Shown here: piece after piece, positions 1-64,000 of the stretch | Position numbering within the stretch: position 1 is the stretch's first letter | Layout of the letters: each line of letters begins with the position of its first letter | Assembly (NCBI GenBank): GCA_016200325.1 | Contig: JACQEZ010000019.1 | Location: 1 to 64,000, forward strand | Direction: 5' to 3' | DNA length: 64,000 bases | DNA from: Candidatus Manganitrophaceae bacterium | GTDB taxonomy: Bacteria > Nitrospirota > Nitrospiria > SBBL01 > Manganitrophaceae | Notes under the pieces: generated by a model | The model's database searches: none | Told to the model about the DNA's origin: nothing | Seen by the model: the letters and a program-made list of their open reading frames with translations, nothing else | Made by a program: the position numbers and the translations under genes

Positions 1-300
1 CAAATCAGGTCACCTGTCGAAGTACCATCCGCGGTGCTCTTCCGCGCGTGGTACAAGTTGTGACCGTAAGGGGGGAGCGGGGGGGATCTCCCCCCGGCTG
101 CACGGGGAGGCCGGAGGGGGCCGGGCAGTCGGCCCCCACGGCGGGGCGTGGGGTGAAACCCCACAAGCCGATACCAACCCCCGATTTCCCCCTATACAAA
201 CCGAACCGATACGAACCGAACCCAACGCAGCCGGCAAGGTTTGACCTTGCCGTTCCATTTTCAACTATGATAATCTTTGATCTCCAATCGGAGCCCGGCA
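1..300. other. GC-rich intergenic stretch with inverted repeats
   Basis: No convincing gene is seen. The first 170 bases are rich in G and C runs and contain short hairpins, for example GTGGGG/CCCCAC around a TGAAA loop near 148-166 and a G5/C5 pair around GATCT near 82-100. Bases 170-235 are a degenerate tandem of CGAACCGA-like units. The segment looks like a terminator or repeat region of an upstream gene plus the leader of the radical SAM gene. Confidence 0.5.
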
Positions 301-1875
301 ATGCCTCGTCCCAAATCGGTCCTCTACATCTTCCTCCCCTGCAAAAAAGTCTACCCCTTGGGCGTCACCTACCTCGCCCACTTCCTCCACCAGCATCATC
401 CCGAAGCGCCGCAGCGGATTCTTGATCTGTCTCAAATTGCCCGCCCGCACCGCCACGCCGCGCTCCGAGAAACGATCTCCGACTTTAAACCGGACCTGAT
501 TGCTTTTTCTTGGAGAGACATCCAATTGTTCGCACCCCACGAAGGGGACGGCTCGCTCAAATATGCTTTCGATTTCTACTACTCGCTGAACCCAATCAAG
601 AAGGCAGCCGCGTCGATCCAGGGGCTGCGGCAGCTCTGGATCTACTACAGCAACCTCCGCGAGCACTTCACCTACTTCGAGCAGGTCCACCGCGAGTTCC
701 CGCGGGTACAGGTCGCCGTCGGCGGCGGCGCTTTCTCGGTCTTCTCCGAGGCGATTATTCGGAGGCTGCCGGAGGGGATCGTCGGGATCATCGGTGAGGG
801 GGAAGATGCGCTGCTGAATCTTTACGAAGACAAGACGATCATGAACGACCGCTGCATCTTCCGGAAGGGGGATCAAGTTTTTACCGGAACCCAGAAAGAG
901 GTCGTCAAGCTCGACAACTCAATCCAAGACCCCGCCTACATCGAATCGATCTTCCCGCAGTACAAAGCCTACGTCGACGAGCCGATCGGAATTCAGACGA
1001 AGCGCGGCTGCCCGTACGATTGCCAGTTCTGCCTTTACACTTATATCGAAGGGAAGCGGGTCTATACCCGTCCGGCGGAGAATGTCGTCGCCGAGATGAA
1101 AGCGTTCTACGATCGGTGGGGAACGCGGCGGTTCTGGTTCGCCGACGCGCAGTGGATTCCGGGGTCGAAGTATTACCCCCACTGCGCCGAGACGATGGAG
1201 CGGATCGTCGCGAGCGGAATGAAGATCGAGTGGGGCGCCTATATCCGGACGAGCCTGATCACAAAAGAGCTGGCGGCGCTGATGGTGAAATCGGGATTGG
1301 GCGACACGGAAGTGGCGATCACCTCCGGCTCGCAGAAGGTCTTGGATGAGCTGAAGATGGGATTTCGGTTGGAGAAGCTCTACGAAGGATGCCGCTATCT
1401 AAAAGAGGCCGGCTTCGACGGAAAGGTGATCTTAAATTATTCGCTCAACTCCCCCGGCGACACCGAGGAGACGCTGATGGAGAGTGTCGCCTCGTATAAA
1501 AAGATCGTCGGAATCATGGGAGAGGGGCAGGTCTATCCGGCGCTCTTCTTCCTCGGGATCCAGCCGCACACCGGGCTCGCCGACCGGCTGGTGGAGGAGG
1601 GGTATCTCCCGCGCAACTACAACCCCTTCTCGATGAACCCGCTGATGATCAAAAAACTTCTCTACAATCCGCCGCCGCTCGGGAAGATCATCACCAAAGC
1701 GTGTCTCAAAGCGTGGGAGAACCAGAAGCGGATCCCGACCGATCCGTTCGCCAAGCGAAACATCGCCTATGCCGACGACTCCCTCGCCAACATCTTCGAG
1801 GGAAACACCGGCCGCGCCGCGCTTTTGAATCTGGAAGCGGAGCTCAAAGCGCGCGGGGTCAAAGCGGCGTCATAA
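301..1875 (+). CDS. B12-binding-domain radical SAM protein, substrate unknown
   Basis: This is a 524-residue protein. The N-terminal ~190 residues look like a cobalamin-binding Rossmann-type domain as found in B12-dependent radical SAM enzymes: PLGVTYLAHFL near the start, a VGGGAFSVFSE strand-turn, and a GEGEDALL motif just before the catalytic domain. The radical SAM core follows with CPYDCQFC (Cys237, Cys241, Cys244, spacing CX3CX2C), which would bind the 4Fe-4S cluster. No His of the DXHXXG base-off motif stands out. The start at 301 is preferred over an in-frame TTG at 277 because CGGAG lies 8-9 bases upstream. Members of this class carry out methylations and ring rearrangements in lipid, pigment and natural-product pathways. 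Nothing here fixes the substrate. The gene is alone on its strand and is followed by a hairpin. Confidence 0.9.
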   Translation: MPRPKSVLYIFLPCKKVYPLGVTYLAHFLHQHHPEAPQRILDLSQIARPHRHAALRETISDFKPDLIAFSWRDIQLFAPHEGDGSLKYAFDFYYSLNPIKKAAASIQGLRQLWIYYSNLREHFTYFEQVHREFPRVQVAVGGGAFSVFSEAIIRRLPEGIVGIIGEGEDALLNLYEDKTIMNDRCIFRKGDQVFTGTQKEVVKLDNSIQDPAYIESIFPQYKAYVDEPIGIQTKRGCPYDCQFCLYTYIEGKRVYTRPAENVVAEMKAFYDRWGTRRFWFADAQWIPGSKYYPHCAETMERIVASGMKIEWGAYIRTSLITKELAALMVKSGLGDTEVAITSGSQKVLDELKMGFRLEKLYEGCRYLKEAGFDGKVILNYSLNSPGDTEETLMESVASYKKIVGIMGEGQVYPALFFLGIQPHTGLADRLVEEGYLPRNYNPFSMNPLMIKKLLYNPPPLGKIITKACLKAWENQKRIPTDPFAKRNIAYADDSLANIFEGNTGRAALLNLEAELKARGVKAAS

Positions 1876-1879
1876 AAAA

Positions 1880-1910
1880 GGCCGATCCATTGGGACCGGC
1901 CCCTTCTGTT
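1880..1910 (+). terminator. Probable terminator of the radical SAM gene
   Basis: GGCCGATCC pairs with GGACCGGCC (one imperfect pair) directly after the stop codon at 1873-1875. It is followed by a pyrimidine-rich CCTTCTGTTT tract rather than a clean U run, so strength is uncertain. Confidence 0.55.
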
Positions 1911-1948
1911 TCACCTTCGCTTGAGAATGGAGAGGCGCGCTCGTCCGA

Positions 1949-2197
1949 CTAAACCCCCTCGCCGGAGAGTTTGAGCCCTCCGTCTGCCTCTCGCTCCGAG
2001 ATTTTCTTCCAGCGGAAGGTCAGACCCCCTCCGAAGCAGTCAAAGTCGACCAGAAAGACCCCGATCCAATGTTCCCGCCGAAACCCGAGCCAGGGAAATT
2101 TTTCGGAAGAGCGGCGGGCCCTTTCGGAAAAGGAGAGCTTCAAAGGGAGTGATCGCTGTTGATGAACGCGTTGAAGATTTATTTTGATTCGAGACAA
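1949..2197 (-). CDS. Possible small hypothetical protein, weak start
   Basis: The open frame has no competing gene on the other strand. Its C-terminal ~60 codons are G/C-ending like the neighbouring real genes, and the product is rich in Trp and Phe with a hydrophobic core (WIGVFLVDFDCFGGGLTF). Only TTG start codons are available (2197 and one further in) and neither has a clear Shine-Dalgarno sequence. It could be a genuine small gene, or the 3' end of a decayed one. I recognise no family. Confidence 0.3.
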   Translation of the reverse strand: MSRIKINLQRVHQQRSLPLKLSFSERARRSSEKFPWLGFRREHWIGVFLVDFDCFGGGLTFRWKKISEREADGGLKLSGEGV

Positions 2198-2270
2198 AAG
2201 GGCCCTCCTCTTCTCTCATTTATTCTAAAAAAGAGAGAAGGTCTGTTGGTTCTTGTTCTAACGCCGCTCC

Positions 2271-2444
2271 TTACTCTTTGCCGCCGAGCTTTTTCTTTTT
2301 CACATAGGCCCAGAGAACTTTGGTCATCTCCGCCGGGCTGATCGGCTTCTTCCCGAAAATCGTCTCCAACGACTCGGTCGCACCGTTGAAGTTCACTGCA
2401 TAACCGCCGAACGCCTTTTTCTTCGTCGCTGTCTTTGTTGCCAT
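2271..2444 (-). CDS. 57-aa basic protein resembling the first half of a SWIB/MDM2 domain
   Basis: A short gene of 57 codons plus stop. The N-terminus is a Lys/Thr/Ala-rich tail (MATKTATKKK), followed by LETIFGKKPISPAEMTKVLW and AYVKKKKLGGKE. The segment KPISPAEMTKVLWAYVKKKKL matches the pattern of the N-terminal helix of bacterial SWIB domains, known as chromatin-associated or DNA-associated small basic proteins. The second half of a normal SWIB domain (DPKNKR...LFG...) is missing, so this is a half-length version. An excellent Shine-Dalgarno AAAGGAGG sits 8 bases before the ATG, which is the strongest evidence that it is expressed. It lies downstream of nrdJ on the same strand, after the nrdJ terminator hairpin, so it probably has its own promoter. 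Function is unknown; a nucleoid-associated role is only an inference. Confidence 0.8.
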   Translation of the reverse strand: MATKTATKKKAFGGYAVNFNGATESLETIFGKKPISPAEMTKVLWAYVKKKKLGGKE

Positions 2445-2545
2445 GCGAGGGGCCTCCTTTGATTGTTAAGAGATCGATCCGTTAGAACTCAGCTCCGCTG
2501 GTCGCATCCTCCATTGCAGATCGGTGACTGAGGCTTGCGATGAAC

Positions 2546-2573
2546 CCCCTCAGGTGAACCTTCACCTGAGGGG
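2546..2573 (-). terminator. Hairpin terminator downstream of nrdJ
   Basis: A perfect 13-bp stem (CCCCTCAGGTGAA / TTCACCTGAGGGG) with a 2-base loop lies 14 bases beyond the nrdJ stop codon. No long U tract follows on the minus strand, so it may act as a 3' stabiliser as much as a terminator. Confidence 0.6.
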
Positions 2574-2586
2574 AAGTTTCAAAAGG

Positions 2587-4953
2587 TTAATAGCACCGAG
2601 AATAGCCGCAGAAGTGGAACTTCTCGCATCCCTCTGCGAACTCGAGCTCGCAGCCGCAATCGGGGCAGGGGAAGGCGACCTTCTTCGATTGCTCGACCTC
2701 TTCTAAAACGGCCGCAGCCATCTGGACGGTCGGATCGGGATAACGCTTCTCCGGCACCTTGTGCTCCAGCGCCTGGTTGAAGATCTTCGCCACCGCGTCG
2801 GAGCAGGAGAGGACTTTCTCTTTCCCGATGCCGAACGGTTTGTCGCAACGGATGCCGATCAGCTGTTTGACGATATCCCGCGGCGTCACACCGGCCCGGA
2901 GACAAAGCGAGATCAGCCGGCCGATCGCTTCATTGAACGACCCCTCGCACCCCCCCGCTTTTCCCATTGTCGCGAACGCCTCGAACGGCAGCGCCTTCTC
3001 GTCGGAGTTGACGGTGAGGTAGAGATCGCCGCAAGAGGTCCGCTTGCGGGTGGTGATTCCGGTCATGACCTCGGGACGGGGCCGCGGCGCGACCATTCTC
3101 AGCGGCTGATCGGGCTGGAGCATCGCCTCATCGGTCGGGATCGCGGCGGCTTCGGCTTTCGCCTCCCCCTTCTTCGACGAGCCGACATTCATCACCTGAT
3201 CGGGCCGGGCGCCGTCGCGATAGACGGTGATCCCTTTGCAGCCGAGCTGGTAGGCGAGCAGATAGGCCTCCTTCACCTCTTTGGAGGTGGCGTTGGACGG
3301 AAGGTTGATCGTCTTGCTGACGGCCGAGTCGGTATGCTCCTGGAAGGCCGCCTGCATCCGGACATGCCATTCCGGCGAGATCATGTGCGAGGTGGCAAAG
3401 ACCTGCTGCCAGTGCGGCGGCACCTGGTCGATCCCGTGGACCGACCCTTTGTTCTTGATGATCCGATCGAGCAGATCCTCGCTCCAGAAGCCTTCGCGCT
3501 TGGCGACCTCGATGAAGAAGTCGAGAACATAGGGGAGATGGTCTCCCCCCATGACGTTCTTGTACCAGATTAAAGAGAATTCCGGCTCGCATCCCCCGGA
3601 GGTATCTGCGATCATCGAGATCGTCCCGGTCGGCGCGACGGTCGTCACGTAGGAGTTGCGGATCCGCTGGCCCCGCTTTTGATGGAGCGAGCCCTCCCAG
3701 AATTTGTAGACGCCCCGCTGCTCGGCGAGCCGCGCCGATTCATCATAGCCGATCTCCCGGATGAATCCCATCACCTTGCCGGCCATCTCGATCCCGGCCT
3801 CGGAGTTGTAGGGGATCTCGAGCTTGAAGAGCATCCGGGCGAAGCCCATGATGCCGAGGCCGATCTTCCGGTTGGCCCGGGTGATCTCTTCGATCTGCTG
3901 AATCGGGTAGCGGTTCTGATCGATGACGTTGTCGAGGAAGTGGATCGAGGTGCGGATGCTCTTCTCGAGATCTTTCCAATCGAGCTGATATTTGTCGCCG
4001 ACCCTTACCAGATGCCGCTCGACGTTGACGCTTCCGAGGTTGCAGCTCTCATAGGGGAGGAGCGGCTGCTCGCCGCAGGGGTTGGTCGCCTCCATGTCGG
4101 CGACCTGCGGGGTCGGGTTGGCGCGGTTGGTGACGTCGATGAAGAAGAGCCCCGGCTCGCCGGTGGCGCACGCCTGCTCGGCGATCTTGTCCATCACCAT
4201 CCGGGCGCGCAGCTTCTTCACCACCTGGCCGTTGCGGGGGGTGATCAGCTCGTACTCCTCATCCTTCTCGAACGCCTCCATAAACCGGTCGGTGATCGCC
4301 ACCGAGATGTTGAAATTGATGATCTGGCTGGTGTCGGCCTTGCACTCGATGAATTCGAGAATGTCGGGATGATCGACCCGCAGAATCCCCATGTTGGCGC
4401 CGCGGCGCGTTCCCCCCTGCTTCACCGCCTCGGTGGCATGGTTGAAGACTTTCATGAAAGAAACCGGGCCGGAGGCGACGCCGCCGGTGGAGCGGACGAC
4501 ATCGTCTTTGGGGCGAAGACGCGAGAACGAAAAGCCGGTTCCGCCGCCGGTCTTGTGGATGATCGCCGCCTGCTTGACCGTCTCGAAGATCGACTCCATC
4601 GAATCCTCGACCGGCAACACGAAGCAGGCCGAGAGCTGCTGCAGGTCGCGGCCGGCGTTCATGAGGGTGGGGGAGTTCGGAAGGAATCGAAGCGATGCCA
4701 TCAGGTGATAAAATTTGTTTTCGACCGCGTCGATGTCGGCGTTCGGATCGTAGAGGCGGTCTCCCTCTGCGATGTTTCGGGCCACTCGCCGAAAGAGCTG
4801 CTCCGGGGTTTCGATCACCTTACCTTCCTGGTTTTTGGCGAGGTATCGCTTTTCCAAAACGCGCAGTGCGTTTGGGGAGATCTCCACATCCGACTGGGAG
4901 GCCGCTCCGTTTTGCTTTTCACCTGCCTTTCCGATTTGCTCTGTCATTTCCAT
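2587..4953 (-). CDS. nrdJ: Adenosylcobalamin-dependent (class II) ribonucleotide reductase
   Basis: This 788-residue protein reduces ribonucleotides to deoxyribonucleotides using adenosylcobalamin instead of an oxygen-requiring R2 subunit. Visible family motifs in order are FLPNSPTLMNAG near residue 100, NPCGEQPLLPYESCNLGSVN near 290 (active-site Cys and Glu region), PTGTISMIADTSGG near 440, and a C-terminal Cys-rich tail with CPDCGCE ... CGYSRC, the redox-active or zinc-type tail that re-reduces the active site in NrdJ. The length is normal for the compact NrdJ form. The ATG at 4953 has AGGAGG 10 bases upstream; an in-frame ATG two codons further in is the alternative. It is monocistronic, with a promoter at 5094-5122 and a terminator hairpin at 2546-2573. 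No nrdAB or nrdDG genes occur in the window. Confidence 0.97.
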   Translation of the reverse strand: MEMTEQIGKAGEKQNGAASQSDVEISPNALRVLEKRYLAKNQEGKVIETPEQLFRRVARNIAEGDRLYDPNADIDAVENKFYHLMASLRFLPNSPTLMNAGRDLQQLSACFVLPVEDSMESIFETVKQAAIIHKTGGGTGFSFSRLRPKDDVVRSTGGVASGPVSFMKVFNHATEAVKQGGTRRGANMGILRVDHPDILEFIECKADTSQIINFNISVAITDRFMEAFEKDEEYELITPRNGQVVKKLRARMVMDKIAEQACATGEPGLFFIDVTNRANPTPQVADMEATNPCGEQPLLPYESCNLGSVNVERHLVRVGDKYQLDWKDLEKSIRTSIHFLDNVIDQNRYPIQQIEEITRANRKIGLGIMGFARMLFKLEIPYNSEAGIEMAGKVMGFIREIGYDESARLAEQRGVYKFWEGSLHQKRGQRIRNSYVTTVAPTGTISMIADTSGGCEPEFSLIWYKNVMGGDHLPYVLDFFIEVAKREGFWSEDLLDRIIKNKGSVHGIDQVPPHWQQVFATSHMISPEWHVRMQAAFQEHTDSAVSKTINLPSNATSKEVKEAYLLAYQLGCKGITVYRDGARPDQVMNVGSSKKGEAKAEAAAIPTDEAMLQPDQPLRMVAPRPRPEVMTGITTRKRTSCGDLYLTVNSDEKALPFEAFATMGKAGGCEGSFNEAIGRLISLCLRAGVTPRDIVKQLIGIRCDKPFGIGKEKVLSCSDAVAKIFNQALEHKVPEKRYPDPTVQMAAAVLEEVEQSKKVAFPCPDCGCELEFAEGCEKFHFCGYSRCY

Positions 4954-5093
4954 CGATCGGTGCCCTCCTACAGCTTAAGGTCTACTGGATATTGAGAATA
5001 AATTAGGGAGTTGAATTAGTACGTCTAGATTCTTGAAAAGCGGGCATTGCTATGATAATGAATTACGAATGGAACATCGTTGTGACATGAACC

Positions 5094-5122
5094 ATGGTAG
5101 GGAAAACCGGATTTTTTGTCAA
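5094..5122 (-). promoter_or_regulatory. Candidate sigma-70 promoter for nrdJ
   Basis: On the minus strand TTGACA (5122-5117) is followed after exactly 17 bases by TACCAT (5099-5094). The first hexamer is consensus and the second matches 4 of 6. Transcription would begin about 140 bases before the nrdJ start codon. Confidence 0.55.
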
Positions 5123-5161
5123 GGAGAAAAGTACCACCGGTAGAGGGTATTATTTCATCAA

Positions 5162-5177
5162 CAACAATATATTGTGG
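5162..5177 (-). promoter_or_regulatory. NrdR-box-like palindrome upstream of nrdJ
   Basis: The palindromic core CAATATATTG with flanking TG fits the NrdR operator pattern (ACAC-AT-rich-GTGT) at roughly 13 of 16 positions. NrdR boxes normally come in pairs 31 bases apart. A much weaker half-matching site ending in AAGGTGT lies at 5193-5208, centre-to-centre 31 bases away. NrdR is the ATP/dATP-sensing repressor of nrd genes. Both sites are intergenic, upstream of the promoter. Confidence 0.5.
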
Positions 5178-5203
5178 ATTTACTGAAGATAACCTGTGGA
5201 TAA
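5173..5203 (-). promoter_or_regulatory. Two DnaA-box-like sites upstream of nrdJ
   Basis: Read on the minus strand, 5203-5195 is TTATCCACA, a perfect DnaA-box consensus. A second site, AAATCCACA at 5181-5173, matches 7 of 9 and lies 22 bases (two helical turns) away in the same orientation. It overlaps the NrdR-like palindrome. DnaA control of nrd genes is known from Escherichia coli nrdAB. Control of nrdJ here is inferred from sequence alone. Confidence 0.5.
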
Positions 5204-5219
5204 GGTGTGGAGGGCGGGG

Positions 5220-6176
5220 CTATTCCACCTTAAAATAAAGGAGTTGCATCGGGCTGCCCCGCCGGACGACGGCATGGATGATTTTTCGGGTGTTCTGGAC
5301 CCGCCCCTCGGCCAGGATGGTGAAGTAACTGCTCCGAACGTCGATAAAAGTGTTGGTGTTGGTCTTGAGAAATCGATTCTTCACCTCGGCCGGCAGCGCG
5401 TCGATAAATTTCACCGTCGTCGATTCATACGGCCGGCTTTCGATGAGGCGGCGCGCGACACTTTCGTCGATCCCCTCCTCGATATCGAGGCTCTGAAGGA
5501 CCAACGTGTCGGCGGTGTTGACGTTGATCTTCCCCTCGCCGTAGACGGTGAGATAGGGGGCGATCTTTCGATAGACCTCGTCGGTGATCCCCTTCACCAT
5601 ATGGAGCTCTTCCAGCGTATCGAACCGCGCGTTCTTGCAATGGTAAGAAGGTTCGAGCCGGCTGTAGGTGTCCTCTTCGGCGCCGAAAGGGCGCGGCTCG
5701 CTGTCTTTATCAACCCAATCGACGATCGCATCGACCAGATCGGGATTGAGATGAAGGAGCTTGAACAGCCGCTGCAGCTGCTTCTGCCGCGCCTCCACCG
5801 CGGTGCCGGTTCCCCTTCCGTTCACATCGACGAGGCTGTTCAGGTTAAATTTCCCCGCCTCGTCGGTAATCACGCCGGAGAGGACCCCGTCCCCCAGCGG
5901 ATACTCCGGAACCGGAAAGGCCCAGAGCTCGTCGAGGCCGTCATATTTGTTGCTGTGGATTGCATCGTCCTTCAAAATCGCCTGGCCGGCCGACACCGCC
6001 GAGCGGGCCAGATAGAACGCTTTCAGGTCGTCGCGGAAATTCCCGGCGGCGCGCAGATCGGCGCGCGCCTGGAAGTCGATCTCCAAGATAATCACGGTCA
6101 GGAGAAGAACGACCAAGAGGCTGAGCAGAAGGGCAAATCCCCCCTCGTCTCTTAATTTGTTGTTCCCGGAAATCAC
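5220..6176 (-). CDS. gspK: T2SS minor pseudopilin GspK
   Basis: GspK caps the tip of the T2SS pseudopilus with GspI and GspJ. The N-terminus has a short leader ending DEGG, then FALLLSLLVVLLLTVIIL, a prepilin-peptidase site and membrane helix. The residue at +5 is not Glu, as is usual for GspK. The bulk (~310 residues) is the periplasmic domain with the helical insertion (IVDWVDKDSEPRPFGAEED) typical of GspK. I prefer GTG at 6176 because GGAG lies 10 bases upstream and the leader is then 13 residues. An ATG at 6200 has no ribosome site and would overlap the divergent lipoprotein start. The gene is cut off from the rest of the gsp operon by that antisense lipoprotein gene, an unusual position, since gspK normally follows gspJ. 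Confidence 0.9.
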   Translation of the reverse strand: MISGNNKLRDEGGFALLLSLLVVLLLTVIILEIDFQARADLRAAGNFRDDLKAFYLARSAVSAGQAILKDDAIHSNKYDGLDELWAFPVPEYPLGDGVLSGVITDEAGKFNLNSLVDVNGRGTGTAVEARQKQLQRLFKLLHLNPDLVDAIVDWVDKDSEPRPFGAEEDTYSRLEPSYHCKNARFDTLEELHMVKGITDEVYRKIAPYLTVYGEGKINVNTADTLVLQSLDIEEGIDESVARRLIESRPYESTTVKFIDALPAEVKNRFLKTNTNTFIDVRSSYFTILAEGRVQNTRKIIHAVVRRGSPMQLLYFKVE

Positions 6177-6188
6177 TTCTGCTATACT
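6160..6188 (+). promoter_or_regulatory. Extended -10 promoter for an apparently leaderless lipoprotein mRNA
   Basis: TGC-TATACT (extended -10; hexamer 6183-6188) lies only 6 bases before the ATG at 6195. TTGTTC (6160-6165) sits 17 bases upstream as a weak -35. No Shine-Dalgarno is present before the ATG. Transcription from this site would start at or next to the A of the ATG. The promoter lies inside the first codons of gspK. Confidence 0.5.
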
Positions 6189-6194
6189 CCGCCC

Positions 6195-7244
6195 ATGCAC
6201 AAAGGGAAATTATTTTTTTCGTTGCTCATCATACTCTTTCTTGCCGTCGGCTGTGGAAAGGGGAAATCGGGGGTGATCGTCGACGTCACCACCACCACAC
6301 CCGGCATCACCCCGCTTTCCAAGATTCAAGCCAAAATCCTTCAGGACACCACGGGGGATGGGGGCACCGATGCCTTCCCCGACCGGAACCTGACCCCTCA
6401 AAGTTTCACGATTGCTTTTAACAGCTTCAGGCTCTTCCAAGCCCTCGACAACACGCTCGGCACCAACGTCGGCACGGCGCCGAGCTACACCGTCTTCGAT
6501 GTCGGCACCGGCTCCGGGGTCGCCAACACCCGCCCCCTCGTCGTCTCTTTGACGACCGGACTGACCACACAGCTCACTGAAAATAAAAGCGATCCGGCGC
6601 AGGGGACCTACGATCATGTTCAATATGAGATCCGTTATTTCGAGATGACGATTCCGCTCTGCAGTGCGAACGACGTTTGCGAAGATCACCGGCTCCGCTT
6701 TTACCTCACCGCCGATCCTGATCCCGACCTCAACAACTTTACCCCGGTTCCCGGCGCGATCTTAATCTCACGAAGCCCGAACGCGACCGACTTCAGCTGG
6801 GTCTCCATCACGGCCGGACTTCCCCTTTCGCTCGTCAACTTCCCGATCACCGGCGGAAAGCCGACCGATCCCTACTTAATTCCGATCACCCAGTTTCAGG
6901 CGACCAATGGGGCGATCAGCTCCATCTTCAACTTGCCGATCTCTCCGGTGCTGGAGATCAAAAGCAAACCGGAGAAAGAATTCGTTTTCACCCTGGCCTT
7001 CGACCTCATCAATCTCTTCTTCTTCGACAACACGGATGAGACGAATAATGTCGATCCCGGACCCGACTTTCACTTCAATGCGCTGATCGACCCGAACTCG
7101 ACCGTCTCACGGGACGGAAAAATCTTGCAAGGATGCGCCACCACCATCATCGATCCAAGCGTGTCCGCCCTCTGCCAGGCCGACTTCTGGCCGGGGATTC
7201 CCCTCCCCACCGTGTCCGTCACCGAGCAAGATCGAAACAACTGA
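6195..7244 (+). CDS. Putative lipoprotein of unknown function, antisense within the gsp cluster
   Basis: A 349-residue protein. It has a textbook lipoprotein signal: a basic N-terminus (MHKGK), a hydrophobic stretch, and the lipobox LAVGC with Cys20. The mature part starts with a Gly/Ser/Lys then Thr-rich linker and continues as a beta-rich, Asn/Asp/Pro-rich domain with Cys residues in LCSANDVCEDH and near the C-terminus (GCATT, SALCQ) that could form disulfides. I recognise no family. It is convergent with gspM, with 5 bases between the stop codons, and divergent from gspK, so it interrupts the gsp operon on the opposite strand. There is no Shine-Dalgarno; an extended -10 sits just ahead of the ATG. 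A role as a secretin pilotin or other T2SS accessory is possible from position only. Confidence 0.85.
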   Translation: MHKGKLFFSLLIILFLAVGCGKGKSGVIVDVTTTTPGITPLSKIQAKILQDTTGDGGTDAFPDRNLTPQSFTIAFNSFRLFQALDNTLGTNVGTAPSYTVFDVGTGSGVANTRPLVVSLTTGLTTQLTENKSDPAQGTYDHVQYEIRYFEMTIPLCSANDVCEDHRLRFYLTADPDPDLNNFTPVPGAILISRSPNATDFSWVSITAGLPLSLVNFPITGGKPTDPYLIPITQFQATNGAISSIFNLPISPVLEIKSKPEKEFVFTLAFDLINLFFFDNTDETNNVDPGPDFHFNALIDPNSTVSRDGKILQGCATTIIDPSVSALCQADFWPGIPLPTVSVTEQDRNN

Positions 7245-7249
7245 GTCGA

Positions 7250-7813
7250 TTACGAAGCGATCCGCTCGTAGGAAGAAACGAGGAAGGTGATGTCCATCAA
7301 AGACGGATCGGAGAAGCGGGTCTTCAACGCGAGCCGCTTGATCCGGACCGGATAGGGGGCATTTTCAACGGCGGAGAGAAAGGGGACGATCCGGGCGAGC
7401 GTCACATTCTCCACCTTCACCTCGACCGGAATCTCCCGGTAGGGATCACGGAGCTGCGGCGCCAGCGGACGGATGTAGGCGATGTTCGCGCGGATCTGAT
7501 TCTTCGTGGCGGTCTCTTCTAAAAAAGAGAGGGGGGAGAACTGATTCGAGTTCGGTAGCCGCCGCTCGATTTCCTGGATCGCTTGCGCGACGCCGAGATA
7601 TTCCCCTTTGAGATTGTCGAATTCGCGCGCCTCTTTTTCCTTCTGCGGGATCAGCCGGTCGAGCGTCACCATCCGGTCCCAGGCCGGGCCGACGAGGACA
7701 AAATAAACGATCAGTACCAAACCGATTCCGATGCCCCCTCCCAAGATCCAACGCTCGCGGGGGGAGAGCCGCATCAAAAATGAATCGACCCCTTTAAGAC
7801 GACTTCCGATCAC
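7250..7813 (-). CDS. gspM: T2SS inner-membrane platform protein GspM (PilO-like)
   Basis: A 187-residue protein with a short cytoplasmic N-terminus (about 25 residues, LSPRERW), a membrane helix (WILGGGIGIGLVLIVYFVLV) and a periplasmic coiled-coil plus ferredoxin-like domain. This is the GspM/PilO layout. Together with GspL it links the cytoplasmic ATPase to the periplasmic pseudopilus. The start is GTG at 7813 with GGGGGAAGG directly upstream. It overlaps the end of gspL by 20 bases, so translation is probably coupled. The N-terminal motif ERW...G is typical for GspM. Its stop lies tail-to-tail with the plus-strand lipoprotein gene. Confidence 0.88.
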   Translation of the reverse strand: MIGSRLKGVDSFLMRLSPRERWILGGGIGIGLVLIVYFVLVGPAWDRMVTLDRLIPQKEKEAREFDNLKGEYLGVAQAIQEIERRLPNSNQFSPLSFLEETATKNQIRANIAYIRPLAPQLRDPYREIPVEVKVENVTLARIVPFLSAVENAPYPVRIKRLALKTRFSDPSLMDITFLVSSYERIAS

Positions 7814-9527
7814 CCTTCCCCCTCTCTCCCAGCGTGAGCTGGACCCGAAAACTGACCCGTGCTTGATCGGCCGAGATCTTGGCGTCGCTGACGCTGACCT
7901 CCTGATAGCGTCCCGCCTTGAGCAATCCCCCCCGGATCCGGTCGACCGAGTCGTACGAGTCGGTCTGCGCCTCGATCCGAACCTTGTTCCCGTCGATGAC
8001 GAGCTCGGTCACGTCGATCCGGACCTCCATCGGAATGCCGGCGGTCACCTCCTTCAACACCTCCAGCGGGCTCTGCTCCCCGACCCCGAGAAACTCACCG
8101 GTCCGGCGCCGCTCGCCGATCGCAGACCGGATCTGGTCGACCTCGTTTGAGACATTCTTCGATTGGGGAAAGGCCTGCGTGAACGACGCGCGCAGATCCC
8201 GCTTCAGCTCCTCAAAACGGGCCTCTTTCTGACGGTAGCGAAAATAGAAATCTCCCCCCATCAGCCCCACCAGGAGGAGGAAGACCAGCCCGATCGAGAC
8301 CCACCGGTGCCGTCGCTCAATCGACTCCTTCCCGAAGACGAACTCCCCCTGACGAAAGTTGATCGGCGTCCCCTGCGGCGGCAGCGCCAGCCCCAGCGCC
8401 GGCGCATAGAGCCGCGGCGCGGTCGCCAGCTGCTCCGCAGCCAGCCCCGCGATCGGCGGCAGCCGCTCGTCGGGCCCCTCCGGCATCATCTGGAGCGCCT
8501 GCGCCATCGCGGCCTGGAGCCCCTTCATCTGCCCTCCCCCGCCACAGATATAGAACGGGAGGAGCGCAGGCGCCTCCGTTCCGGCCGGCTGCTCCGCCAA
8601 GGCGAAGAGCGACAGCGTTTTTTCAATCTCCATCAGCCAGGCGCCGACCGCTTTTTGAACCGCCTCGGCCAGAGGGGTCTGAGCGGTCAGATCGACCTCC
8701 TCTTTCCGCCGCTCGGCCTCTTCCCAGGAGAGATCGAACTCTTTCTGAATCGCCTCGGTGAAAAAATCCGACCCGATCGGGAAGGTGCGGGCCCAGCGGA
8801 GGGTCCCCCCCCGGATCGCGCAGAGGACCGTTTTAGAGGCGCCGAGGTCGATCAGAAGATGCTCGCGCAGAAGCGGCTCGCGGAGCGGTTGCTTCCGATG
8901 ATCGACTGCCGGCGATGCCCCCCAGAAATGCTGATAGAAGGTCTGCAGGGCGACGGCATCGACCCCGACCCAGGCCGGATCGATTCCGACCGACTGGAGG
9001 GCGGCGACATACTTTCGGAGCGCGGCCCTCGGGACGGCGGAGACCAAGAGGTGGGATGCAGTCTCGGTTGCGGCGCCACCCCGGAGATCGACCGAGGAGG
9101 CTTCCCCTCTTCCTTCCGAGGCCGGCCCTTGGCGAAGAAGCTGATAGTCGATGACGACCTCTTCGAGGTCGAAGGGGAGCTGTCCTTCGATCTCGAAGGG
9201 GACCACCTGGCGGAGCCGCTTCGGGTCGGTAAACGGAAGCGAGAGCTCCCGGGTCGAGACGAGGTGGCCCGGCAGCGCCACCGCGGTCATCTCGCCGGCG
9301 CGGATCTTCCCCTCGGCGCGGAGCTGCCGGAGGGCGTCGAGCTGCGCCTCGTTCGGAAGCGCTCCGGTCGGTGCTCCCGGCGGGTCGCCGGCCGCAGCCT
9401 CGTCGCCGCGGCGCGCCACCTTCTGCTCGAACGCATCGATCAGACGGAGCCCGCGCAGCGTCCGGGCGATCCGAACCCCCTTGATCGCATAGCGGCCGAT
9501 ATCTAAACCGAGAATGATTTGGGCCAT
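7794..9527 (-). CDS. gspL: T2SS GspL, PilM-PilN-type two-part protein
   Basis: This 577-residue protein is longer than the ~400-residue enterobacterial GspL. Residues 1-380 form an actin-like PilM/GspL cytoplasmic domain (ILGLDIGRYAIKGVRI at the N-terminus, a phosphate-loop-like pattern, then LLIDLGASKTVLCAIRGG and a YICGGGGQMKGL motif). A single membrane helix (WVSIGLVFLLLVGLMGGDFYF) near residues 408-430 is followed by a PilN-like periplasmic domain of about 145 residues. The protein therefore looks like a PilM-PilN fusion serving as GspL. It recruits the ATPase GspE to the membrane. The ATG has AAGG six bases upstream. It overlaps gspM and follows gspN by 19 bases. Confidence 0.92.
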   Translation of the reverse strand: MAQIILGLDIGRYAIKGVRIARTLRGLRLIDAFEQKVARRGDEAAAGDPPGAPTGALPNEAQLDALRQLRAEGKIRAGEMTAVALPGHLVSTRELSLPFTDPKRLRQVVPFEIEGQLPFDLEEVVIDYQLLRQGPASEGRGEASSVDLRGGAATETASHLLVSAVPRAALRKYVAALQSVGIDPAWVGVDAVALQTFYQHFWGASPAVDHRKQPLREPLLREHLLIDLGASKTVLCAIRGGTLRWARTFPIGSDFFTEAIQKEFDLSWEEAERRKEEVDLTAQTPLAEAVQKAVGAWLMEIEKTLSLFALAEQPAGTEAPALLPFYICGGGGQMKGLQAAMAQALQMMPEGPDERLPPIAGLAAEQLATAPRLYAPALGLALPPQGTPINFRQGEFVFGKESIERRHRWVSIGLVFLLLVGLMGGDFYFRYRQKEARFEELKRDLRASFTQAFPQSKNVSNEVDQIRSAIGERRRTGEFLGVGEQSPLEVLKEVTAGIPMEVRIDVTELVIDGNKVRIEAQTDSYDSVDRIRGGLLKAGRYQEVSVSDAKISADQARVSFRVQLTLGERGKGDRKSS

Positions 9528-9546
9528 AAAAAACCTTCTATAATTT

Positions 9547-10434
9547 TTATTGCAGCGCCACCGGCTTTCCGTTGAGCGAGATCTGCGGCTGACCGATCGC
9601 CCCTTTCAAGCCGACCGTCAACGGCTCCCGCCCCGAATATCCTTGAATGAAAAGAGCGGCCATCTGCTGCAGGCTCCCCTTCGGCGTCGCCTTGACCGTC
9701 AGCGAGAGAAGGCTTCCTGTGAGCGGCTGCCGGAGGATGACATTGCCGCCATCGCTCGCCAGATCGACCTCGCTCCCCTGGGCGGTGAGCCGCTCGACGA
9801 CCAGCATGCCGTTGCGCAGATTGATCTTACCATGAATGGCGGAAAACGACATCTCGCCGATCGGAACGGTCCACTGCCCGACCTGCTTGACCTGCACCCC
9901 GCTCGCCGTGAAGGTGAGGTTCCCTTTCCCACGCATCAGGTCGGGACCGATCCAGCTTCCTTCCCCCTCTAAATCGAGCAGGCCGGTCACTCCGACCTGA
10001 CTCAGGTTGAGCTTGCGTCCTTCCTGTTTGACGGTGAGGGAGAGGCCGTCGGCGGTCCGGAACGCCGTCGCATGCCCCACGATCGACCCGCCGGCGACCC
10101 CGATCCGGAAGTCGACCTCCCCCTGTCGTGCGAACAGAAGCGGCAGCGGGGCAACGTCGACGTCGATCGACTGAAAGTTCCACTTCGGAATCGCCTGACC
10201 GGGGCAGTCGAGGTGAACATCGCGCCAGACCAGCCGCAACGGGAAATGGATCCCCCGCGTCCCGACCGCCAGCCGGCAGCCGCTCCCCGACTCAATCGCC
10301 GCGATCAGCCGCAGTTCCAGAAGGGAGAAGGGGAAGGTCATATAGAAAAATACGAGGAACATCGCCAAGCCGAAGAGTGTATAGCCGAGAAAGACCGCCC
10401 ATTTTCGCTTCTGATTTTTGATCCAGTTGAACAT
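9547..10434 (-). CDS. gspN: T2SS protein GspN
   Basis: A 295-residue inner-membrane-anchored protein. It has a basic cytoplasmic N-terminus (MFNWIKNQKRKW), one membrane helix (AVFLGYTLFGLAMFLVFFYM) and a long beta-rich periplasmic domain with AsmA-like repeated strands (GVTGLLDLEGEGSWIGPDL). This matches the GspN family of non-enterobacterial T2SS clusters. Its exact role is unsettled and it is not universally required. The location between gspJ and gspL, instead of at the operon end, is unusual. A 124-base gap separates it from gspJ and contains a short tandem GCAATCATCGG repeat. Confidence 0.85.
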   Translation of the reverse strand: MFNWIKNQKRKWAVFLGYTLFGLAMFLVFFYMTFPFSLLELRLIAAIESGSGCRLAVGTRGIHFPLRLVWRDVHLDCPGQAIPKWNFQSIDVDVAPLPLLFARQGEVDFRIGVAGGSIVGHATAFRTADGLSLTVKQEGRKLNLSQVGVTGLLDLEGEGSWIGPDLMRGKGNLTFTASGVQVKQVGQWTVPIGEMSFSAIHGKINLRNGMLVVERLTAQGSEVDLASDGGNVILRQPLTGSLLSLTVKATPKGSLQQMAALFIQGYSGREPLTVGLKGAIGQPQISLNGKPVALQ

Positions 10435-10558
10435 CGTGATAAAAAGCGCGTCCCCCTTCTCTCACCCGATTCGCCGTCCCTGAGGCAATCATCGGGCAAT
10501 CATCGGCGATCATTAATGATGTGCCTGTTCAGCGCATACCGGCTTCGCTCTGCACTTC

Positions 10559-11302
10559 CTACGACAGCTTGCCGCCGAGCGGGATCTCCACCGTCGTTTT
10601 GAACCGGCGTCCCTCTCGGGTCGGCCCTTTCAGAATCAATTCAATCTCCACCGCCAGCGGGAGACTCTTCTTCTGATCCGAATCCCACTGGGTGACCCAG
10701 GTCCGGTCGGCCGAATCGAGGTAGCGAAAACGGATCCCGAGGACCGCCTCTCCGACCTCATTCCGGACGACCCGCTCGTTCGACAGCGCCTCCTCGTGGA
10801 TCAGCAGCCCCTCTTCCAGATGGTAGCTGATCACCGCCCAATCCGACTCCGCCGCATCGCGCATCGTCCGCCCGTGCGAGACCGCCGTGAACCGGATCGA
10901 ATCGTCCGGATAGTCGGTCCCGTCGATCGTCCGGGTCCGATCTTCCCCCTTAAAAAGGGAGGTCGCCGTGATCGTCGCCGGCGGGAGCGGCGCTCCCTGC
11001 CCGATCGGCGCGAAGACCGGCTTCGCCTGATAGATCATGCTGAGGTCTTTCGACAGGTAATAAAAACCAAGCCGCGCCAGCCGGTAGGCGTCGGCCTCCT
11101 TCTCCAGCTGCTCCGAAGCGCGGTAGGTCGCATTAAACGAGCCGTACACCAGGGTGAAGAGAACCGCCAGGATCGCCAGCGAGATCATAATCTCAAGAAG
11201 GGTGAACCCGTGACGATTGCGGATTTCGGAGTGCGGAATTCGGAATAAGCATCGGATCTTCTTTTCTCTTTTAGTCTGCAATCCGCAATTCGCAATCCGC
11301 AA
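10559..11302 (-). CDS. gspJ: T2SS minor pseudopilin GspJ with repeat-encoded leader
   Basis: GspJ forms part of the pseudopilus tip complex. The prepilin motif is HGFTLLEIMISLAILAVLF, with Gly-1, Phe+1 and Glu+5, followed by a ~200-residue globular domain with the usual GspJ signature (YRASEQLEKEADAYRLARLG, FYYLSKDLSMIY). The leader before the cleavage site is about 31 residues and is encoded entirely by the hairpin repeat at 11213-11300. The only in-frame starts are TTG codons inside or at the edge of that repeat. TTG at 11302 is 12 bases after the gspI stop and has a GGGGCGG tract 6-7 bases upstream. A conventional ATG/GTG start is missing, which suggests the repeat displaced the original one. 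Confidence 0.9.
   Translation of the reverse strand: MRIANCGLQTKREKKIRCLFRIPHSEIRNRHGFTLLEIMISLAILAVLFTLVYGSFNATYRASEQLEKEADAYRLARLGFYYLSKDLSMIYQAKPVFAPIGQGAPLPPATITATSLFKGEDRTRTIDGTDYPDDSIRFTAVSHGRTMRDAAESDWAVISYHLEEGLLIHEEALSNERVVRNEVGEAVLGIRFRYLDSADRTWVTQWDSDQKKSLPLAVEIELILKGPTREGRRFKTTVEIPLGGKLS
11213..11300. repeat. Hairpin repeat, copy 1 (gspI-gspJ junction and gspJ leader)
   Basis: The left arm is built of GATTGCGGATTTCGG-like units and the right arm of GCAATCCGCAATTCGCAATC-like units. They flank a pyrimidine-rich centre (TTCTTTTCTCTTTT). The arms are complementary, so the element can fold into a long imperfect hairpin. Copies with the same plan lie at 12166-12230 and 12770-12840. This copy encodes the GspJ leader peptide. 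Confidence 0.75.
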
Positions 11303-11316
11303 TGTATTCCGCCCCG

Positions 11317-11706
11317 TTATCCCTTCGCGTTAAAGAGAAAGGTGGTGAAATGGACCGTCTCGTTGTGTCCCCCTTCTCTCCAGAGGACATCGACGTTCAG
11401 CTCGCGCACCACCTCATAGGGGGTCGCTTTGACCTCCTGCTTCCATTTGTATCCGGGATGCTCCTCGCCGAAATCTCCCTCCCGCTCCCCGACGTCCGGA
11501 AAGCCGGCGAACGAGATCTCGGAGACCAGCTGGCGCGCCAGCAGTGTCGCCTCCGTGATATGGCCGGTATAAGACGACAGCGCAATGTCGCGGTTCCGAA
11601 GCCCCAGGAGCACCGTCAGGGAAATCGCCAAGACCGCCAGGGCGATCATGATCTCGATGAGGGTAAAGCCGCTAGCTTCTCGTGTCGACATCGACATATT
11701 CGTCAT
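11317..11706 (-). CDS. gspI: T2SS minor pseudopilin GspI
   Basis: A 129-residue pseudopilin. The leader MTNMSMSTREASG precedes FTLIEIMIALAVLAISLTVL, with Phe+1 and Glu+5. The globular part is short, as usual for GspI, and contains EATLLARQLVSEISF. It forms the tip trimer with GspJ and GspK. It overlaps the gspH end by 35 bases if the ATG at 11706 is used. In-frame ATGs at 11697 and 11691 are alternatives and shorten both leader and overlap. Coupled translation with gspH is likely. Confidence 0.9.
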   Translation of the reverse strand: MTNMSMSTREASGFTLIEIMIALAVLAISLTVLLGLRNRDIALSSYTGHITEATLLARQLVSEISFAGFPDVGEREGDFGEEHPGYKWKQEVKATPYEVVRELNVDVLWREGGHNETVHFTTFLFNAKG

Positions 11707-12235
11707 ATACCTTAACCCGGCCGGTCAGTGGATTGACCACCAGCGTCCATTTTCGGTCGCCCTGCTTGAGATGAATCCAGGCCTTTTCCAATCCGACCGG
11801 ATAGATCTGCATGAACGCCTCCCCCTGATTGACCTTCCCCTGCTGCGGCGTCACAACGTCGACAAACGAGACCTCCCGCGGCAGGATGCGGCGGGAGGTC
11901 ATCGGATCGGTCGTCTCGACGAACTCCCCATCCCCTTTGAGCGTGCCGACCCAGTAGGCGCCGTTCTCCAGGTTAAAATAGAGGCGATAGGTCTGCTTGG
12001 TCGTAGACGATTCCTGAGCCAGATATTGGATCAGCCCGGCGAAATGCCGCGCCGTCCATTTAAGGTCGCCCGCGCCGAACGAGGAGATCCGGGGAAAAAC
12101 AAAGAGCGCCACCACCGCCATGATCAGAACGACCAACATCAACTCTAGGAGGGTGAAGCCCTTCGATTGCGGAGTGAAGGACAACCTGCTTTTCTTTTCA
12201 TTCCGCAATCCGCATTCCAAAATCCGCATTGCCAC
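11672..12235 (-). CDS. gspH: T2SS minor pseudopilin GspH with repeat-encoded leader
   Basis: A 187-residue protein. The prepilin motif is KGFTLLELMLVVLIMAVVALFVF, then a ~140-residue beta-sandwich typical of GspH (WTARHFAGLIQYLAQES, then ATYRLYF-like strands). The 26-residue leader is encoded within the hairpin repeat at 12166-12230. The start is GTG at 12235, or ATG two codons later at 12229; GGAG, overlapping the gspG stop, serves as ribosome site for either. Only two bases separate it from gspG. The long leader is removed by the prepilin peptidase, so its sequence may be unconstrained. Confidence 0.9.
   Translation of the reverse strand: MAMRILECGLRNEKKSRLSFTPQSKGFTLLELMLVVLIMAVVALFVFPRISSFGAGDLKWTARHFAGLIQYLAQESSTTKQTYRLYFNLENGAYWVGTLKGDGEFVETTDPMTSRRILPREVSFVDVVTPQQGKVNQGEAFMQIYPVGLEKAWIHLKQGDRKWTLVVNPLTGRVKVYDEYVDVDTRS
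12166..12230. repeat. Hairpin repeat, copy 2 (gspH leader)
   Basis: It has the same plan as the element at 11213-11300: a short GATTGCGGAGTG left arm, a pyrimidine centre CTTTTCTTTTC, and a right arm of CCGCAATCCGCATT-type units. It lies wholly within the start of gspH and encodes the residues before the cleavage site. Confidence 0.7.
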
Positions 12236-12237
12236 TT

Positions 12238-12756
12238 CTACTCCATGTTCCAGCTCTCGATGTCGGCGTTTTTCCCCTCCCCGCCCGACTCGCCGTCGGC
12301 GCCGCGCGAGACGAGGTCATAGTCGCCATGCGCGCCCGGACTGGAATAAATAAAGGCGTTTCCCCAGGGATCGTTCGGCACCTTCGGCAGATAGCCCCCT
12401 TCCCGCCAATTCTTCGGGATCTCGCCGACCGTCGGTTTGTGGACCAACGCGTCGAGCCCCTGCTCCGTGCTCGGATAGTTGCCGCTGTCGAGCTTATACA
12501 TCTGCAGCGCCTCTTCGACGTTCTTGAGCTGGACCTTTGCCGCCACCCGCCGCGCCTCATCGGTCCGCCCGACCAGCTTGGGGACGACGAGCACCGCGAG
12601 GATGGCGAGGATCGTGATGACGACCATGATCTCAATCAGCGTGAATCCGGCTTGGGACGGTCGGAGCCATCGCCCCAATCCGGCCGACCAGGCGGGATGC
12701 CTGGGAAAGAGCGGTCTGTTAAAAATAAATCTCTGTAGCGTCATTCGTTGCTTCAT
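12238..12756 (-). CDS. gspG: T2SS major pseudopilin GspG
   Basis: GspG polymerises into the pseudopilus that pushes substrates through the secretin. It has 172 residues. The prepilin motif [20 protein letters not shown] is followed by [17 protein letters not shown] and the conserved C-terminal calcium-loop region ([20 protein letters not shown], then [20 protein letters not shown]), all intact. The leader is 36 residues, several-fold longer than usual. Its DNA includes a CCAGGC/GCCTGG hairpin. The ATG at 12756 has a strong GGGAGG 4-5 bases upstream, so the long leader appears to be real. Confidence 0.96.
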
Positions 12757-12769
12757 ATTCCTCCCTGAT

Positions 12770-12840
12770 TCGATTGCGGATTGGCGATTGCGGATTTCGG
12801 AGTCAGGTCAGAACCCTCTTTTTCCAACCCGCAATCCGCA
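12770..12840. repeat. Hairpin repeat, copy 3 (gspF-gspG gap)
   Basis: GATTGCGGATTGGCGATTGC units on the left and CCCGCAATCCGCATT on the right surround CTCTTTTTCC. It is intergenic, filling the 84-base gap after the gspF stop. The right arm abuts the gspF stop codon. Confidence 0.7.
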
Positions 12841-14058
12841 TTATTTGACGATTTGGCTCACCTCGAAGATCGGCAGGAGAATCGCCAAGACGATAAAGAG
12901 AACGACCGCCCCCATGCCGAGAATCATCAACGGCGCAAGGAGCGAGGTCATCCCGGTCACGACCGTTTCAACCTCATTGTCGTATGCCTCCGAGACCTTC
13001 TGGAGCATCCCTTCGAGCTCGCCGCTCTTCTCGCCGATCGCGATCATGTGGGTGACGAGCGGCGGGAAGAGGCCGCTCCGCTTGAGCGGATCGGCGATGC
13101 TCTGCCCCTCGCGGATGTTTCCCCGCGCCCCTTGGATCGCCTCCTCCAACACCTTGTTGCCGACCACCTGCTGCACGATCTCGAGCGAGATCAGCAGCGG
13201 CACCCCGCTGGCCAACAGCGTGGCGAGGGTCCGGGTGAAGCGCGAGATCGCCACCATCCGGGCGACCCTTCCGACGAGTGGAACGCGGAGGATAAACCGG
13301 TCGTACTGCTCGCGGCACCCCGCGGTCCGGAGGTGCCGCCGGTACATCATTCCGATGATCACCCCCAGCCCGATCAGCAGCCATCCATAGCTCCGCAGGA
13401 AGTTGCTCAGCCCCAAGAGGATCACCGTCGGAAGAGGAAGCGCCTGATTGAGATCGGCAAAGATCGCGGTGACCCGCGGGACGACGAACGAGATCAAGAA
13501 GACCAAGATCAGGGCGCTCACCACCAGCATCAGCGCCGGATAGGTCAGGATTGAAAAGAGCTTGTTGCGAAGGCGGACCTGATTCTCTAAATGATCGGCC
13601 AGCCGAACCAAGATCCGGTCGAGCGTGCCGCTCGCCTCGCCGGCCCGGACCATCTGCCGGTAGAGGGGAGAGAAAACTTTCGGATGGCGCGCCAGCGCAT
13701 CGGCGAACGACACCCCCTCCTTCACCCCTTCCCGGACATCGATCCAGATCTTCTTCGCGACCGGCTTCTCCACCTGCTCGGTCAGCGCGCCGAGCGCCTC
13801 CATCAACGAGATTCCGGCGCTGAGCAGCGTCGAGAGCTGACGGGTCATCACCGCCGTCTCGGGGAGCGCCACCCGCTCCGAGAAGGTAAAGACCGGTTTC
13901 GACAGCCCGGTCGCCGCCTGCTGGGTCTGGGCGATCTCCACCGGGAAGATCCCGCTCTTCCGGAGCTTCGCCCGCGCCATCCGGGGATTGTCGGCATCGA
14001 CGACGCCGGCCTTGTTCTTCCCCTGCAGATCGAGTCCTTTGTATTCGTAAATCGCCAT
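12841..14058 (-). CDS. gspF: T2SS inner-membrane platform protein GspF
   Basis: A 405-residue polytopic protein with two repeated GspF domains (PF00482 type). The N-terminus MAIYEYKGLDLQGKNKAGVV is typical. The first domain has LSTLLSAGISLMEALGALTE and a membrane helix LTYPALMLVVSALILVFLIS. The second has LATLLASGVPLLISLEIVQQ and two C-terminal helices. It is the platform around which the pseudopilus assembles, below GspE. The length is normal. No strong ribosome site is seen before the ATG. The gene is separated from gspE by 191 bases holding an inverted-repeat element. Confidence 0.95.
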   Translation of the reverse strand: MAIYEYKGLDLQGKNKAGVVDADNPRMARAKLRKSGIFPVEIAQTQQAATGLSKPVFTFSERVALPETAVMTRQLSTLLSAGISLMEALGALTEQVEKPVAKKIWIDVREGVKEGVSFADALARHPKVFSPLYRQMVRAGEASGTLDRILVRLADHLENQVRLRNKLFSILTYPALMLVVSALILVFLISFVVPRVTAIFADLNQALPLPTVILLGLSNFLRSYGWLLIGLGVIIGMMYRRHLRTAGCREQYDRFILRVPLVGRVARMVAISRFTRTLATLLASGVPLLISLEIVQQVVGNKVLEEAIQGARGNIREGQSIADPLKRSGLFPPLVTHMIAIGEKSGELEGMLQKVSEAYDNEVETVVTGMTSLLAPLMILGMGAVVLFIVLAILLPIFEVSQIVK

Positions 14059-14082
14059 TCTTATTTAAAACCCTATACTCCT

Positions 14083-14249
14083 CAGGCTGCTCAAAAAGCT
14101 CCAGATGCCCCCTCCGGGACTTCCAGCATTTTATTGCTGGAGGTGGGTCGCGATTTCGCGGGGAGCGAGGGACCCCGCAGCGCACTGTATTGTGCGTGAG
14201 GATTCCCGAGCGACCGAGGACGAAGCAGGTCGATTTTTTCAGCAGCCTG
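14083..14249. repeat. MITE-like inverted-repeat element between gspE and gspF
   Basis: The termini are CAGGCTGCTCAAAAAG (14083-14098) and TTTTTTCAGCAGCCTG (14234-14249), which are inverted copies of about 16 bases. The 135-base interior has further short hairpins (CCAGCATTTTATTGCTGG near 14125) and codes for nothing obvious. The right terminus abuts the gspE stop codon at 14250-14252. The size and ends suggest a non-autonomous mobile or dispersed extragenic repeat. No transposase occurs in the window. Confidence 0.75.
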
Positions 14250-15965
14250 CTAAAAGATTTCCTCCTGCGTCACCCGCAACACCTCTTCCGTCGTCGTCTG
14301 TCCGGAGGCGACCCGCCTCGCGCCGTCTTCCCGCAGCGACAGCATCCCTTTGGCGATGGCACGCGCCTTGATCTTCGAGGAGTCGACTTTCGATAGGACG
14401 AGGTTCCGGACCTCGTCGTCCAAGACCAGAATTTCGTAGATCCCGGCCCGTCCCCGATAGCCGGTGTTGATGCAGTACGGACAGCCCTTTCCTCGATAGA
14501 AGAGAAGGTCGGCGGCGGCCGGTTTTTTAAAGCCGAGCTTCGCCAGCTCTTCCGGCGTCGGCCGGTATGAGATCCGGCATTCCGGGCAGATCTGGCGGAC
14601 GAGCCGCTGGGCGACGATCGCGACGACCGAGGACGAAACGAGAAACGGCTCGATCCCCATGTCGAGCAGCCGGGTGATCGCACCGGCCGAGTCGTTGGTA
14701 TGGAGGGTCGAGAAGACGAGATGCCCCGTCAGCGAGGCGTGAATCGCGATCTCCGCCGTCTCCGAATCGCGGATCTCCCCGATCATGATGACGTCGGGAT
14801 CTTGGCGCAGGATCGACCGGAGGCCGCTGGCGAAGGTTAGTTGGATTTTCGGGTTGATCTGAATCTGGCCGATCCCCTTCAGCTGGTATTCGATCGGGTC
14901 TTCGATCGTGATGATGTTTTTGTCGGGCGAGTTGATCTTGCTCAACCCGGCGTAGAGGGTCGTCGTCTTCCCGCTCCCGGTCGGCCCGGTCACCAAGATA
15001 ATCCCGTGGGGGAGTCGGATCAGCTGGTTCATGATCGACAGCCCCTCGGCCGAAAGCCCGACATCTTCCAGGCTGAGCAGGAGGCTCGTCTTGTCGAGCA
15101 GCCGGAGGACCAGCCGCTCGCCGTGCGCCGTCGGGACCGCCGAGACCCGGATGTCGATCTCGCGCCCGCCGATTTTCAATCCGATCCGGCCGTCTTGCGG
15201 CAGCCGCTTCTCGGCGATGTTCATCCCCGCCATGATCTTGATCCGGGAGGTCAGGGCCGACTGCAGCCGCTTCGGCGGGGCCAAGATATTATAAAGGACC
15301 CCGTCGATCCGGTACCGGATCGCGATCTCTTTTTCGAACGGCTCGAAGTGGATGTCGGAAGCCCGCTGCTGAACCGCCTGAAAGAGGACCGAGTTCACCA
15401 GCCGGATCATCGGCGCTTCATCGCTCGCGTCGAGGAGATCCTCCGGCTCGGCGAGCTCCTCCGCCAATGCGGTGAGGCTCTCCCCCTCGGCCAGATCGGA
15501 GATCGCCTGCTCGGCGCCGGCGGTCGCCCGCTCATAAATCGCGTTGATGCTGCTGATCACCGCCTTGGAGGGAACGGCGACCACCTCGATCGGCTCGCCG
15601 AGGAGGAGCCGAAGGTCGTCGAGCGCCGAGAGAAGCAATGGGTTGGAGGCGGCGACCTGAATCGCCTTGCCGTTTCGTCTGAAGGGGAGAAGCTCATACC
15701 GCTTGGCAAAGGAGATCGGAACCCGCTCCGTCAGCGTCGGGTCAATCTCTTTGGGATTGAGGGAAGGGGAATAGGGGAGCTGCCATTGCTGAGAGAGCGA
15801 CTCCAAGACCGCCTCTTCGGTGACATACTTCAACCGGACGAGGATCTCTCCGATTTTCCCCCCCTGCTCTTTCTGGAGGCGAAGCCCCTCTTCGAGCCGC
15901 GCGGGGGTCAACGCATGTTTTTCGATGAGAATTTGCCCGATCAGCGGGCGTTTCAACAGGGCCAA
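14250..15965 (-). CDS. gspE: T2SS assembly ATPase GspE
   Basis: A 571-residue secretion ATPase that powers pseudopilus assembly. It has an N-terminal MshEN-type domain (~1-150, LIGQILIEKHALTPARLEEG), then the RecA-like core: Walker A GPTGSGKTTTLYAG, Asp box and Walker B (RQDPDVIMIGEIRD), and His box (FSTLHTNDSAGAITRL). A zinc-binding insert CPEC...CPYC is present near the C-terminus, as in most GspE proteins. The start is TTG at 15965 with GAGG 8 bases upstream; I see no better codon. The length is slightly above the ~500 typical of enterobacteria because of the N-terminal domain. Confidence 0.96.
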   Translation of the reverse strand: MALLKRPLIGQILIEKHALTPARLEEGLRLQKEQGGKIGEILVRLKYVTEEAVLESLSQQWQLPYSPSLNPKEIDPTLTERVPISFAKRYELLPFRRNGKAIQVAASNPLLLSALDDLRLLLGEPIEVVAVPSKAVISSINAIYERATAGAEQAISDLAEGESLTALAEELAEPEDLLDASDEAPMIRLVNSVLFQAVQQRASDIHFEPFEKEIAIRYRIDGVLYNILAPPKRLQSALTSRIKIMAGMNIAEKRLPQDGRIGLKIGGREIDIRVSAVPTAHGERLVLRLLDKTSLLLSLEDVGLSAEGLSIMNQLIRLPHGIILVTGPTGSGKTTTLYAGLSKINSPDKNIITIEDPIEYQLKGIGQIQINPKIQLTFASGLRSILRQDPDVIMIGEIRDSETAEIAIHASLTGHLVFSTLHTNDSAGAITRLLDMGIEPFLVSSSVVAIVAQRLVRQICPECRISYRPTPEELAKLGFKKPAAADLLFYRGKGCPYCINTGYRGRAGIYEILVLDDEVRNLVLSKVDSSKIKARAIAKGMLSLREDGARRVASGQTTTEEVLRVTQEEIF

Positions 15966-15992
15966 AATAAAACCTCATTCCATGATCCGTCA

Positions 15993-17546
15993 TCATTCGG
16001 CGTTCGTTGGCCGGCTCGCCGGAAGATTGATCATTTCATTTAAAAAGTCCTCGCGGATCTCCCGCCCTTCCATCCGATTCTCGCTCATGAACGCCTTCGT
16101 CCGCTCGATCTTTCGTTCCCGGATCGGGTCGAAGTCTTTCGAGTCCCGAACAAGATGGGGGGTGAGGAAGATCAAGAGGTTTGTCTTCTCCATCCGCCGC
16201 GATTTAAATTTGAAAAACCAGCCGAGCAGCGGGATATCCCCCAGCAGCGGAATCTTCCGCTCCGTGATCTGGATGTTGTCCCGGATCAGACCGCCGATGA
16301 CGACCGTCTGCGCATCGTGAACGATGACGGTGGTGTTCGCCGACCGCTTATTGGTCGTCGGACCGAGGACGACCGTTCCGACCGTCTGGGTCGTGTCGAC
16401 GACGGAGGAGATCTCCTGATAGACATCGAGCTTCACCAGATCGTTCTCCAGCACCTGCGGGGTGAGGCGCAGGATGATCCCGACATCTTTCCGCTCGATC
16501 GTCGTCTGGACGTTCCCGCCGACCGTCTGGCTCTGTGCCCCCGGAAAGGGAACATTCTGGGCGACGACAATCTCCGCCTTTTGGTTGTCGCTCGTCAAGA
16601 GCTGCGGCGTCGAGAGGATATTCACGTCGGTCGACGACTGCAACGCGTTGAGCAGCGCCCGGATATTTACCGTCCCGACCTGCACCCCCGGCACCTGCGC
16701 GAGCGCGATCAGATCGCTCGGATTTTGATTGAACCCGCCGATCGCCGCCAGATCGCCGTTGCCGGTCGTGTAGCCGAAGACGGCGCCGAGGTCGGTTCCG
16801 AGCTGCCGCAGCTTGTCGGCCTCCAGCTCGAGCACCACCGCTTCGACATAGACCTGCCGGCGTTTCATGTCGAGCTTCTGGATCACCTCCTTGATGATCT
16901 CAAAATCTTCGTTGGTCGCCGTGATGATCAGGCTGTTGGTGATCTTGTCCGAGAGGATCTGGACCGTCCCGGTCAGCTCCCCCGTCGGCCGCGAGGTCCG
17001 CCGGGTCGGCGCCGCCGTCCGCGCGACCAGCCCCAGCAGCACCTTCGCGATCTCTTCCGCCTGGGTATTCTCCAGCGTGTAGACATGGACCGCCCGGTCG
17101 GGGGGCACCTCGGTCATCGGAAGGATTTGATAGACCGGCCCGCTCTGGACGACGCCGAATCCCTTCAGCTCCAGCACCGAGAGGAAGAGATCGTAGACCC
17201 GGTCGGCCGCCACCTTCGTCGGAGAGAAGATCGTCACCTTCCCCTTCACCCGCTCGTCGATGACGAAGTTCCTCCCGGTCAGCTCACTGACGAATTTGAC
17301 GAAGACCGGCAGATCGACGTTGTTGAAGTCGAGGGTGATCATCTTTTCTTTCGGGATGGGGTGATCGTCTTTCGAAGCGGGCGAAGCGGGTGAAGCGGGC
17401 GGCGCAGGGGCCGCAGGCCGCTCCTCTTTGATGGGAGGAGGGGTCAGCGCTTTTCCCTGCTCTTGGGCGCGAAGGGGGGCAGGTGCCCCGATTCCAGACG
17501 CAAACACAACCGAGAGCACGAGACAGGCCGCGAGGCGTCTCTTCAT
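15993..17546 (-). CDS. gspD: T2SS outer-membrane secretin GspD, short N-domain form
   Basis: A 517-residue secretin, clearly shorter than the ~650 residues of enterobacterial GspD. It has a signal peptide ending near APLRAQ, then a Pro/Ala-rich linker, then an N0 domain (ITLDFNNVDLPVFVKFVSEL) and what looks like only one N1-type repeat (VHVYTLENTQAEEIAKVLLG) instead of three. The secretin core follows (VYVEAVVLELEADKLRQLG; FPGAQSQTVGG; VVIGGLIRDNIQITERKIPLL). GspD forms the outer-membrane channel. It lies 9 bases after gspC, and the proline-rich linker may span the periplasm in place of missing N domains. Confidence 0.96.
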   Translation of the reverse strand: MKRRLAACLVLSVVFASGIGAPAPLRAQEQGKALTPPPIKEERPAAPAPPASPASPASKDDHPIPKEKMITLDFNNVDLPVFVKFVSELTGRNFVIDERVKGKVTIFSPTKVAADRVYDLFLSVLELKGFGVVQSGPVYQILPMTEVPPDRAVHVYTLENTQAEEIAKVLLGLVARTAAPTRRTSRPTGELTGTVQILSDKITNSLIITATNEDFEIIKEVIQKLDMKRRQVYVEAVVLELEADKLRQLGTDLGAVFGYTTGNGDLAAIGGFNQNPSDLIALAQVPGVQVGTVNIRALLNALQSSTDVNILSTPQLLTSDNQKAEIVVAQNVPFPGAQSQTVGGNVQTTIERKDVGIILRLTPQVLENDLVKLDVYQEISSVVDTTQTVGTVVLGPTTNKRSANTTVIVHDAQTVVIGGLIRDNIQITERKIPLLGDIPLLGWFFKFKSRRMEKTNLLIFLTPHLVRDSKDFDPIRERKIERTKAFMSENRMEGREIREDFLNEMINLPASRPTNAE

Positions 17547-17555
17547 ACACTTCCC

Positions 17556-18461
17556 CTATCGAATATCGTAGCTGAACGTCTCTTTTTGATTGTTTCGAAC
17601 CAGATCGACGGTGATGGCGCTTTCATCCTTGAGTTGCTCGAAAACCTTGAGGAAGTTCTGCGGGTCTTTCACTTCGATGCCGTTGACGCGATGGAGAATG
17701 TCGCCGTTTTGCAGGCCGATCTTCGAATAGAGGGAATCGTCGGCGATGGCGAAGATCCGGAAGCCGTCCGGCTTGCCGTCGGCGAAATTCGGAACGATCC
17801 GCGCCTTGGTCAGAAGCGCCGGGAGGTTGTCGACGGCGTTGTCGATCTCGCGCCGGTCCATCACCCAGCGGTTCTTTCCGGATGGACGAATGTTGCTGCC
17901 GGGGGTGCCGGCGGGAGCGGCGGAAACCGCCGTCGGGGTCGCGCGCAGCGCGGCTTTGTCTTCCGGATTGAGCGAGACCTCCAAGATCTCTTTGTCGGTG
18001 CCGCGGCGAACTTCAACCCGGTTCCGCCCGATCTTGGCGACCGCGCCGTCTTCTCCGATCAGATCGCCGATCCGATAGAGAAGCTGCTCGTGTGTTTTGG
18101 CGTCTTCAATGACGGCGTACGACTGCCCGTCGCTTCCGACGACCGTTCCGATCAAATTTTGATTGAGGGGAACGCGCGGCGCCGCCGGGATATCCGCAAC
18201 CGACTGCGTCGGCCCGCCGGTCGGAGCTTCCGGTTTCTTCCCCCGCATCTTGGAGTTGAAGATGTTCCCTTCGACGATGATGTTGTAATCGCGCCCCGCC
18301 CCTTTGGCCGCCACCGGCAGCGCGGCATTCTGCGCCTTCGGGACTTCGATCGACGCTTCAAGGCGCGATCCGATCGCCAGATTCGCCATGTCGGCGATAA
18401 AATAGGCGCCGGCGGCAATCATCAATAAGTGGAGGAGCCAAAAATAAGACTTCTTCATCAA
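17556..18461 (-). CDS. gspC: T2SS inner-membrane protein GspC with PDZ domain
   Basis: A 301-residue protein. A single N-terminal membrane helix (YFWLLHLLMIAAGAYFIADM) is followed by the homology region (NIIVEGNIFN; NLIGTVVG; YRIGDLIGEDGAVAKIGRNR) that contacts the secretin N0 domain. The C-terminal PDZ domain (PDGFRIFAIADDSLYSKIGL, QNGDILHRVNGIEVKDPQNF) contributes to substrate recognition. It is the first gene of the operon, with a consensus promoter 33-60 bases upstream. The start may be either of the two adjacent ATG codons. Confidence 0.94.
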   Translation of the reverse strand: MMKKSYFWLLHLLMIAAGAYFIADMANLAIGSRLEASIEVPKAQNAALPVAAKGAGRDYNIIVEGNIFNSKMRGKKPEAPTGGPTQSVADIPAAPRVPLNQNLIGTVVGSDGQSYAVIEDAKTHEQLLYRIGDLIGEDGAVAKIGRNRVEVRRGTDKEILEVSLNPEDKAALRATPTAVSAAPAGTPGSNIRPSGKNRWVMDRREIDNAVDNLPALLTKARIVPNFADGKPDGFRIFAIADDSLYSKIGLQNGDILHRVNGIEVKDPQNFLKVFEQLKDESAITVDLVRNNQKETFSYDIR

Positions 18462-18493
18462 ACCCTTTATAAGAAATGAGATTTTCGCTCTCT

Positions 18494-18521
18494 ATTATAA
18501 AGATTTTGACGCCAATGTCAA
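18494..18521 (-). promoter_or_regulatory. Consensus sigma-70 promoter of the gsp operon
   Basis: On the minus strand TTGACA (18521-18516), a 16-base spacer, and TATAAT (18499-18494) give consensus in both hexamers. The -10 hexamer is about 33 bases from the gspC start. Such a promoter predicts strong, largely constitutive expression. The remaining ~160 bases up to 18685 show only a short ATGATC/GATCAT palindrome. Confidence 0.8.
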
Positions 18522-18685
18522 ATGGGAGGGGAATACGACAGCGGTAAACCTGAGATGATCCAGATCATTTCGGAATGACATCTTCGTTCTCTGATCCGAT
18601 CTCATGAAAATTTAATATGCACTGTCGTAATTTTTAACAGATGTCCTTACGAGGTTCCGATCTAAGCGCCATTGCGGATACTCAT

Positions 18686-20044
18686 TTATTGTAAGCTCAA
18701 CAATACGAGGATTTCTCCTTCTCCTTCTTTCAGCGGCTCGAGCGCTTTGCCGATTAAAGTGCCGGGGCGGTGGATCGGCACCCCACCCAAATCAAGCGGC
18801 TCCGATTTCATGGCGATTCCTTCTTTGTCGCTGGTGACGAGCAAGTCGCCGACTTGAACTGACTTCTTCGTGGCATCGACTTTAATCTTCACCCTTCCCG
18901 TGGTGGCGACCTTGACCTTCCCTTCTCCTCCTTCGCCGAGCAGCAATCCGGGTGTCTCAGAGATGACCCCTGCCACGCGCGTATCATAGGAGCGCACGGA
19001 GGGGAGGACTTGATTGGAATGCTCTACATCCAAAATCACGACCGTTCCTGCAGGCATCGATTTGGGAGAGGTCACCCACTCGGCCACGTCTTGGTACTTG
19101 GCGGCAATGTTGCCGGTGACCGTCACATCGCCGACCACATGGAGTTTGGTAGAAGGAGAGGATGTCCCGATGCCGACGTTTCCGTTCTGCTTCATTATAA
19201 AATCAAATCCTAAACTTGGATTCCCTGAAAAGTAAACGACATTATCAGTAATCGTATTGCCAGCCACGACTCTTAATCCATGGTTTCCAACGCCAATCTG
19301 CGGTTGAAGGATATCTAATCTGTACCCTGTAGACGGAGTAGTCCCGATGCCGACATTGCCGGTATTTGTTACTATAAATCGATCTGTGAAGGAAGGCGGA
19401 GAAGAGGTTGTAGAAGTATCGGTCAAAACTCTAAAATTGCCATCGGTATCCAACATGGTTTGAACAAGTGGCATTGTATATGTTCTAATCCACGCGTTTG
19501 CGTCTCCATTGTAGCGGTGGCCCAAACTCCAATATGAATTTCCTGTAGAGTCAGTGTTGATAAAACCGAAAGTGCCCAAAGAAGCGAGCGTCCCATCAAG
19601 CCCTGGCGAAGAAGAACGAAGTAGTAGAAGGCCACTCTGATTGCCATTCCCAACAATATGTAACTTGGCGCCAGGTTCTGTCGTCCCGATACCAACGTTT
19701 CCGTTATACTTCATTATAAAATCAAATCCAGCGCTTGGATTCCCTGAAAAGTAAACAACATTATCAGTGATCGTATTGCCAGCCACGACTCTTAATCCGT
19801 GTTCTCCTCCTAGACCAACTTGTGGGTGAACGATATCTAATTTGTAGCCTGCGGTCGGACTCGTCGTCCCGATGCCGACGTTCACAGTTGTCGTCAAGCT
19901 AAGCCCGCTTTGATCTGTCCACTGGGCCTGGGCATGTGCGATCTTGGGCGTCCAGAAGATCCATATTGAAATGAGAATCGATACGATGAAGAGACCTCTG
20001 GATCGATTCTCTTTTGTCTGCTTTCTTTGTATCTTTTGGCTCAT
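18686..20044 (-). CDS. Exported fibre-like repeat protein
   Basis: A 452-residue protein with a signal peptide (cleavage near KIAHAQA). The body consists of repeated NVGIGTTxP...KLDI / KLHVVGDVTVTG motifs, the 'NVGIGT' beta-helical repeat seen in phage tail-fibre-like and bacterial surface proteins. A module containing GLRVVAGNTITDNVVYFSGN occurs twice (DNA copies at about 19193-19280 and 19711-19800). The C-terminal ~130 residues (VAEWVTSPKSMPAGTVVILD; AGVISETPGLLLG; GRVKIKVDATKKSVQVGDLL; LIGKALEPLKEGEGEILVLL) resemble the conserved C-terminal domain found after such repeats in many environmental bacteria. Function is unknown; a surface fibre or adhesin secreted by the adjacent T2SS is plausible. 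It lies at the 3' end of an AT-richer block. Confidence 0.85.
   Translation of the reverse strand: MSQKIQRKQTKENRSRGLFIVSILISIWIFWTPKIAHAQAQWTDQSGLSLTTTVNVGIGTTSPTAGYKLDIVHPQVGLGGEHGLRVVAGNTITDNVVYFSGNPSAGFDFIMKYNGNVGIGTTEPGAKLHIVGNGNQSGLLLLRSSSPGLDGTLASLGTFGFINTDSTGNSYWSLGHRYNGDANAWIRTYTMPLVQTMLDTDGNFRVLTDTSTTSSPPSFTDRFIVTNTGNVGIGTTPSTGYRLDILQPQIGVGNHGLRVVAGNTITDNVVYFSGNPSLGFDFIMKQNGNVGIGTSSPSTKLHVVGDVTVTGNIAAKYQDVAEWVTSPKSMPAGTVVILDVEHSNQVLPSVRSYDTRVAGVISETPGLLLGEGGEGKVKVATTGRVKIKVDATKKSVQVGDLLVTSDKEGIAMKSEPLDLGGVPIHRPGTLIGKALEPLKEGEGEILVLLSLQ
19193..19800 (-). repeat. Internal direct repeat in the fibre-like gene
   Basis: About 87 bases beginning TTCATTATAAAATCAAATCC recur near-identically at 19193-19280 and 19711-19800 (~520 bases apart). 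Only scattered substitutions differ, so this duplication is more recent than the other, more diverged repeats of the gene. Confidence 0.75.
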
Positions 20045-20175
20045 GATGATTCGCCCCTTTAGTATGGTTATTCGCTTTTCTCCTGTCTCTCAGATCAATG
20101 TCGCCCGCATGAACTTCTTACGAACTGGATCATTCCGTTCATATACCTCGACTTCATAGAACTATTGAATGCTCC

Positions 20176-23100
20176 CTACTTCACCGCTTGGCGAAGGTCT
20201 TGGATATGGGCCTTCTTCACAAAAGTAGAGCCAACGGTTAACGTAGGATCGGTGTAGCTCAGAGCTGTGAGCCCCAGTGCGGTCAAACCCTCGTTAAGCT
20301 TATTTCTCAGATCAATGACATGCTGGGCCCGGATAGGGTTCCCTTGCGCGGGCGGTAAGATTGGGTTCCCTTGGCCGTCCGTTGTTGACCAACTAAATGG
20401 TGCGAGCCCTGCGGTTTTACGAACGGCATTCACAGCCTTGAATAGTTCAATAAAGTGCACCGCTTTAATTATTGTTGGCGCAGATGGGTTTTCAGAGAAG
20501 CTTACGATCGGATCGTTTGTAAAAGGGAGGGTCGTCGCTAAATCGACATTACTGTATCCGGAAGTATTCCCCGCCGAATCGACCGCGCGAACCCGATAGA
20601 CGTATGTCACACCTCCATTGATATTATTATCTACGTAGGTCGTCGTGGTTGTCGTTGAAAAGGTCGTATATTGAGCATTATTGAACTTCCGCTCTATCTC
20701 ATAATGGTGTACACCACTCGGACTCGAAATTGTCCAGGTAAGACTGATTTGGGTTAAGCTTGCGGCATTCGCCACCAGGGTAGACGGTGTGGGGAGAGCA
20801 CTATTTGAACGAGGAACGCCCGATGAAATATTGCTATTTGCACTTTCGTTCTTTCCGTCAAAAAAGCGTACTGCATAATAGTAAGTTGTTCCGTTTACCA
20901 ATTGAGTATTCGAATAGCTATTTGCAGAATTACCGGTTAGGGTCGCAATCAGAGTATAAGGTCCGCCGAACTGAGTGCTTCGATAGATCCTCTGTTGGGT
21001 TATTTTTGGGCTGATATAGGGAATCCATGTCAAATCCAGCACCCCTCCCGCGTCGTCAGGATGGTCAACGACTTTAAGCCCTCCGGGAGCTGGGGGAACC
21101 GCATACCGAACCGTGGTAAAGTCGGCGGCCAATCTTCCATCATTCAGAGTAATGGTGACATTTCCATTGCGATCCACTGCCAAACCGGGAGGAGGGATTG
21201 AGTCAAACGTTGAAATATTAATACCGCCCAGCTCTGCACTGACGTAACCGCCCAGCACTGCACTGACGTAATTCGCAGCCCAGATCTGTTCTCCAGTAGG
21301 ACTATACTTCAATGTCGTATATTGGATCTTACATCCCTGGCTGTCACTTCCATAACAAGTCGTCCCTGTGACATAGATATATCCTGCCCCGTCAATTGCA
21401 ATGGCAGAGGGAATATCGATATAACCGCTATCATATCGGAGCACCCAAAGCTGATTTCCATTCGAATCATACTTAACAGTCAGGTAATCCTCTGTTTGTG
21501 CGATCCCACCCGAGAGTCCGATGTTACTTGAACCGGTTACATAAATATTTCCCTCGGTGTCTACTACGATTGCAACGGGTCGATTATACCATCCAATGTC
21601 ATACCGAGCCCGGTTATTGGGCCATTGTGCAACTCCGTTCGTGTCATATTTCATGGTTGCATAGCCACTTTTCGTTCCGTTCGAACTGACCCCAGTGACA
21701 TAAACGTTCCCGATGCTATCCACCGCCATGGCAACCGCTTGGTCGGTTCCTCCGTAATCATATCGGGCCGCCTGGGACCAGAGTGCATTTCCGGTTGGGT
21801 CATACTTGAGCGTTGCAAAGTCATCGTTCTGGCCATTTGAACTCGTACCGGTGACATAAATATTCCCTGCGCTGTCAGTTTTAATAGCAACCGCCTTGTC
21901 GTCTCCCCCATTGTTATATCGAGCTTGATTGGGGGCCCATTGTGGAATTCCATTTGAATCGTATTTCATTGTTGCGTAATCATAATTGTCGGTTTGATTG
22001 GAGCTAGTACCCGTCACATAAACATTCCCTAGATCATCTAAGGCAATCCCGGCCGCCAAGTCCTCCAGAAAATCATAACGGGCCCCTGCCGCTCCCCATA
22101 GTGGATTTCCATTTGCATCGTACTTTACAGTTGCATAATCATCATTTGTCCCATTAGAGCTAAAACCTGTTACGTGAACATTTCCCGAATTATCCACGGC
22201 GATATCCACCGGTTCATCTTGAAATCCATGGTCGTATTGGACACTCCAAAGCTGATTGCCATCTAAATCATATTTGGTCGTCAGATAATTTTGAGCAAAG
22301 CTACTCGTGCCAGTGTCATAGAAACTTCCAGATCCGGTTACATAGATATTTCCAGAGGAATCGGTGACCACCTTTGAGTTTTTAGGCACGTCGGGCATGA
22401 GGGTGCTCCAAACGCCGGACTGACCTCGCGCCCATGTCTGATCAACGATGGGAAGAACGGTGATGGTCGCTGGAATCATGGAGGATTGGGATGAGGCATT
22501 CGTAACGTTATAAATAAAATCATAGGTTCCTGCCGTGGTCGGCAATCCGTTGATTACGCCCGTTACGCTATTGAGGCTCAGCCCCTGAGGCAAACTCCCT
22601 GAAAGGATCATCCAAACATAGGGGCCTGTCCCGCCGTTGTTTGGAAGCGCATAATTGAATCCTTGATTGACGATAGAATTTGCCGTAACAATCGACACGG
22701 TCACGCCGGAAACGCTCTGTCCATTGCCACGGGCAAGCCAGCGGCTGTCAGGAACATTGGGATTGGTCCCTAAGATCGCTTCCACGCTGTCGGGAATTCC
22801 ATCTTTATCGGTGTCCGCGAGAACGGTGCTTGGCCAGGTCTTTAGCACCATCGATGTCAGGAATGCACTCCCTTGCCAACTTCCATCCGTGTTCTGCTGC
22901 GTAATCAAATAATCGAGTGCTCCCCCCGTGGCGGCATCGTTGGGCCGAAGCGCTGTTAAAACCTGATAGACGATGGCAGTATCGAGCACAGTGCTTGTGC
23001 TATTGAATCCGAATCCGCCATCGGCACCATTTCTTTTCGTCAAAAGCCAAGTGATACCATTATCAATGGCTGTTTGAAGATAATAAGTTGAGCCACAGTA

Positions 23101-23757
23101 CCCGCTGGTCCATCCCTTGGCTGTCTTAATTGCATTAATTTCAAGGACATTTAAGGCTGTCGGCAGAATTCCACTTCCGACCGCAGAGGATGGGGGCGAA
23201 GCCCCTGCATTGATGTAGGACCAACTTCCGTCGGATTTCTGCGCGAAAAGAATTCCACAGCTAAGGGCGGTGCTCAAATCCGTATCTTGACCGGGATAGG
23301 TATAAGCGGCGGCGCGAATGGCGCTCAGTGCCAGGGGGGTATCTGGGAAACTGGTATCGAAGTGATCGTAAGCACCCCATGTGGCTTGTGTATTCTTCCA
23401 ATTAACCAGAAGATCAAGATAGCTATTAACGTTTAACCCAGCCTTCTGAAGGGCCAGTACCTTTCGAGAGAGCGAATCGGTGCTGCCGACTTTGGTATTG
23501 CTCAACCAAGACACCCCCGCTGTATAAGGAAAGCCCTTCATCCCCGCATTCGCCAGCGCCTGCAGAGTCTCCGCGGTTGTGGCAACCTCCAAACCCGAAT
23601 TAGTCCTCCAACTCCCATCTCCATTTTGGTGATTAATTAACCACGCAATTGCCTTATTCCGGGCCGCATCGATTTGTGCTTGGGTAGCTGCAAGTGCACT
23701 TGAACACAGAACTAAAAGCGCACAGATAGAAAAAACAACCCGAGAAAAGAAAGGCAT
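20176..23757 (-). CDS. Large exported multidomain protein: alpha-toroid, Ig, SBBP propeller, Fn3
   Basis: A 1193-residue protein with a signal peptide (MPFFSRVVFSICALLVLCSS-ALA). Residues ~25-310 hold repeated helical units (AIAWLINHQNGDGSW, ILFAQKSDGSWSY, YLITQQNTDGSWQ) of the prenyltransferase/thioester-domain toroid type, with no thioester motif. Next come a calcium-type DTDKDGIPDSVE loop, a putative Ig domain, and seven to eight SBBP propeller blades of ~60 residues (GNIYVTG...DYATVKYDxxGNxLW). Two Fn3 domains follow (~890-1080). The C-terminus has a helical repeat with IRAQHVIDLRNKLNEG and VKKAHIQDLRQAVK. ATG at 23757 is chosen over an upstream GTG at 23784 because AGGAGG lies 4 bases before it. 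The gene follows the DUF4265 gene in the AT-richer block. It is a likely surface-bound or secreted protein. Confidence 0.88.
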   Translation of the reverse strand: MPFFSRVVFSICALLVLCSSALAATQAQIDAARNKAIAWLINHQNGDGSWRTNSGLEVATTAETLQALANAGMKGFPYTAGVSWLSNTKVGSTDSLSRKVLALQKAGLNVNSYLDLLVNWKNTQATWGAYDHFDTSFPDTPLALSAIRAAAYTYPGQDTDLSTALSCGILFAQKSDGSWSYINAGASPPSSAVGSGILPTALNVLEINAIKTAKGWTSGYCGSTYYLQTAIDNGITWLLTKRNGADGGFGFNSTSTVLDTAIVYQVLTALRPNDAATGGALDYLITQQNTDGSWQGSAFLTSMVLKTWPSTVLADTDKDGIPDSVEAILGTNPNVPDSRWLARGNGQSVSGVTVSIVTANSIVNQGFNYALPNNGGTGPYVWMILSGSLPQGLSLNSVTGVINGLPTTAGTYDFIYNVTNASSQSSMIPATITVLPIVDQTWARGQSGVWSTLMPDVPKNSKVVTDSSGNIYVTGSGSFYDTGTSSFAQNYLTTKYDLDGNQLWSVQYDHGFQDEPVDIAVDNSGNVHVTGFSSNGTNDDYATVKYDANGNPLWGAAGARYDFLEDLAAGIALDDLGNVYVTGTSSNQTDNYDYATMKYDSNGIPQWAPNQARYNNGGDDKAVAIKTDSAGNIYVTGTSSNGQNDDFATLKYDPTGNALWSQAARYDYGGTDQAVAMAVDSIGNVYVTGVSSNGTKSGYATMKYDTNGVAQWPNNRARYDIGWYNRPVAIVVDTEGNIYVTGSSNIGLSGGIAQTEDYLTVKYDSNGNQLWVLRYDSGYIDIPSAIAIDGAGYIYVTGTTCYGSDSQGCKIQYTTLKYSPTGEQIWAANYVSAVLGGYVSAELGGINISTFDSIPPPGLAVDRNGNVTITLNDGRLAADFTTVRYAVPPAPGGLKVVDHPDDAGGVLDLTWIPYISPKITQQRIYRSTQFGGPYTLIATLTGNSANSYSNTQLVNGTTYYYAVRFFDGKNESANSNISSGVPRSNSALPTPSTLVANAASLTQISLTWTISSPSGVHHYEIERKFNNAQYTTFSTTTTTTYVDNNINGGVTYVYRVRAVDSAGNTSGYSNVDLATTLPFTNDPIVSFSENPSAPTIIKAVHFIELFKAVNAVRKTAGLAPFSWSTTDGQGNPILPPAQGNPIRAQHVIDLRNKLNEGLTALGLTALSYTDPTLTVGSTFVKKAHIQDLRQAVK
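21224..21271. repeat. 24-bp tandem duplication
   Basis: Two adjacent 24-base units (CCGCCCAGCTCTGCACTGAC-type) differ at one base. They encode the repeated peptide YVSAxLGG in the last propeller blade of the large exported protein. Confidence 0.75.
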
Positions 23758-23841
23758 TAGTCCTCCTGCAAAGAGCATTGGCACTTAAAATATTGTATTG
23801 AGTGATTACAAATATGTTTCTTTCTACTGCATTAAGACAGA

Positions 23842-24330
23842 TCATTTAGAAAGAGGATGGCCGCAAAAACCTTCTTCAAAATTCCATATTCCATCCGCCT
23901 GTCCTTTTTCCAAAAGGTTGTAAACCTTATATACATCTGCCGCAGGAGGCACATCAATAGCCAATAATCGGCTTGTTGCACCTTCATACGTACATCCTAA
24001 TCCTTCTATAGGCTCCCAATACTCATTAAATTTGGACTTATTCAGATTACCTGCAAGGAAGATCCGATAAGTTGAATGCCCTCCCCTTGCAGCAACTCCA
24101 GAAAAACTTATTATGTCTCCAACATACTCTCCGAAAACCACATCATCCTTGCTCACACCATAAACATAAAATGGGCTATTTAGTATGCAATACTGGCCCT
24201 TCGAAACCTCTTTAGCCCACATTGTTTCTGTTGCGGGGCTTTTTTCGACACCCTTTTCTAATGCAAACCAAATCTTAATGAGTTTCTGTTTATCGTTTCC
24301 GGAAAGATCATGGCTATGAAGTATTGTCAT
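23842..24330 (-). CDS. DUF4265 protein, candidate immunity protein of the Rhs toxin
   Basis: A 162-residue protein without signal peptide, hence cytoplasmic. The family pattern of DUF4265 is clear: IWFALEKG, then ETMWAKEVSKGQYCILNSPF, FYVYGVSKDDVV, ARGGHSTYRIF, EGLGCTYEG, and LLAIDVPPAADVYKVYNLLE with a C-terminal GIWNFEEGFCGHP. The ATG overlaps the stop of the Rhs gene (ATGA, 4-base overlap), so the two are translationally coupled. A small cytoplasmic protein directly after an Rhs toxin tip is the standard place for the cognate immunity gene. The family assignment is by motif; the immunity role is inferred from position. Confidence 0.85.
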   Translation of the reverse strand: MTILHSHDLSGNDKQKLIKIWFALEKGVEKSPATETMWAKEVSKGQYCILNSPFYVYGVSKDDVVFGEYVGDIISFSGVAARGGHSTYRIFLAGNLNKSKFNEYWEPIEGLGCTYEGATSRLLAIDVPPAADVYKVYNLLEKGQADGIWNFEEGFCGHPLSK

Positions 24331-27300
24331 TTTCTTCTCTTAAGATATTCCTCTGTAGTACTTGTGCGTTTATCGAGATTACAAGTCCTGCATGTATTTT
24401 GTGCGTTATCTACCGTATTATTGCCACCACGGGAGGCTGGGTCGGCATGATCGATATTAGATTGATTCGGCCCTGGTTCTCGAGTAGTTTCTACACCACA
24501 GAAGACACATCTGTTATCACTTTCTTGCCGTGCCTGGTCTTTGATGGATTCAGGGAATCTTTGACTGGAACCAGGTCCCCCGGAACTTCCAGCTTTTGGA
24601 CCTCCAGTACCTCCCTCCGTAAAATGAGTGGTCGGAATCATATCCTCGCCATTATTTGGCGTGGACGGGTAAAATATACTTCCGCCAACTATCGCAACAC
24701 CCACAGTCACTGGGGCGGTAATGAACGCTGCAGCTGCCCCTGCAATAGTTTGAATTCCCTCCAAAGCAACTGCGCCGACCTCTACCATGGTTGGTAGTTC
24801 TGGTATAGACAGTGATGGGGCCAAATCTGCCAAGCTCTGGGATGCTGAGGTCATACCCATCACGGCAATAGAACTGACAGAACTCTGATAATAACTGGTC
24901 TCACTTACCGCAGTCATGGTTTGTGCAGGACTTTGAGGAGAAAGCCCCCAGGGATCAGTAAAGTTAATGGGATTATTTTTCACATAGGTATAAGGGTTCA
25001 CACCTCCACTCAACCCAATCGGATCCCTCTGAGTGAACCTCCCAATGCTTGGGTCGTAGTACCTGCCCCGGTAATAAATCAGCCCAGTTTCATCCGGCTC
25101 TCTCCCCGTATATCCATATTGCGGAATCGCACCCGTGATGGAAAGAGTGTTCCCCCAGGCGTCATATCGGGCTTGCCCCGTGGTTGCACCGGTCGGATCG
25201 CTTACCGCAACGACATTTCCTAACCCGTCTTGATGGTAATACTGAGTCGTAGTAGACGTCGCCCGGATAATCGGATCATCCATGTTGGGGCCATGCGCGT
25301 AGGTTGCCTGGGCGGAGGTCCAGGTAGCACCATACTCCGCCACAATATCAGGACCATTGTAAAGGTATTGTGTCACACTGCTACCGACCACCTTCTTGAT
25401 GCGCCTTCCGTTCGCATCATAGGCATAGTTCTGAGTTGCAATTCCCGTTTTATTCACTTGTGTAAGCCGATCGAACACATCATAGGTGAGGCTGGTCGTC
25501 GTCGCCCCCTCGGTTTTCGTAACGAGGCTACCGTTGAGATCATAGACCAGACTTGCCAGGAGAGCACCAGTATCGCTTCCCTGATGAATCTCAGTAAGCT
25601 GGTTGGCCGCATTATAAATATAGACCTTCGTGTCGGCCCCATCCGTCTTCGTCCTTCGATTTCCAAGCACGTCGTAGGTATAGCCCTCAATCAGGGCATT
25701 CGTGCTGTTATTTCGAGTTTCAGTCAGCCGGCTCAGTTCATCATAGACATACTTGTAAGGAGTCGTGGTTGCGCCGATTGTCTCGTTCTGCGTGAGTCGA
25801 TTGCCGACGGCATCGTACGTGTAGTCATGCTGGCTAATAATCGTGCTGGACTGACTTCGATTTATGAGCTGTTTGAGAGTGTTGTCTGAATTGTAGGTGT
25901 AGCGGGTGTTTACTCCATTCGGGAACCACTTTTCGGTCAGCCGTCCTCCGGGATCATACACATAGCTCACCAAATCACCATTTGGCGCCCAAACGCCGCT
26001 GAGGCGGCCGATCGGATTATAGAGATAGTCAGTGTAATTCCCATCGCTATCCTTCATCCGGTTGAGAAGCCCTCCGGGACTATATTCGTATCCCAAAGAT
26101 TTATTACCCCGTCGGTCAATTACTTGACTAAGGCGATGGGCGGAATTAAAAGAGTACGAAAGGTCTCCGTCAGGATGTTCGATCCGGACGATCTGCCCTA
26201 ATTGATTTCGAATATATCTGATTGCAGGGTCAGAGTAGGGATCCACCGCAACTTCCGACAGCTGATGTCCATAGTCATAGGCATAACGCGTTGTCTGTTG
26301 CTTGGCATCGGTGATTGTCTCTGGATTGCCATACATATCGTAGGTGAAGGTTCGGCTTCTACCGAGCGGATCGGTTTCCTTGAGCTTTCTTCCAAAGTCG
26401 TCATAGGTATAGCTCATTTGCAAAGTGACAACATCATTATTCGGACTATTTCCTGTGTTATCTGTTCTACCTGCAGAGATGGTAAGCAGATTGCCGAGAT
26501 TATCATAGGTGTACCGTGTGACCGGACGGATTTGCCCCAACGTGGGGTCAGTGAAAACCGGGCCGACGATTCGGACAGGGCGGTTCAGTTCACCATATGA
26601 GGTTGTCGTGGTCCGATTAAGCGGATCCGTTACGACGGTTACATTTCCGTTGGCGTCATAGTCGAACTGGGTGGTGTGGTTTAATGAATCGATCTGTTTT
26701 TTTAAGCGTCCGTCCCGCTCCGGCCCGTAGTATTCGTATTTGATGGTGTTTCCATTTGGATCGGTAATGCTTCTTGGTTTTCCATCCAAATCGAGAGTAC
26801 GAGTCACCGCATGACCCAGCTCGTTGTATGCCTTGATGACACGGTTGTTCGGGTCGTAATCAAATCCGAGGGTATAGCCATCGGGGTTGGTGATTTTAAC
26901 CAAATTCCCGGCCATGTCATACTGAAAAGCCGAGACCCCTCCTCCGGCTCCGATGCCGATAATCTTCCTGTCCGAGAAATCAAAAATGGCAGCGGCCTGG
27001 TCCACACGGGTCGGAACACCGTTCACGTTTACAGTTAGAATTTCTCCCGTGGGATTGCCATTTGCATCATAGGTATAGTCCCGCAGCTGTCCCACCACAT
27101 CGCTGCCCTGAATCACTCGACCGACTGCGTCATAATTAAACTGCGTCGGATACCAATCTCCTCTTAAACCAAACTTGACGCGTCCAAAGTAATCATAGTT
27201 CAGATTATTGGACTCATCGAATTCCCCTGAGCTGATAATTCCATCACCATTTTTGTCGCCGCGTCGAGTAATTTTCAGGACGAGGAAATTCCCCTCATAG

Positions 27301-30300
27301 TATTGATACTCCTGAGTCGGACCAACCTGTGTAGCAAAATTTCGCACCTGTTTGACGGTTGACGGGTACCCCCATGTGTTATAGGTCGTGATTGTCCAAG
27401 CAACAACGTCCGAAGAAACCGGCGTATAGGTGGTTGGATCGATTGACGCGCCGATGCCATTTTTAAGGGCAATCCGTTGGAGCACATTTCCATTGGAATC
27501 GTATTTAAGCAGCGTGTAGTTGCCATTGGCATCTTTGATCTTGCCGGGCCGATTAAAGGCATTGAAGTAGCTATATTGGATCGTGCTGCCGGAGGGATTT
27601 GTGATCGTTGTGACGTTTCCCGTCGCATCATAAGCATACTGGGTGGTGTTGCCCATGGGATCGCGGGAAGTGATGCGATTCATCGATGAATCATAAGTGT
27701 AGATTCGCTCCGCCCCGTTTTCTTCTATAATTTTGACAGGGTTTCCCTTGTCATCGAAGAAGAATCTCCGGGTGAATCCTCGTTCATTAACAGAAACTGT
27801 TTCCCGCCGAAACTCGTTATAGGTAAAAGTGGTCGTCTCCCCAAGTGTATTATAGTGTTTAAAGACCTTGCCATTCATGTAGTACTCAAAGGTCATCCCA
27901 TTTCCCTTGGGAAGGTTGTACGTTTTCAGAGCATGGTTGAGCTGAGAATCGCTGTAGTAAGTATAAGTCAACGGAGATTGCGTTCCAGCCAAAGCGAGGG
28001 GATTTTTATAAGTCGCTAAATTACCGGCACCGTCATACTCATATTGATGTGTCGAGCTCCCATACTTGACTTGATAAATCCGGCTCCCCGTATAAAAAAA
28101 GATTAAAGATGCTCCCAAGTCATCCGTAACGGAGGAGAGGAGGCCATTGGTATATCCCAATGTCAAAGTGTTTCCATTTTGATCTTTTATGTTAAGTAAT
28201 TTGGGCTTCTGCCCAATGACCGAGCCATCCAGATTTTCAAATGTATAAGTAAGACCATTTTTCTCTCGGATGGTATAGGTGCCATTGGCCGCTCGCCGAA
28301 AATCCACAAAAACCCCCGACGGGTTAGTAAAGATGCTTAAAGTGGGGATGGTACTTCCGGATACCGGTACCTTGAAGAATTTTTCTCCACCGCTCCCATC
28401 CGTCCAACTGACTTTGTAGAAACCTCCGGAGTTCTCAATGAATTTTAAGTAGTGGTTGAAGCTGTGAGTCCAACCAAAGCCAAGCGGACCGTCTACCGGA
28501 TTTCGGCTATTGTAATTGCGCTCAAACACTAAAGGCAGGCCGCGCCTTTTAATAAAAATATCCCGCTCGTTGTGGTACATGTTTCCAGTGACCATATTCA
28601 CCGGGTCACCCGAAATCGTTGTGTTGGAATTAATACCGTTGGATGCTGTGGTGGAGTTCGTAAAGGTGGTTGAATTATTGCTAACAGTGCTCGGAGCTGT
28701 CGAGTCGGAGTTATAAATAGGCGCGGATCCACCTGTAACCGAGACGGGAGGACCGACGGTGTATCCCCCGTTGTAGCTTCCATCAATAGAAAACCCTGCA
28801 GCAGACAATGCCTGGTTTTCCCTAATATATACATAACCCGTCCAATTCTGATATTGGAACAACTGACGAGGGATGGTAACCGTATACCCATTATCAATAC
28901 GGCCTTTAATACTAGAAATCGCCCCTGTACTGTAATTAAGACCCGTTGGGTTTGTATTCAATGCTGTATTACTGCAACTATTATTGAGTTTACAGCTTTG
29001 ATCACCGGCCCCCCAATTTGCACTGGTCAATGTTAATACCTCTATATTATTCTCCCTGGCAATCTGTATCCCTTTTACGGCGCTGATTGCATCCAGCCGA
29101 GCATTCTCCTGCCAAATATAGTGTTCGTAGGCCGAGGCTGCATAACCGCTAAGTAGGAACGTCTTCCAAACCCCACTACCACTAGTAATGTCAACATTAC
29201 GAGACTGACCTCCTATAACATCCACCACTAATTCTCCTGGATAGATGGCATAAGGGATGTCAAAGAGGTATTGCACCTTGAGGTCGGAGGAAGTCAATCC
29301 AATATGATTGCCGCTTTGCCCCGAACCGCCATCTATTTCGGCTACAATATGTATGGCATCAGCAAAGTGACGCATGTACTTCAAACCAGAAAGATGGAGG
29401 AACTCTCCGACAGTCGCGTCTTTATCATCGGGGGTGGTTCGCACAGCGTTAAGCAGTTGTGCTGACCGTTCCTTCAACAATCGATCAGAAGCCTGAAAGG
29501 CATACCCTTGTAGCGCATGATATCCTCCCGCTCGGATATTGGTATAAGTCACATAATTGACCTGACTCGTGTTACGAAACTCCTCCAGGGTGATGCTCAG
29601 TTTTAATTTTGTAAAATCACCCAACTTGACAGAGGTATGGGCGCCCGTGTCTTGATCCACCCCTTCAACTTTAACGACTGAAACAACATCAATATTGGGC
29701 ATTGCGCCCAGAAAGTCTTTATCCCATGTGTTATCCCAGGCCGCTTGGTCAGCGGAAGTCGCCGGTTTAAATGAAAGGGTAATCCGCTTTAACACCACAT
29801 CGGGCATTAACAATGTTACAGTGTCCGAGATAGGAGACTCATAGGCGTTCATTGGAATGATATTGAACTTATAGCGATGGCTGTCAGGGACTTTGGCTGT
29901 CTCCGATCCACCCCCCTGTGTCCACGTGCTGAAGCTCTGAACCTTATAGGGCAACGAGGCAGGAAGAATATCGATATTGCTGGGATTCTGCGTTCCGATA
30001 TAGCCGACATCTTGAATTGTATTGTTGCTGAAGTTGGGACCGATCGTTTTGATTTGGGCTTCTACCTGTTCCTGGTATTTTTCATAAGGTAATGTCTGGG
30101 TGCGAGAAGCCATATAACTGCTATAATCGAAGCTTACATTCGTGGCAATGCCGGCCTGGTAAGTCTTGTCTTTAAAACTGGGATCAAGCGGAATCCACCG
30201 GCTCCCGGTGATATCCGTCCCTGCGCCTCGATAATTGCTGTAAGGAACACAGGCTTCCACCCAAACATGGATAAAGCGAACCTCCGTAGATGTTGCTGAG

Positions 30301-31448
30301 CTAATGGGAATTCCTCCCACCGCCAGGATTGAATAAGCAGCATCATAGCTCTTTGCGCCCACCCAGCGTAACCCACGATCATCGTTAAGTACAATTTCCC
30401 CTTTTACATAGCGTGCCGGAATATTAGAGACCCTCAAAAGAGCAATAAGCAAGGATGCTTGGTCGGTGGAACTCCCTCCTCCGCTGACCAGGGCTCCCAT
30501 CGCCCCCTTCAAAGAGCCATAGTAAGGTTCAAATTTGATATTGTTGGAGACATACTGGTAAATCTTAACAGGGGAGTACGCTAATGATTCTGCTAGGGCT
30601 TGAATCTCCGGGGTCACCTGAACTTCCGATCCCGCCTGCGAGTTTGTAAGAAGATCCTCATTCGTGTAACTGCAGTTGGTGATAGCGTCAGGAGGGGTAG
30701 CCGGAGGGTTAGAAACCAAAAGAGTTTTGCCCCAAAAAGCGTATTGGTCTGCGTATATATTTTCCGGAAAACTCATCGACGAAGCATACTGTGGAGGCGG
30801 CGCACCGATAGAGGCGGAGGCGGATGGGAGAGGGAGTACTTTCTCTTGGCGAATTGTAGGTTCTAAATTCTCAGGAGGCACCTGCCGCTCTCTCCCTTTT
30901 TCATGGATTTCCCTTATTTCTGACTTCGCCCGAGCTAAAGCATTACCACGTTGTCCCTTGTCTTTGGAAATTCGAACACCTTCTAAGGCTCTGTTCATTC
31001 GATCAAAGCGATCTTCGATTTGCTTGAGTAATCCGTCCCAACTTCGGGCCTTGTCGCTTAAACCAAGAGAAATTAACTTAGCACGCCTTTCGCTAAACTG
31101 ATCCCTAACTTCTTTTCTAATCGCATTAAGCTCTTGGACCTTGCTCTGCAATAACACCCGTTTGGATTCATGGGACACTTCCTGTTTATTAGGATCTCCT
31201 CCCTCTTGATCAATTTTCTCAATCTGCTTTAAAAGATCAGATGCTTCATCCAGATGATGACGTAAAACTTCAGGAAGCGGGTTAATTCGATGAGTACGTG
31301 GTTCGGTAACAATCTTCTGCACGACCTCATCCGGTATGGGAGCGGGGTCGCTTGGTGCGCCAATTACGAATGCGGGAGAAATAGAGATCCAGATCAATCC
31401 CAATACTATGAACTGGATGCTTCTATTTAGAAACCGACTTAATTTCAT
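24327..31448 (-). CDS. Rhs/YD-repeat polymorphic toxin with C-terminal HNH nuclease
   Basis: A 2373-residue protein with a signal peptide (MKLSRFLNRSIQFIVLGLIW...FVIGA). After a coiled-coil segment (~40-190) comes a transglutaminase-like fold (~310-430) that retains IPARYVKGE and FIHVWVEAC but has Ser/Thr where the catalytic Cys is expected (GGGSSTDQASLL). A DUF6531-type region (NMVTGNMYHNERDIFIKRRG) starts near 950, followed by some twenty YD repeats. The Rhs core motif YYRGRYYDPSIGRF and DPWGL lies near 2125-2168. The remaining ~205 residues are the variable tip: a Gly/Ala hydrophobic segment, then an HNH nuclease with CVFC...IDHADPASRGG...CRTCN and a final Lys-rich tail. ATG at 31448 has GGAG 6 bases upstream and gives a clean signal peptide. 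The DUF4265 gene follows in ATGA overlap. Base composition is visibly AT-richer than the gsp operon. Confidence 0.93.
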   Translation of the reverse strand: MKLSRFLNRSIQFIVLGLIWISISPAFVIGAPSDPAPIPDEVVQKIVTEPRTHRINPLPEVLRHHLDEASDLLKQIEKIDQEGGDPNKQEVSHESKRVLLQSKVQELNAIRKEVRDQFSERRAKLISLGLSDKARSWDGLLKQIEDRFDRMNRALEGVRISKDKGQRGNALARAKSEIREIHEKGRERQVPPENLEPTIRQEKVLPLPSASASIGAPPPQYASSMSFPENIYADQYAFWGKTLLVSNPPATPPDAITNCSYTNEDLLTNSQAGSEVQVTPEIQALAESLAYSPVKIYQYVSNNIKFEPYYGSLKGAMGALVSGGGSSTDQASLLIALLRVSNIPARYVKGEIVLNDDRGLRWVGAKSYDAAYSILAVGGIPISSATSTEVRFIHVWVEACVPYSNYRGAGTDITGSRWIPLDPSFKDKTYQAGIATNVSFDYSSYMASRTQTLPYEKYQEQVEAQIKTIGPNFSNNTIQDVGYIGTQNPSNIDILPASLPYKVQSFSTWTQGGGSETAKVPDSHRYKFNIIPMNAYESPISDTVTLLMPDVVLKRITLSFKPATSADQAAWDNTWDKDFLGAMPNIDVVSVVKVEGVDQDTGAHTSVKLGDFTKLKLSITLEEFRNTSQVNYVTYTNIRAGGYHALQGYAFQASDRLLKERSAQLLNAVRTTPDDKDATVGEFLHLSGLKYMRHFADAIHIVAEIDGGSGQSGNHIGLTSSDLKVQYLFDIPYAIYPGELVVDVIGGQSRNVDITSGSGVWKTFLLSGYAASAYEHYIWQENARLDAISAVKGIQIARENNIEVLTLTSANWGAGDQSCKLNNSCSNTALNTNPTGLNYSTGAISSIKGRIDNGYTVTIPRQLFQYQNWTGYVYIRENQALSAAGFSIDGSYNGGYTVGPPVSVTGGSAPIYNSDSTAPSTVSNNSTTFTNSTTASNGINSNTTISGDPVNMVTGNMYHNERDIFIKRRGLPLVFERNYNSRNPVDGPLGFGWTHSFNHYLKFIENSGGFYKVSWTDGSGGEKFFKVPVSGSTIPTLSIFTNPSGVFVDFRRAANGTYTIREKNGLTYTFENLDGSVIGQKPKLLNIKDQNGNTLTLGYTNGLLSSVTDDLGASLIFFYTGSRIYQVKYGSSTHQYEYDGAGNLATYKNPLALAGTQSPLTYTYYSDSQLNHALKTYNLPKGNGMTFEYYMNGKVFKHYNTLGETTTFTYNEFRRETVSVNERGFTRRFFFDDKGNPVKIIEENGAERIYTYDSSMNRITSRDPMGNTTQYAYDATGNVTTITNPSGSTIQYSYFNAFNRPGKIKDANGNYTLLKYDSNGNVLQRIALKNGIGASIDPTTYTPVSSDVVAWTITTYNTWGYPSTVKQVRNFATQVGPTQEYQYYEGNFLVLKITRRGDKNGDGIISSGEFDESNNLNYDYFGRVKFGLRGDWYPTQFNYDAVGRVIQGSDVVGQLRDYTYDANGNPTGEILTVNVNGVPTRVDQAAAIFDFSDRKIIGIGAGGGVSAFQYDMAGNLVKITNPDGYTLGFDYDPNNRVIKAYNELGHAVTRTLDLDGKPRSITDPNGNTIKYEYYGPERDGRLKKQIDSLNHTTQFDYDANGNVTVVTDPLNRTTTTSYGELNRPVRIVGPVFTDPTLGQIRPVTRYTYDNLGNLLTISAGRTDNTGNSPNNDVVTLQMSYTYDDFGRKLKETDPLGRSRTFTYDMYGNPETITDAKQQTTRYAYDYGHQLSEVAVDPYSDPAIRYIRNQLGQIVRIEHPDGDLSYSFNSAHRLSQVIDRRGNKSLGYEYSPGGLLNRMKDSDGNYTDYLYNPIGRLSGVWAPNGDLVSYVYDPGGRLTEKWFPNGVNTRYTYNSDNTLKQLINRSQSSTIISQHDYTYDAVGNRLTQNETIGATTTPYKYVYDELSRLTETRNNSTNALIEGYTYDVLGNRRTKTDGADTKVYIYNAANQLTEIHQGSDTGALLASLVYDLNGSLVTKTEGATTTSLTYDVFDRLTQVNKTGIATQNYAYDANGRRIKKVVGSSVTQYLYNGPDIVAEYGATWTSAQATYAHGPNMDDPIIRATSTTTQYYHQDGLGNVVAVSDPTGATTGQARYDAWGNTLSITGAIPQYGYTGREPDETGLIYYRGRYYDPSIGRFTQRDPIGLSGGVNPYTYVKNNPINFTDPWGLSPQSPAQTMTAVSETSYYQSSVSSIAVMGMTSASQSLADLAPSLSIPELPTMVEVGAVALEGIQTIAGAAAAFITAPVTVGVAIVGGSIFYPSTPNNGEDMIPTTHFTEGGTGGPKAGSSGGPGSSQRFPESIKDQARQESDNRCVFCGVETTREPGPNQSNIDHADPASRGGNNTVDNAQNTCRTCNLDKRTSTTEEYLKRRK

Positions 31449-32217
31449 AAAGACTCCAGAAGTGGATAAACAGATCACGGCCGCGCACACTCGAAGTGAC
31501 AACACTCGCCAAATGAACCGGCTAACCCTTAAAATCTAATAAGAGGAATGAAAGTACTGAGGAAGAATTAAACTTTTAAACTTGCTCGTTGGGATTACTA
31601 AATTTGCCAGCCCATTTCTCTATCAATGCTAGGGCCTAGTTACACTTCAATTCAGTAGAGCAACAAGAAATCAAAAGGTGACGCAATAGCTGCAAAGACC
31701 TAAAACCGAGGGGGGGACTTTCTTACTTTGTAAAGTATATTCCTTATTGATGTATAGTATTCTGGTATAAAATCAGAAGGGATAATAACAGGCCATAAAA
31801 AATAAGTCAAGTAAAAAATACTAGCGGTGAAACGGCGGGGTAGTTTCAGTGCTGGTTATGACGCGGAAGAGTTTACGGGGGAAGGGAATTTACATTTTCT
31901 TGAGAACCAATTCACATTATCTTTCAAATAGTGCATAAAACTTTGTAGATTTATTCGAAATATAAACAAAACTATACCCTCTATGAAATACCAAGTGGCC
32001 TCTTCATTAGCCTGATAAGAATCTTCCATCTTAATTTGACCTGAAACAAAGCTCAACGCGTCCGGGAAAATCCAACACTCCCGCATATCCTTCTCGCCGG
32101 GCCGCGTTTTCAAAACACGTTTCCCCACATCCCCCTCACCCATCGTGTTGAGCCGTGTATACCGAGCCACGCCTTGTCATACGCCTGTCGGACTTCCGGC
32201 TGATAAAGGTGGGCCTG
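31449..32217. other. AT-rich intergenic region; long Rhs leader
   Basis: About 770 bases with no convincing gene. Bases 31449-31775 would be a ~325-base untranslated leader of the Rhs mRNA if the promoter at 31782-31810 is used. It contains a TACTTT/AAAGTA inverted repeat at about 31724-31738. An open frame at 31856-32170 on the minus strand lacks a ribosome site and family features. The composition is among the most AT-rich of the window. Confidence 0.5.
31782..31810 (-). promoter_or_regulatory. Strong candidate promoter of the Rhs operon
   Basis: On the minus strand TTGACT (31810-31805), a 17-base spacer and TATTAT (31787-31782) match consensus at 5 of 6 positions each. It would drive Rhs and DUF4265, with a leader of roughly 325 bases. 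Confidence 0.65.
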
Positions 32218-32346
32218 CTAAGGGATCTCCCCGTTGAGAAGAATTTCAAGCCAAAGGAGCCGGCGGCCTCTTGGGTTTGCAAGGGCGGCCTGCAGGGTGG
32301 CATCACCCGTGTAGGAAGAAATGATCTGGAGCTTTTCGTCGAACAT
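32218..32346 (-). pseudogene. 42-codon ORF with ribosome site; probable gene remnant
   Basis: ATG at 32346 has AAAGGAT 4-5 bases upstream and opens a 42-codon frame (MFDEKLQIISSYTGDATLQA then ALANPRGRRLLWLEILLNGE-IP) ending in TAG at 32218-32220. The frame continues past the stop with protein-like sequence (QAHLYQPEVRQAYDKAW) for about 35 more codons. This suggests a longer gene broken by a nonsense mutation and then by frameshifts. It could instead be a genuine 42-residue peptide. I recognise no family. Confidence 0.4.
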
Positions 32347-32532
32347 TTTATCCTTTATGCCAAACTAACATAGAGACACTTCATTTTCAAATCAAATACC
32401 GACCAGGACGGATGCGTCCACCTCGATCCAAGCCTAACGATACTCCCTGCTGAGGGTTGCAGGCTCAGGTGCGAAGACATTGTGGAGAAGTAGAAAACAT
32501 TGGCATTTTCCGGAATAAGGAGCAAGACAGCG

Positions 32533-33228
32533 TTAATACCACCCCTGCCGCTGTCGCTGCTTCTTCTTAAAAGGATAAATCAACACCATCCCCGCAAGAA
32601 AACCGCCGATGTGGGCGAACCAGGCGATGCCGCCCGATTGGCTTCCGAAGATCCCGCTGTAGCCGAAGATGCCGCTGACGAACTGGACGAGAAACCAGAT
32701 CCCGAGAACGAGCACCGCCGGGATGCGGATCAATTGGATGAAGAAGCCGATCGGGACCAGGGTCAGCACCTTGGCATGCGGAAAGAGGACGAGGTAGGCG
32801 CCGAGCACCCCGGAGATCGCGCCGCTCGCGCCGACCATCGGGATGCGGGAGCCGGGGTCGGTCAGCGCGTGGGTGTAGGCGGCGATGACTCCGCAGACGA
32901 GATAAAAGAGGATAAAGCGGACATGCCCCATTACATCTTCGATGTTGTTCCCGAAGATCCAGAGGTAGAGCATGTTCCCGGCGAGATGCATGAAGCCGCC
33001 GTGGAGAAACATCGAGGTGAGGACGCTGGAGACCGCCACCAGCCCCTGCCGGCCCCCGTCCATTCCATGGACCAGGTTTAACGGAATGGCGCCGTATTGG
33101 AAGATAAAATTATCGGCCCCCGCGCCGAGCGAGACCTCATAGAAAAAAACAATAATATTAACGGCCACCAGGGCAACCGTGACGACCGGCGTGGTGTGGG
33201 TCAGAAGGTCATCTTTCAACGGGATCAT
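32533..33228 (-). CDS. Rhomboid-family intramembrane serine protease
   Basis: A 231-residue protein with six predicted membrane helices. The catalytic serine lies in GASGAISG (about residue 132) and the catalytic histidine in FAHIGGFLAG (about residue 203). The oxyanion/structural motif HGGFMHLAGNM is in the second helix region. It cleaves transmembrane helices of client proteins; the client is unknown. A long periplasmic or cytosolic loop (VFFYEVSLGAGADNFIFQYG) follows the first helix, as in the bacterial GlpG-like type with an L1 loop. It is the last gene of a group with the TPR/DUF11 protein and GspA-type ATPase, 67 bases after the latter. Confidence 0.92.
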   Translation of the reverse strand: MIPLKDDLLTHTTPVVTVALVAVNIIVFFYEVSLGAGADNFIFQYGAIPLNLVHGMDGGRQGLVAVSSVLTSMFLHGGFMHLAGNMLYLWIFGNNIEDVMGHVRFILFYLVCGVIAAYTHALTDPGSRIPMVGASGAISGVLGAYLVLFPHAKVLTLVPIGFFIQLIRIPAVLVLGIWFLVQFVSGIFGYSGIFGSQSGGIAWFAHIGGFLAGMVLIYPFKKKQRQRQGWY

Positions 33229-33295
33229 GCGTGCGTCCTCTGCGCGTGAAGGGAGATCGAGATAGAAGATGTAGAAGAATAGACGAGAATCGATT

Positions 33296-35014
33296 TTATT
33301 TCAAGGAGGGAGTATTTTCGCCCGACCGCTTGGCGAGGAGGAGATGGGTCTCCGTTCCGAAGAGGCCGTCTTCTTCCAGCCCCTCTTTCTGCTGAAAGAA
33401 GCGGAGGGCGCGCGCGGTCTGCGGTCCCCAGAGCCCGTCGGTCGGTCCGACATAAAGCCCTTCTTTCAGCAACACTTCTTGGATCTTCTGAACGGCCGGA
33501 TCGGGCCCGCTTCGGCGGAAGGGAAGCGCCAGCCCCGCCAGCCCGCGCCAGAGGACGATCCCGCTCCCCTTCCAGGCGGCGGTCAGCTCCCGGAGGGGAA
33601 CCCGCTTTCTTCCTTCTAATGGATCGAAGATCAGCGCCTCCTCCCCTTCGAGCTTGATGAGGACCTGATAGTGAAGCCCCGCCTCCTCCCGGAAAGAATA
33701 GAGAAGCGGCGAGTTAAAAGCGAGGACCTTTCGGAGGTTGAGCGGAAGGGGGGTCGCCTCGATGTTTTTCTCCCGGAGCCACCCCAGCACCTCCCCCATG
33801 TTTTTCTCCCGCCATCCCTCCTGCGGGGAGAGGGGGCTCAAGAGGTTCGCCAGGGTCAGATACGCTCCCTTCTCGGTTTGGGCCACAGTGTCGACCCGGA
33901 AAATCCCGTCGGGATCGAAGAGCGGTTTCTCGGGCACGCTTCCGACGGGGGAAGCGGCCTGGGAAGAAAGCGCCGGGGCCCCACCGACTCTCTCTTTCAA
34001 ATCGATCGTCTCGGTCAATGTTTTGGATGCGGCCACCTCGGAGAGAGTCTTCTCCTGAACGGTTCCGATGCGGGCCGGCCCGCGCGGGAAGAGGCCTCCA
34101 TTCCACAAGAACACCCACAGCAAAACGGGGACGGCGACCGCGAGCCCCCAGGCGAGCGACGCGATCCGGCGCGCCCGCTGTACCGGGAGGCGGGAGCCGT
34201 GCGATGCGTCGGCCTTTTTCAGCTCCTCGACCGCTTGCTGGACGACCGACTCGGAAATAGAGGTCGTGTTAGCGACATAGGCCGCGAGAAGCGCTTGGTC
34301 GGCGGCGATGTTGATCAGCCGCGGGAAGCCGTTGCTGAAGGCGAAGATCCGGTCGATCGCCTTCGGCGCGAAGGAGATCTTCTCTTTTCCGCCGGCGACC
34401 TCGATGCGGGAGTCGATATAAGCGGCGATCTCCTCCCGATCAAGCGGCTCGACCTCATAGAGAATCGAAATCCGCTGGCGGAGCTGACGCAATTCGTGCT
34501 TGGCCAACGTCTCTTTTAACTCCGGCTGGCCGATCAATAAAATCTGGATCAACTTCGATTGGTCGGTCTCTAAATTGGAGAGAAGCCGGATCTCCTCCAG
34601 ACATTCGGTTGTCAACAGTTGCGCCTCGTCGATGATGAGGAGCGCGTTTCCCCCCTGCGCCAAGAGATCGAGGAGAAAGCGGTTGAGCTCATCGAGGAGC
34701 GCTTTTTTGGTCTGGCCCTCCCCTTTGAGCCCGAAGTCTTGGTTGATGCTCTGGAGGAGCTCCAGCTGGGTCAATTGGGGGTTGAAGAGCAGGGCCGTGC
34801 GGATGGACGGATCGAGCTTGGAGAGGAGGAGCCGGCAGAGGGTTGTCTTCCCGGTGCCGACCTCGCCGGTGATGACGATGAAGCCCTTCCGCTCCTTCAG
34901 CCCATAGAGGATGTGGGAGAAAGCCTCCTGGTGTTTTTTGCTGGAGAAAAAAAATCGCGGGTCGGGCGCAAGCTTGAACGGCGGTTCTTTAAACCCAAAA
35001 AAGGAGAGATACAT
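33296..35014 (-). CDS. gspA: ExeA/GspA-type AAA+ ATPase with peptidoglycan-binding domain
   Basis: A 572-residue protein. The N-terminal AAA domain (~1-265) has MYLSFFGFKEPPFKLAPDPR, Walker A GEVGTGKTTLCRLLL near residue 50 and Walker B ALLIIDEAQLL. A membrane helix follows (IASLAWGLAVAVPVLLWVFL, ~285-305), then a C39-like peptidase fold (~395-490, HYQVLIKLEGEEALIFDPLE). The C-terminus is a PG_binding_1 domain (VQKIQEVLLKEGLYVGPTDG). This is the full ExeA/GspA architecture, which helps the secretin cross or remodel peptidoglycan. The usual partner GspB is not present next to it; the upstream gene encodes a TPR/DUF11 envelope protein 20 bases away. Nearness to the gsp operon (15 kb) fits a T2SS role. 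Confidence 0.88.
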   Translation of the reverse strand: MYLSFFGFKEPPFKLAPDPRFFFSSKKHQEAFSHILYGLKERKGFIVITGEVGTGKTTLCRLLLSKLDPSIRTALLFNPQLTQLELLQSINQDFGLKGEGQTKKALLDELNRFLLDLLAQGGNALLIIDEAQLLTTECLEEIRLLSNLETDQSKLIQILLIGQPELKETLAKHELRQLRQRISILYEVEPLDREEIAAYIDSRIEVAGGKEKISFAPKAIDRIFAFSNGFPRLINIAADQALLAAYVANTTSISESVVQQAVEELKKADASHGSRLPVQRARRIASLAWGLAVAVPVLLWVFLWNGGLFPRGPARIGTVQEKTLSEVAASKTLTETIDLKERVGGAPALSSQAASPVGSVPEKPLFDPDGIFRVDTVAQTEKGAYLTLANLLSPLSPQEGWREKNMGEVLGWLREKNIEATPLPLNLRKVLAFNSPLLYSFREEAGLHYQVLIKLEGEEALIFDPLEGRKRVPLRELTAAWKGSGIVLWRGLAGLALPFRRSGPDPAVQKIQEVLLKEGLYVGPTDGLWGPQTARALRFFQQKEGLEEDGLFGTETHLLLAKRSGENTPSLK

Positions 35015-35033
35015 CGGCGGCCTTCACATCCTG

Positions 35034-37055
35034 TTAGGGATACCGGTTTCCATGAAGATCTTGGTATTGCGTCTCGGTCTGCTTTTGAACCACCGTTCCG
35101 GCCGAAAGCCCTTTTCGGATCCGGACGCTGACGGCGAAGGTCCGCTTCTGCTGCGGCCCGAGCTCGTTCATCTTCCAGACCCATCGCTTGCCGTCTTTTT
35201 CGGTCGGCTCGGGGTCGGCATGAACAAACTCCAGCTCCGGCGGGACGACCTCCGAGATGACGACATTGCGGGCCAGCCCCGATCCGGTGTTGGTCACCGT
35301 CGCCTGGTATGAAATCACCCCGCCCGGGATAGAGTCGCGCGACTGCATCTGCGTCTGAACCACCACCATCGGCAGGCTCAACAACAGCGCGCGGGAAGCG
35401 GTCACCGTCGCCTTGGCGTCCTGTTTCGACTGCGCCTCCAGCCGGACATCGAGCCGCTCCCCGTCCCGGCCGGCGGGGACCTTCACCCCGACCAAAATCG
35501 ACACGTTCTCGCGGGTGCCGAGCGGCGGCGTCTCCCCGATCTCCGGCTCGCCCGATTGGTAAAGGCCGTCTTGGTTTTTGTCGAAATAAAGGGTCAACCG
35601 ATCGGACGGAACCCCGGCCGCCTTCAGCGTAAACTGATCGGGACCGTTCCCCAAATTGGTCAAGGTAAAGGGGAAGAAGATCTGATCCCCCGAGACGACC
35701 CGCTGCTCCTCTTTCGCCCCCTCCAGCCGGAGCGAGGCGACCTGCCTCACGGAAGTCGGCGGCGAGAGGAACGGCACCTCTCCGCCGACCGAGGCGATGT
35801 AGACGCCGCGGTTGAGAATCTGCTGTCCGGCGGCGGTCTCATCCCCGACCTTGAATGCGACCTCGATCTTCTCGTTTCCTTTCGATTTGATCCCGGAGAG
35901 GTTCCAGTAGATCGCCCGGCCGGCCGACTCCACCCGTTCCGGCGCGGGGGAGGCGGAGAGAAACACCAGCGCGGGATGATACGCGTAGCGGACGCGGACG
36001 TCGCGCGCCTCGGCGCCGCCGTTATTGAGCAGCGTAATCGTGTAGCGGACCTCCTCGCCCGGCCGCGCATGTTCTTTATCGGTATGATACTCCCCGAGCA
36101 GCAGGGGGGCCGAGGCGACGACCGTTTTTCGGATCCATTGGAAACTGTTCCGATCGAACCGGGAAGCGACTTTGATCTCGAACGTCTTGTTCTGATTGTC
36201 AGTCATGTTCGGGGGGAGATGCACCTTCAAGCGCGCCCGGAACGATTGATCGGGCTGAAGCGCCGGGGTCGTCTGAATCGGCTCTCGGGTCCCTTCCTCG
36301 GCATAAAAGGTCGGGCGATACTCGATCGGAAAGGTCGAGTCGAGGGTGAATGAATCCTCCCCATTTCCCCGGTTGGCGATCACGATCGGAAACTCCACCT
36401 CCTCGCCGGGATAACCCCGCTTCTCATCCGCCGCCGGCTCGATTTTCAAATCAGCCACCTGAGGGATCACCAGCATGAACCCCTCCGCTTGTCTCGGCGC
36501 GGCCGAGCGGGAGGAAGGGATTCTTTCTTCCGACGGCTCTCCCTTCGCCACAACGGGCGGCTCCTTTTTGGAAGCGATCGCTTTCGAAGCGGCCGCCTTC
36601 GCCTCTCTCCTCTCTCTTTCCTTCTCCTTCTCTTTTTCCTTTTTCTCGGCCCGCGCCAGCGCCGCTTCTTTCGAAGCAAGAACCTTCGCGAGCTTCGGCC
36701 GGAGCGGACTCTCCGGAAAAGATTTCTCCAACGCGGCCGACATCCCGCGGCCCTTCTCCACCTGACCGGTCTCGGCATAGGCGCGGCCGAGCCAGAAGAG
36801 GGTCAAATCGCGCACCTTGCTGTCGGGATATTTTTGAAGGGCCTCCTCGAAGATCGGGATCGCCTTCTGCGGCTGATGCTTTTCCATCCAGTCGTGCCCT
36901 TCGAAGAAGCGGGCGCTGTCCTCCGTCTCCGCAGAGAAGACGGCGTGCGGAATCAAAAAGCCGGCGAGCAAAAGGAGAAAAAGGAGGGGGACAATCGACA
37001 AAAAGGACCTCGATCTTTTCCAAGGCAATCTGGATAAGAGATGAATGGCCTTCAC
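35034..37055 (-). CDS. Exported TPR and DUF11/CARDB-repeat envelope protein
   Basis: A 673-residue protein. A signal sequence or anchor (SIVPLLFLLLLAGFLIPHAV) is followed by two TPR-like units (EKHQPQKAIPIFEEALQKYP, FWLGRAYAETGQVEKGRGMS), a highly charged Lys/Glu/Arg helix (~125-160), and at least three Ig-like DUF11/CARDB repeats (FPIVIANRGNGEDSFTLDST; YTITLLNNGGAEARDVRVRY; YQATVTNTGSGLARNVVISE). The start is GTG at 37055: AAGGAG sits 9 bases upstream and the resulting N-terminus is a proper signal peptide. A longer frame upstream lacks these features. It is first in an operon with gspA (20 bases) and rhomboid, and may take the place of GspB as the GspA partner; that is inference. Confidence 0.85.
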   Translation of the reverse strand: MKAIHLLSRLPWKRSRSFLSIVPLLFLLLLAGFLIPHAVFSAETEDSARFFEGHDWMEKHQPQKAIPIFEEALQKYPDSKVRDLTLFWLGRAYAETGQVEKGRGMSAALEKSFPESPLRPKLAKVLASKEAALARAEKKEKEKEKERERREAKAAASKAIASKKEPPVVAKGEPSEERIPSSRSAAPRQAEGFMLVIPQVADLKIEPAADEKRGYPGEEVEFPIVIANRGNGEDSFTLDSTFPIEYRPTFYAEEGTREPIQTTPALQPDQSFRARLKVHLPPNMTDNQNKTFEIKVASRFDRNSFQWIRKTVVASAPLLLGEYHTDKEHARPGEEVRYTITLLNNGGAEARDVRVRYAYHPALVFLSASPAPERVESAGRAIYWNLSGIKSKGNEKIEVAFKVGDETAAGQQILNRGVYIASVGGEVPFLSPPTSVRQVASLRLEGAKEEQRVVSGDQIFFPFTLTNLGNGPDQFTLKAAGVPSDRLTLYFDKNQDGLYQSGEPEIGETPPLGTRENVSILVGVKVPAGRDGERLDVRLEAQSKQDAKATVTASRALLLSLPMVVVQTQMQSRDSIPGGVISYQATVTNTGSGLARNVVISEVVPPELEFVHADPEPTEKDGKRWVWKMNELGPQQKRTFAVSVRIRKGLSAGTVVQKQTETQYQDLHGNRYP

Positions 37056-37430
37056 CCGAGAGGCGCTCCTTATAAAGGATAGTGCAAAAAGGGATACAAT
37101 GAAGTGACGAAAAACGTATAAAATGTCGCACACATTCCAATTTTTGTCAAATGAACGCGCGGCGCGAAACGCTTACGAAACGCTTAAATGATCGATGATA
37201 AATGGATGAAGAACGAACGAGCGCAATCGGTCTGCGCATTGCGGAGGTCGGTCGTCTTTCAGATTGTTGCAGATTGTTGCGTCCTGGAGATGCAACGGCG
37301 GCGGCGGAGGGGCCGACCTCCCCACGACCTGAAGCAGGCCACTTCGGGAGACCGGTTCCGAGGTCTTCCCCTCTCCCTTGAACCTTTAAGGCAATCTTGC
37401 TAAGATGGGCTGCTTTTCTGTGAGGTCGAT
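37056..37430. other. Divergent intergenic region
   Basis: 375 bases between divergent genes. No gene is supported. It contains a GATTGTTGC tandem (about 37263-37281), a GC-rich GGCGGCGGCGG run near 37293, and the plus-strand promoter described separately. Confidence 0.5.
37378..37406 (+). promoter_or_regulatory. Candidate promoter of the ubiB-like operon
   Basis: TTGAAC (37378-37383), 17 bases, TAAGAT (37401-37406). The -10 matches 5 of 6 and the -35 matches 4 of 6. The predicted start site lies about 18 bases before the GTG at 37431, giving a short leader. Confidence 0.55.
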
Positions 37431-39155
37431 GTGACAATCAGAACAGAAACCGATCCGGCCGCCGGTCCGGCGCCTCTGTCGGAGGAGCCGCTCCCTTCCG
37501 GTTCCGATCCAGTAAACGTCCCGCCGACGCCGATTGCGGAGGAGCTCTACCTCCGGCGCCGGGCTTTCCGGATTCTCTGGCTCGCCTCCCGAATCTTCTT
37601 CAGCTATTTTTTCCACCGGCTCGCCGCCTCATTTGTTCCGCGGACGCAGGCGCTCGCCTGGCAGGAGGATCTCCACCGGAAAAACGCCGTTCGAATCAAA
37701 GAGGCGGCCCTCTCGCTGAAGGGGTTGCTGATTAAGGTCGGCCAGTTCATGAGCGCGCGGGTCGACCTTCTCCCCGACGCCTACACCCAGACCCTCTCGC
37801 TGCTGCAAGATCAAGTTCCGCCGGCGCCCTATCGGACGATCCGGGAGCGCTTCGTTCAAGAGTTCGGCGCCCCCCCCGAATCGCTCTTCGAGACGTTTAA
37901 CCCGGTCCCGCTCGCCTCGGCGTCGCTCGGGCAGGTGCATGAGGCGACGCTGCGCGAGGACGGCCGGCGGGTCGCGGTGAAGGTGCAATATCCGGAGATC
38001 GAGCAGATCGTCGAGACCGACCTCCGGGCGCTGCAGTGGATCGTCTGGGCGCTGCAGAAAGTGATGACGAACATCCGGTTCGATGTCCTCTACACCGAAT
38101 TCTCGAAGATCGTCCACAAAGAGCTCGACTACTTCGTCGAGGCCCGGCAGGCGGAGCTCTTTCATAAAAACTTCTCAGCCGACCCGCGGATCATCGTCCC
38201 GCCGGTGGTCTGGAAATACACCACCGGACGGATCCTGACGCTGGAGTTTGTCGAGGGGATCAAGATCAGCCGGATCGAAGAGATCCGCCGCGCCGGGATC
38301 GACAGCAAAGCGGTCGCGACCCTCCTGGTCGAATCGTACATGAAGCAGATCTTGCAGCACCGCTTCTTTCACGGCGATCCCCATCCGGGAAATCTGTTCG
38401 TCCGGCCGGGACCGCAGCTCGTCTTCGTCGATTTCGGACTGATGCAGCAGATCGATGCCGGCGTCCACCGGGGGATGGAGAAGATGATCATCGCGATCAT
38501 CGACCGGGACATCCCCGGGATCGCGCGGGCGCTGCTCGACCTCGGCTTCATCGCCCGGACCGAGCGGATGGACGACGTCGAAAATGTCGTCCGCTTCTTC
38601 ATGGACCGCTACCGGGACATCTCCCCGCGCGCCTTTAAGCGCATTACCCTGACACAGGTCGCACGGGACCTCGAGACCCTTTTCCATGTCTATCCGATGC
38701 TTCAGGTTCCGAACCACTTTATCCTCGTCGGACGGACCGCCGGCATGCTCAACGGCCTCTGCTCGCAGCTCGATCCCGACCTGAACATCATCGAAATCGC
38801 GGAGCCGTATGCGAAGAAGTTCGTCGGCATGCCGAATCTCACCGCCGAGCTCCTCTCGCGGGGGAAGGAGATCCTGATCGCCCTGATCGACCTCCCCGTC
38901 GCCCTTCGTGATTTTTTGGAGATGGGGAATACCGGACAGTTCCGGACCCGGATGAATTCGGAAGACCTCACCGGCATTTTGACCAAAATCTACAAGCTTG
39001 CTTATCGGACTGTCTTGGCCGGATTTATCGTGACAATGACCCTGCTTTATAGTAACCTGGTCCGCAGTTTTAACACCCCGGCCGGAATCATGTTAAGCAC
39101 GCTGATCGTCTTCCCGGCGCTCGCCCTGGTCTACTCTTTCCTCCGACGCCGATAG
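37431..39155 (+). CDS. ubiB: UbiB/ABC1 (AarF) atypical kinase-like protein
   Basis: A 574-residue member of the ABC1/UbiB/ADCK family, known to support quinone biosynthesis in bacteria. The hallmark KxGQ (LLIKVGQF, about residue 102), the Ala/Ser-rich loop in place of the glycine-rich loop (PLASASLGQVHEA, ~160), the VAIK-type lysine (RVAVKVQYP), the catalytic HGDPHPGN (~314-321) and DFG (VFVDFGLM, ~333) are all present. Two C-terminal membrane helices (TVLAGFIVTMTLLYSNLV; IMLSTLIVFPALALVYSFL) anchor it. The start is GTG at 37431 with GAGG 5 bases upstream. It is followed 49 bases later by the HEAT-repeat lipoprotein. No other ubi or men gene is in the window. Confidence 0.9.
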   Translation: MTIRTETDPAAGPAPLSEEPLPSGSDPVNVPPTPIAEELYLRRRAFRILWLASRIFFSYFFHRLAASFVPRTQALAWQEDLHRKNAVRIKEAALSLKGLLIKVGQFMSARVDLLPDAYTQTLSLLQDQVPPAPYRTIRERFVQEFGAPPESLFETFNPVPLASASLGQVHEATLREDGRRVAVKVQYPEIEQIVETDLRALQWIVWALQKVMTNIRFDVLYTEFSKIVHKELDYFVEARQAELFHKNFSADPRIIVPPVVWKYTTGRILTLEFVEGIKISRIEEIRRAGIDSKAVATLLVESYMKQILQHRFFHGDPHPGNLFVRPGPQLVFVDFGLMQQIDAGVHRGMEKMIIAIIDRDIPGIARALLDLGFIARTERMDDVENVVRFFMDRYRDISPRAFKRITLTQVARDLETLFHVYPMLQVPNHFILVGRTAGMLNGLCSQLDPDLNIIEIAEPYAKKFVGMPNLTAELLSRGKEILIALIDLPVALRDFLEMGNTGQFRTRMNSEDLTGILTKIYKLAYRTVLAGFIVTMTLLYSNLVRSFNTPAGIMLSTLIVFPALALVYSFLRRR

Positions 39156-39204
39156 CCGAATGAGAACAGTTTCCTTTCCCGAATTTTCGAAGGAGTTCAA
39201 TTTA

Positions 39205-40611
39205 ATGAAAAAAAGCACACGGCACCGGCTCGCATGGCTCGCCTCGCTCGCCTGGATCGCATCGACCGTCTGCGGCCTCGCCCTGATTCAGTTCGGCTGC
39301 AGCGGCTCGGCCGACCAAGAGATCGCCAAGGCCGAGGCGGCCTATGAGAAGAAAGATTTCAGCCAAGCGGTCGCTTTGAGCGAATCGGTCATTCATAAGC
39401 AGCCGACCTCCGTTCCGGCCCATCGTCTCAAAGTGCTCGCCTCGATGGCGCAGGGAGAGGTGGAAGGGGCGTTCAACGATTACGATCAGGTCGAGAAAAA
39501 ATATCCGAACCTCGCCCCGCCGCTCCTTCGGGAGATCAGCCTCGGAATCATCAAGAGCTCGCTGGCGCACGAGAACTACTTCATCCGGAGCGCCGCGGTC
39601 AAAGCGATCGGCGAGATCGGCGACCCGGCCGAAATCCCGATGATCGTGCCGGGGCTGAAAGACGGCGCCCCCTTTGTCCGCTTTTTTACGGTGGAAGCGC
39701 TCGGCCAACTCGGCGGGCCGGAGGCGCTCAAGCTCCTCCTGGCGGCCGGAAAAGACCCCGAAGGGATGGTTCGCGTCGCCGCCGTCAAGTCGCTCGACGA
39801 CATGGCCGAAGGGAAGAAGGTCCCCGCCGGGGTGGACATCAATAACCTTCTGGCCAGCTTCACCTCCGACAGCGAGCCGACCGTGAAGCTCTTCGCGCTC
39901 GCCGCCATGGCGAAAAACGGCGATGAGAAAGCCTTCGCGCAGGTGGTGGAGAGTGTCCCCAAGCTCGACGGACCGGCCCGTTCCGCCGGCGCCGCCGCCC
40001 TCGGCCGGACCAAGCGAAAAGAGGCGGTCCCGCTTCTGGCCAAGATGCTCGCCGACAAAGATGCCACGTTGCGGATGTATGCGGCCGAGGCGATGGGGGA
40101 GATCGTCACCCCCGAAGAATTCGATCCGCTTGCGAAGGCGACCGCGGATGCCGATACCGCCGTCCGCGGCGCCGCCGCCACCTCGCTCGGCAAGCTTGGC
40201 GATCCGAGAGCGGCTCCGATGCTGGAAAAGATGTTAAAGGACCCTGATGCGATCGTTCGCGTCTCCGCCGCAGAAGGGCTTCAGCGCCTTGGGAAAAATT
40301 CCCTTCCGGTGTATCAAGCCGCCCTCGGCGAGAGCGACTATGCGGTCCGCCATTTTACCGTCGGATCGCTCCGCAAAGTCGGCGGGAAAGAGGCCCTGCC
40401 GCTGCTGAAGAAAGCGATGGGAGATGATGCGCAGCGGGTTCGCATCGCGGTCGTCCGGGCGATCGGAGAGATCGGCGGACCGGAGGCCCTTTCGATTCTG
40501 AAGGAGGGGTTGAAAGACCCCGATGCGTCGGTTCGAACCTATGCCGCGGGAAGTGTGAACCGCCTTCTCCGGGAAGGGGAAGGAAAATTACCGAAGAAAG
40601 CCGGGGTGTAG
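39205..40611 (+). CDS. HEAT-repeat lipoprotein with TPR-like N-terminus
   Basis: A 468-residue protein. The lipoprotein signal ends in LIQFGC. A TPR-like helical pair (EIAKAEAAYEKKDFSQAVAL) is followed by a long array of ~31-residue HEAT/PBS-lyase-type repeats (NYFIRSAAVKAIGEIGDPAE; PFVRFFTVEALGQLGGPEAL; VRVSAAEGLQRLGKNSLPVY; VRIAVVRAIGEIGGPEALSI). Such solenoids are protein-binding scaffolds; no enzymatic motif is seen. ATG at 39205 is preferred to one at 39160 because AAGGAG lies 10 bases upstream and it opens the signal peptide. The stop is 3 bases before the next gene, so the two are co-transcribed and probably work together. Confidence 0.88.
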   Translation: MKKSTRHRLAWLASLAWIASTVCGLALIQFGCSGSADQEIAKAEAAYEKKDFSQAVALSESVIHKQPTSVPAHRLKVLASMAQGEVEGAFNDYDQVEKKYPNLAPPLLREISLGIIKSSLAHENYFIRSAAVKAIGEIGDPAEIPMIVPGLKDGAPFVRFFTVEALGQLGGPEALKLLLAAGKDPEGMVRVAAVKSLDDMAEGKKVPAGVDINNLLASFTSDSEPTVKLFALAAMAKNGDEKAFAQVVESVPKLDGPARSAGAAALGRTKRKEAVPLLAKMLADKDATLRMYAAEAMGEIVTPEEFDPLAKATADADTAVRGAAATSLGKLGDPRAAPMLEKMLKDPDAIVRVSAAEGLQRLGKNSLPVYQAALGESDYAVRHFTVGSLRKVGGKEALPLLKKAMGDDAQRVRIAVVRAIGEIGGPEALSILKEGLKDPDASVRTYAAGSVNRLLREGEGKLPKKAGV

Positions 40612-40614
40612 CCG

Positions 40615-41052
40615 ATGCTCCGAGCGATCTTCACCCTCTTTTTGTTGGCGGTCGCGTTTGGCGCAGGTTATTTTTACGGCACCGCCGGAACCAAAGAGGT
40701 CAAGAAGAGCTACTCGACTCTGAGAGAGGAGTTGTTCACAAAGACGCGGGGGCTCGAATCAGAGGTCTATTCGATGCGCGTCCGTCTGAACCTGATTGAG
40801 GCGCGCGAATTTTTGATGTCGGCGCGAAACGATCTCAAAGAGAAGAACTTCGGCGAGGCGGTGGCCCAGGCGGGAAAGGCCAAAGAGCGGATCACCAAAG
40901 CGATCTCGCTCGCCCCCGAGACGCAGAAGAAAAACCTCGCCCCGCTTCAAACTGAAATCGACTCCCTCCGGGAGTCGATCCAAAAACTCGACCCGAAGGC
41001 GGTCGGGCGGATCGACGCGCTGGCGAAAGAGTTGGAAAAGGTCGCGGGGTAG
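40615..41052 (+). CDS. Small membrane-anchored coiled-coil protein
   Basis: A 145-residue protein with one N-terminal membrane helix (AIFTLFLLAVAFGAGYFYG) and a charged, heptad-like helical body (KKSYSTLREELFTKTRGLES; EAVAQAGKAKERITKAISLA; LQTEIDSLRESIQKL). It is oriented with the body outside the cytoplasm by the positive-inside rule (MLR before the helix). It is coupled to the HEAT-repeat lipoprotein gene (3-base gap). Family unknown. No terminator hairpin is obvious in the 146 bases before the convergent DUF4091 gene. Confidence 0.85.
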   Translation: MLRAIFTLFLLAVAFGAGYFYGTAGTKEVKKSYSTLREELFTKTRGLESEVYSMRVRLNLIEAREFLMSARNDLKEKNFGEAVAQAGKAKERITKAISLAPETQKKNLAPLQTEIDSLRESIQKLDPKAVGRIDALAKELEKVAG

Positions 41053-41198
41053 CGATTCACCCGTTCACTCGATTGCCGAACCACTCAAATACCGTTCCTT
41101 CGTCTATTTCGGGTTTCCCCTAAAAACCTCCTCCGACCTCCTGAACGCGCTTATCGAAAGATCCGATCTCCTTCCCTCTCATCTCAAAAAGGCGCCCC

Positions 41199-43769
41199 TT
41201 ACGGTGTCGCCGCTTTGAAGTCGTTGAAGTAGGTGGTGAAGGGGGCGGCTGCGTAGGAGCGGAATCCGGCATAATGGCCGGCTGCCAATGAACCATCCGT
41301 GACGGCGATTGCCGGAGTTGATTGATCGGCAAAGTAAACGTCGAGCGTCGTCCCCCTCACCACCAGACGAAGCCGATAGTAGCTGTTGTACTGCATCGGC
41401 TCGTCCGCAACCCCCAATCGACTATAGACGCCATTCACCCTTTTGAAGAGAGCGACATTTCCCAGACCGGGATCCAGCCGCACGTAGTAATAATTGTCGG
41501 CGTCCGACCATCGGGCCATCACCCCGCAGCTATTGCCGGCGGCGGTCACCTTGCAATCGGCTGATACGTCCTGGTCGGAACCGAGATCGACATTCCGCAG
41601 CGCCGCCTGACTGGCGGTATCCCGGTTTCGAACCTGGCTGCTATTGATCTCAAAGGCGGGGAGATAAACGTTCCACATGCTTCCCAGGCTGCTGCTGTTT
41701 TCCCGGTCGAAAGAATCGCTCGAAGAAATCCCGCCGTCTTCCTGATCCGGCTTAGAAACGGGCGACGAGGCGAGGACCTTGGCCAATTCCTCTCTTGCTC
41801 TCAGAAGACCGGCCGCAGAGGTGATGCTTCCTGGGTTTTTATTCCAGATGTAGGTGGAGAGCTTCACCTCCCCATCGGCCGGATCGATCGCCGTCAGGTA
41901 GGGATTCAGGATGTTCGCCTTGATCCATGCCTTTCCGTCGACCCCCTGCCGGTTCTTCTTCGCCTCGACCTGGGCAAGGTACTCATAGTCTTCAATTCCT
42001 TCTCGAAGCATCTTCAGGCGAATGCTGGGGATCGGAATATGGTGGGTGCCGCCGATCTTGTCCGGACGGCCCGGGTAAAAGTAGGTGCCGTCCCCGTTCC
42101 CGGTGAAGTAATAGAGGTTCTCCCAGGGATCGTTGCTCGGCCAGGCAAACGCATAAAGAGTCTCGAAATAGAGCTCGGTGGAAGGGCCCTCTGCCGCGGA
42201 GCCGATCTGATATTGATAGGTCAGCCATTCATAGACGCGGCTGTAGATCGCCGGCAGATCGACCATCGGAGAGGGATAGCCGGTCTCCGACCCGCCGCAG
42301 CCGTGGCTGCCGCAGGCCTGATACCACCAGAGCTCCTTGCCGGGGGTGATGATCGCGTCATAGCTCTTCCGAAGATTCGTGTTGAACGGGAAGGCATTCT
42401 TCGGCTTTCCATTCATCCAGGTATTCGGAACGCTCCAGATATCGAGGTATTTTGTATAGTCGGGGACCTTCAGATGATTCGTAAAACAGTCCTCAATCGC
42501 CTGCCGGCTGGTGGTAACCATCAGCGGGATGTCGATTTCATGATCTTTAAAAAACTTCGCCTTCTTGTAAATGCCCGGCCAGGCGCTGCTCGCCGCGCCG
42601 TTGTACTTTTTATCGCACCGGCGCACCCCGCCGATGGAGGGATAAGGGGGCTCATCCCAGAGGAAATAAAAGAGCTGGGCCTTCCAACCCATATTGTCGA
42701 TATGCTTGATGTAATCCTGATAATAGGCGGCCGAGTTGACATCGGTCGTGCTCAGCCCCGTTCCATCGCGCAGCCGCGCACGCGCGACCTTCGCATTCGG
42801 CAGCTTTCCATTGGGAAGCAGATTGGGGTTTCCTCCGGTCAGAAACTGCGGATAGCGCTGATTGCAGCTGGTTGAGATCGCCGGGAGCGACCAGTTTATT
42901 TTACCGAGGCTGCTGTTCCAAGCCGGCGCCGGCCAGATGACGTTGCTGTTTGAGAGACGGTGAAGCAGCATCTCTTTCGTATAGAGGCAGATCAGCTCCC
43001 AATATCGGGCGTTGGAGAGATCTCTGGTCCCATAATGGCCCGAAGCGGCCTCTCCCATACCGACCGAATAAGCGGTTTTTAAGGTCGGGACGGAGGGGAG
43101 GTCGAAATCGTGAACGGTCAGCCGGATCGGGATCGTCGCGGCGACCTTCCCCCCGACCGTCACCTCCGCGCTCCCGCTGTAGAGACCGGCGGGGGTTCCG
43201 GGCGGCACATAGAGATCGACCCACACCCCCTGTTTTCGACCTGCCGCGACCGTGAACGGAAAAGCGGGGGTGCTCTCGCCCGGCATCCGCCGCACCTCGC
43301 CGAAATACTCGTCTATTTTCGGAACCAGCCCATCCGGCCAGAGCCCCGGCTTCGCTTCCACCGAGGAGAGCCGTGTCGGAGCGATCGAGAGATAATGTTC
43401 GCGATAGGTTACCATATTCTTCGGCCGGCCATTGGCCAGTGCCGCGATATTATTTCCCTTGCCGTCGCTCAGATCGGTCAGGGTGACATCGACCTTGGAG
43501 AGCGCCGGACCGGTCGCGGCGATAAAAATTTGAAACGGCTCGAATTCATTCCTCGCCGCGGAGAGGTTCACCCCTCCCCGGCTGCATCCGTCGGCGGTAC
43601 ACCGATCGGCGCCGGCGGGGATCGGATCGCCGGTTGCGCCTCCGTTCTCCTGCCGCAGCTTCACCATCCCGGTATCCCACCAAATCGTCTGGGCGAGGGC
43701 CGATCCGCTATAGAGAATGTAGAGAAGTAAAATAACGATTCCGACGAACCATTCCTGCACTCTTTTCAT
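41199..43769 (-). CDS. Exported DUF4091/GH123-like glycoside hydrolase with lectin-like C-terminus
   Basis: An 856-residue protein with signal peptide (IVILLLYILYSGSALA-Q). Residues ~30-220 form a beta-sandwich (SAARNEFEPFQIFIAATGPA). The catalytic domain follows, with FYFLWDEPPYPS near residue 370, whose Asp-Glu pair matches the catalytic pair of GH123-type enzymes. The DUF4091 signature IRLKMLREGIEDYEYLAQVE is near 585. The C-terminal ~180 residues (DSFDRENSSSLGSMWNVYLP; YYVRLDPGLGNVALFKRVNG; YRLRLVVRGTTLDVYF) are a concanavalin-like sugar-binding module. The substrate is unknown. It is convergent with the plus-strand UbiB group and has AAGGAAATGAA before the ATG. A possible T2SS substrate by its exported nature. 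Confidence 0.85.
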   Translation of the reverse strand: MKRVQEWFVGIVILLLYILYSGSALAQTIWWDTGMVKLRQENGGATGDPIPAGADRCTADGCSRGGVNLSAARNEFEPFQIFIAATGPALSKVDVTLTDLSDGKGNNIAALANGRPKNMVTYREHYLSIAPTRLSSVEAKPGLWPDGLVPKIDEYFGEVRRMPGESTPAFPFTVAAGRKQGVWVDLYVPPGTPAGLYSGSAEVTVGGKVAATIPIRLTVHDFDLPSVPTLKTAYSVGMGEAASGHYGTRDLSNARYWELICLYTKEMLLHRLSNSNVIWPAPAWNSSLGKINWSLPAISTSCNQRYPQFLTGGNPNLLPNGKLPNAKVARARLRDGTGLSTTDVNSAAYYQDYIKHIDNMGWKAQLFYFLWDEPPYPSIGGVRRCDKKYNGAASSAWPGIYKKAKFFKDHEIDIPLMVTTSRQAIEDCFTNHLKVPDYTKYLDIWSVPNTWMNGKPKNAFPFNTNLRKSYDAIITPGKELWWYQACGSHGCGGSETGYPSPMVDLPAIYSRVYEWLTYQYQIGSAAEGPSTELYFETLYAFAWPSNDPWENLYYFTGNGDGTYFYPGRPDKIGGTHHIPIPSIRLKMLREGIEDYEYLAQVEAKKNRQGVDGKAWIKANILNPYLTAIDPADGEVKLSTYIWNKNPGSITSAAGLLRAREELAKVLASSPVSKPDQEDGGISSSDSFDRENSSSLGSMWNVYLPAFEINSSQVRNRDTASQAALRNVDLGSDQDVSADCKVTAAGNSCGVMARWSDADNYYYVRLDPGLGNVALFKRVNGVYSRLGVADEPMQYNSYYRLRLVVRGTTLDVYFADQSTPAIAVTDGSLAAGHYAGFRSYAAAPFTTYFNDFKAATP

Positions 43770-44001
43770 TTCATTTCCTTATAAAGTGAGTTGTCGACGA
43801 CGCGTCCACATGTTCTGTTGAATTAAGACAAATGAATTAAGAAAAATCCCAAAATTTTAACCTTTTCGGGAGGGCCTAACTGTAAGGCAGCTAACATTAG
43901 AAAAGAATATCGAGATCAAATAGCAGAAAACCGGATATTCCGATCTATTATTTTGATAAAATAGAAAACGCGATTTGAATATTATACCCGATCAGGCCGA
44001 T

Positions 44002-44982
44002 ATGAAGCGCTTCACCGTTATCATGATCCTCGGAATCACGCTCTCTATGAGCCGATCCATTGATCCGGCGTGGGCGATGGATCAGAAAAAGGCCGGTCCG
44101 AAGGCCCTCCCCCATCTGTTTGTTATTATGATGGAGAACACCCGCTATGAAACCTTGATCGGCAACCCGAATGCGCCCTGGATTAACGCGGCCGTCTCGT
44201 TGTATGGGGTGGCAACCCATTATTATGGTATCTCCCATCCGAGTCAGCCGAACTATATCGCGGCCACCTCGGGATCGACGCACGGTGTGACCGACAACGG
44301 GGATGTAACGCTGGATGTCCGGAATCTGGTCGATCAGATGGAAGAGGCGGGGAAGACCTGGCGAGACTATCAACAGTCGCTCTCGTTGTGCGGCGGGAAC
44401 AAGTTGGCCGGCGCGTGCGGGAACCGGCAGTATGTACGGAAACACAACCCATTCGTCTCCTATCGGGATGTGCAGACGAACCCGGCGCGGATGGCACACA
44501 TTGTCGACCTCTCTGCCCTCGACGCCGATCTCGCCTCCGGCGACGTAGCCGACTTCTCCTGGATCAGTCCCGATCAATGCAACGACATGCACGGACATCC
44601 CGGTCCCAAGAGCGATCGGTGCAGCTATGACAACCGGCCGCAATTAATCTCCTCCGGAGACGCATTTCTGAAGAGCTGGGTCGAGAAGATCATGGCGTCG
44701 AAAGCCTGGACGGAGAACTCCGTCATCTTTATTACTTGGGATGAAAGCGAGGCTTCAACCAAAGAATCGACACCCGGATGCTGCAATGGCGACCCGGGGG
44801 GCGGACATGTCCTGATGTTGGTCATCTCGCACACCCCCCCTCCCTCACGCAGATCGGACACGGTCTACAACCACTACTCACTGCTGGCAACGATTGAAGA
44901 GCGCTGGGGGCTCGGCTGTCTGGCCAATACCTGCGGGCCAGACGTGGCGCGGATGTTTGACCTGATCAACCGATCTCACTGA
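44002..44982 (+). CDS. Exported phosphoesterase (PF04185-type acid phosphatase/phospholipase C fold)
   Basis: A 326-residue protein with signal peptide ending ...DPAWA. The start of the mature domain, HLFVIMMENTRYETLI, carries the Glu-Asn metal-site motif typical of the phosphoesterase family. YYGISHPSQPNYIAATSG holds the nucleophile-region motif. SVIFITWDESEAS and GGHVLMLVIS ... VYNHYSLLATIEERWGLGC are the remaining conserved metal-binding segments. Six or more Cys suggest disulfides in the periplasm or outside. ATG at 44002 is chosen over a TTG at 43975 because it begins the signal peptide; neither has a strong ribosome site. It is a single-gene unit, divergent from the DUF4091 gene. Confidence 0.88.
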   Translation: MKRFTVIMILGITLSMSRSIDPAWAMDQKKAGPKALPHLFVIMMENTRYETLIGNPNAPWINAAVSLYGVATHYYGISHPSQPNYIAATSGSTHGVTDNGDVTLDVRNLVDQMEEAGKTWRDYQQSLSLCGGNKLAGACGNRQYVRKHNPFVSYRDVQTNPARMAHIVDLSALDADLASGDVADFSWISPDQCNDMHGHPGPKSDRCSYDNRPQLISSGDAFLKSWVEKIMASKAWTENSVIFITWDESEASTKESTPGCCNGDPGGGHVLMLVISHTPPPSRRSDTVYNHYSLLATIEERWGLGCLANTCGPDVARMFDLINRSH

Positions 44983-45317
44983 TTCCTGGAGCGCGCAAGG
45001 ACGGTGTCTGTTTTCATGTCTTAAATCGACCCACTCTCTTATGGAATTTTGGAAAGACATTCTTCCCTCCAAGCCCCCCCCTGAGGACGCTGGAAGGATG
45101 CGGGCGGGACAGTCCTAAAATGACAATGGGTCAGACAAATCTTTGGCCTGAGATGGCTCCCCACTTTTTACATCTTCTTGATCTTGGCTTGAGGCATTTG
45201 TAACAGCATCCGAGAAAGTATATATCAATTTGATATTAGCAGCATTGTTTGCAAGGATTGAAGCTCAACGCTTTGCAGTAGCGTGTGCTGAAGGTTTCCT
45301 TCAAGACATATTTTTAA
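44983..45317. other. Intergenic, no supported gene
   Basis: 335 bases with mixed AT-rich stretches. I find no gene with ribosome site and no clear repeats. It separates the phosphoesterase from the structured leader ahead of the next lipoprotein. Confidence 0.5.
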
Positions 45318-45346
45318 TTGACATCTTTATTCCGGCCGTGTTAATT
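45318..45346 (+). promoter_or_regulatory. Candidate promoter of the structured leader RNA
   Basis: TTGACA (45318-45323, consensus), 17-base spacer, TTAATT (45341-45346, weak, 3 of 6). Predicted transcription start is near 45353. Confidence 0.45.
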
Positions 45347-45352
45347 TCCATG

Positions 45353-45500
45353 AATGAGTTCCTAAGTGATACCGGGTAGGTTGGCCATGGAGGGCCGTCT
45401 ACGATGGACACGACGGCAAAGACAATTTCAACTAAGCCTTCTTTTTTCGCCTTCTTAAAAGAGCCCAGGGGATATTTTCAATCCCTGGGCTCTTTCTTTT
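45353..45500 (+). ncRNA. Structured RNA or attenuator leader ending in an intrinsic terminator
   Basis: About 150 bases between the promoter and a strong terminator hold two nested hairpins: GGCC/GGCC around ATGGAG near 45381-45396, and CCGTC/GACGG around a 12-base loop near 45394-45416. The terminator lies 160 bases before the lipoprotein gene at 45663 and on the same strand, so this is either a free small RNA or a riboswitch/attenuator. It does not match any riboswitch consensus I can recall. A 45404-45649 open frame runs through it, but it crosses the terminator and has no ribosome site. Confidence 0.4.
45458..45500 (+). terminator. Strong intrinsic terminator, bidirectional shape
   Basis: The stem AAAGAGCCCAGGG (45458-45470) pairs perfectly with CCCTGGGCTCTTT (45483-45495), 13 bp with a 12-base loop. 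TTTCTTTT follows downstream and AAAA precedes, so it could terminate in both directions. Confidence 0.8.
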
Positions 45501-45662
45501 CTGGAAAGACCTTCGACATCAAACCCGAGAATTCTGCGACGGTCCTCTTCATTACAGGAGAAAAGAAACCGGAGAGTCGACCGTTTGGATGCAAGATCGA
45601 ACCGTTTTTAAAGTTCTTTAAAGTTCTAATGACCGGCCAAAAACAATAGGAGCTCGACTTCC

Positions 45663-47975
45663 ATGAGACAGACGAAAACCGTGGCGTTCTATCTTGCAAT
45701 CGCTTTTTTCCTGTTTGCTTGTAGCGGCAGCGGCGGGGTCGGCCAGGGCGGGTCGGCCGCCTCGGGCCAGGGGACGATGAAGGCCCTCTTCGCCCTCGAC
45801 ACCGACACCGGCGTCGCCTCCATTCGCCTCGATGTCTCTCAAGGAACCAATATCATTGCGACGCAGACGATCCATCCGACCGAGATTACCCCGCCCGGCA
45901 GTTTGCACACCCAACCGGGCGGGGACGCTTTCTTTGTTCTGGATCCAGGCGCCTATACCATTACCGCCACCCCCTTGGACGATGCAGGTAATCCAACAAA
46001 AGCTTGCGCCGTTGCTTCGGCCTCCGCAACGGGGTCGGCCGGAAAGACGACCGAGATCACCCTGGCGCTCCTGTGCAGTGCCGCCAGCGGCGGATTGGAT
46101 GTCATCGTCACCACGGAGCAACCTCCGGTCATTACAAAACTGACCTTTGATCCATCCAAATTGATCAGGACCTGCGAGTTTCTTACGGTGACCGTCACCG
46201 CCGAGGATGCCGACGGCGGACCGCTGACCGAGAGCTGGTCGGTCGCCTCCTCTCCGGCGGGCGCCGACTTCACGTTGACGCCGCACGGCGTCTCCGCCGA
46301 TTTCTCGGCTCGGACCGCGGGCGACTATACACTGACCGTGACCGTAACCGATTCGGATGGAAACACGGCGAGCTTAACCTTCCCGGTCCATGTCAGCGCC
46401 GGAGGACCTTGTAACACGCAGCCCGGGTCAGCCATCGTGAACACCGGTCTCTCTCTCCCGAAGAGCATCAAAGGCGCCCCTTTCCCTCACTTCGACATCC
46501 TCTCGGATGAAGGACGGAATGAGCAGTCGGTGCCGCGCATTCCGCGCGGGGAGCTTCGGGGAACGTTGTCGCCGTCGAACAACGGCATCTCCGTCAACCT
46601 TCTCTCCACAACGCCTTCACCCGGCGTGGGGAAACCGCTCGGCAAGGTAACCGCCCAAGCGGTGAATGATCCGGTTGTCTTTGCCGTCGATACCCCTTTC
46701 GGCAACAAGGTCTCCTTCTCCGGGAGTCCGCCTGACATGAGCGGCGCGAGCGGCCGTGGGAACGTCGTCTTGGCGACCGGCAACACCTTCGCCGCCCTCT
46801 CCACCGACGGCGGAGCCACCTTCAAGGCGCTCGACCCGACGACGATTTTCCCGAGCGGGCCGACGACCGACGCCAGCGGCAATCGCATCGACGGCGGGTT
46901 GTGTTGCGATCAGGTGATCCAATATGCGCCCCAGATCGACCGGTTTATCTGGTTGATGCAGTTCTGGGGACCGGTCCCAGGCAATCTGAACGGGCCGAAC
47001 ATGCTCCGGATCGCCTCGGCGAGCCCGCAGGACATCATCAACAGCGGCGGGACCGCCTGGACCTATTGGGATCTTCGATCGGCCACGTTCAACATGGGCA
47101 ATGGATTCATGGACTATCCCGACATGTCGGTCGGTGCCAACAATCTCTATTTGAGCGTCGATCAGGTCGGAACCGGCCTCCTGGTCGTCCGGATTCCGCT
47201 CGCCGAGCTGCGCGACGGAGTCACCATCCACTTCGACTATACCAATCCGGCCAACTCCGGGTCGGCCTACGGCGGCCACCTCTCCCAAAATACCGGGGAT
47301 GAAATCTTCTGGGCCGGCCATCTCAATACGAGCCAAATGCAGATTTTCAATTTACACGAGGGCTCGAATACCTACTTCTGGAGGACGGTCAACATCAATA
47401 GCTGGCCGAATAGTGACTACAGCTCGATCACGCCGAGCGGGGTCAACTGGCTCTCGTTCGGCTTCCCAGGCGGCGCCGTCATCGGCGCGGCCCGGCGCGG
47501 CACCCTCGCGTTGGATCGCGAGCTCTGGTTCGCCTGGATGGCGGGGCGCGGCGGTGGATTCCCCCATCCTCATATTCAGATCGTGAAGATCAATGGGAAC
47601 AACTTCTCGGTCATCGAGCAGACGCAGGTCTGGAACCCCGACCACGCCTTTGCCTACCCCTCGCTCGCCACGAACCTCGGTGCCGAGGTCGGCATCGCGC
47701 TCGCCTGGGGAGGGGGAAACAAGTTCGAGGCGAGCTCGGCGGTCGGAATTCTCGGCGATTTCGTCGTCTGGGCGCCGCGGATCAGCGATGCCTCGAACAA
47801 CCGTTGGGGCGACTACCTCACCGTCCGCCAGGCCGGCCCAAACCCGAACCTCTTCTCAGCGCTGGTCTATAACATCGTGAACAACACACCCCCCGCCACC
47901 GGAACGCGGTTCGACCCGCGCTACATCCTCTTCGGACGGCAGTCGGTCGTCTTCCCGCCCCCACCGCCGGGGTAA
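45663..47975 (+). CDS. Large lipoprotein with PKD/Ig-like and beta-propeller-like regions
   Basis: A 770-residue protein with lipobox LFACS (Cys20) and a Gly/Ser linker. Residues ~35-150 form a beta-rich domain (YTITATPLDDAGNPTKACAV). Residues ~155-250 are PKD/Ig-like (VTVTAEDADGGPLTESWSVA, YTLTVTVTDSDGNTASLTF). The remaining ~500 residues resemble a sialidase-like propeller region (ALSTDGGATFKALD is an Asp-box-like motif) with PHPHIQIVKI and WGDYLTVRQ motifs and a Pro-rich end. AGGAG lies 11 bases before the ATG. It is preceded by a terminator-ended leader RNA and followed by a 13-bp terminator. Function is unknown; surface or periplasmic location is expected. Confidence 0.85.
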   Translation: MRQTKTVAFYLAIAFFLFACSGSGGVGQGGSAASGQGTMKALFALDTDTGVASIRLDVSQGTNIIATQTIHPTEITPPGSLHTQPGGDAFFVLDPGAYTITATPLDDAGNPTKACAVASASATGSAGKTTEITLALLCSAASGGLDVIVTTEQPPVITKLTFDPSKLIRTCEFLTVTVTAEDADGGPLTESWSVASSPAGADFTLTPHGVSADFSARTAGDYTLTVTVTDSDGNTASLTFPVHVSAGGPCNTQPGSAIVNTGLSLPKSIKGAPFPHFDILSDEGRNEQSVPRIPRGELRGTLSPSNNGISVNLLSTTPSPGVGKPLGKVTAQAVNDPVVFAVDTPFGNKVSFSGSPPDMSGASGRGNVVLATGNTFAALSTDGGATFKALDPTTIFPSGPTTDASGNRIDGGLCCDQVIQYAPQIDRFIWLMQFWGPVPGNLNGPNMLRIASASPQDIINSGGTAWTYWDLRSATFNMGNGFMDYPDMSVGANNLYLSVDQVGTGLLVVRIPLAELRDGVTIHFDYTNPANSGSAYGGHLSQNTGDEIFWAGHLNTSQMQIFNLHEGSNTYFWRTVNINSWPNSDYSSITPSGVNWLSFGFPGGAVIGAARRGTLALDRELWFAWMAGRGGGFPHPHIQIVKINGNNFSVIEQTQVWNPDHAFAYPSLATNLGAEVGIALAWGGGNKFEASSAVGILGDFVVWAPRISDASNNRWGDYLTVRQAGPNPNLFSALVYNIVNNTPPATGTRFDPRYILFGRQSVVFPPPPPG

Positions 47976-48003
47976 GGGCGAAGCCGACGATCTCCTTTCA
48001 TCA

Positions 48004-48037
48004 AAGGGGCGAGTGATGATCCGTTCACTCGCCCCTT
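48004..48037 (+). terminator. Terminator of the large lipoprotein gene
   Basis: AAGGGGCGAGTGA (48004-48016) pairs perfectly with TCACTCGCCCCTT (48025-48037), 13 bp with an 8-base loop, 29 bases after the stop codon. The 3' tail is CATTCC, not U-rich. The rest of the 325-base gap to 48301 contains no supported gene. Confidence 0.65.
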
Positions 48038-48300
48038 CATTCCGTGTTACTCCTCTTTGCCCCGTTTTTATGCGGCCTCTTCATGAAAATTCGCGCCGCC
48101 TTAAAGGGAGCGCGCTGAGACCGACCCAGACCCCCTCCTCTGCCGAGGGCCAAAAGGAGACGGAGGAACGCCCCCGCACTGAGGACGAAAAAAAATCGCT
48201 GTCTGAAATCTCTTTAAAATGAACGATGCAAAGGTATACAATGGCCTATGTTATTGATCAGCGATAGGATCATTCGCAACACTCGGAGAGGTACGGCCTT

Positions 48301-50103
48301 ATGAAAAACCGGATCACGCGATGGACAATCCTTCTCACCGCCTCGCTCTTCTTTTCCGCCTGCGGAAGCGGGGGCGGCAGTGGCGGTGGTGGCGGGACCT
48401 CCGGCCCGGGGACCGTCCTTCCAGGAGGGAATTGGTCGATTCAAAAAGCGACCGTAGTGACCGGCCTCAGAGGGATCGCCTCGTCCGGCGCGATCTTTGT
48501 GACGGTCGGAGACAACGGCGCCATCCTGAGCTCTTTGGACGGGGTCTCCTGGACCCCTCGTGCGTCGGGAACACCGCTGAACCTCTATAGCGTTATTTGG
48601 GCCGGAAGCCAATTCGTTGCGGTTGGAAATTTGAGCACTATCCTGACCTCTCCGGACGGCATCACCTGGACGAGTCAACTCCCTCACATAGCAGGCCTCT
48701 TAAACGATGTCGCCTGGTCCGGCAGCCGGTTTATCGCAGTCGGAACCGACGGCCTCATCGTTGCCTCTCCGGACGGCAAGAAGTGGGATCTTCAAACCTC
48801 CGGGACGGCCAACAACCTCAATGGCATCACCTGGTCGGGAGGTCAATTTATTACGGTTGGAGACAAGGGGACCCTCCTGACCTCCCCGGACGGAACGACC
48901 TGGACAAACCGAACGTCCGGAATAGATACGTTCCTGGTTGGGGTAACAGGCTCTGGGACCCAGTTCGTGGCGACCGGAAGCGGGGGAACGATTCTCACCT
49001 CTTCCGACGGCATCGGCTGGACCCCGCAAGCTTCGGGAACGTCTAATACCCTGGCAAGGGTCATTTGGACCGGAAGCCAATTCATTGCGGTCGGAGATGT
49101 CGGCACGGTGCTTACCTCTCCCAACGGCATCACCTGGACGACCCAACCGCCGGTGACCCATGTCCTCCTGATCGCCATCGCCGGGTCGAGCACCCAGTTC
49201 ATTACAGTCGGGTCCTCGGGCACCATCCTCAGCTCTCCCGATGCTATAACCTGGACAGATCAAACGGCAGGAACCACCTGGAAGCTGACCAATGTCACCT
49301 GGTTCGGAAGCGGGTTTGTCGCCGTCGGAGAGGCCGGGACCATCCTCATCTCATCCAACGGCCTCTTTTGGGGACCGGCCGCATCCGGAGACAGCCATTT
49401 GCTCAAAGGGGTGACCCGCGCCGGATCGAAGTATGTCGCGGTCGGAGATTCCGGCACCCTCCTCGCCTCCCCCGGCGGGATTACATGGTCCTCCTTCCCA
49501 TCCAACACCACCCAGGCTCTGAACGCGATTACCTGGACCAACAGCCAGGCGGTGATCGTCGGGGATGGCGGGACCGTTTTGACCTCGCCCGATGCATTTG
49601 TCTGGACCGCCCAAGCCTCCGGGACCGCCCGCGCCCTCTATGGGCTCGTCTGGTCCGGCACCCAGTTTGTCGCCGTCGGAGAGGCCGGAACAATTCTCAC
49701 CTCTCCCGATGGGACGACCTGGACCGCCAGAGCCTCCGGGACCGGTCAGTCGCTCAGAGGTGTGACTTGGTTCGGCGCATTTGTCGCCGTGGGGGATGGA
49801 GGCACCCTCCTCACCTCTCCCGACGGGATCGCCTGGAACGCCCAAACTTCCGGAACGACGGTGTCGCTCAAAGCGGTCGCCTCTTCGCAGGCCGGATTTA
49901 TTGCGGTCGGAGATTCAGGCACCATCCTCGCCTCAGTGGACGGCGCCAACTGGTTCGGGCAGGCGTCCGGGACGACCCGCTCTCTCAATGGCATTGCCTC
50001 CTCTGGAGCGCTCTTCGTCGCGGTGGCCGATTCGGGGACGATTCTGGTAACCGGTCAGACAACCGGGCCGCCGGACCTGACCGGATCGGGCGGGACCATT
50101 TAA
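48301..50103 (+). CDS. Lipoprotein made of fourteen ~39-residue beta-propeller repeats
   Basis: A 600-residue lipoprotein: lipobox FFSAC, a Gly/Ser linker (~20 residues), then an almost perfectly periodic array. The unit is ~39 residues with consensus WxGxxFVAVGDxGTILTS followed by PDGxTWTxQxSGTxxxLxGV. I count thirteen full units plus a fourteenth that stops at GTILVTGQ. The missing second half of unit 14 is supplied by the N-terminal GNWSIQKATVVTGLRGI, which reads as the end of a unit. This is the 'velcro' closure of circular propellers. Fourteen blades would make two seven-blade propellers. No catalytic motif is seen. GGAGAGG precedes the ATG. The family resembles Ycf48/BNR-type propellers. 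Confidence 0.9.
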   Translation: MKNRITRWTILLTASLFFSACGSGGGSGGGGGTSGPGTVLPGGNWSIQKATVVTGLRGIASSGAIFVTVGDNGAILSSLDGVSWTPRASGTPLNLYSVIWAGSQFVAVGNLSTILTSPDGITWTSQLPHIAGLLNDVAWSGSRFIAVGTDGLIVASPDGKKWDLQTSGTANNLNGITWSGGQFITVGDKGTLLTSPDGTTWTNRTSGIDTFLVGVTGSGTQFVATGSGGTILTSSDGIGWTPQASGTSNTLARVIWTGSQFIAVGDVGTVLTSPNGITWTTQPPVTHVLLIAIAGSSTQFITVGSSGTILSSPDAITWTDQTAGTTWKLTNVTWFGSGFVAVGEAGTILISSNGLFWGPAASGDSHLLKGVTRAGSKYVAVGDSGTLLASPGGITWSSFPSNTTQALNAITWTNSQAVIVGDGGTVLTSPDAFVWTAQASGTARALYGLVWSGTQFVAVGEAGTILTSPDGTTWTARASGTGQSLRGVTWFGAFVAVGDGGTLLTSPDGIAWNAQTSGTTVSLKAVASSQAGFIAVGDSGTILASVDGANWFGQASGTTRSLNGIASSGALFVAVADSGTILVTGQTTGPPDLTGSGGTI

Positions 50104-50162
50104 AATCGTGAGGCGTACCGATTCGGGCGGACTTTCCAGGAATAACGCTCGGTGGAAAGTGC

Positions 50163-51668
50163 TTAAACCTTTGCCTTCAGGCGGGAGAGGCCTTCTTTAA
50201 CCGCCGGGTGCTCCGGCGCCCGCGTGAACGCCTCTTCGTAGATCTTTACCGCCCGGCGGATCATCCCCTGCCCTTCATAGATCCGGGCGAGCTCGACGGC
50301 ATCGTCGACCCGGCTCGGATCGATCGTGACCGCCTGCTGAAAAGCCATCTCGGCGCGGCGGAGCCGCTCGGGGAAAAAGAGGAGCGCTTTGCCGAGAGCG
50401 CCAAGATAGAGCGGATTGTTCGGCATGATCCGCGCCGCCGCCTCAAAACGCTCCACCGCTTTGAGATAATCTTTCGCCTCGTAGGCCCGCTTCCCGTCGT
50501 TGAAGGAGCGCTCCGCCTGCTCGGCGGCGGTCACCGGCCTCGCCGGATTGGGATTCGGCGGATCCAACCGCCGAGCGTTGTAAAGCGCTCGACTTTGATC
50601 GCTGATCAACACATCATATGCCTCTTTCAGTTTCTCGAACAACGTCTCGAGCTCCCCCTTTAATTCCCGCATCGATTCTTCGAAGTAGCGGTCGGGATGG
50701 TAGACCTTCGCCAGGCGGTAATAAGCGCGCTTCATCTCTTCCCGAGTCGCCTGCTCCCCGACCCCCAAAATTTCATAATAGTTTTGAGATCCGAGCTTTC
50801 GGTAGGCATCCCGGATCTGATCGATGCTGGAAGCCGGGTGGCGCTCTTTCTCGTCGATCGTCGCTCGGATCTCTTCGGTAATAATGCGCTGAGTCGTCGA
50901 ATATCGCTCTTCCCACGAGGAGAACGATTCCGGGGTTGATTCGGTTACCTCCGCGATGCCGACCGAGACGAAGAAGTAGAGAAGCCGCAGCGTTTCAAAA
51001 GCGGGGAGCGAAGAGCCGATCAGGAGCTCCCGAATCGTCATCCCGTTTAGACGGCTGAGCAGCGCCGTTTCATCGGGCTCCAGATGGACCATCTGAAAGA
51101 GCTCTTTCGGATCTTTCGTCAGCTGCAAGATCCGATCAAACGGGGGAAGGCCGCCGGCCAGCCGGGTCCAGTCGGTGATCCGGCGGATCCCTTGGAGGAT
51201 TAATGTGGCTGTACTAATGTTGAGGGTGATCAGCTCCCGGGAGGGAAGCAGACATTCCTTGAATTGATAATCGCCGTCGGTCCAGGTAAACAGCCCCAGG
51301 ATGATCTCTGTCGCCTGCGCCATCACGGCGTCATAGAGTTCTTTCGGGGTGAGGAACCCTTGCTTCAACAGAATGGTCCCCTGACGGAGCCGCGGATTGT
51401 CCCGGAGAGAAGCCTCATAAATTTGAACGACCGTTTCATATTGGAGATAGGTCAGCTTTCCACGCTTCAGCAGCAGCAGGCCGAGACGATCGTCGGGATA
51501 ACGGGAGGTGGCAAAAATAATTTTGCCCTCACTCATATAAACGGTTTTTTCGACGTCGTTCAACCGAACGCGGAGAATACCGGTCGCCTGTTTTTTCTGA
51601 AGGCTCGAAAAAATCGACGCCAGGTGACCTTCGCGAAGCGGTCCGGAAAGGGGAACTTCCACAGACAT
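50163..51668 (-). CDS. DUF4388 - DnaJ - TPR cytoplasmic protein
   Basis: A 501-residue protein. DUF4388-type N-terminal region (~1-130; LREGHLASIFSSLQKKQATG, VYMSEGKIIFATS) has the pattern seen in signalling proteins of gliding and deltaproteobacterial-type bacteria. A J-domain follows at ~295-350 (NYYEILGVGEQATREEMKRA, with the HPD tripeptide in KVYHPDRYF), which would stimulate a DnaK-type chaperone. The C-terminus has three TPR units (YLKAVERFEAAARIMPNNPL; AEMAFQQAVTIDPSRVDDAV; AVKIYEEAFTRAPEHPAVKE). ATG at 51668 is chosen over a TTG at 51680 because GAGG lies 6 bases upstream. It sits downstream of the GGDEF gene with a 139-base gap. Confidence 0.88.
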   Translation of the reverse strand: MSVEVPLSGPLREGHLASIFSSLQKKQATGILRVRLNDVEKTVYMSEGKIIFATSRYPDDRLGLLLLKRGKLTYLQYETVVQIYEASLRDNPRLRQGTILLKQGFLTPKELYDAVMAQATEIILGLFTWTDGDYQFKECLLPSRELITLNISTATLILQGIRRITDWTRLAGGLPPFDRILQLTKDPKELFQMVHLEPDETALLSRLNGMTIRELLIGSSLPAFETLRLLYFFVSVGIAEVTESTPESFSSWEERYSTTQRIITEEIRATIDEKERHPASSIDQIRDAYRKLGSQNYYEILGVGEQATREEMKRAYYRLAKVYHPDRYFEESMRELKGELETLFEKLKEAYDVLISDQSRALYNARRLDPPNPNPARPVTAAEQAERSFNDGKRAYEAKDYLKAVERFEAAARIMPNNPLYLGALGKALLFFPERLRRAEMAFQQAVTIDPSRVDDAVELARIYEGQGMIRRAVKIYEEAFTRAPEHPAVKEGLSRLKAKV

Positions 51669-51807
51669 ATCGTTCCTCAAGGGAGAGAGCGCTCACCACA
51701 GGATTCGATTGAGAGGAGGGTCTCCTCTCCTGCGGCTTCTTAAATTTAGCATGATTGGAGCGACTTTTCGGAAAATCAGGAATTACCTGATGGCAAGGCA
51801 GGGGATT

Positions 51808-53895
51808 TTACTCGACCTCATACATATCTTGCGTCAGCTCTTTGTAGAGGGTGGAGCGGTTTCGGCCGGTTCTCTTGGAGGCATAGAGGGCGCGGTCGGC
51901 AGAGGCGATGAGATCTTCGCGCTTGGTGGCGTCTTCCGGGTGGGCGGCAACGCCGATGCTGACGGTGGCGGCGATCTTTTGTCCCTGCCAATCGACCGGG
52001 GCCGCCTCGATCGCCTTTCGGATCCGCTCGGCCATCTGGAACGCCTGCTTCGAATCGGACTTGAGCAGGAGCACGACGAATTCCTCACCGCCATATCGCG
52101 CCACGACATCGAGCCGCCGGACCAGCTTCATCAGCAGCTTCGCCACCGTTTTTAACACTGCATCGCCGGCCGGATGCCCGAAGGTGTCATTGATCTTTTT
52201 GAAATAGTCGATGTCGATCATCAAGACCGAGAACGGATCGGCCGTCCGGCCGCTCCGGATAAACTCTTCTTGCAGCCGCTCCTGGAAACGGCGGTGGTTG
52301 AAGATCCCGGTCAACCCGTCGGTGATCGCCAGCTGCTCTACCTTTGCGTGGGCCTGCGCCTCCGCGATGGAGGTCGCCACATGGTTGCAGAGAATCGAGA
52401 GGACATGTCGGTCATAGTTGGTAAACGCATTCTCTTTATCCGAGAGAAAAAGAACCAGCCCCATCACCCGATCTTCAATGATCAACGGCAGACCGAGAAA
52501 AGATTGACAGGTGACGTCGATCTTGCAGCCGTCGGGGAAAATTTTTTGCTGCTGTTTCGGCTGGGCGGCCAAGTGGGAGAAGAGGAGCACCTGCCGGTTC
52601 TTCACGATGAGGCTGATCAACCCGTTCGTCAAGGCGAAGGGGTAACCGACGATCGATGGATCGTATCCCTTGACCGCTTTCACCGTCATCTTCCGCTCCC
52701 CCGGCTCGACCAGGAAGATAAAGCAGCGATCGTAGTCGATGATCGTCTTGCACGATTCGGCGGTGATCTCCAAGCGGTGATCGAGGTCGAGCCGGGAGCC
52801 GAGGCTTTCGCTGATCTCCAGGAGGGCGGAGTAGACCCGCGTCCGCTGGCTCATCTGCTGCTGTTCTCGAAAGTAACGGAAGACCGTGACGATCTCCTCG
52901 ACGACCAATCGAATCATCTCTTCGTCCTGAGGAGAGAAGGCATGATCGGCCAGGCTGTCGACGCAGAGGAGCCCTTCGAACAGGTCGTGATCAAGCACCG
53001 GCGCCGCCAAGAGGGAATAGGGGGTGACGGAGCCGTCATCATAGTCGAGCGCCCCTTTTTGATTTCTCAGATCGGCGATCGACACGACGCGCCGCTCCCG
53101 GGCGACCCAGCCGAGCAGCCCCTCTCCGATCGGAATCATCTTCTGCCGATCCACTCCGAGCGGCGCCTGCTTCCCCTGCGCCGCCCGAATCCAGAGCGAC
53201 TCCCCTTCGCGGTCATACCAAAGCAGCACCGCGCGATGCGCCTGCGGCCGGCCCGCCAGAAACAGCTGCAGCAGATGCTCCAGATGGGCCTCCATCCGCT
53301 GATTCAGCGCCTGCGCCTCATCTTTCTCTTCTTCTTTGGAAAGACGGGCGAGCTCCGCCTTCTGCAGGATCTCCGGAGGGGACGGCTCCGCCTGCCGCCG
53401 CTCCCGGTCGATTCTCTTTCGAAAAGCCTCCCGCTCCCGGTAAAAAGAGCGGAGCGCCCCCCGGACAATGATCGGGATGAGGATCAACACCAACGGGAAG
53501 AAGGCGGCCTGTCCCGGAAAGCCTTCGATCGGCGGGGCGACCCGGAGGCGGACCCCTTCCAAAAGAAGGATGCCGGAGATCGCCAGCATGCTCTTAAAAA
53601 AACTCAAATAAAAAGAAGCAACTAAAATCGGGAGGGGATAGAGGAGATTAAAGTAGGAGGAGAGGTCGCCGGTCTCTTGGGTGACGGCATTGATGAACAG
53701 GAGCGAGAGGACCAACGCTTCCCATCGCATCGCCGCGGTTCGCACCGGCGCGCGGACCCATCGGTCGATCAGGGTGGCGGAGAGACAGACGAAGAGGACC
53801 AGCCAGGCAATGCGACCGGTCGTAAAAAATCGATCGCCCGGCCAGGCGTTCCAGGCGGAGAAGAAAAAAAGGAGGGAGAGGGCGATGTTCCTCAA
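51808..53895 (-). CDS. Membrane GAF-GAF-GGDEF diguanylate cyclase
   Basis: A 695-residue protein with about five to six N-terminal membrane helices (~1-145), a charged coiled coil (~150-205), two GAF-like domains (~205-350 and ~355-520) and a GGDEF domain (~530-690). The active site is intact as GGEEF (about residues 600-604, preceded by VVARY) and an RxxD inhibitory site (RRLD) lies five residues upstream, so it should make cyclic di-GMP with product inhibition. The start is TTG at 53895: AGGAGG is 8 bases upstream, and the TTG overlaps the stop of the DUF4177 gene (TTGA). Translation is thus coupled to the small gene. Confidence 0.94.
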   Translation of the reverse strand: MRNIALSLLFFFSAWNAWPGDRFFTTGRIAWLVLFVCLSATLIDRWVRAPVRTAAMRWEALVLSLLFINAVTQETGDLSSYFNLLYPLPILVASFYLSFFKSMLAISGILLLEGVRLRVAPPIEGFPGQAAFFPLVLILIPIIVRGALRSFYREREAFRKRIDRERRQAEPSPPEILQKAELARLSKEEEKDEAQALNQRMEAHLEHLLQLFLAGRPQAHRAVLLWYDREGESLWIRAAQGKQAPLGVDRQKMIPIGEGLLGWVARERRVVSIADLRNQKGALDYDDGSVTPYSLLAAPVLDHDLFEGLLCVDSLADHAFSPQDEEMIRLVVEEIVTVFRYFREQQQMSQRTRVYSALLEISESLGSRLDLDHRLEITAESCKTIIDYDRCFIFLVEPGERKMTVKAVKGYDPSIVGYPFALTNGLISLIVKNRQVLLFSHLAAQPKQQQKIFPDGCKIDVTCQSFLGLPLIIEDRVMGLVLFLSDKENAFTNYDRHVLSILCNHVATSIAEAQAHAKVEQLAITDGLTGIFNHRRFQERLQEEFIRSGRTADPFSVLMIDIDYFKKINDTFGHPAGDAVLKTVAKLLMKLVRRLDVVARYGGEEFVVLLLKSDSKQAFQMAERIRKAIEAAPVDWQGQKIAATVSIGVAAHPEDATKREDLIASADRALYASKRTGRNRSTLYKELTQDMYEVE

Positions 53896-54062
53896 TCAAA
53901 GCCCTCCTCGGAGCGCTTCTTCAGAATGCAGAGGAAGGGATAAGACTCTTCGGGCTGATGGATCACCTGAACCAGTTCCCATCCCTGGGAGCCGAGGAAA
54001 TTGAGTTGATTGTCTATCTGCACCGCGGCGAGTCGCTCCGTCCGGTACTCCCACTTCGGCAT
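53892..54062 (-). CDS. 56-aa DUF4177-like protein, translationally coupled to the diguanylate cyclase
   Basis: A short gene of 56 codons plus stop. The product begins MPKWEYRTERLAAVQIDNQL and continues NFLGSQGWELVQVIHQPEES. The pattern KWEY ... LNxLGxxGWELVxV ... FxLKR is that of DUF4177. The stop TGA overlaps the TTG start of the GGDEF protein gene by four bases (TTGA), which explains the choice of that TTG. The ATG has a weak GGGG ribosome site. Function is unknown. The genetic coupling suggests the small protein acts with, or is expressed in step with, the cyclase. The N-terminal 35 residues have no membrane segment, so it is cytoplasmic. Confidence 0.85.
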   Translation of the reverse strand: MPKWEYRTERLAAVQIDNQLNFLGSQGWELVQVIHQPEESYPFLCILKKRSEEGFD

Positions 54063-54163
54063 CAATAACGCCCCAAACAGGGTTGAACATCGGCCCCGGT
54101 GACGGCGCTCTCTTTTCGGCTTTTATCCCGCACTCCCCGCTCCGCAATCCGCATGGCCCTTCC

Positions 54164-55075
54164 TCACGCCTTAATCATCAGCAGCTTTTTCATCTTTTTT
54201 TTCCAAAGCTGCCTTTTCAGCTCCTCCACCTGCGCCCGCGCCGCCTCTTCTCCCCTTTGGATCACCTCTTCGACCCGCCAGAAATCGGACCAGTGAAGCT
54301 TTCCGACATCTGGACGGATCACCAGGTCGGCCTTGGCCAGCTGCGCGGTCGACAATATCTTCCGGGTGATCTCACCGGCGCGGAGGACGATGTCGAGCCC
54401 GCTTGCAAGCTCCCGCATCTCGGCGGGGGCCTCGGACGCGTCGACGGCGATCACAAAGTCGGCTCCCCGATGAATCAACGGCTCGACGGGAACCTGATTG
54501 ACCCACCCTCCATCAATTAATTTGGAATCGCCGATCGTGATCGGCGGAAAAATACCTGGAATGGCGCAGCTGGCGGCGATGGCCCTTCGGATCGGCCCCT
54601 CGGAAAGGACCACCTCGTTGCCATAGGCCAAGTCGGCGGCCACCGCAAAAAAAGGAATGACCGTCTCTTCGATTCCCTTTTCTTCGAAGAGACGGCTGAT
54701 GTGATCGATATAATCTTGCTCGGAGATAAACGAGGAGCGCCGGAGAGAGATCCCCCAGAAGATCCCCTTCTGAAGATAGGACTTGAGGTTCTTAATAAAG
54801 CTGGTCCGCTTTTCCTCTTCGTAATGCTTTTTGATGAAGAAAAGCTTGGTTTTCCGGAACGACTCGCTGCGCAGATAGTCGCAAACCCGCCGGCGAACCA
54901 GGTCGGCATTCGGATATTGGGCATACATTGCGCCGGCAATCGCACCGAAGCTCGTTCCGGCAATCAGATCAAAGGCGATCCCCTCCGACTCGAGAACCTT
55001 CAGCACGCCGAGGTGTGCGATCCCCCGCGCCCCGCCTCCTCCCAGTGCCAAGCCGACTTTAAAGTACTTCGTCAT
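54164..55075 (-). CDS. Patatin-like phospholipase (RssA-type)
   Basis: A 303-residue cytoplasmic protein with the patatin fold. The oxyanion hole is GGGGARGIAHLG near residue 12, the nucleophile lies in GTSFGAIAG near residue 40, and the catalytic Asp is in DGGWVNQVPVEPL near residue 190. These give the Ser-Asp dyad of lipid acyl hydrolases. The C-terminal ~30 residues are basic and helical. No signal peptide is visible. It is followed by the DUF4177-GGDEF unit 101 bases later and preceded 27 bases upstream by a small basic gene, all on the same strand. Confidence 0.93.
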   Translation of the reverse strand: MTKYFKVGLALGGGGARGIAHLGVLKVLESEGIAFDLIAGTSFGAIAGAMYAQYPNADLVRRRVCDYLRSESFRKTKLFFIKKHYEEEKRTSFIKNLKSYLQKGIFWGISLRRSSFISEQDYIDHISRLFEEKGIEETVIPFFAVAADLAYGNEVVLSEGPIRRAIAASCAIPGIFPPITIGDSKLIDGGWVNQVPVEPLIHRGADFVIAVDASEAPAEMRELASGLDIVLRAGEITRKILSTAQLAKADLVIRPDVGKLHWSDFWRVEEVIQRGEEAARAQVEELKRQLWKKKMKKLLMIKA

Positions 55076-55102
55076 CTTTCAATGTTGCGTGACAGTCAAA
55101 CG

Positions 55103-55342
55103 TTAGGACGAAGCCGGCTTATCCCCTTCGGCCCCCTTCACTTTCTTTCGACCCTTCGCCTCGATAAAAGCGGTCCGGACCTGGAGCGTTTTCTTCCGCC
55201 GCTGCGCCCGCTTGAGCTTCTTGACCTCCTTGCGGAGCGCAATCCGGTCGCCGCCCGCTTCGCCCTTGGCGGCGGTCCGCTGCTGCGACACTTTCGTCTT
55301 CAACTTCTCGATCCGTTTCTCCAACCCTTTTGCTTCCGCCAC
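55103..55342 (-). CDS. Small basic coiled-coil protein
   Basis: A 79-residue, very basic (Lys/Arg-rich) protein with heptad-like pattern (LEKRIEKLKTKV; LRKEVKKLKRAQRRKKTLQV). The start is GTG at 55342 with GGGAGG five bases upstream, so expression is well supported. Family unknown; a nucleic-acid or ribosome-associated role is suggested only by charge. It lies in a gap that also holds a hairpin repeat at 55366-55455. Confidence 0.7.
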   Translation of the reverse strand: MAEAKGLEKRIEKLKTKVSQQRTAAKGEAGGDRIALRKEVKKLKRAQRRKKTLQVRTAFIEAKGRKKVKGAEGDKPASS

Positions 55343-55365
55343 ACGTTCCTCCCGTTAGATAAATT

Positions 55366-55455
55366 TAGAATCCAGACGTCAGAAACCAGGAGTCAGAATA
55401 AAATCCAAAACTGTTCCATTCTGAATTCCGACTTCTCTCTCCTGACTTCTGCTTT
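55366..55455. repeat. Imperfect hairpin repeat of the GTCAGAA/TTCTGAC type
   Basis: The left arm (CAGACGTCAGAAACCAGGAG, ending TCAGAAT) and the right arm (ATTCTGAATTCCGACTTCTC, then TCCTGACTTCTG) are complementary with interruptions around an AT-rich centre. The plan resembles the other hairpin repeats in the window with different sequence. Confidence 0.6.
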
Positions 55456-55462
55456 TTATACT

Positions 55463-55957
55463 TCACCACGTTTGATACCTGGTTCCATCCGGCGCCACCT
55501 CATTGCTCCGGGTATAGACATCATAGACATCCCGGTCGCACGAGATCGAGGAATCGGGATCGTCTTCATAACATCGAATCCCCCACTCCGCCGAGTGGGT
55601 GAAAGGGTCGATCGGAATCCGCCGGAGGTACTTTCGGATTTTCTTCTGATTCGGATCGGCCACCGGCGCCCCCTTCACCAGCACCTCCAGGCGCCGAGGA
55701 TAACCGGTCTCCTCGTTGGCAATGTCCGAGTCGGAATGCGCAATCCGCTTCGCGTCCCAATCTTCCTTAAATTGATCAACCGCGGTCCGCATCTCCCGGA
55801 GCGCCTTTCGCAGCTCCATCTCTTTGGTGCGGCGCTCCCCCATCTTGGCGAGCGGCATGGCGACCGATGCGAGGATAATGATCATCGCCGCCGTCACCAT
55901 CAACTCCAGGAGGGTCAAACCCGACTGATCACGAATTTTTTCTAAAAACCGCTTCAT
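55463..55957 (-). CDS. Stand-alone GspG/PulG-like pseudopilin
   Basis: A 164-residue protein with a 12-residue leader and the motif SGLTLLELMVTAAMIIILAS. Glu+5 is present but Leu replaces the usual Phe at +1. The globular part (RTKEMELRKALREMRTAVDQ; PIDPFTHSAEWGIRCYEDDP) resembles GspG-type pseudopilins, with two Cys near the C-terminus (RCYEDDPDSSISC). The ATG overlaps the stop of the secretin gene (ATGA), so the pair is one translational unit, distinct from the main gsp operon. It probably assembles with the second secretin in a T2SS-like or T4P-like export apparatus. The paired platform genes are not visible here. Confidence 0.88.
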   Translation of the reverse strand: MKRFLEKIRDQSGLTLLELMVTAAMIIILASVAMPLAKMGERRTKEMELRKALREMRTAVDQFKEDWDAKRIAHSDSDIANEETGYPRRLEVLVKGAPVADPNQKKIRKYLRRIPIDPFTHSAEWGIRCYEDDPDSSISCDRDVYDVYTRSNEVAPDGTRYQTW

Positions 55958-58341
55958 CGAACATTGACTAGGCCGGGGAAGATATCGACGTTGATCGGAC
56001 CCCGCGACGGGTTGAGCAATCGGACATTGCGGAAGTCGATCCGGCTGGACGCGCCAGCCCGATCGCCGCTGAAGGTGAGGGTAAAGAGGGTCCCGGAACC
56101 GCTGATTCCGGTCTCATCGGCCTCCCGAGTCACCTGAACATCGACCGTCGCTCCCCCCGGCTGCGTGGATGAGACGAGCGAGATGTTCTTTCCATCCCGC
56201 TTCAGGAAATCTCCTTCCACCACCCCTTTCAAGCTGACGACCGTCGGGTCAAATGCAATCGACATCGTCGCTCCCGAGAGCGATTTCACATTGTCGACCC
56301 GGACCTCCACATTGACCGTGCCGTTTGCGGCGACGGTCGACTCTCTCGGAATGACCGAGAGGATCGGGGCGAGGCGGTTCTCCGGCGCCGGCGCCAAAGG
56401 CGCGGGACGGTTCTCCGACGCGGGCGGTACGGGAGCCGCGGGCGCCGTGCTGGCCGCTCCACCGCCGGGCGCCGCCTGCGATTCTCGCCGAACGTCGCCG
56501 ACGGTCGGAAAGTCGGAGAAGAGCGGCCGGGTCGAATAGGTCTCTTCCGTTCCGGACCAGAACGACTGAAGCGGCTTCTCGGGGGTCTCCAGGTTTCGGA
56601 GAATGTGCGGCGTGATCGTCATCACAATGTCGGTTTTCGCCTTGTTCTTCTCTTCGTGGGAGAAGAGACGGCCGATAAACGGAATGTCACCGAGCCCCGG
56701 AATCTTATTGATCGTCGTCCGCTCATCATCGCGAATCAGCCCGCTGATCACCACCGTCTCGCTATCTTTGACGCTCAATACAGTCTCGGTGTTCCGGTTG
56801 CCGAAGCGGAATTGCTGCTGGCCGTTCCCTAAATTGACCAGGTCGCCGAGGGAGGTCACCTCCAGATTGAGCTTCATCGTCACGTCGTTCGTCAAATGGA
56901 TGTTCGGCTCGATCGTCAGCTTGATCCCGACATCTTTGAACTCAATCGAGGTGGTGGTCGTCGGTCCGATCGTCGCGCTCGTCGTCGGCGCGGTCGTGGT
57001 GGTCGAAAGGAGAATCGGGACCCGGTCGCCGATATTGATCTTGGCGCTTTTGTTGTCGATCACCCGGACCCGGGGATTCGCCAGCGTCTGCGCGTCCGAT
57101 TCCTGTTTGAAAAAGTCGATCAACAGGGACGGAAGGACGAAGAAAATCGTCGAATCGTTCAGGTTCCTCAAACTTTCAAGGCTGAGCGCGCCGCCGCCGC
57201 TGGTGCCGGTGGTGCCGAGGGTGCTGCTCGTGGTATTGTTTCCGAGAAAGGCGGAGACCTGATTTTGGCTGAAGTTCCAGCCGAGCCGCGATCCTTTTGT
57301 TTTATCGATCTCCAAGATTTCGACCTCGAACATCACCTCGGCCACTTTCCGGTCATTGGCGTCGATGATCTTCTCCGCCAGCTTGATCTTCTCCGGCGTG
57401 TCGCGCAGGACGATCGTATTTAGCTCATCGTTGACGAAGACCCGCCGCGTCTCCAACATCGTCCGAAGGAGGTTGACCATGTCTTTCGCTTTGACATTCG
57501 AAAGGTAGAACGTTCGGATGACGAGGTCTTGATATTGATCGACCTTCTGCTTCGTCTTGGGGATGACGAGGATCGTCTCATCGCTGATCTTCTTCATGAA
57601 GAGATTGTTCGTGGAGAGAATCAGGTTCAGCGCCTCTTTGAACGACGCATCTTTGACGAAGATGCTCATCGTCTCGTCCCGAACATCTTTGTCGAAGAGG
57701 ATATTGATGCCGGCCGACTTCGCAAGCAGCTCGAATACTTCTTTAAGCCGCGCGTTCTGGAATTTCAGCGTAATCGGCTGGCTAGACTTGAGGGAGAGCT
57801 CATCGACCTCCTCCCCTGCGGTCCGCTGCCGCTTCGTCGCCTGCGCCAGGATCTCCTTTCCCTGCGGAAGGGTCGGATCGCGCTCCAGCGCCCGCTCGAG
57901 AAATTCGATCGCTTCGGAGAAACGCTCGGCCTTCAGCAGTTTTTGTCCGAGGAGAAAATCGTCCTGCGCTTCTTTTATCCGGAGCGCCTTCGCAAAGGCA
58001 TCTTGGTATTCCGTCCGGCTCGGATCGAGGAGCATCGCCCGCTTGTACTCTTCGAGCGCCACCGAAATATTCTTTTGGTCGAGCATCACCTTCGCCCGGT
58101 CGGCATGGACCGCCGCCGCCTTCACCTTGGCGTCGTCCATCTTTCGTTTGAGCGGTTGATTTAACGGATCTTTCTTGAGACTCTCCGAATACATCTGATA
58201 GGCCTCGTCCCAGCGCTGGTCTTTGGCGAATTCATCGCCGAGCCGGACCTGCTTGGAAGCGAAACAGCCTGAGAGAAGAAAAAGGAGAAGAGTCGCCCCC
58301 ATACAGAGCGCGGTGTTAAAACGACCCCTCTTTTCTTGCAC
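55954..58341 (-). CDS. TPR-secretin-cohesin fusion lipoprotein (second secretin)
   Basis: A 795-residue protein with lipobox LLSGC. It has TPR units at ~30-165 (DQRWDEAYQMYSESLKKDPL; SEAIEFLERALERDPTLPQG), a secretin N0/STN domain (~185-270, ITLKFQNARLKEVFELLAKS), one N1-type domain (~280-350), and the secretin core to ~600 (KVAEVMFEVEILEIDKTKGS; VVISGLIRDDERTTINKIPG). A Pro/Ala linker leads to a cohesin-like domain in the last ~140 residues (VNVEVRVDNVKSLSGATMSI; IAFDPTVVSLKGVVEGDFL). The start is GTG at 58341 with AAAGGAGG 4-5 bases upstream. It is translationally coupled to the pseudopilin gene. The cohesin end is the odd feature: it may bind cargo or partner proteins outside the cell. Confidence 0.92.
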   Translation of the reverse strand: MQEKRGRFNTALCMGATLLLFLLSGCFASKQVRLGDEFAKDQRWDEAYQMYSESLKKDPLNQPLKRKMDDAKVKAAAVHADRAKVMLDQKNISVALEEYKRAMLLDPSRTEYQDAFAKALRIKEAQDDFLLGQKLLKAERFSEAIEFLERALERDPTLPQGKEILAQATKRQRTAGEEVDELSLKSSQPITLKFQNARLKEVFELLAKSAGINILFDKDVRDETMSIFVKDASFKEALNLILSTNNLFMKKISDETILVIPKTKQKVDQYQDLVIRTFYLSNVKAKDMVNLLRTMLETRRVFVNDELNTIVLRDTPEKIKLAEKIIDANDRKVAEVMFEVEILEIDKTKGSRLGWNFSQNQVSAFLGNNTTSSTLGTTGTSGGGALSLESLRNLNDSTIFFVLPSLLIDFFKQESDAQTLANPRVRVIDNKSAKINIGDRVPILLSTTTTAPTTSATIGPTTTTSIEFKDVGIKLTIEPNIHLTNDVTMKLNLEVTSLGDLVNLGNGQQQFRFGNRNTETVLSVKDSETVVISGLIRDDERTTINKIPGLGDIPFIGRLFSHEEKNKAKTDIVMTITPHILRNLETPEKPLQSFWSGTEETYSTRPLFSDFPTVGDVRRESQAAPGGGAASTAPAAPVPPASENRPAPLAPAPENRLAPILSVIPRESTVAANGTVNVEVRVDNVKSLSGATMSIAFDPTVVSLKGVVEGDFLKRDGKNISLVSSTQPGGATVDVQVTREADETGISGSGTLFTLTFSGDRAGASSRIDFRNVRLLNPSRGPINVDIFPGLVNVR

Positions 58342-58401
58342 AATTCCTCCTTTGGAAAAACGCGTGAACCCGACGGCTCACGTATTTCGGATCCATTAAA
58401 A

Positions 58402-59319
58402 TTAGATGTTCTTGAAATACTCCACGGTTTTCATCAACCCTTCCGGGAGCGCAACGCGCGGCTCCCATTCGAGCGTCTTGTGGAGCTTTTGGGCATCGAG
58501 GCAGCTTCGGATCTGCTCCCCCTTTTTCTCGGGCCCATGAATTTCTTTGGCGTCGGAGCCGGTGACGTCGAGGAGAAACCGAAAGAGCTGATTGACGGAG
58601 GTCTCTTTGCCGGTCGCCACATTGAACGCGTCATTGATCTGGCTGTGAAACACCGCCATGTTCGCCTCCACGACATCTTCCACAAAGACATAATCGCGCG
58701 TCTGCATGCCGTTTCCGTTGATGACCGGCTGCTCGCCGCGGAGCATCTTCTGCGCAAAAATGGCGACGACCCCCGCCTCCCCGAACGGATCCTGCCGAGG
58801 ACCGTAGACGTTGCTATATCTCAGTGCGGTATAGTCGAGCCCGCAGACCTTCTGATAATAATAAAGGTAATGCTCGCTCGACAGCTTGCTGACCCCATAG
58901 GGGGAGAGCGGACGGGTCGGATGGTTTTCCGGCGCCGGAAAGATCTCCTGCTCGCCGTAAATCGCCCCGCCGGAAGAGGCGAAGATGATCCGCCGCGTTC
59001 CGTGCTTCACGGCGCACTCGAGCAGATTGAGCAGGCCGATGATGTTGGTCTGCGCGTCGAAGGAGGGATCGGAGACCGACCGTCGCACATCCATCTGTGC
59101 GGCGTGATGACTGACCACCTCGGGCTTTTCTTTTTGAAAGATCCGCTCCAAGCGACTGCTGCAGATATCGGCCTTATAAAAGACCGCCTCTTTGTTGATG
59201 TTCTTTTTCTTTCCGGTGGAGAGATTGTCGACGATGACGACCTGATGTCCGTCTTGGATCAACCGATCGACCAGATGAGAGCCGATGAACCCGGCCCCCC
59301 CGGTTACCAACACCTTCAT
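58402..59319 (-). CDS. NAD-dependent sugar-nucleotide epimerase (GalE-like)
   Basis: A 305-residue extended short-chain dehydrogenase. The N-terminal Rossmann motif is VTGGAGFIGSHLVDRL, the catalytic pair is YGVSK (Tyr and Lys, near residues 144-148), and Ser in IIFASSGGAIYG completes the triad. SNVYGPRQDP is the substrate-loop motif of UDP-glucose/UDP-GlcNAc 4-epimerase-type enzymes. The exact sugar cannot be read from sequence. It has AAAGGATG before the ATG. It lies between tlyA and the secretin gene on the same strand, so it may serve glycosylation of surface proteins or envelope polysaccharides. Confidence 0.92.
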   Translation of the reverse strand: MKVLVTGGAGFIGSHLVDRLIQDGHQVVIVDNLSTGKKKNINKEAVFYKADICSSRLERIFQKEKPEVVSHHAAQMDVRRSVSDPSFDAQTNIIGLLNLLECAVKHGTRRIIFASSGGAIYGEQEIFPAPENHPTRPLSPYGVSKLSSEHYLYYYQKVCGLDYTALRYSNVYGPRQDPFGEAGVVAIFAQKMLRGEQPVINGNGMQTRDYVFVEDVVEANMAVFHSQINDAFNVATGKETSVNQLFRFLLDVTGSDAKEIHGPEKKGEQIRSCLDAQKLHKTLEWEPRVALPEGLMKTVEYFKNI

Positions 59320-59388
59320 CTATTTTCATCCTTTCTGCAAAAAATCTTTTGATGTTGACCCGGCGTTCCGACTTCCGCACGCCGCATT

Positions 59389-60213
59389 CTATGTTCCGGC
59401 ACCGGCCCTTTTAAAATGAACGAGGAACTCGGCATTTCCCTTCTGGCCCAAGATCGGTGAAGCGATCGCTTCCGACGCCTCCAATCCCCACGCCGGCGCC
59501 TGGGCGCGAATCCGATCGAGCACCCGTTGATGCTTTTCCGCGCTTCGAACGATTCCGCCCCGGCCGACCTCTCCCTTTCCGACCTCGAACTGCGGCTTAA
59601 CCAACGCGACGATCTCCCCCTCCGATTTAAGAAAGGGAACCGCCGCCGGGATCACCTTCTCCAGCGAGATAAAGGAGACGTCGATCGTCGCCAGGTCGAT
59701 CGGCTCCGGAATCGCATCGGCCGGGAGGGTCCGGATATTCTGTCGCTCCAGAACCACCACACGCCGATCTTGCCGAAGCCGCCAGGCGAGTTGGCCATAG
59801 CCGACATCGACCGCATAGACGCGGGTCGCGCCGCGCTGAAGGAGACAATCGGTAAACCCGCCGGTCGAGGCGCCGATGTCGATCGCGACCTTTCCGGAGG
59901 GATCGACCTGGAAGACATCGAGCGCCGCCTCCAGCTTGACGCCCCCCCGGCTGACATAGGGGGAGGGGGAACCAAGGAGGACAATCTCCGCCTCTCTCCC
60001 CACCAGTGTCCCCGCCTTTTCAACCTTTTTTCCGTCGACCAGGACGATCCCGCTCAGGATCAAGCCCTTCGCACGCTCGCGGCTCTCGGCCAACCCCCGC
60101 TCCTGGAGGAGCAGATCCAGCCGCTCTTTTTTTGAGGCGGGCTGTTTTCCGGCAGGCGCGACAGCGGGGCGCGGCTTGTCCGCGCGCGGCTTGCCGGAGG
60201 GCCGCGGCGTCAT
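59389..60213 (-). CDS. tlyA: TlyA-family rRNA 2'-O-methyltransferase
   Basis: A 274-residue protein with a basic Pro/Ala-rich N-terminal tail (~25 residues), an S4 RNA-binding domain (~28-90, [20 protein letters not shown]) and an FtsJ-type methyltransferase domain. SAM-binding motif I is [20 protein letters not shown], followed by [16 protein letters not shown] and the conserved [13 protein letters not shown] and [11 protein letters not shown]. The family methylates the ribose of 16S and/or 23S rRNA cytidines (and is often called hemolysin A). The ATG overlaps the dxs stop (ATGA). It is the fourth gene of the xseB-ispA-dxs-tlyA operon. Confidence 0.95.
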
Positions 60214-62174
60214 TTTCCCAACCCGATCGCCCGATCCTCGCTTCCGACCTTCAAAAAATCGAGCACCGTGGCTGCAATCCGCTCGGGATCGAGTCCCAAT
60301 TTCTCCCGAAGAACTTTCTGCGCCCCATGTTCAATGAATTGATCGGGGAGGCCGATCCGCTTCGTGTCGACCGCCGGAATCCGTCCTGCGCTTCGCTCCT
60401 CTTCGAGCAAAGCGAGCACCGATTCGCCGAACCCCCCCGCCAGGGAATGTTCTTCCAGGGTGACGATCCGGCGGCAACGCTGCGCGACGGCAACGAGGAG
60501 CTCTCGATCGATCGGTTTGGCGAAGCGCGCATTGACCACGGCGACGCTCACCCCCTCCCGCTCCAGCAGCGTTGCCGCCGACAGAGAGGGATACACCATG
60601 CTGCCGAGGGCGATCAGGGCGACATCGATCTCATTATTCGAGTGACCCGAATCCGAATGCCCTGAATTGCTCTGCAGATCGCCCCGCAGGAGCTCTCCCT
60701 TACCGATCGGGAGCGGCTGGGCCGGTTCTTCCAGCGGAACCCCGACCGCCTCCCCTCTCGGGTAGCGGATCGCCACCGGTCCGGGATAATTCAGCGCGGT
60801 GGTCAACATCTGCTGCAGCTCATTTTCATCTTTCGGCGCCATCAAAATCATGTTCGGAAGGCCCTTCAGGTAAGCGATGTCAAAGACCCCGTTATGCGTC
60901 GGGCCATCCTCGCCGACCAACCCGGCCCGATCCAAACAGAAGGTCACCGGCAGGTTTTGGAGGGCGACATCATGGGCGATCTGATCGAACCCCCGTTGCA
61001 GGAAGGTCGAATAGATCGCCACCACCGGACGCAACCCGTCGGCCGCCATCCCGGCGGCAAGGGTCACGGCATGCTGCTCTGCAATCCCGACATCGTAGGA
61101 GCGCTCCGGGAATTCCTTCGCGAACTTCGCGACCCCCGTTCCCTCCGGCATCGCCGCGGTGATGGCGACGATCCGTCGGTCTTTCTTCGCCAGCGCGATC
61201 AGCTGTTTTGCGAAGATGCCGGTGTAGTTCGGGGCCGACGACTTTTTCTTGGCCAGCCCGGTATCGAGGTTAAAGGCCGAGGTGCCATGAAAGCCGGCCG
61301 GATCTCCCTCCGCCGGGGCATATCCCTTCCCCTTCTTCGTAATCAAGTGGACCAGGAGCGGTCCCTCGAGCTGCTTAATATTCTCGAAGGTCGTCAGGAG
61401 ATGGTCGAGGCGATGGCCGTCGATCGGGCCGATATACCGAAATCCCATCTCTTCAAACAGAAGGCCGGGGGTGATCAATCCCTTGACCGACTCCTCCGCC
61501 CGCCGGGCCACCTTCAACATCGGCTGGCCGATCTTTGGGATGTTCTTGAGCAACGTTGCCGTCTCGCTGCGAACTTTGGTGTAAAGGGGGCCGGTGATGA
61601 TCCGGGCGAGATAGGCGGAGATGGCGCCGACGTTCTTTGAAATCGACATCTCATTGTCGTTGAGGATCACGATCATGTCGCGGTGCAGCGCCCCCGCATG
61701 ATTGAGCGCCTCGTACGCCATGCCGGCGGTAATGGCGCCGTCGCCGGTGATCGCAATGACGTGATACTTTCCGCCGAGCTGCTCCCGCGCTTCGGCCATG
61801 CCGAGCGCGGCGGAGATCGCCGTGCCGGCATGCCCGGCGCCGAAGGTGTCATAGGGGCTTTCGGCGCGGGAGAGAAACCCGCTGATCCCTTGATACTGCC
61901 GGAGGGTGTGGAACTGATCGCGCCGGCCGGTCAGGAGCTTGTGCGGATAGGCCTGGTGCCCCGTATCCCAAACAAACCGATCCTGCGGGGGATCGAAAAC
62001 GGTATGGAGCGCAATCGTCAGCTCCACCGCGCCGAGGCTCGCTCCCAGATGTCCCCCTTTGTCGGCGACCACCTCTAGGATCTTCTCGCGGACCTCTTGC
62101 GCCAGCTGCGGGAGCGATTCTCTCGGGATCTTTTTTAAATCGGCCGGACTATTGATCTGATCTAACAAACGCAT
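60210..62174 (-). CDS. dxs: 1-deoxy-D-xylulose-5-phosphate synthase
   Basis: A 654-residue thiamine-diphosphate enzyme that makes DXP from pyruvate and glyceraldehyde 3-phosphate, the first step of the MEP isoprenoid pathway. The N-terminal [17 protein letters not shown], the TPP-binding [18 protein letters not shown], the pyrimidine-domain [15 protein letters not shown] and the C-terminal [20 protein letters not shown] are all present. ATG at 62174 is preferred over a longer frame because GTGAGG sits 6-7 bases upstream. It follows ispA by 27 bases and overlaps tlyA by four. An ordinary member in length. Confidence 0.97.
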
Positions 62175-62201
62175 GCTCGCCTCACCCCTCCAAACCACTT
62201 C

Positions 62202-63104
62202 TTACTTCTTCCGTTCAACCATGTAGCGCGCCAACTCCCGGAGCGGATCGGCTTCCGGACCGAATCCGTCTAATTCCGCGAAAGCCTCATCCACCAAGAC
62301 CTGCGCTTCCTTTTTTGCCCGTTCTACGCCGACCAGCCGGGGATACGTCCACTTCTCTTTCGCCTCATCCTGCCCGACCGATTTCCCAAGCTCTTCCTCT
62401 TTTCCTTCTACGTCGAGAATGTCGTCGGCGATTTGAAACGCCAATCCGATCTTCTCGCCGTAGCGGGTCAGATGAGAGAGCTTCTTGGGGCCGGCGCCCC
62501 CGACGATTCCCCCGATCCGAACCGACGCCCGGATCAACGCCCCGGTCTTATGGCCGTGAATGTAGTTGAGCTGCGATAGATCAATCGACTTTTTCCCTTC
62601 CGATTGAATATCGACCAGCTGGCCGCCGACCATCCCGGTGCTGCCGGAGGCCGATCCCAACTCCAGAATGACCGAAAGAGTTTTCTTGGGAGAGAGGGTC
62701 CCGACGAGCCCCTTCTCCGCAATCAACGTAAACGCCGCGGTCAGCAGGGCGTCTCCCGCCAAAATCGCCGTCGCCTCCCCGAACATTTTATGATTGGTTA
62801 ATTTTCCCCGCCGGTAGGAGTCATTATCCATGGCGGGAAGATCATCGTGGACGAGAGAGTAAGTGTGGATCAATTCGATGGCCGCGGCATAGGGAAGAAC
62901 CTCCTCCCGTCGACCGCCGACCGACTCCGCCGCCGCAAGACAGAGGATCGGACGAAGCCGCTTGCCCCCGGCGAAGAGGGAGTAGCGAATCGCCTCATGG
63001 ATCAACGCCGGCTCGCACTTCGCCCCCGGCAGATAAGAATGAAGGAGCCGATCGACCTCCGTTCGGCGCTCGGACAGGTAAACCTTCAAAGCCTCTTTCG
63101 TCAT
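62202..63104 (-). CDS. ispA: Farnesyl/geranyl diphosphate synthase
   Basis: A 300-residue trans-prenyltransferase. The first aspartate-rich motif is DDLPAMDND (~residues 92-100) and the second is DDILD (~residue 233), with GKRLRP and LAGDALL as further substrate-site motifs. The chain length appears to be C15-C20 from the short form of the first motif region (DDxxxxD), as in bacterial IspA. The ATG overlaps the stop of xseB (ATGA). It supplies prenyl diphosphate in the same operon as dxs. Confidence 0.95.
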   Translation of the reverse strand: MTKEALKVYLSERRTEVDRLLHSYLPGAKCEPALIHEAIRYSLFAGGKRLRPILCLAAAESVGGRREEVLPYAAAIELIHTYSLVHDDLPAMDNDSYRRGKLTNHKMFGEATAILAGDALLTAAFTLIAEKGLVGTLSPKKTLSVILELGSASGSTGMVGGQLVDIQSEGKKSIDLSQLNYIHGHKTGALIRASVRIGGIVGGAGPKKLSHLTRYGEKIGLAFQIADDILDVEGKEEELGKSVGQDEAKEKWTYPRLVGVERAKKEAQVLVDEAFAELDGFGPEADPLRELARYMVERKK

Positions 63105-63379
63105 GAGAGGGGGGTTCCTCCGGTCTCTGGTGAAGACTCCCCGGAAGAGGGATCTCCCTTCAACTCGAACGGTCGCCTCTCTCTTTTTCCACCTTTTTCC
63201 TGGACCAGGATCTCGACCTTCTTTTCAGCTTCCTCTAACATCTTCAGACAGTTCTTTGAAAGACGGATCCCTTCTTCAAAGGCCTTCAGCGATTCCTCTA
63301 AGGGAAGATCGCCCTTTTCAAGCGATTTTACCGCCTCTTCCAACCGGGAGAGAGCTTCCTCAAATTTCAAATTGGCCAC
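63101..63379 (-). CDS. xseB: Exodeoxyribonuclease VII small subunit
   Basis: A short helical protein of 92 residues from the GTG at 63379, or 99 residues from an ATG at 63400. The family pattern FEEALSRLEEAVKSLEKGDL followed by PLEESLKAFEEGIRLSKNCL and AEKKVEILVQEKGG is clear. It joins several copies to XseA. The GTG is favoured because GGAG lies 5 bases upstream, whereas the ATG has no ribosome site. The C-terminal 25 residues are an unconserved Pro/Ser/Glu-rich tail. xseA is not in the window. It is the first gene of the operon with ispA, dxs and tlyA. Confidence 0.93.
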   Translation of the reverse strand: MANLKFEEALSRLEEAVKSLEKGDLPLEESLKAFEEGIRLSKNCLKMLEEAEKKVEILVQEKGGKRERRPFELKGDPSSGESSPETGGTPLS

Positions 63380-63410
63380 GCCGGCTCCGAGATGGGGCAT
63401 CCGGAGGCCA

Positions 63411-63422
63411 CGGGAATTCCCG
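63411..63422. promoter_or_regulatory. 12-bp palindrome between promoter and xseB
   Basis: CGGGAATTCCCG is a perfect palindrome placed about 15-25 bases downstream of the predicted start site of the operon. It may be an operator; nothing else supports this. Confidence 0.25.
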
Positions 63423-63442
63423 CAGCCTCACGAACCCATTCC

Positions 63443-63470
63443 ATTATACAAGAGACCGCCGGAAGGTCAA
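63443..63470 (-). promoter_or_regulatory. Promoter of the xseB-ispA-dxs-tlyA operon
   Basis: On the minus strand TTGACC (63470-63465), a 16-base spacer, and TATAAT (63448-63443). The -10 is consensus and the -35 matches 5 of 6. It lies 43-64 bases upstream of the xseB start region. Confidence 0.75.
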
Positions 63471-63550
63471 GAAAAAACAACGTCAACCGCCCTCTCCGCG
63501 CCGTGGCCGGAGGAGGGGGGAAATCGATGCGGCGGCGACCCGTCGCGCAT

Positions 63551-63970
63551 CTATTCTCCCGCAAGATGAATCAAAATTGTCCGCCGATGCCCGGCGCTTC
63601 GATGCTCATAGAGGAAAAGCCCCTGCCAGGTGCCGAGGGCAAGCCGCCCCTGCCGGACCGGGATGGAGAGGGAGACGGCGGTGAGGGCCGACCGGACGTG
63701 CGCCGGCATGTCGTCGGGCCCTTCGGTCGTATGCCGGAAAAGGGGATCTCCCTGCGGGACAAGCCGGTTAAAAAAACGTTCCAGATCGCGCAGCACCTCC
63801 GGATCGGCATTCTCCTGGATCAACAGCGAGGCGGAGGTGTGTTGAAGATAGAGGGTCAGCAACCCGGTTTCGATCGGGTGCGCTTGCAGCCAGCCGGCCA
63901 CCGCGTCGGTCACCTCATAGAGCGCTCTGCCGGAGGTCTTGAGGGTGATCTCACCGATCTGCTGGATCAT
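63551..63970 (-). CDS. yjbQ: YjbQ/UPF0047-family protein
   Basis: A 139-residue small beta-barrel protein. The family motifs are seen in order: TLYLQHTSASLLIQENADP (His-Thr-Ser), HTTEGPDDMPAHVRSALT and LALGTWQGLFLYEHR. The three conserved His residues group around the putative active site. The family has been associated with thiamine phosphate synthase side activity and its physiological role is not certain. ATG at 63970 is chosen over a TTG at 63991 because AAGG lies 6-7 bases upstream and the protein then starts as in other members. The gene appears complete within the window. Confidence 0.94.
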   Translation of the reverse strand: MIQQIGEITLKTSGRALYEVTDAVAGWLQAHPIETGLLTLYLQHTSASLLIQENADPEVLRDLERFFNRLVPQGDPLFRHTTEGPDDMPAHVRSALTAVSLSIPVRQGRLALGTWQGLFLYEHRSAGHRRTILIHLAGE

Positions 63971-64000
63971 GGTCGACCTTCTTCTCGTCAATCTGATTAT

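Follow-up and report, generated by a model that had tools for sequence, protein, structure and literature searches.

Palindromic elements that sit in frame within protein genes, heptamer repeats and GTAG-type palindromes are all known already in bacteria. The Rickettsia palindromic elements (RPE) and other small MITE-like repeats are fused in frame to genes (PMC2229807), heptameric repeats have been noted in bacteria (PMC4692102), TAACTGA heptamers recur in the Beggiatoaceae (PMC4679880), and REP and GTAG-tagged palindromes have been described as well (PMC3733652). In the open-licence PMC literature searched, we found no description of prepilin leaders as a recurrent landing site for such repeats.

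The repeat described here resembles the RPE in that dispersed palindromic copies stand in frame in conserved protein genes and are apparently neutral, a likeness of behaviour only. Unlike the RPE, its arms are arrays of a 7-nt unit, the insertions are concentrated in a peptide predicted to be cut off, and many unrelated families converge on the same site. With the bacterial heptamer repeats it shares dispersed, mostly intergenic arrays of 7-nt units, often near gene starts. However, the TAACTGA units carry stops in the forward orientation and form direct repeats, whereas the arrays described here lack stops, are often inverted and belong to coding DNA. REP and GTAG palindromes are likewise short and intergenic, and such hairpins occupy leaders themselves: gspH and gspJ in P. 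mendocina FFL34, and gspI in the congener G002. The present repeat is nevertheless longer than these and built of heptamer arrays, and the lone Y1 (RAYT-type) gene of its genome has no adjoining copy. The proteins concerned match GspG-K pseudopilins with class III leaders in their Gly(-1)/Phe(+1) site, hydrophobic stem and operon order, but differ from typical pseudopilins in that their leaders are made of repeat DNA and run to 23-60 residues, where the survey medians are 10-13.

Hairpin copies in a gsp block

The window is a stretch of 64,000 nt (contig JACQEZ010000019.1, positions 1 to 64,000) from a Candidatus Manganitrophaceae genome of 4.2 Mb in 20 contigs (assembly GCA_016200325.1, here G000). 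The gsp block (Table 1) combines the N_methyl/GFTLxE motif with T2SS G/I/J domains in a gsp operon, which identifies gspG-J as type II secretion prepilin genes, although in Pfam terms gspH is assigned from N_methyl and position only.

Table 1. Genes and hairpin repeats of the gsp block, in window coordinates.
Feature	Position	Strand	Remarks
gspD	15993-17546	-	
gspE	14250-15965	-	
gspF	12841-14058	-	Pfam T2SSF 6e-66
Third hairpin copy, gspF-gspG gap	12773-12842	-	heptamer hairpin; non-coding; starts at gspF stop codon
gspG	12238-12756	-	Pfam T2SSG; 36-residue leader at 12649-12756
gspH	11672-12235	-	N_methyl 4e-7; Gly(-1) codon 12158-12160
Hairpin copy, gspH leader	12168-12230	-	heptamer hairpin; encodes MRILECGLRNEKKSRLSFTPQS; ATG at repeat 5' edge
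gspI	11317-11706	-	T2SSI below cut-off; short leader without repeat; overlaps gspH end
gspJ	10559-11302	-	T2SSJ 9e-9, N_methyl 4e-9; Gly(-1) codon 11207-11209
Hairpin copy, gspJ leader	11216-11303	-	heptamer hairpin; arms 11216-11248 and 11271-11303; encodes RIANCGLQTKREKKIRCLFRIPHSEIRN

Each copy consists of two inverted arms of degenerate heptamers (ATTGCGG; in reverse CCGCAAT) around a loop of 20-40 nt, and the coding-strand end of all three is CCGCAATCG. A search of the window against Rfam gave no match. The loops can contain stops, but the consensus arms are directly seen to be stop-free in all six frames, which makes it easy to read through an insertion. The gspJ copy codes up to two codons before Gly(-1) and is read as RIANCGLQTKREKKIRCLFRIPHSEIRN-RH, then, after the cleavage-site bar, GFTLLE. 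The gspH copy is read as MRILECGLRNEKKSRLSFTPQS-K, then GFTLLE. With the motif intact, both leaders are predicted substrates of prepilin peptidase.

Much of this had been claimed in an earlier note on the same DNA. The three copies were found where the note placed them; two encode the GspH and GspJ leaders, as it said, and the third lies between gspF and gspG. It was also right that gspJ has only TTG starts. These stand at codons -31 and -24, none of them beyond the first arm. Because no ATG, GTG or TTG follows that arm, translation has to pass through at least the loop and the second arm. In gspH, an ATG and a GTG stand at the 5' edge of the repeat and one possible TTG lies in the loop (-8 codons), so the second arm alone is certainly coding. 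The suggestion that gspJ has lost an original ATG is plausible, given that the gspJ of another congener, G003, has ATG-AAA before its repeat, but it is unproven. Finally, the note had described a 36-residue GspG leader containing another hairpin. Both are present, and the leader compares with 23 residues in the congeners G002 and G005. However, the insert is an imperfect hairpin that is not repetitive in G000, and the gspG leader was therefore rejected as a further dispersed repeat.

Family A across the genome

The earlier note had proposed a genome-wide search for the repeat, and this uncovered a dispersed family (family A). With up to two mismatches allowed, ATTGCGGATTGCGGATT gave 77 matches at about 45 sites in the 4.2-Mb genome, whereas the pattern read backwards gave 0, so the copies are not due to chance. 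Many genome-wide copies with inverted arms make this a dispersed palindromic repeat of the REP/MITE-like kind. Among 57 relatives searched it is abundant only in the same genus. In G042, a genome of another family in the same class, a related heptamer unit (variants ATTGTGG and ATTGCTG) matches 28 times, although no GspG match was obtained there at the threshold used. Family A copies are mostly intergenic and many start 0-15 nt after a stop codon. Close pairs occur elsewhere in the genome too, so the presence of three copies within 1.6 kb partly reflects general clustering.

As with the RPE, some copies lie in frame in conserved genes, and outside the gsp operon these coding copies are mostly N-terminal. 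The names used here for the non-gsp genes come from reading the sequences, not from a family search. One copy is in the n-region of the Sec signal of a FlgI-like protein (L052:3038-4207, contig 7; MKRWWQINLNPQSEIRNPQWVRAGWGFLIMVCLLF...), where the signal would be very short if translation began at the sole later in-frame start. Another is in the n-region of a lipoprotein signal (L044), the start of which is uncertain. Two more form part of N-terminal extensions, in ArgH (L047) and in a SAM-hydrolase-like protein (L055). A KdtA/WaaA-like gene (L051:8071-8390, contig 5) has the repeat arms about 290 nt apart inside its coding sequence, as if the loop had widened or two copies had joined. Two other candidates were discarded: the MurC N-terminus (L045) is an artefact of start choice, and 'WIRNPQS' in a cytochrome c (L062) was judged a chance match to a normal motif.

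What might move the repeat? A family search for Y1_Tnp found a single Y1-type transposase gene in the genome (L078:4196-4534; contig C16:71195-71533). No heptamer repeat copies lie beside it, and RAYT was rejected as the mobilising partner because no family A copy flanks this lone gene. By eye, no target-site duplication is seen at the three window copies, and we found neither an empty site nor a target duplication that would prove insertion over growth in place. A search of the genome for a 23S-IVP four-helix-bundle gene gave no match, but the controls gave none either.

Leader turnover and recurrence

Leaders of the same genes were compared in the congeners G002-G005. Family A occupies gspH and gspJ of G000, G004 and G005 and gspJ of G003. 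A second family, B, made of CACGCCT heptamers, is found in gspH of G002 and G003 and in gspI of G003 and G005. Family B has copies dispersed through G003; G002 and G005 have it too, and G000 almost lacks it, by counts that are rough because the backward control also matches in some genomes. Still other hairpins stand in the gspG and gspI leaders of G004, and the gspI leader of G002 holds a perfect GTAGGGGCGAGGC hairpin of the GTAG type. Between G005 and G002, the mature G, H, I and J proteins are 99, 95, 94 and 98% identical. Their H, I and J leaders are nevertheless unrelated, and alignment of the DNA resumes at the Gly(-1) codon. The leaders have been overwritten repeatedly in evolution while the mature protein has stayed fixed.

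The same site is occupied by repeats elsewhere. In P. mendocina FFL34 (L166), the gspH leader holds a REP pair that recurs at tens of places in the genome, and the gspJ leader a similar one. The genome G029 has a palindrome with about 40 matches genome-wide in its gspJ leader and a CACGTTT array in its gspH leader. In G028 (L129, contig 21), 5 of the 12 matches of a hairpin family of the CTGCGCC...GGCGCAG type fall in pseudopilin leaders of the gsp operon.

A survey extended this to 221 gsp loci, taken from relatives, genome contigs and 120 further loci of the same phylum. Most belong to that phylum, with the Desulfobacterota, Planctomycetota and Proteobacteria added, and they hold 778 prepilin-type reading frames. 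Arrays were scanned for in the 105 nt upstream of the motif, and leader length was measured to the nearest ATG or GTG. Period-7 arrays occur in 15 of 68 leaders of at least 22 residues in the first panel and 21 of 71 in the second, as against 1/237 and 3/210 leaders of fewer than 16 residues; mature segments of equal length hold none in either panel. A motif search of all loci found 53 leader arrays of period 7, spread over 50 leaders at 36 loci; 15 arrays lay elsewhere and a single one in the approximately 347 kb of mature pseudopilin DNA. Periods 5, 6 and 8-12 gave 0-4 arrays. At tight junctions, arrays stand at 45/690 pseudopilin starts and 4/340 other starts (p=6e-5, a value that is indicative because the loci are phylogenetically linked and the counts not fully independent). 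This is an enrichment of about 6-fold for prepilin-type over other operon junctions, and more if GspK is counted as a prepilin: three of the four other junctions with an array are followed by a GspK-like sequence (xNGIALIITL...), and the fourth is a non-coding gap upstream of gspF. gspH is the most frequent host (10%), with gspG, gspI and gspJ at 5-6%. About 14 of 36 measurable arrays begin within 7 nt of the preceding stop.

The units are diverse (ATTGCGG, CACGCCT, CACGTTT, CACTGTT, TACTCGT, CACTTCT, GAACTGC, CCAGCAA, TCAAATT and others), so the recurrence is convergent. Unrelated dispersed repeats with 7-nt units were also seen in L110-L113, L127, L135, L137, L161, L240, L251, L301, L303 and L329.

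Why repeats may persist in leaders

Our preferred explanation, which we regard as probable, is that tight operon junctions receive repeats, and that these persist wherever the N-terminus encoded downstream can be dispensed with. Before Gly(-1), a class III leader requires hardly more than a short stretch that is polar and positively charged. Intergenic DNA would continually gain dispersed palindromic repeats (in this case hairpins built of heptamer arrays), often right behind a stop codon. In the packed gspG-H-I-J(-K) block such an insertion would come to lie downstream of the start codon of the following pseudopilin gene but ahead of the prepilin-peptidase site, and would survive provided that the frame stays open to the mature sequence. 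Survival would follow from removal of the leader by prepilin peptidase, since its length and sequence would then be barely constrained, and would be eased by stop-free 7-nt units that are open in every frame. Repeats of any family would thus find a largely neutral refuge in the leader time and again. The earlier note had already ventured that the leader is a tolerated landing site, and the unrelated families, the junction enrichment and the replacement of leaders beside mature proteins that are 94-99% identical lend that idea strong support. Leader length is linked to repeats, in that arrays are concentrated in long leaders. In many long leaders, though, no repeat could be detected, so that leaders must also lengthen in other ways. 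The copies in cleaved Sec and lipoprotein n-regions of the same genome fit the view that a disposable N-terminus is what matters. However, ArgH, the SAM-hydrolase-like protein and KdtA carry in-frame copies too, which means that cleavage is not strictly required for tolerance.

Perhaps the repeats are instead kept because the hairpins lower or couple the translation of minor pseudopilins and thereby determine pseudopilus stoichiometry. They do lie directly at or after start codons, and in the first panel the upstream region folds with z below -2.5 in 15/68 long leaders as against 3/236 short ones. However, that effect is weak outside the relatives (p=0.018), and in the phylum panel strong folding (6/71 long, 8/210 short) has no clear link to length, so the reliable signal is period 7 rather than folding energy. 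Within the window the isolated hairpins have modest stability (DNA z -1.8 to -2.4), and in its mRNA context the RNA around both starts is barely more structured than shuffled sequence (z -1.5 and -0.5), which does not support the effect on translation that the earlier note had entertained. Many arrays have no second arm, and the repeat families, and even their presence, differ between near-identical species. We therefore think such a regulatory role unlikely. What if the number of units itself matters? A 7-nt unit gained or lost between the start and the mature protein changes the reading frame, and variant units (AATGCGG) provide ATGs now in one frame, now in another. Pseudopilin output could then vary as at a contingency locus. 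The arrays of G004 and G005 (L111, L113) bear on this: with nearly identical flanks they differ by exactly 7 nt (one unit) in gspH, where the usable ATG has moved to another unit, and by 21 nt (three units) in gspJ. To such a translational switch we give only a slim chance.

It is quite improbable that the repeats are purely untranslated spacers, with initiation inside or behind them, possibly at unusual codons. The TTG in the gspH loop of the window and a TTG right behind the REP of the P. mendocina gspH would allow it, but the window gspJ has no start behind its first arm, and in 41 of the 53 arrays 20 nt or more fall within obligately translated leader, even when any ATG, GTG or TTG is accepted. 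Alternatively, the elements might recognise a target in the leader DNA, namely the codons of the conserved GFTLxE motif. The recurrence would then reflect site preference rather than tolerance. Array ends are clustered 0-10 nt before the Gly(-1) codon (median about 9 nt), as this predicts. However, heptamers, REP, GTAG hairpin and the G029 palindrome, all unrelated, would have to share one target, and in the one genome inspected by eye about 40 other copies lie at sites without the motif. This makes a common target very unlikely.

If disposable leaders are indeed what shelters the repeats, then prepilin leaders would be coding DNA under so little constraint that selfish or structural repeats of unrelated families overwrite them repeatedly. 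This would explain many of the odd N-termini of annotated pseudopilins. The repeat leaders would also amount to a natural assay of what prepilin peptidase and membrane insertion demand of a leader, and the comparison of cleaved with uncleaved N-termini may serve as a built-in control for the selective cost of palindromic repeats.
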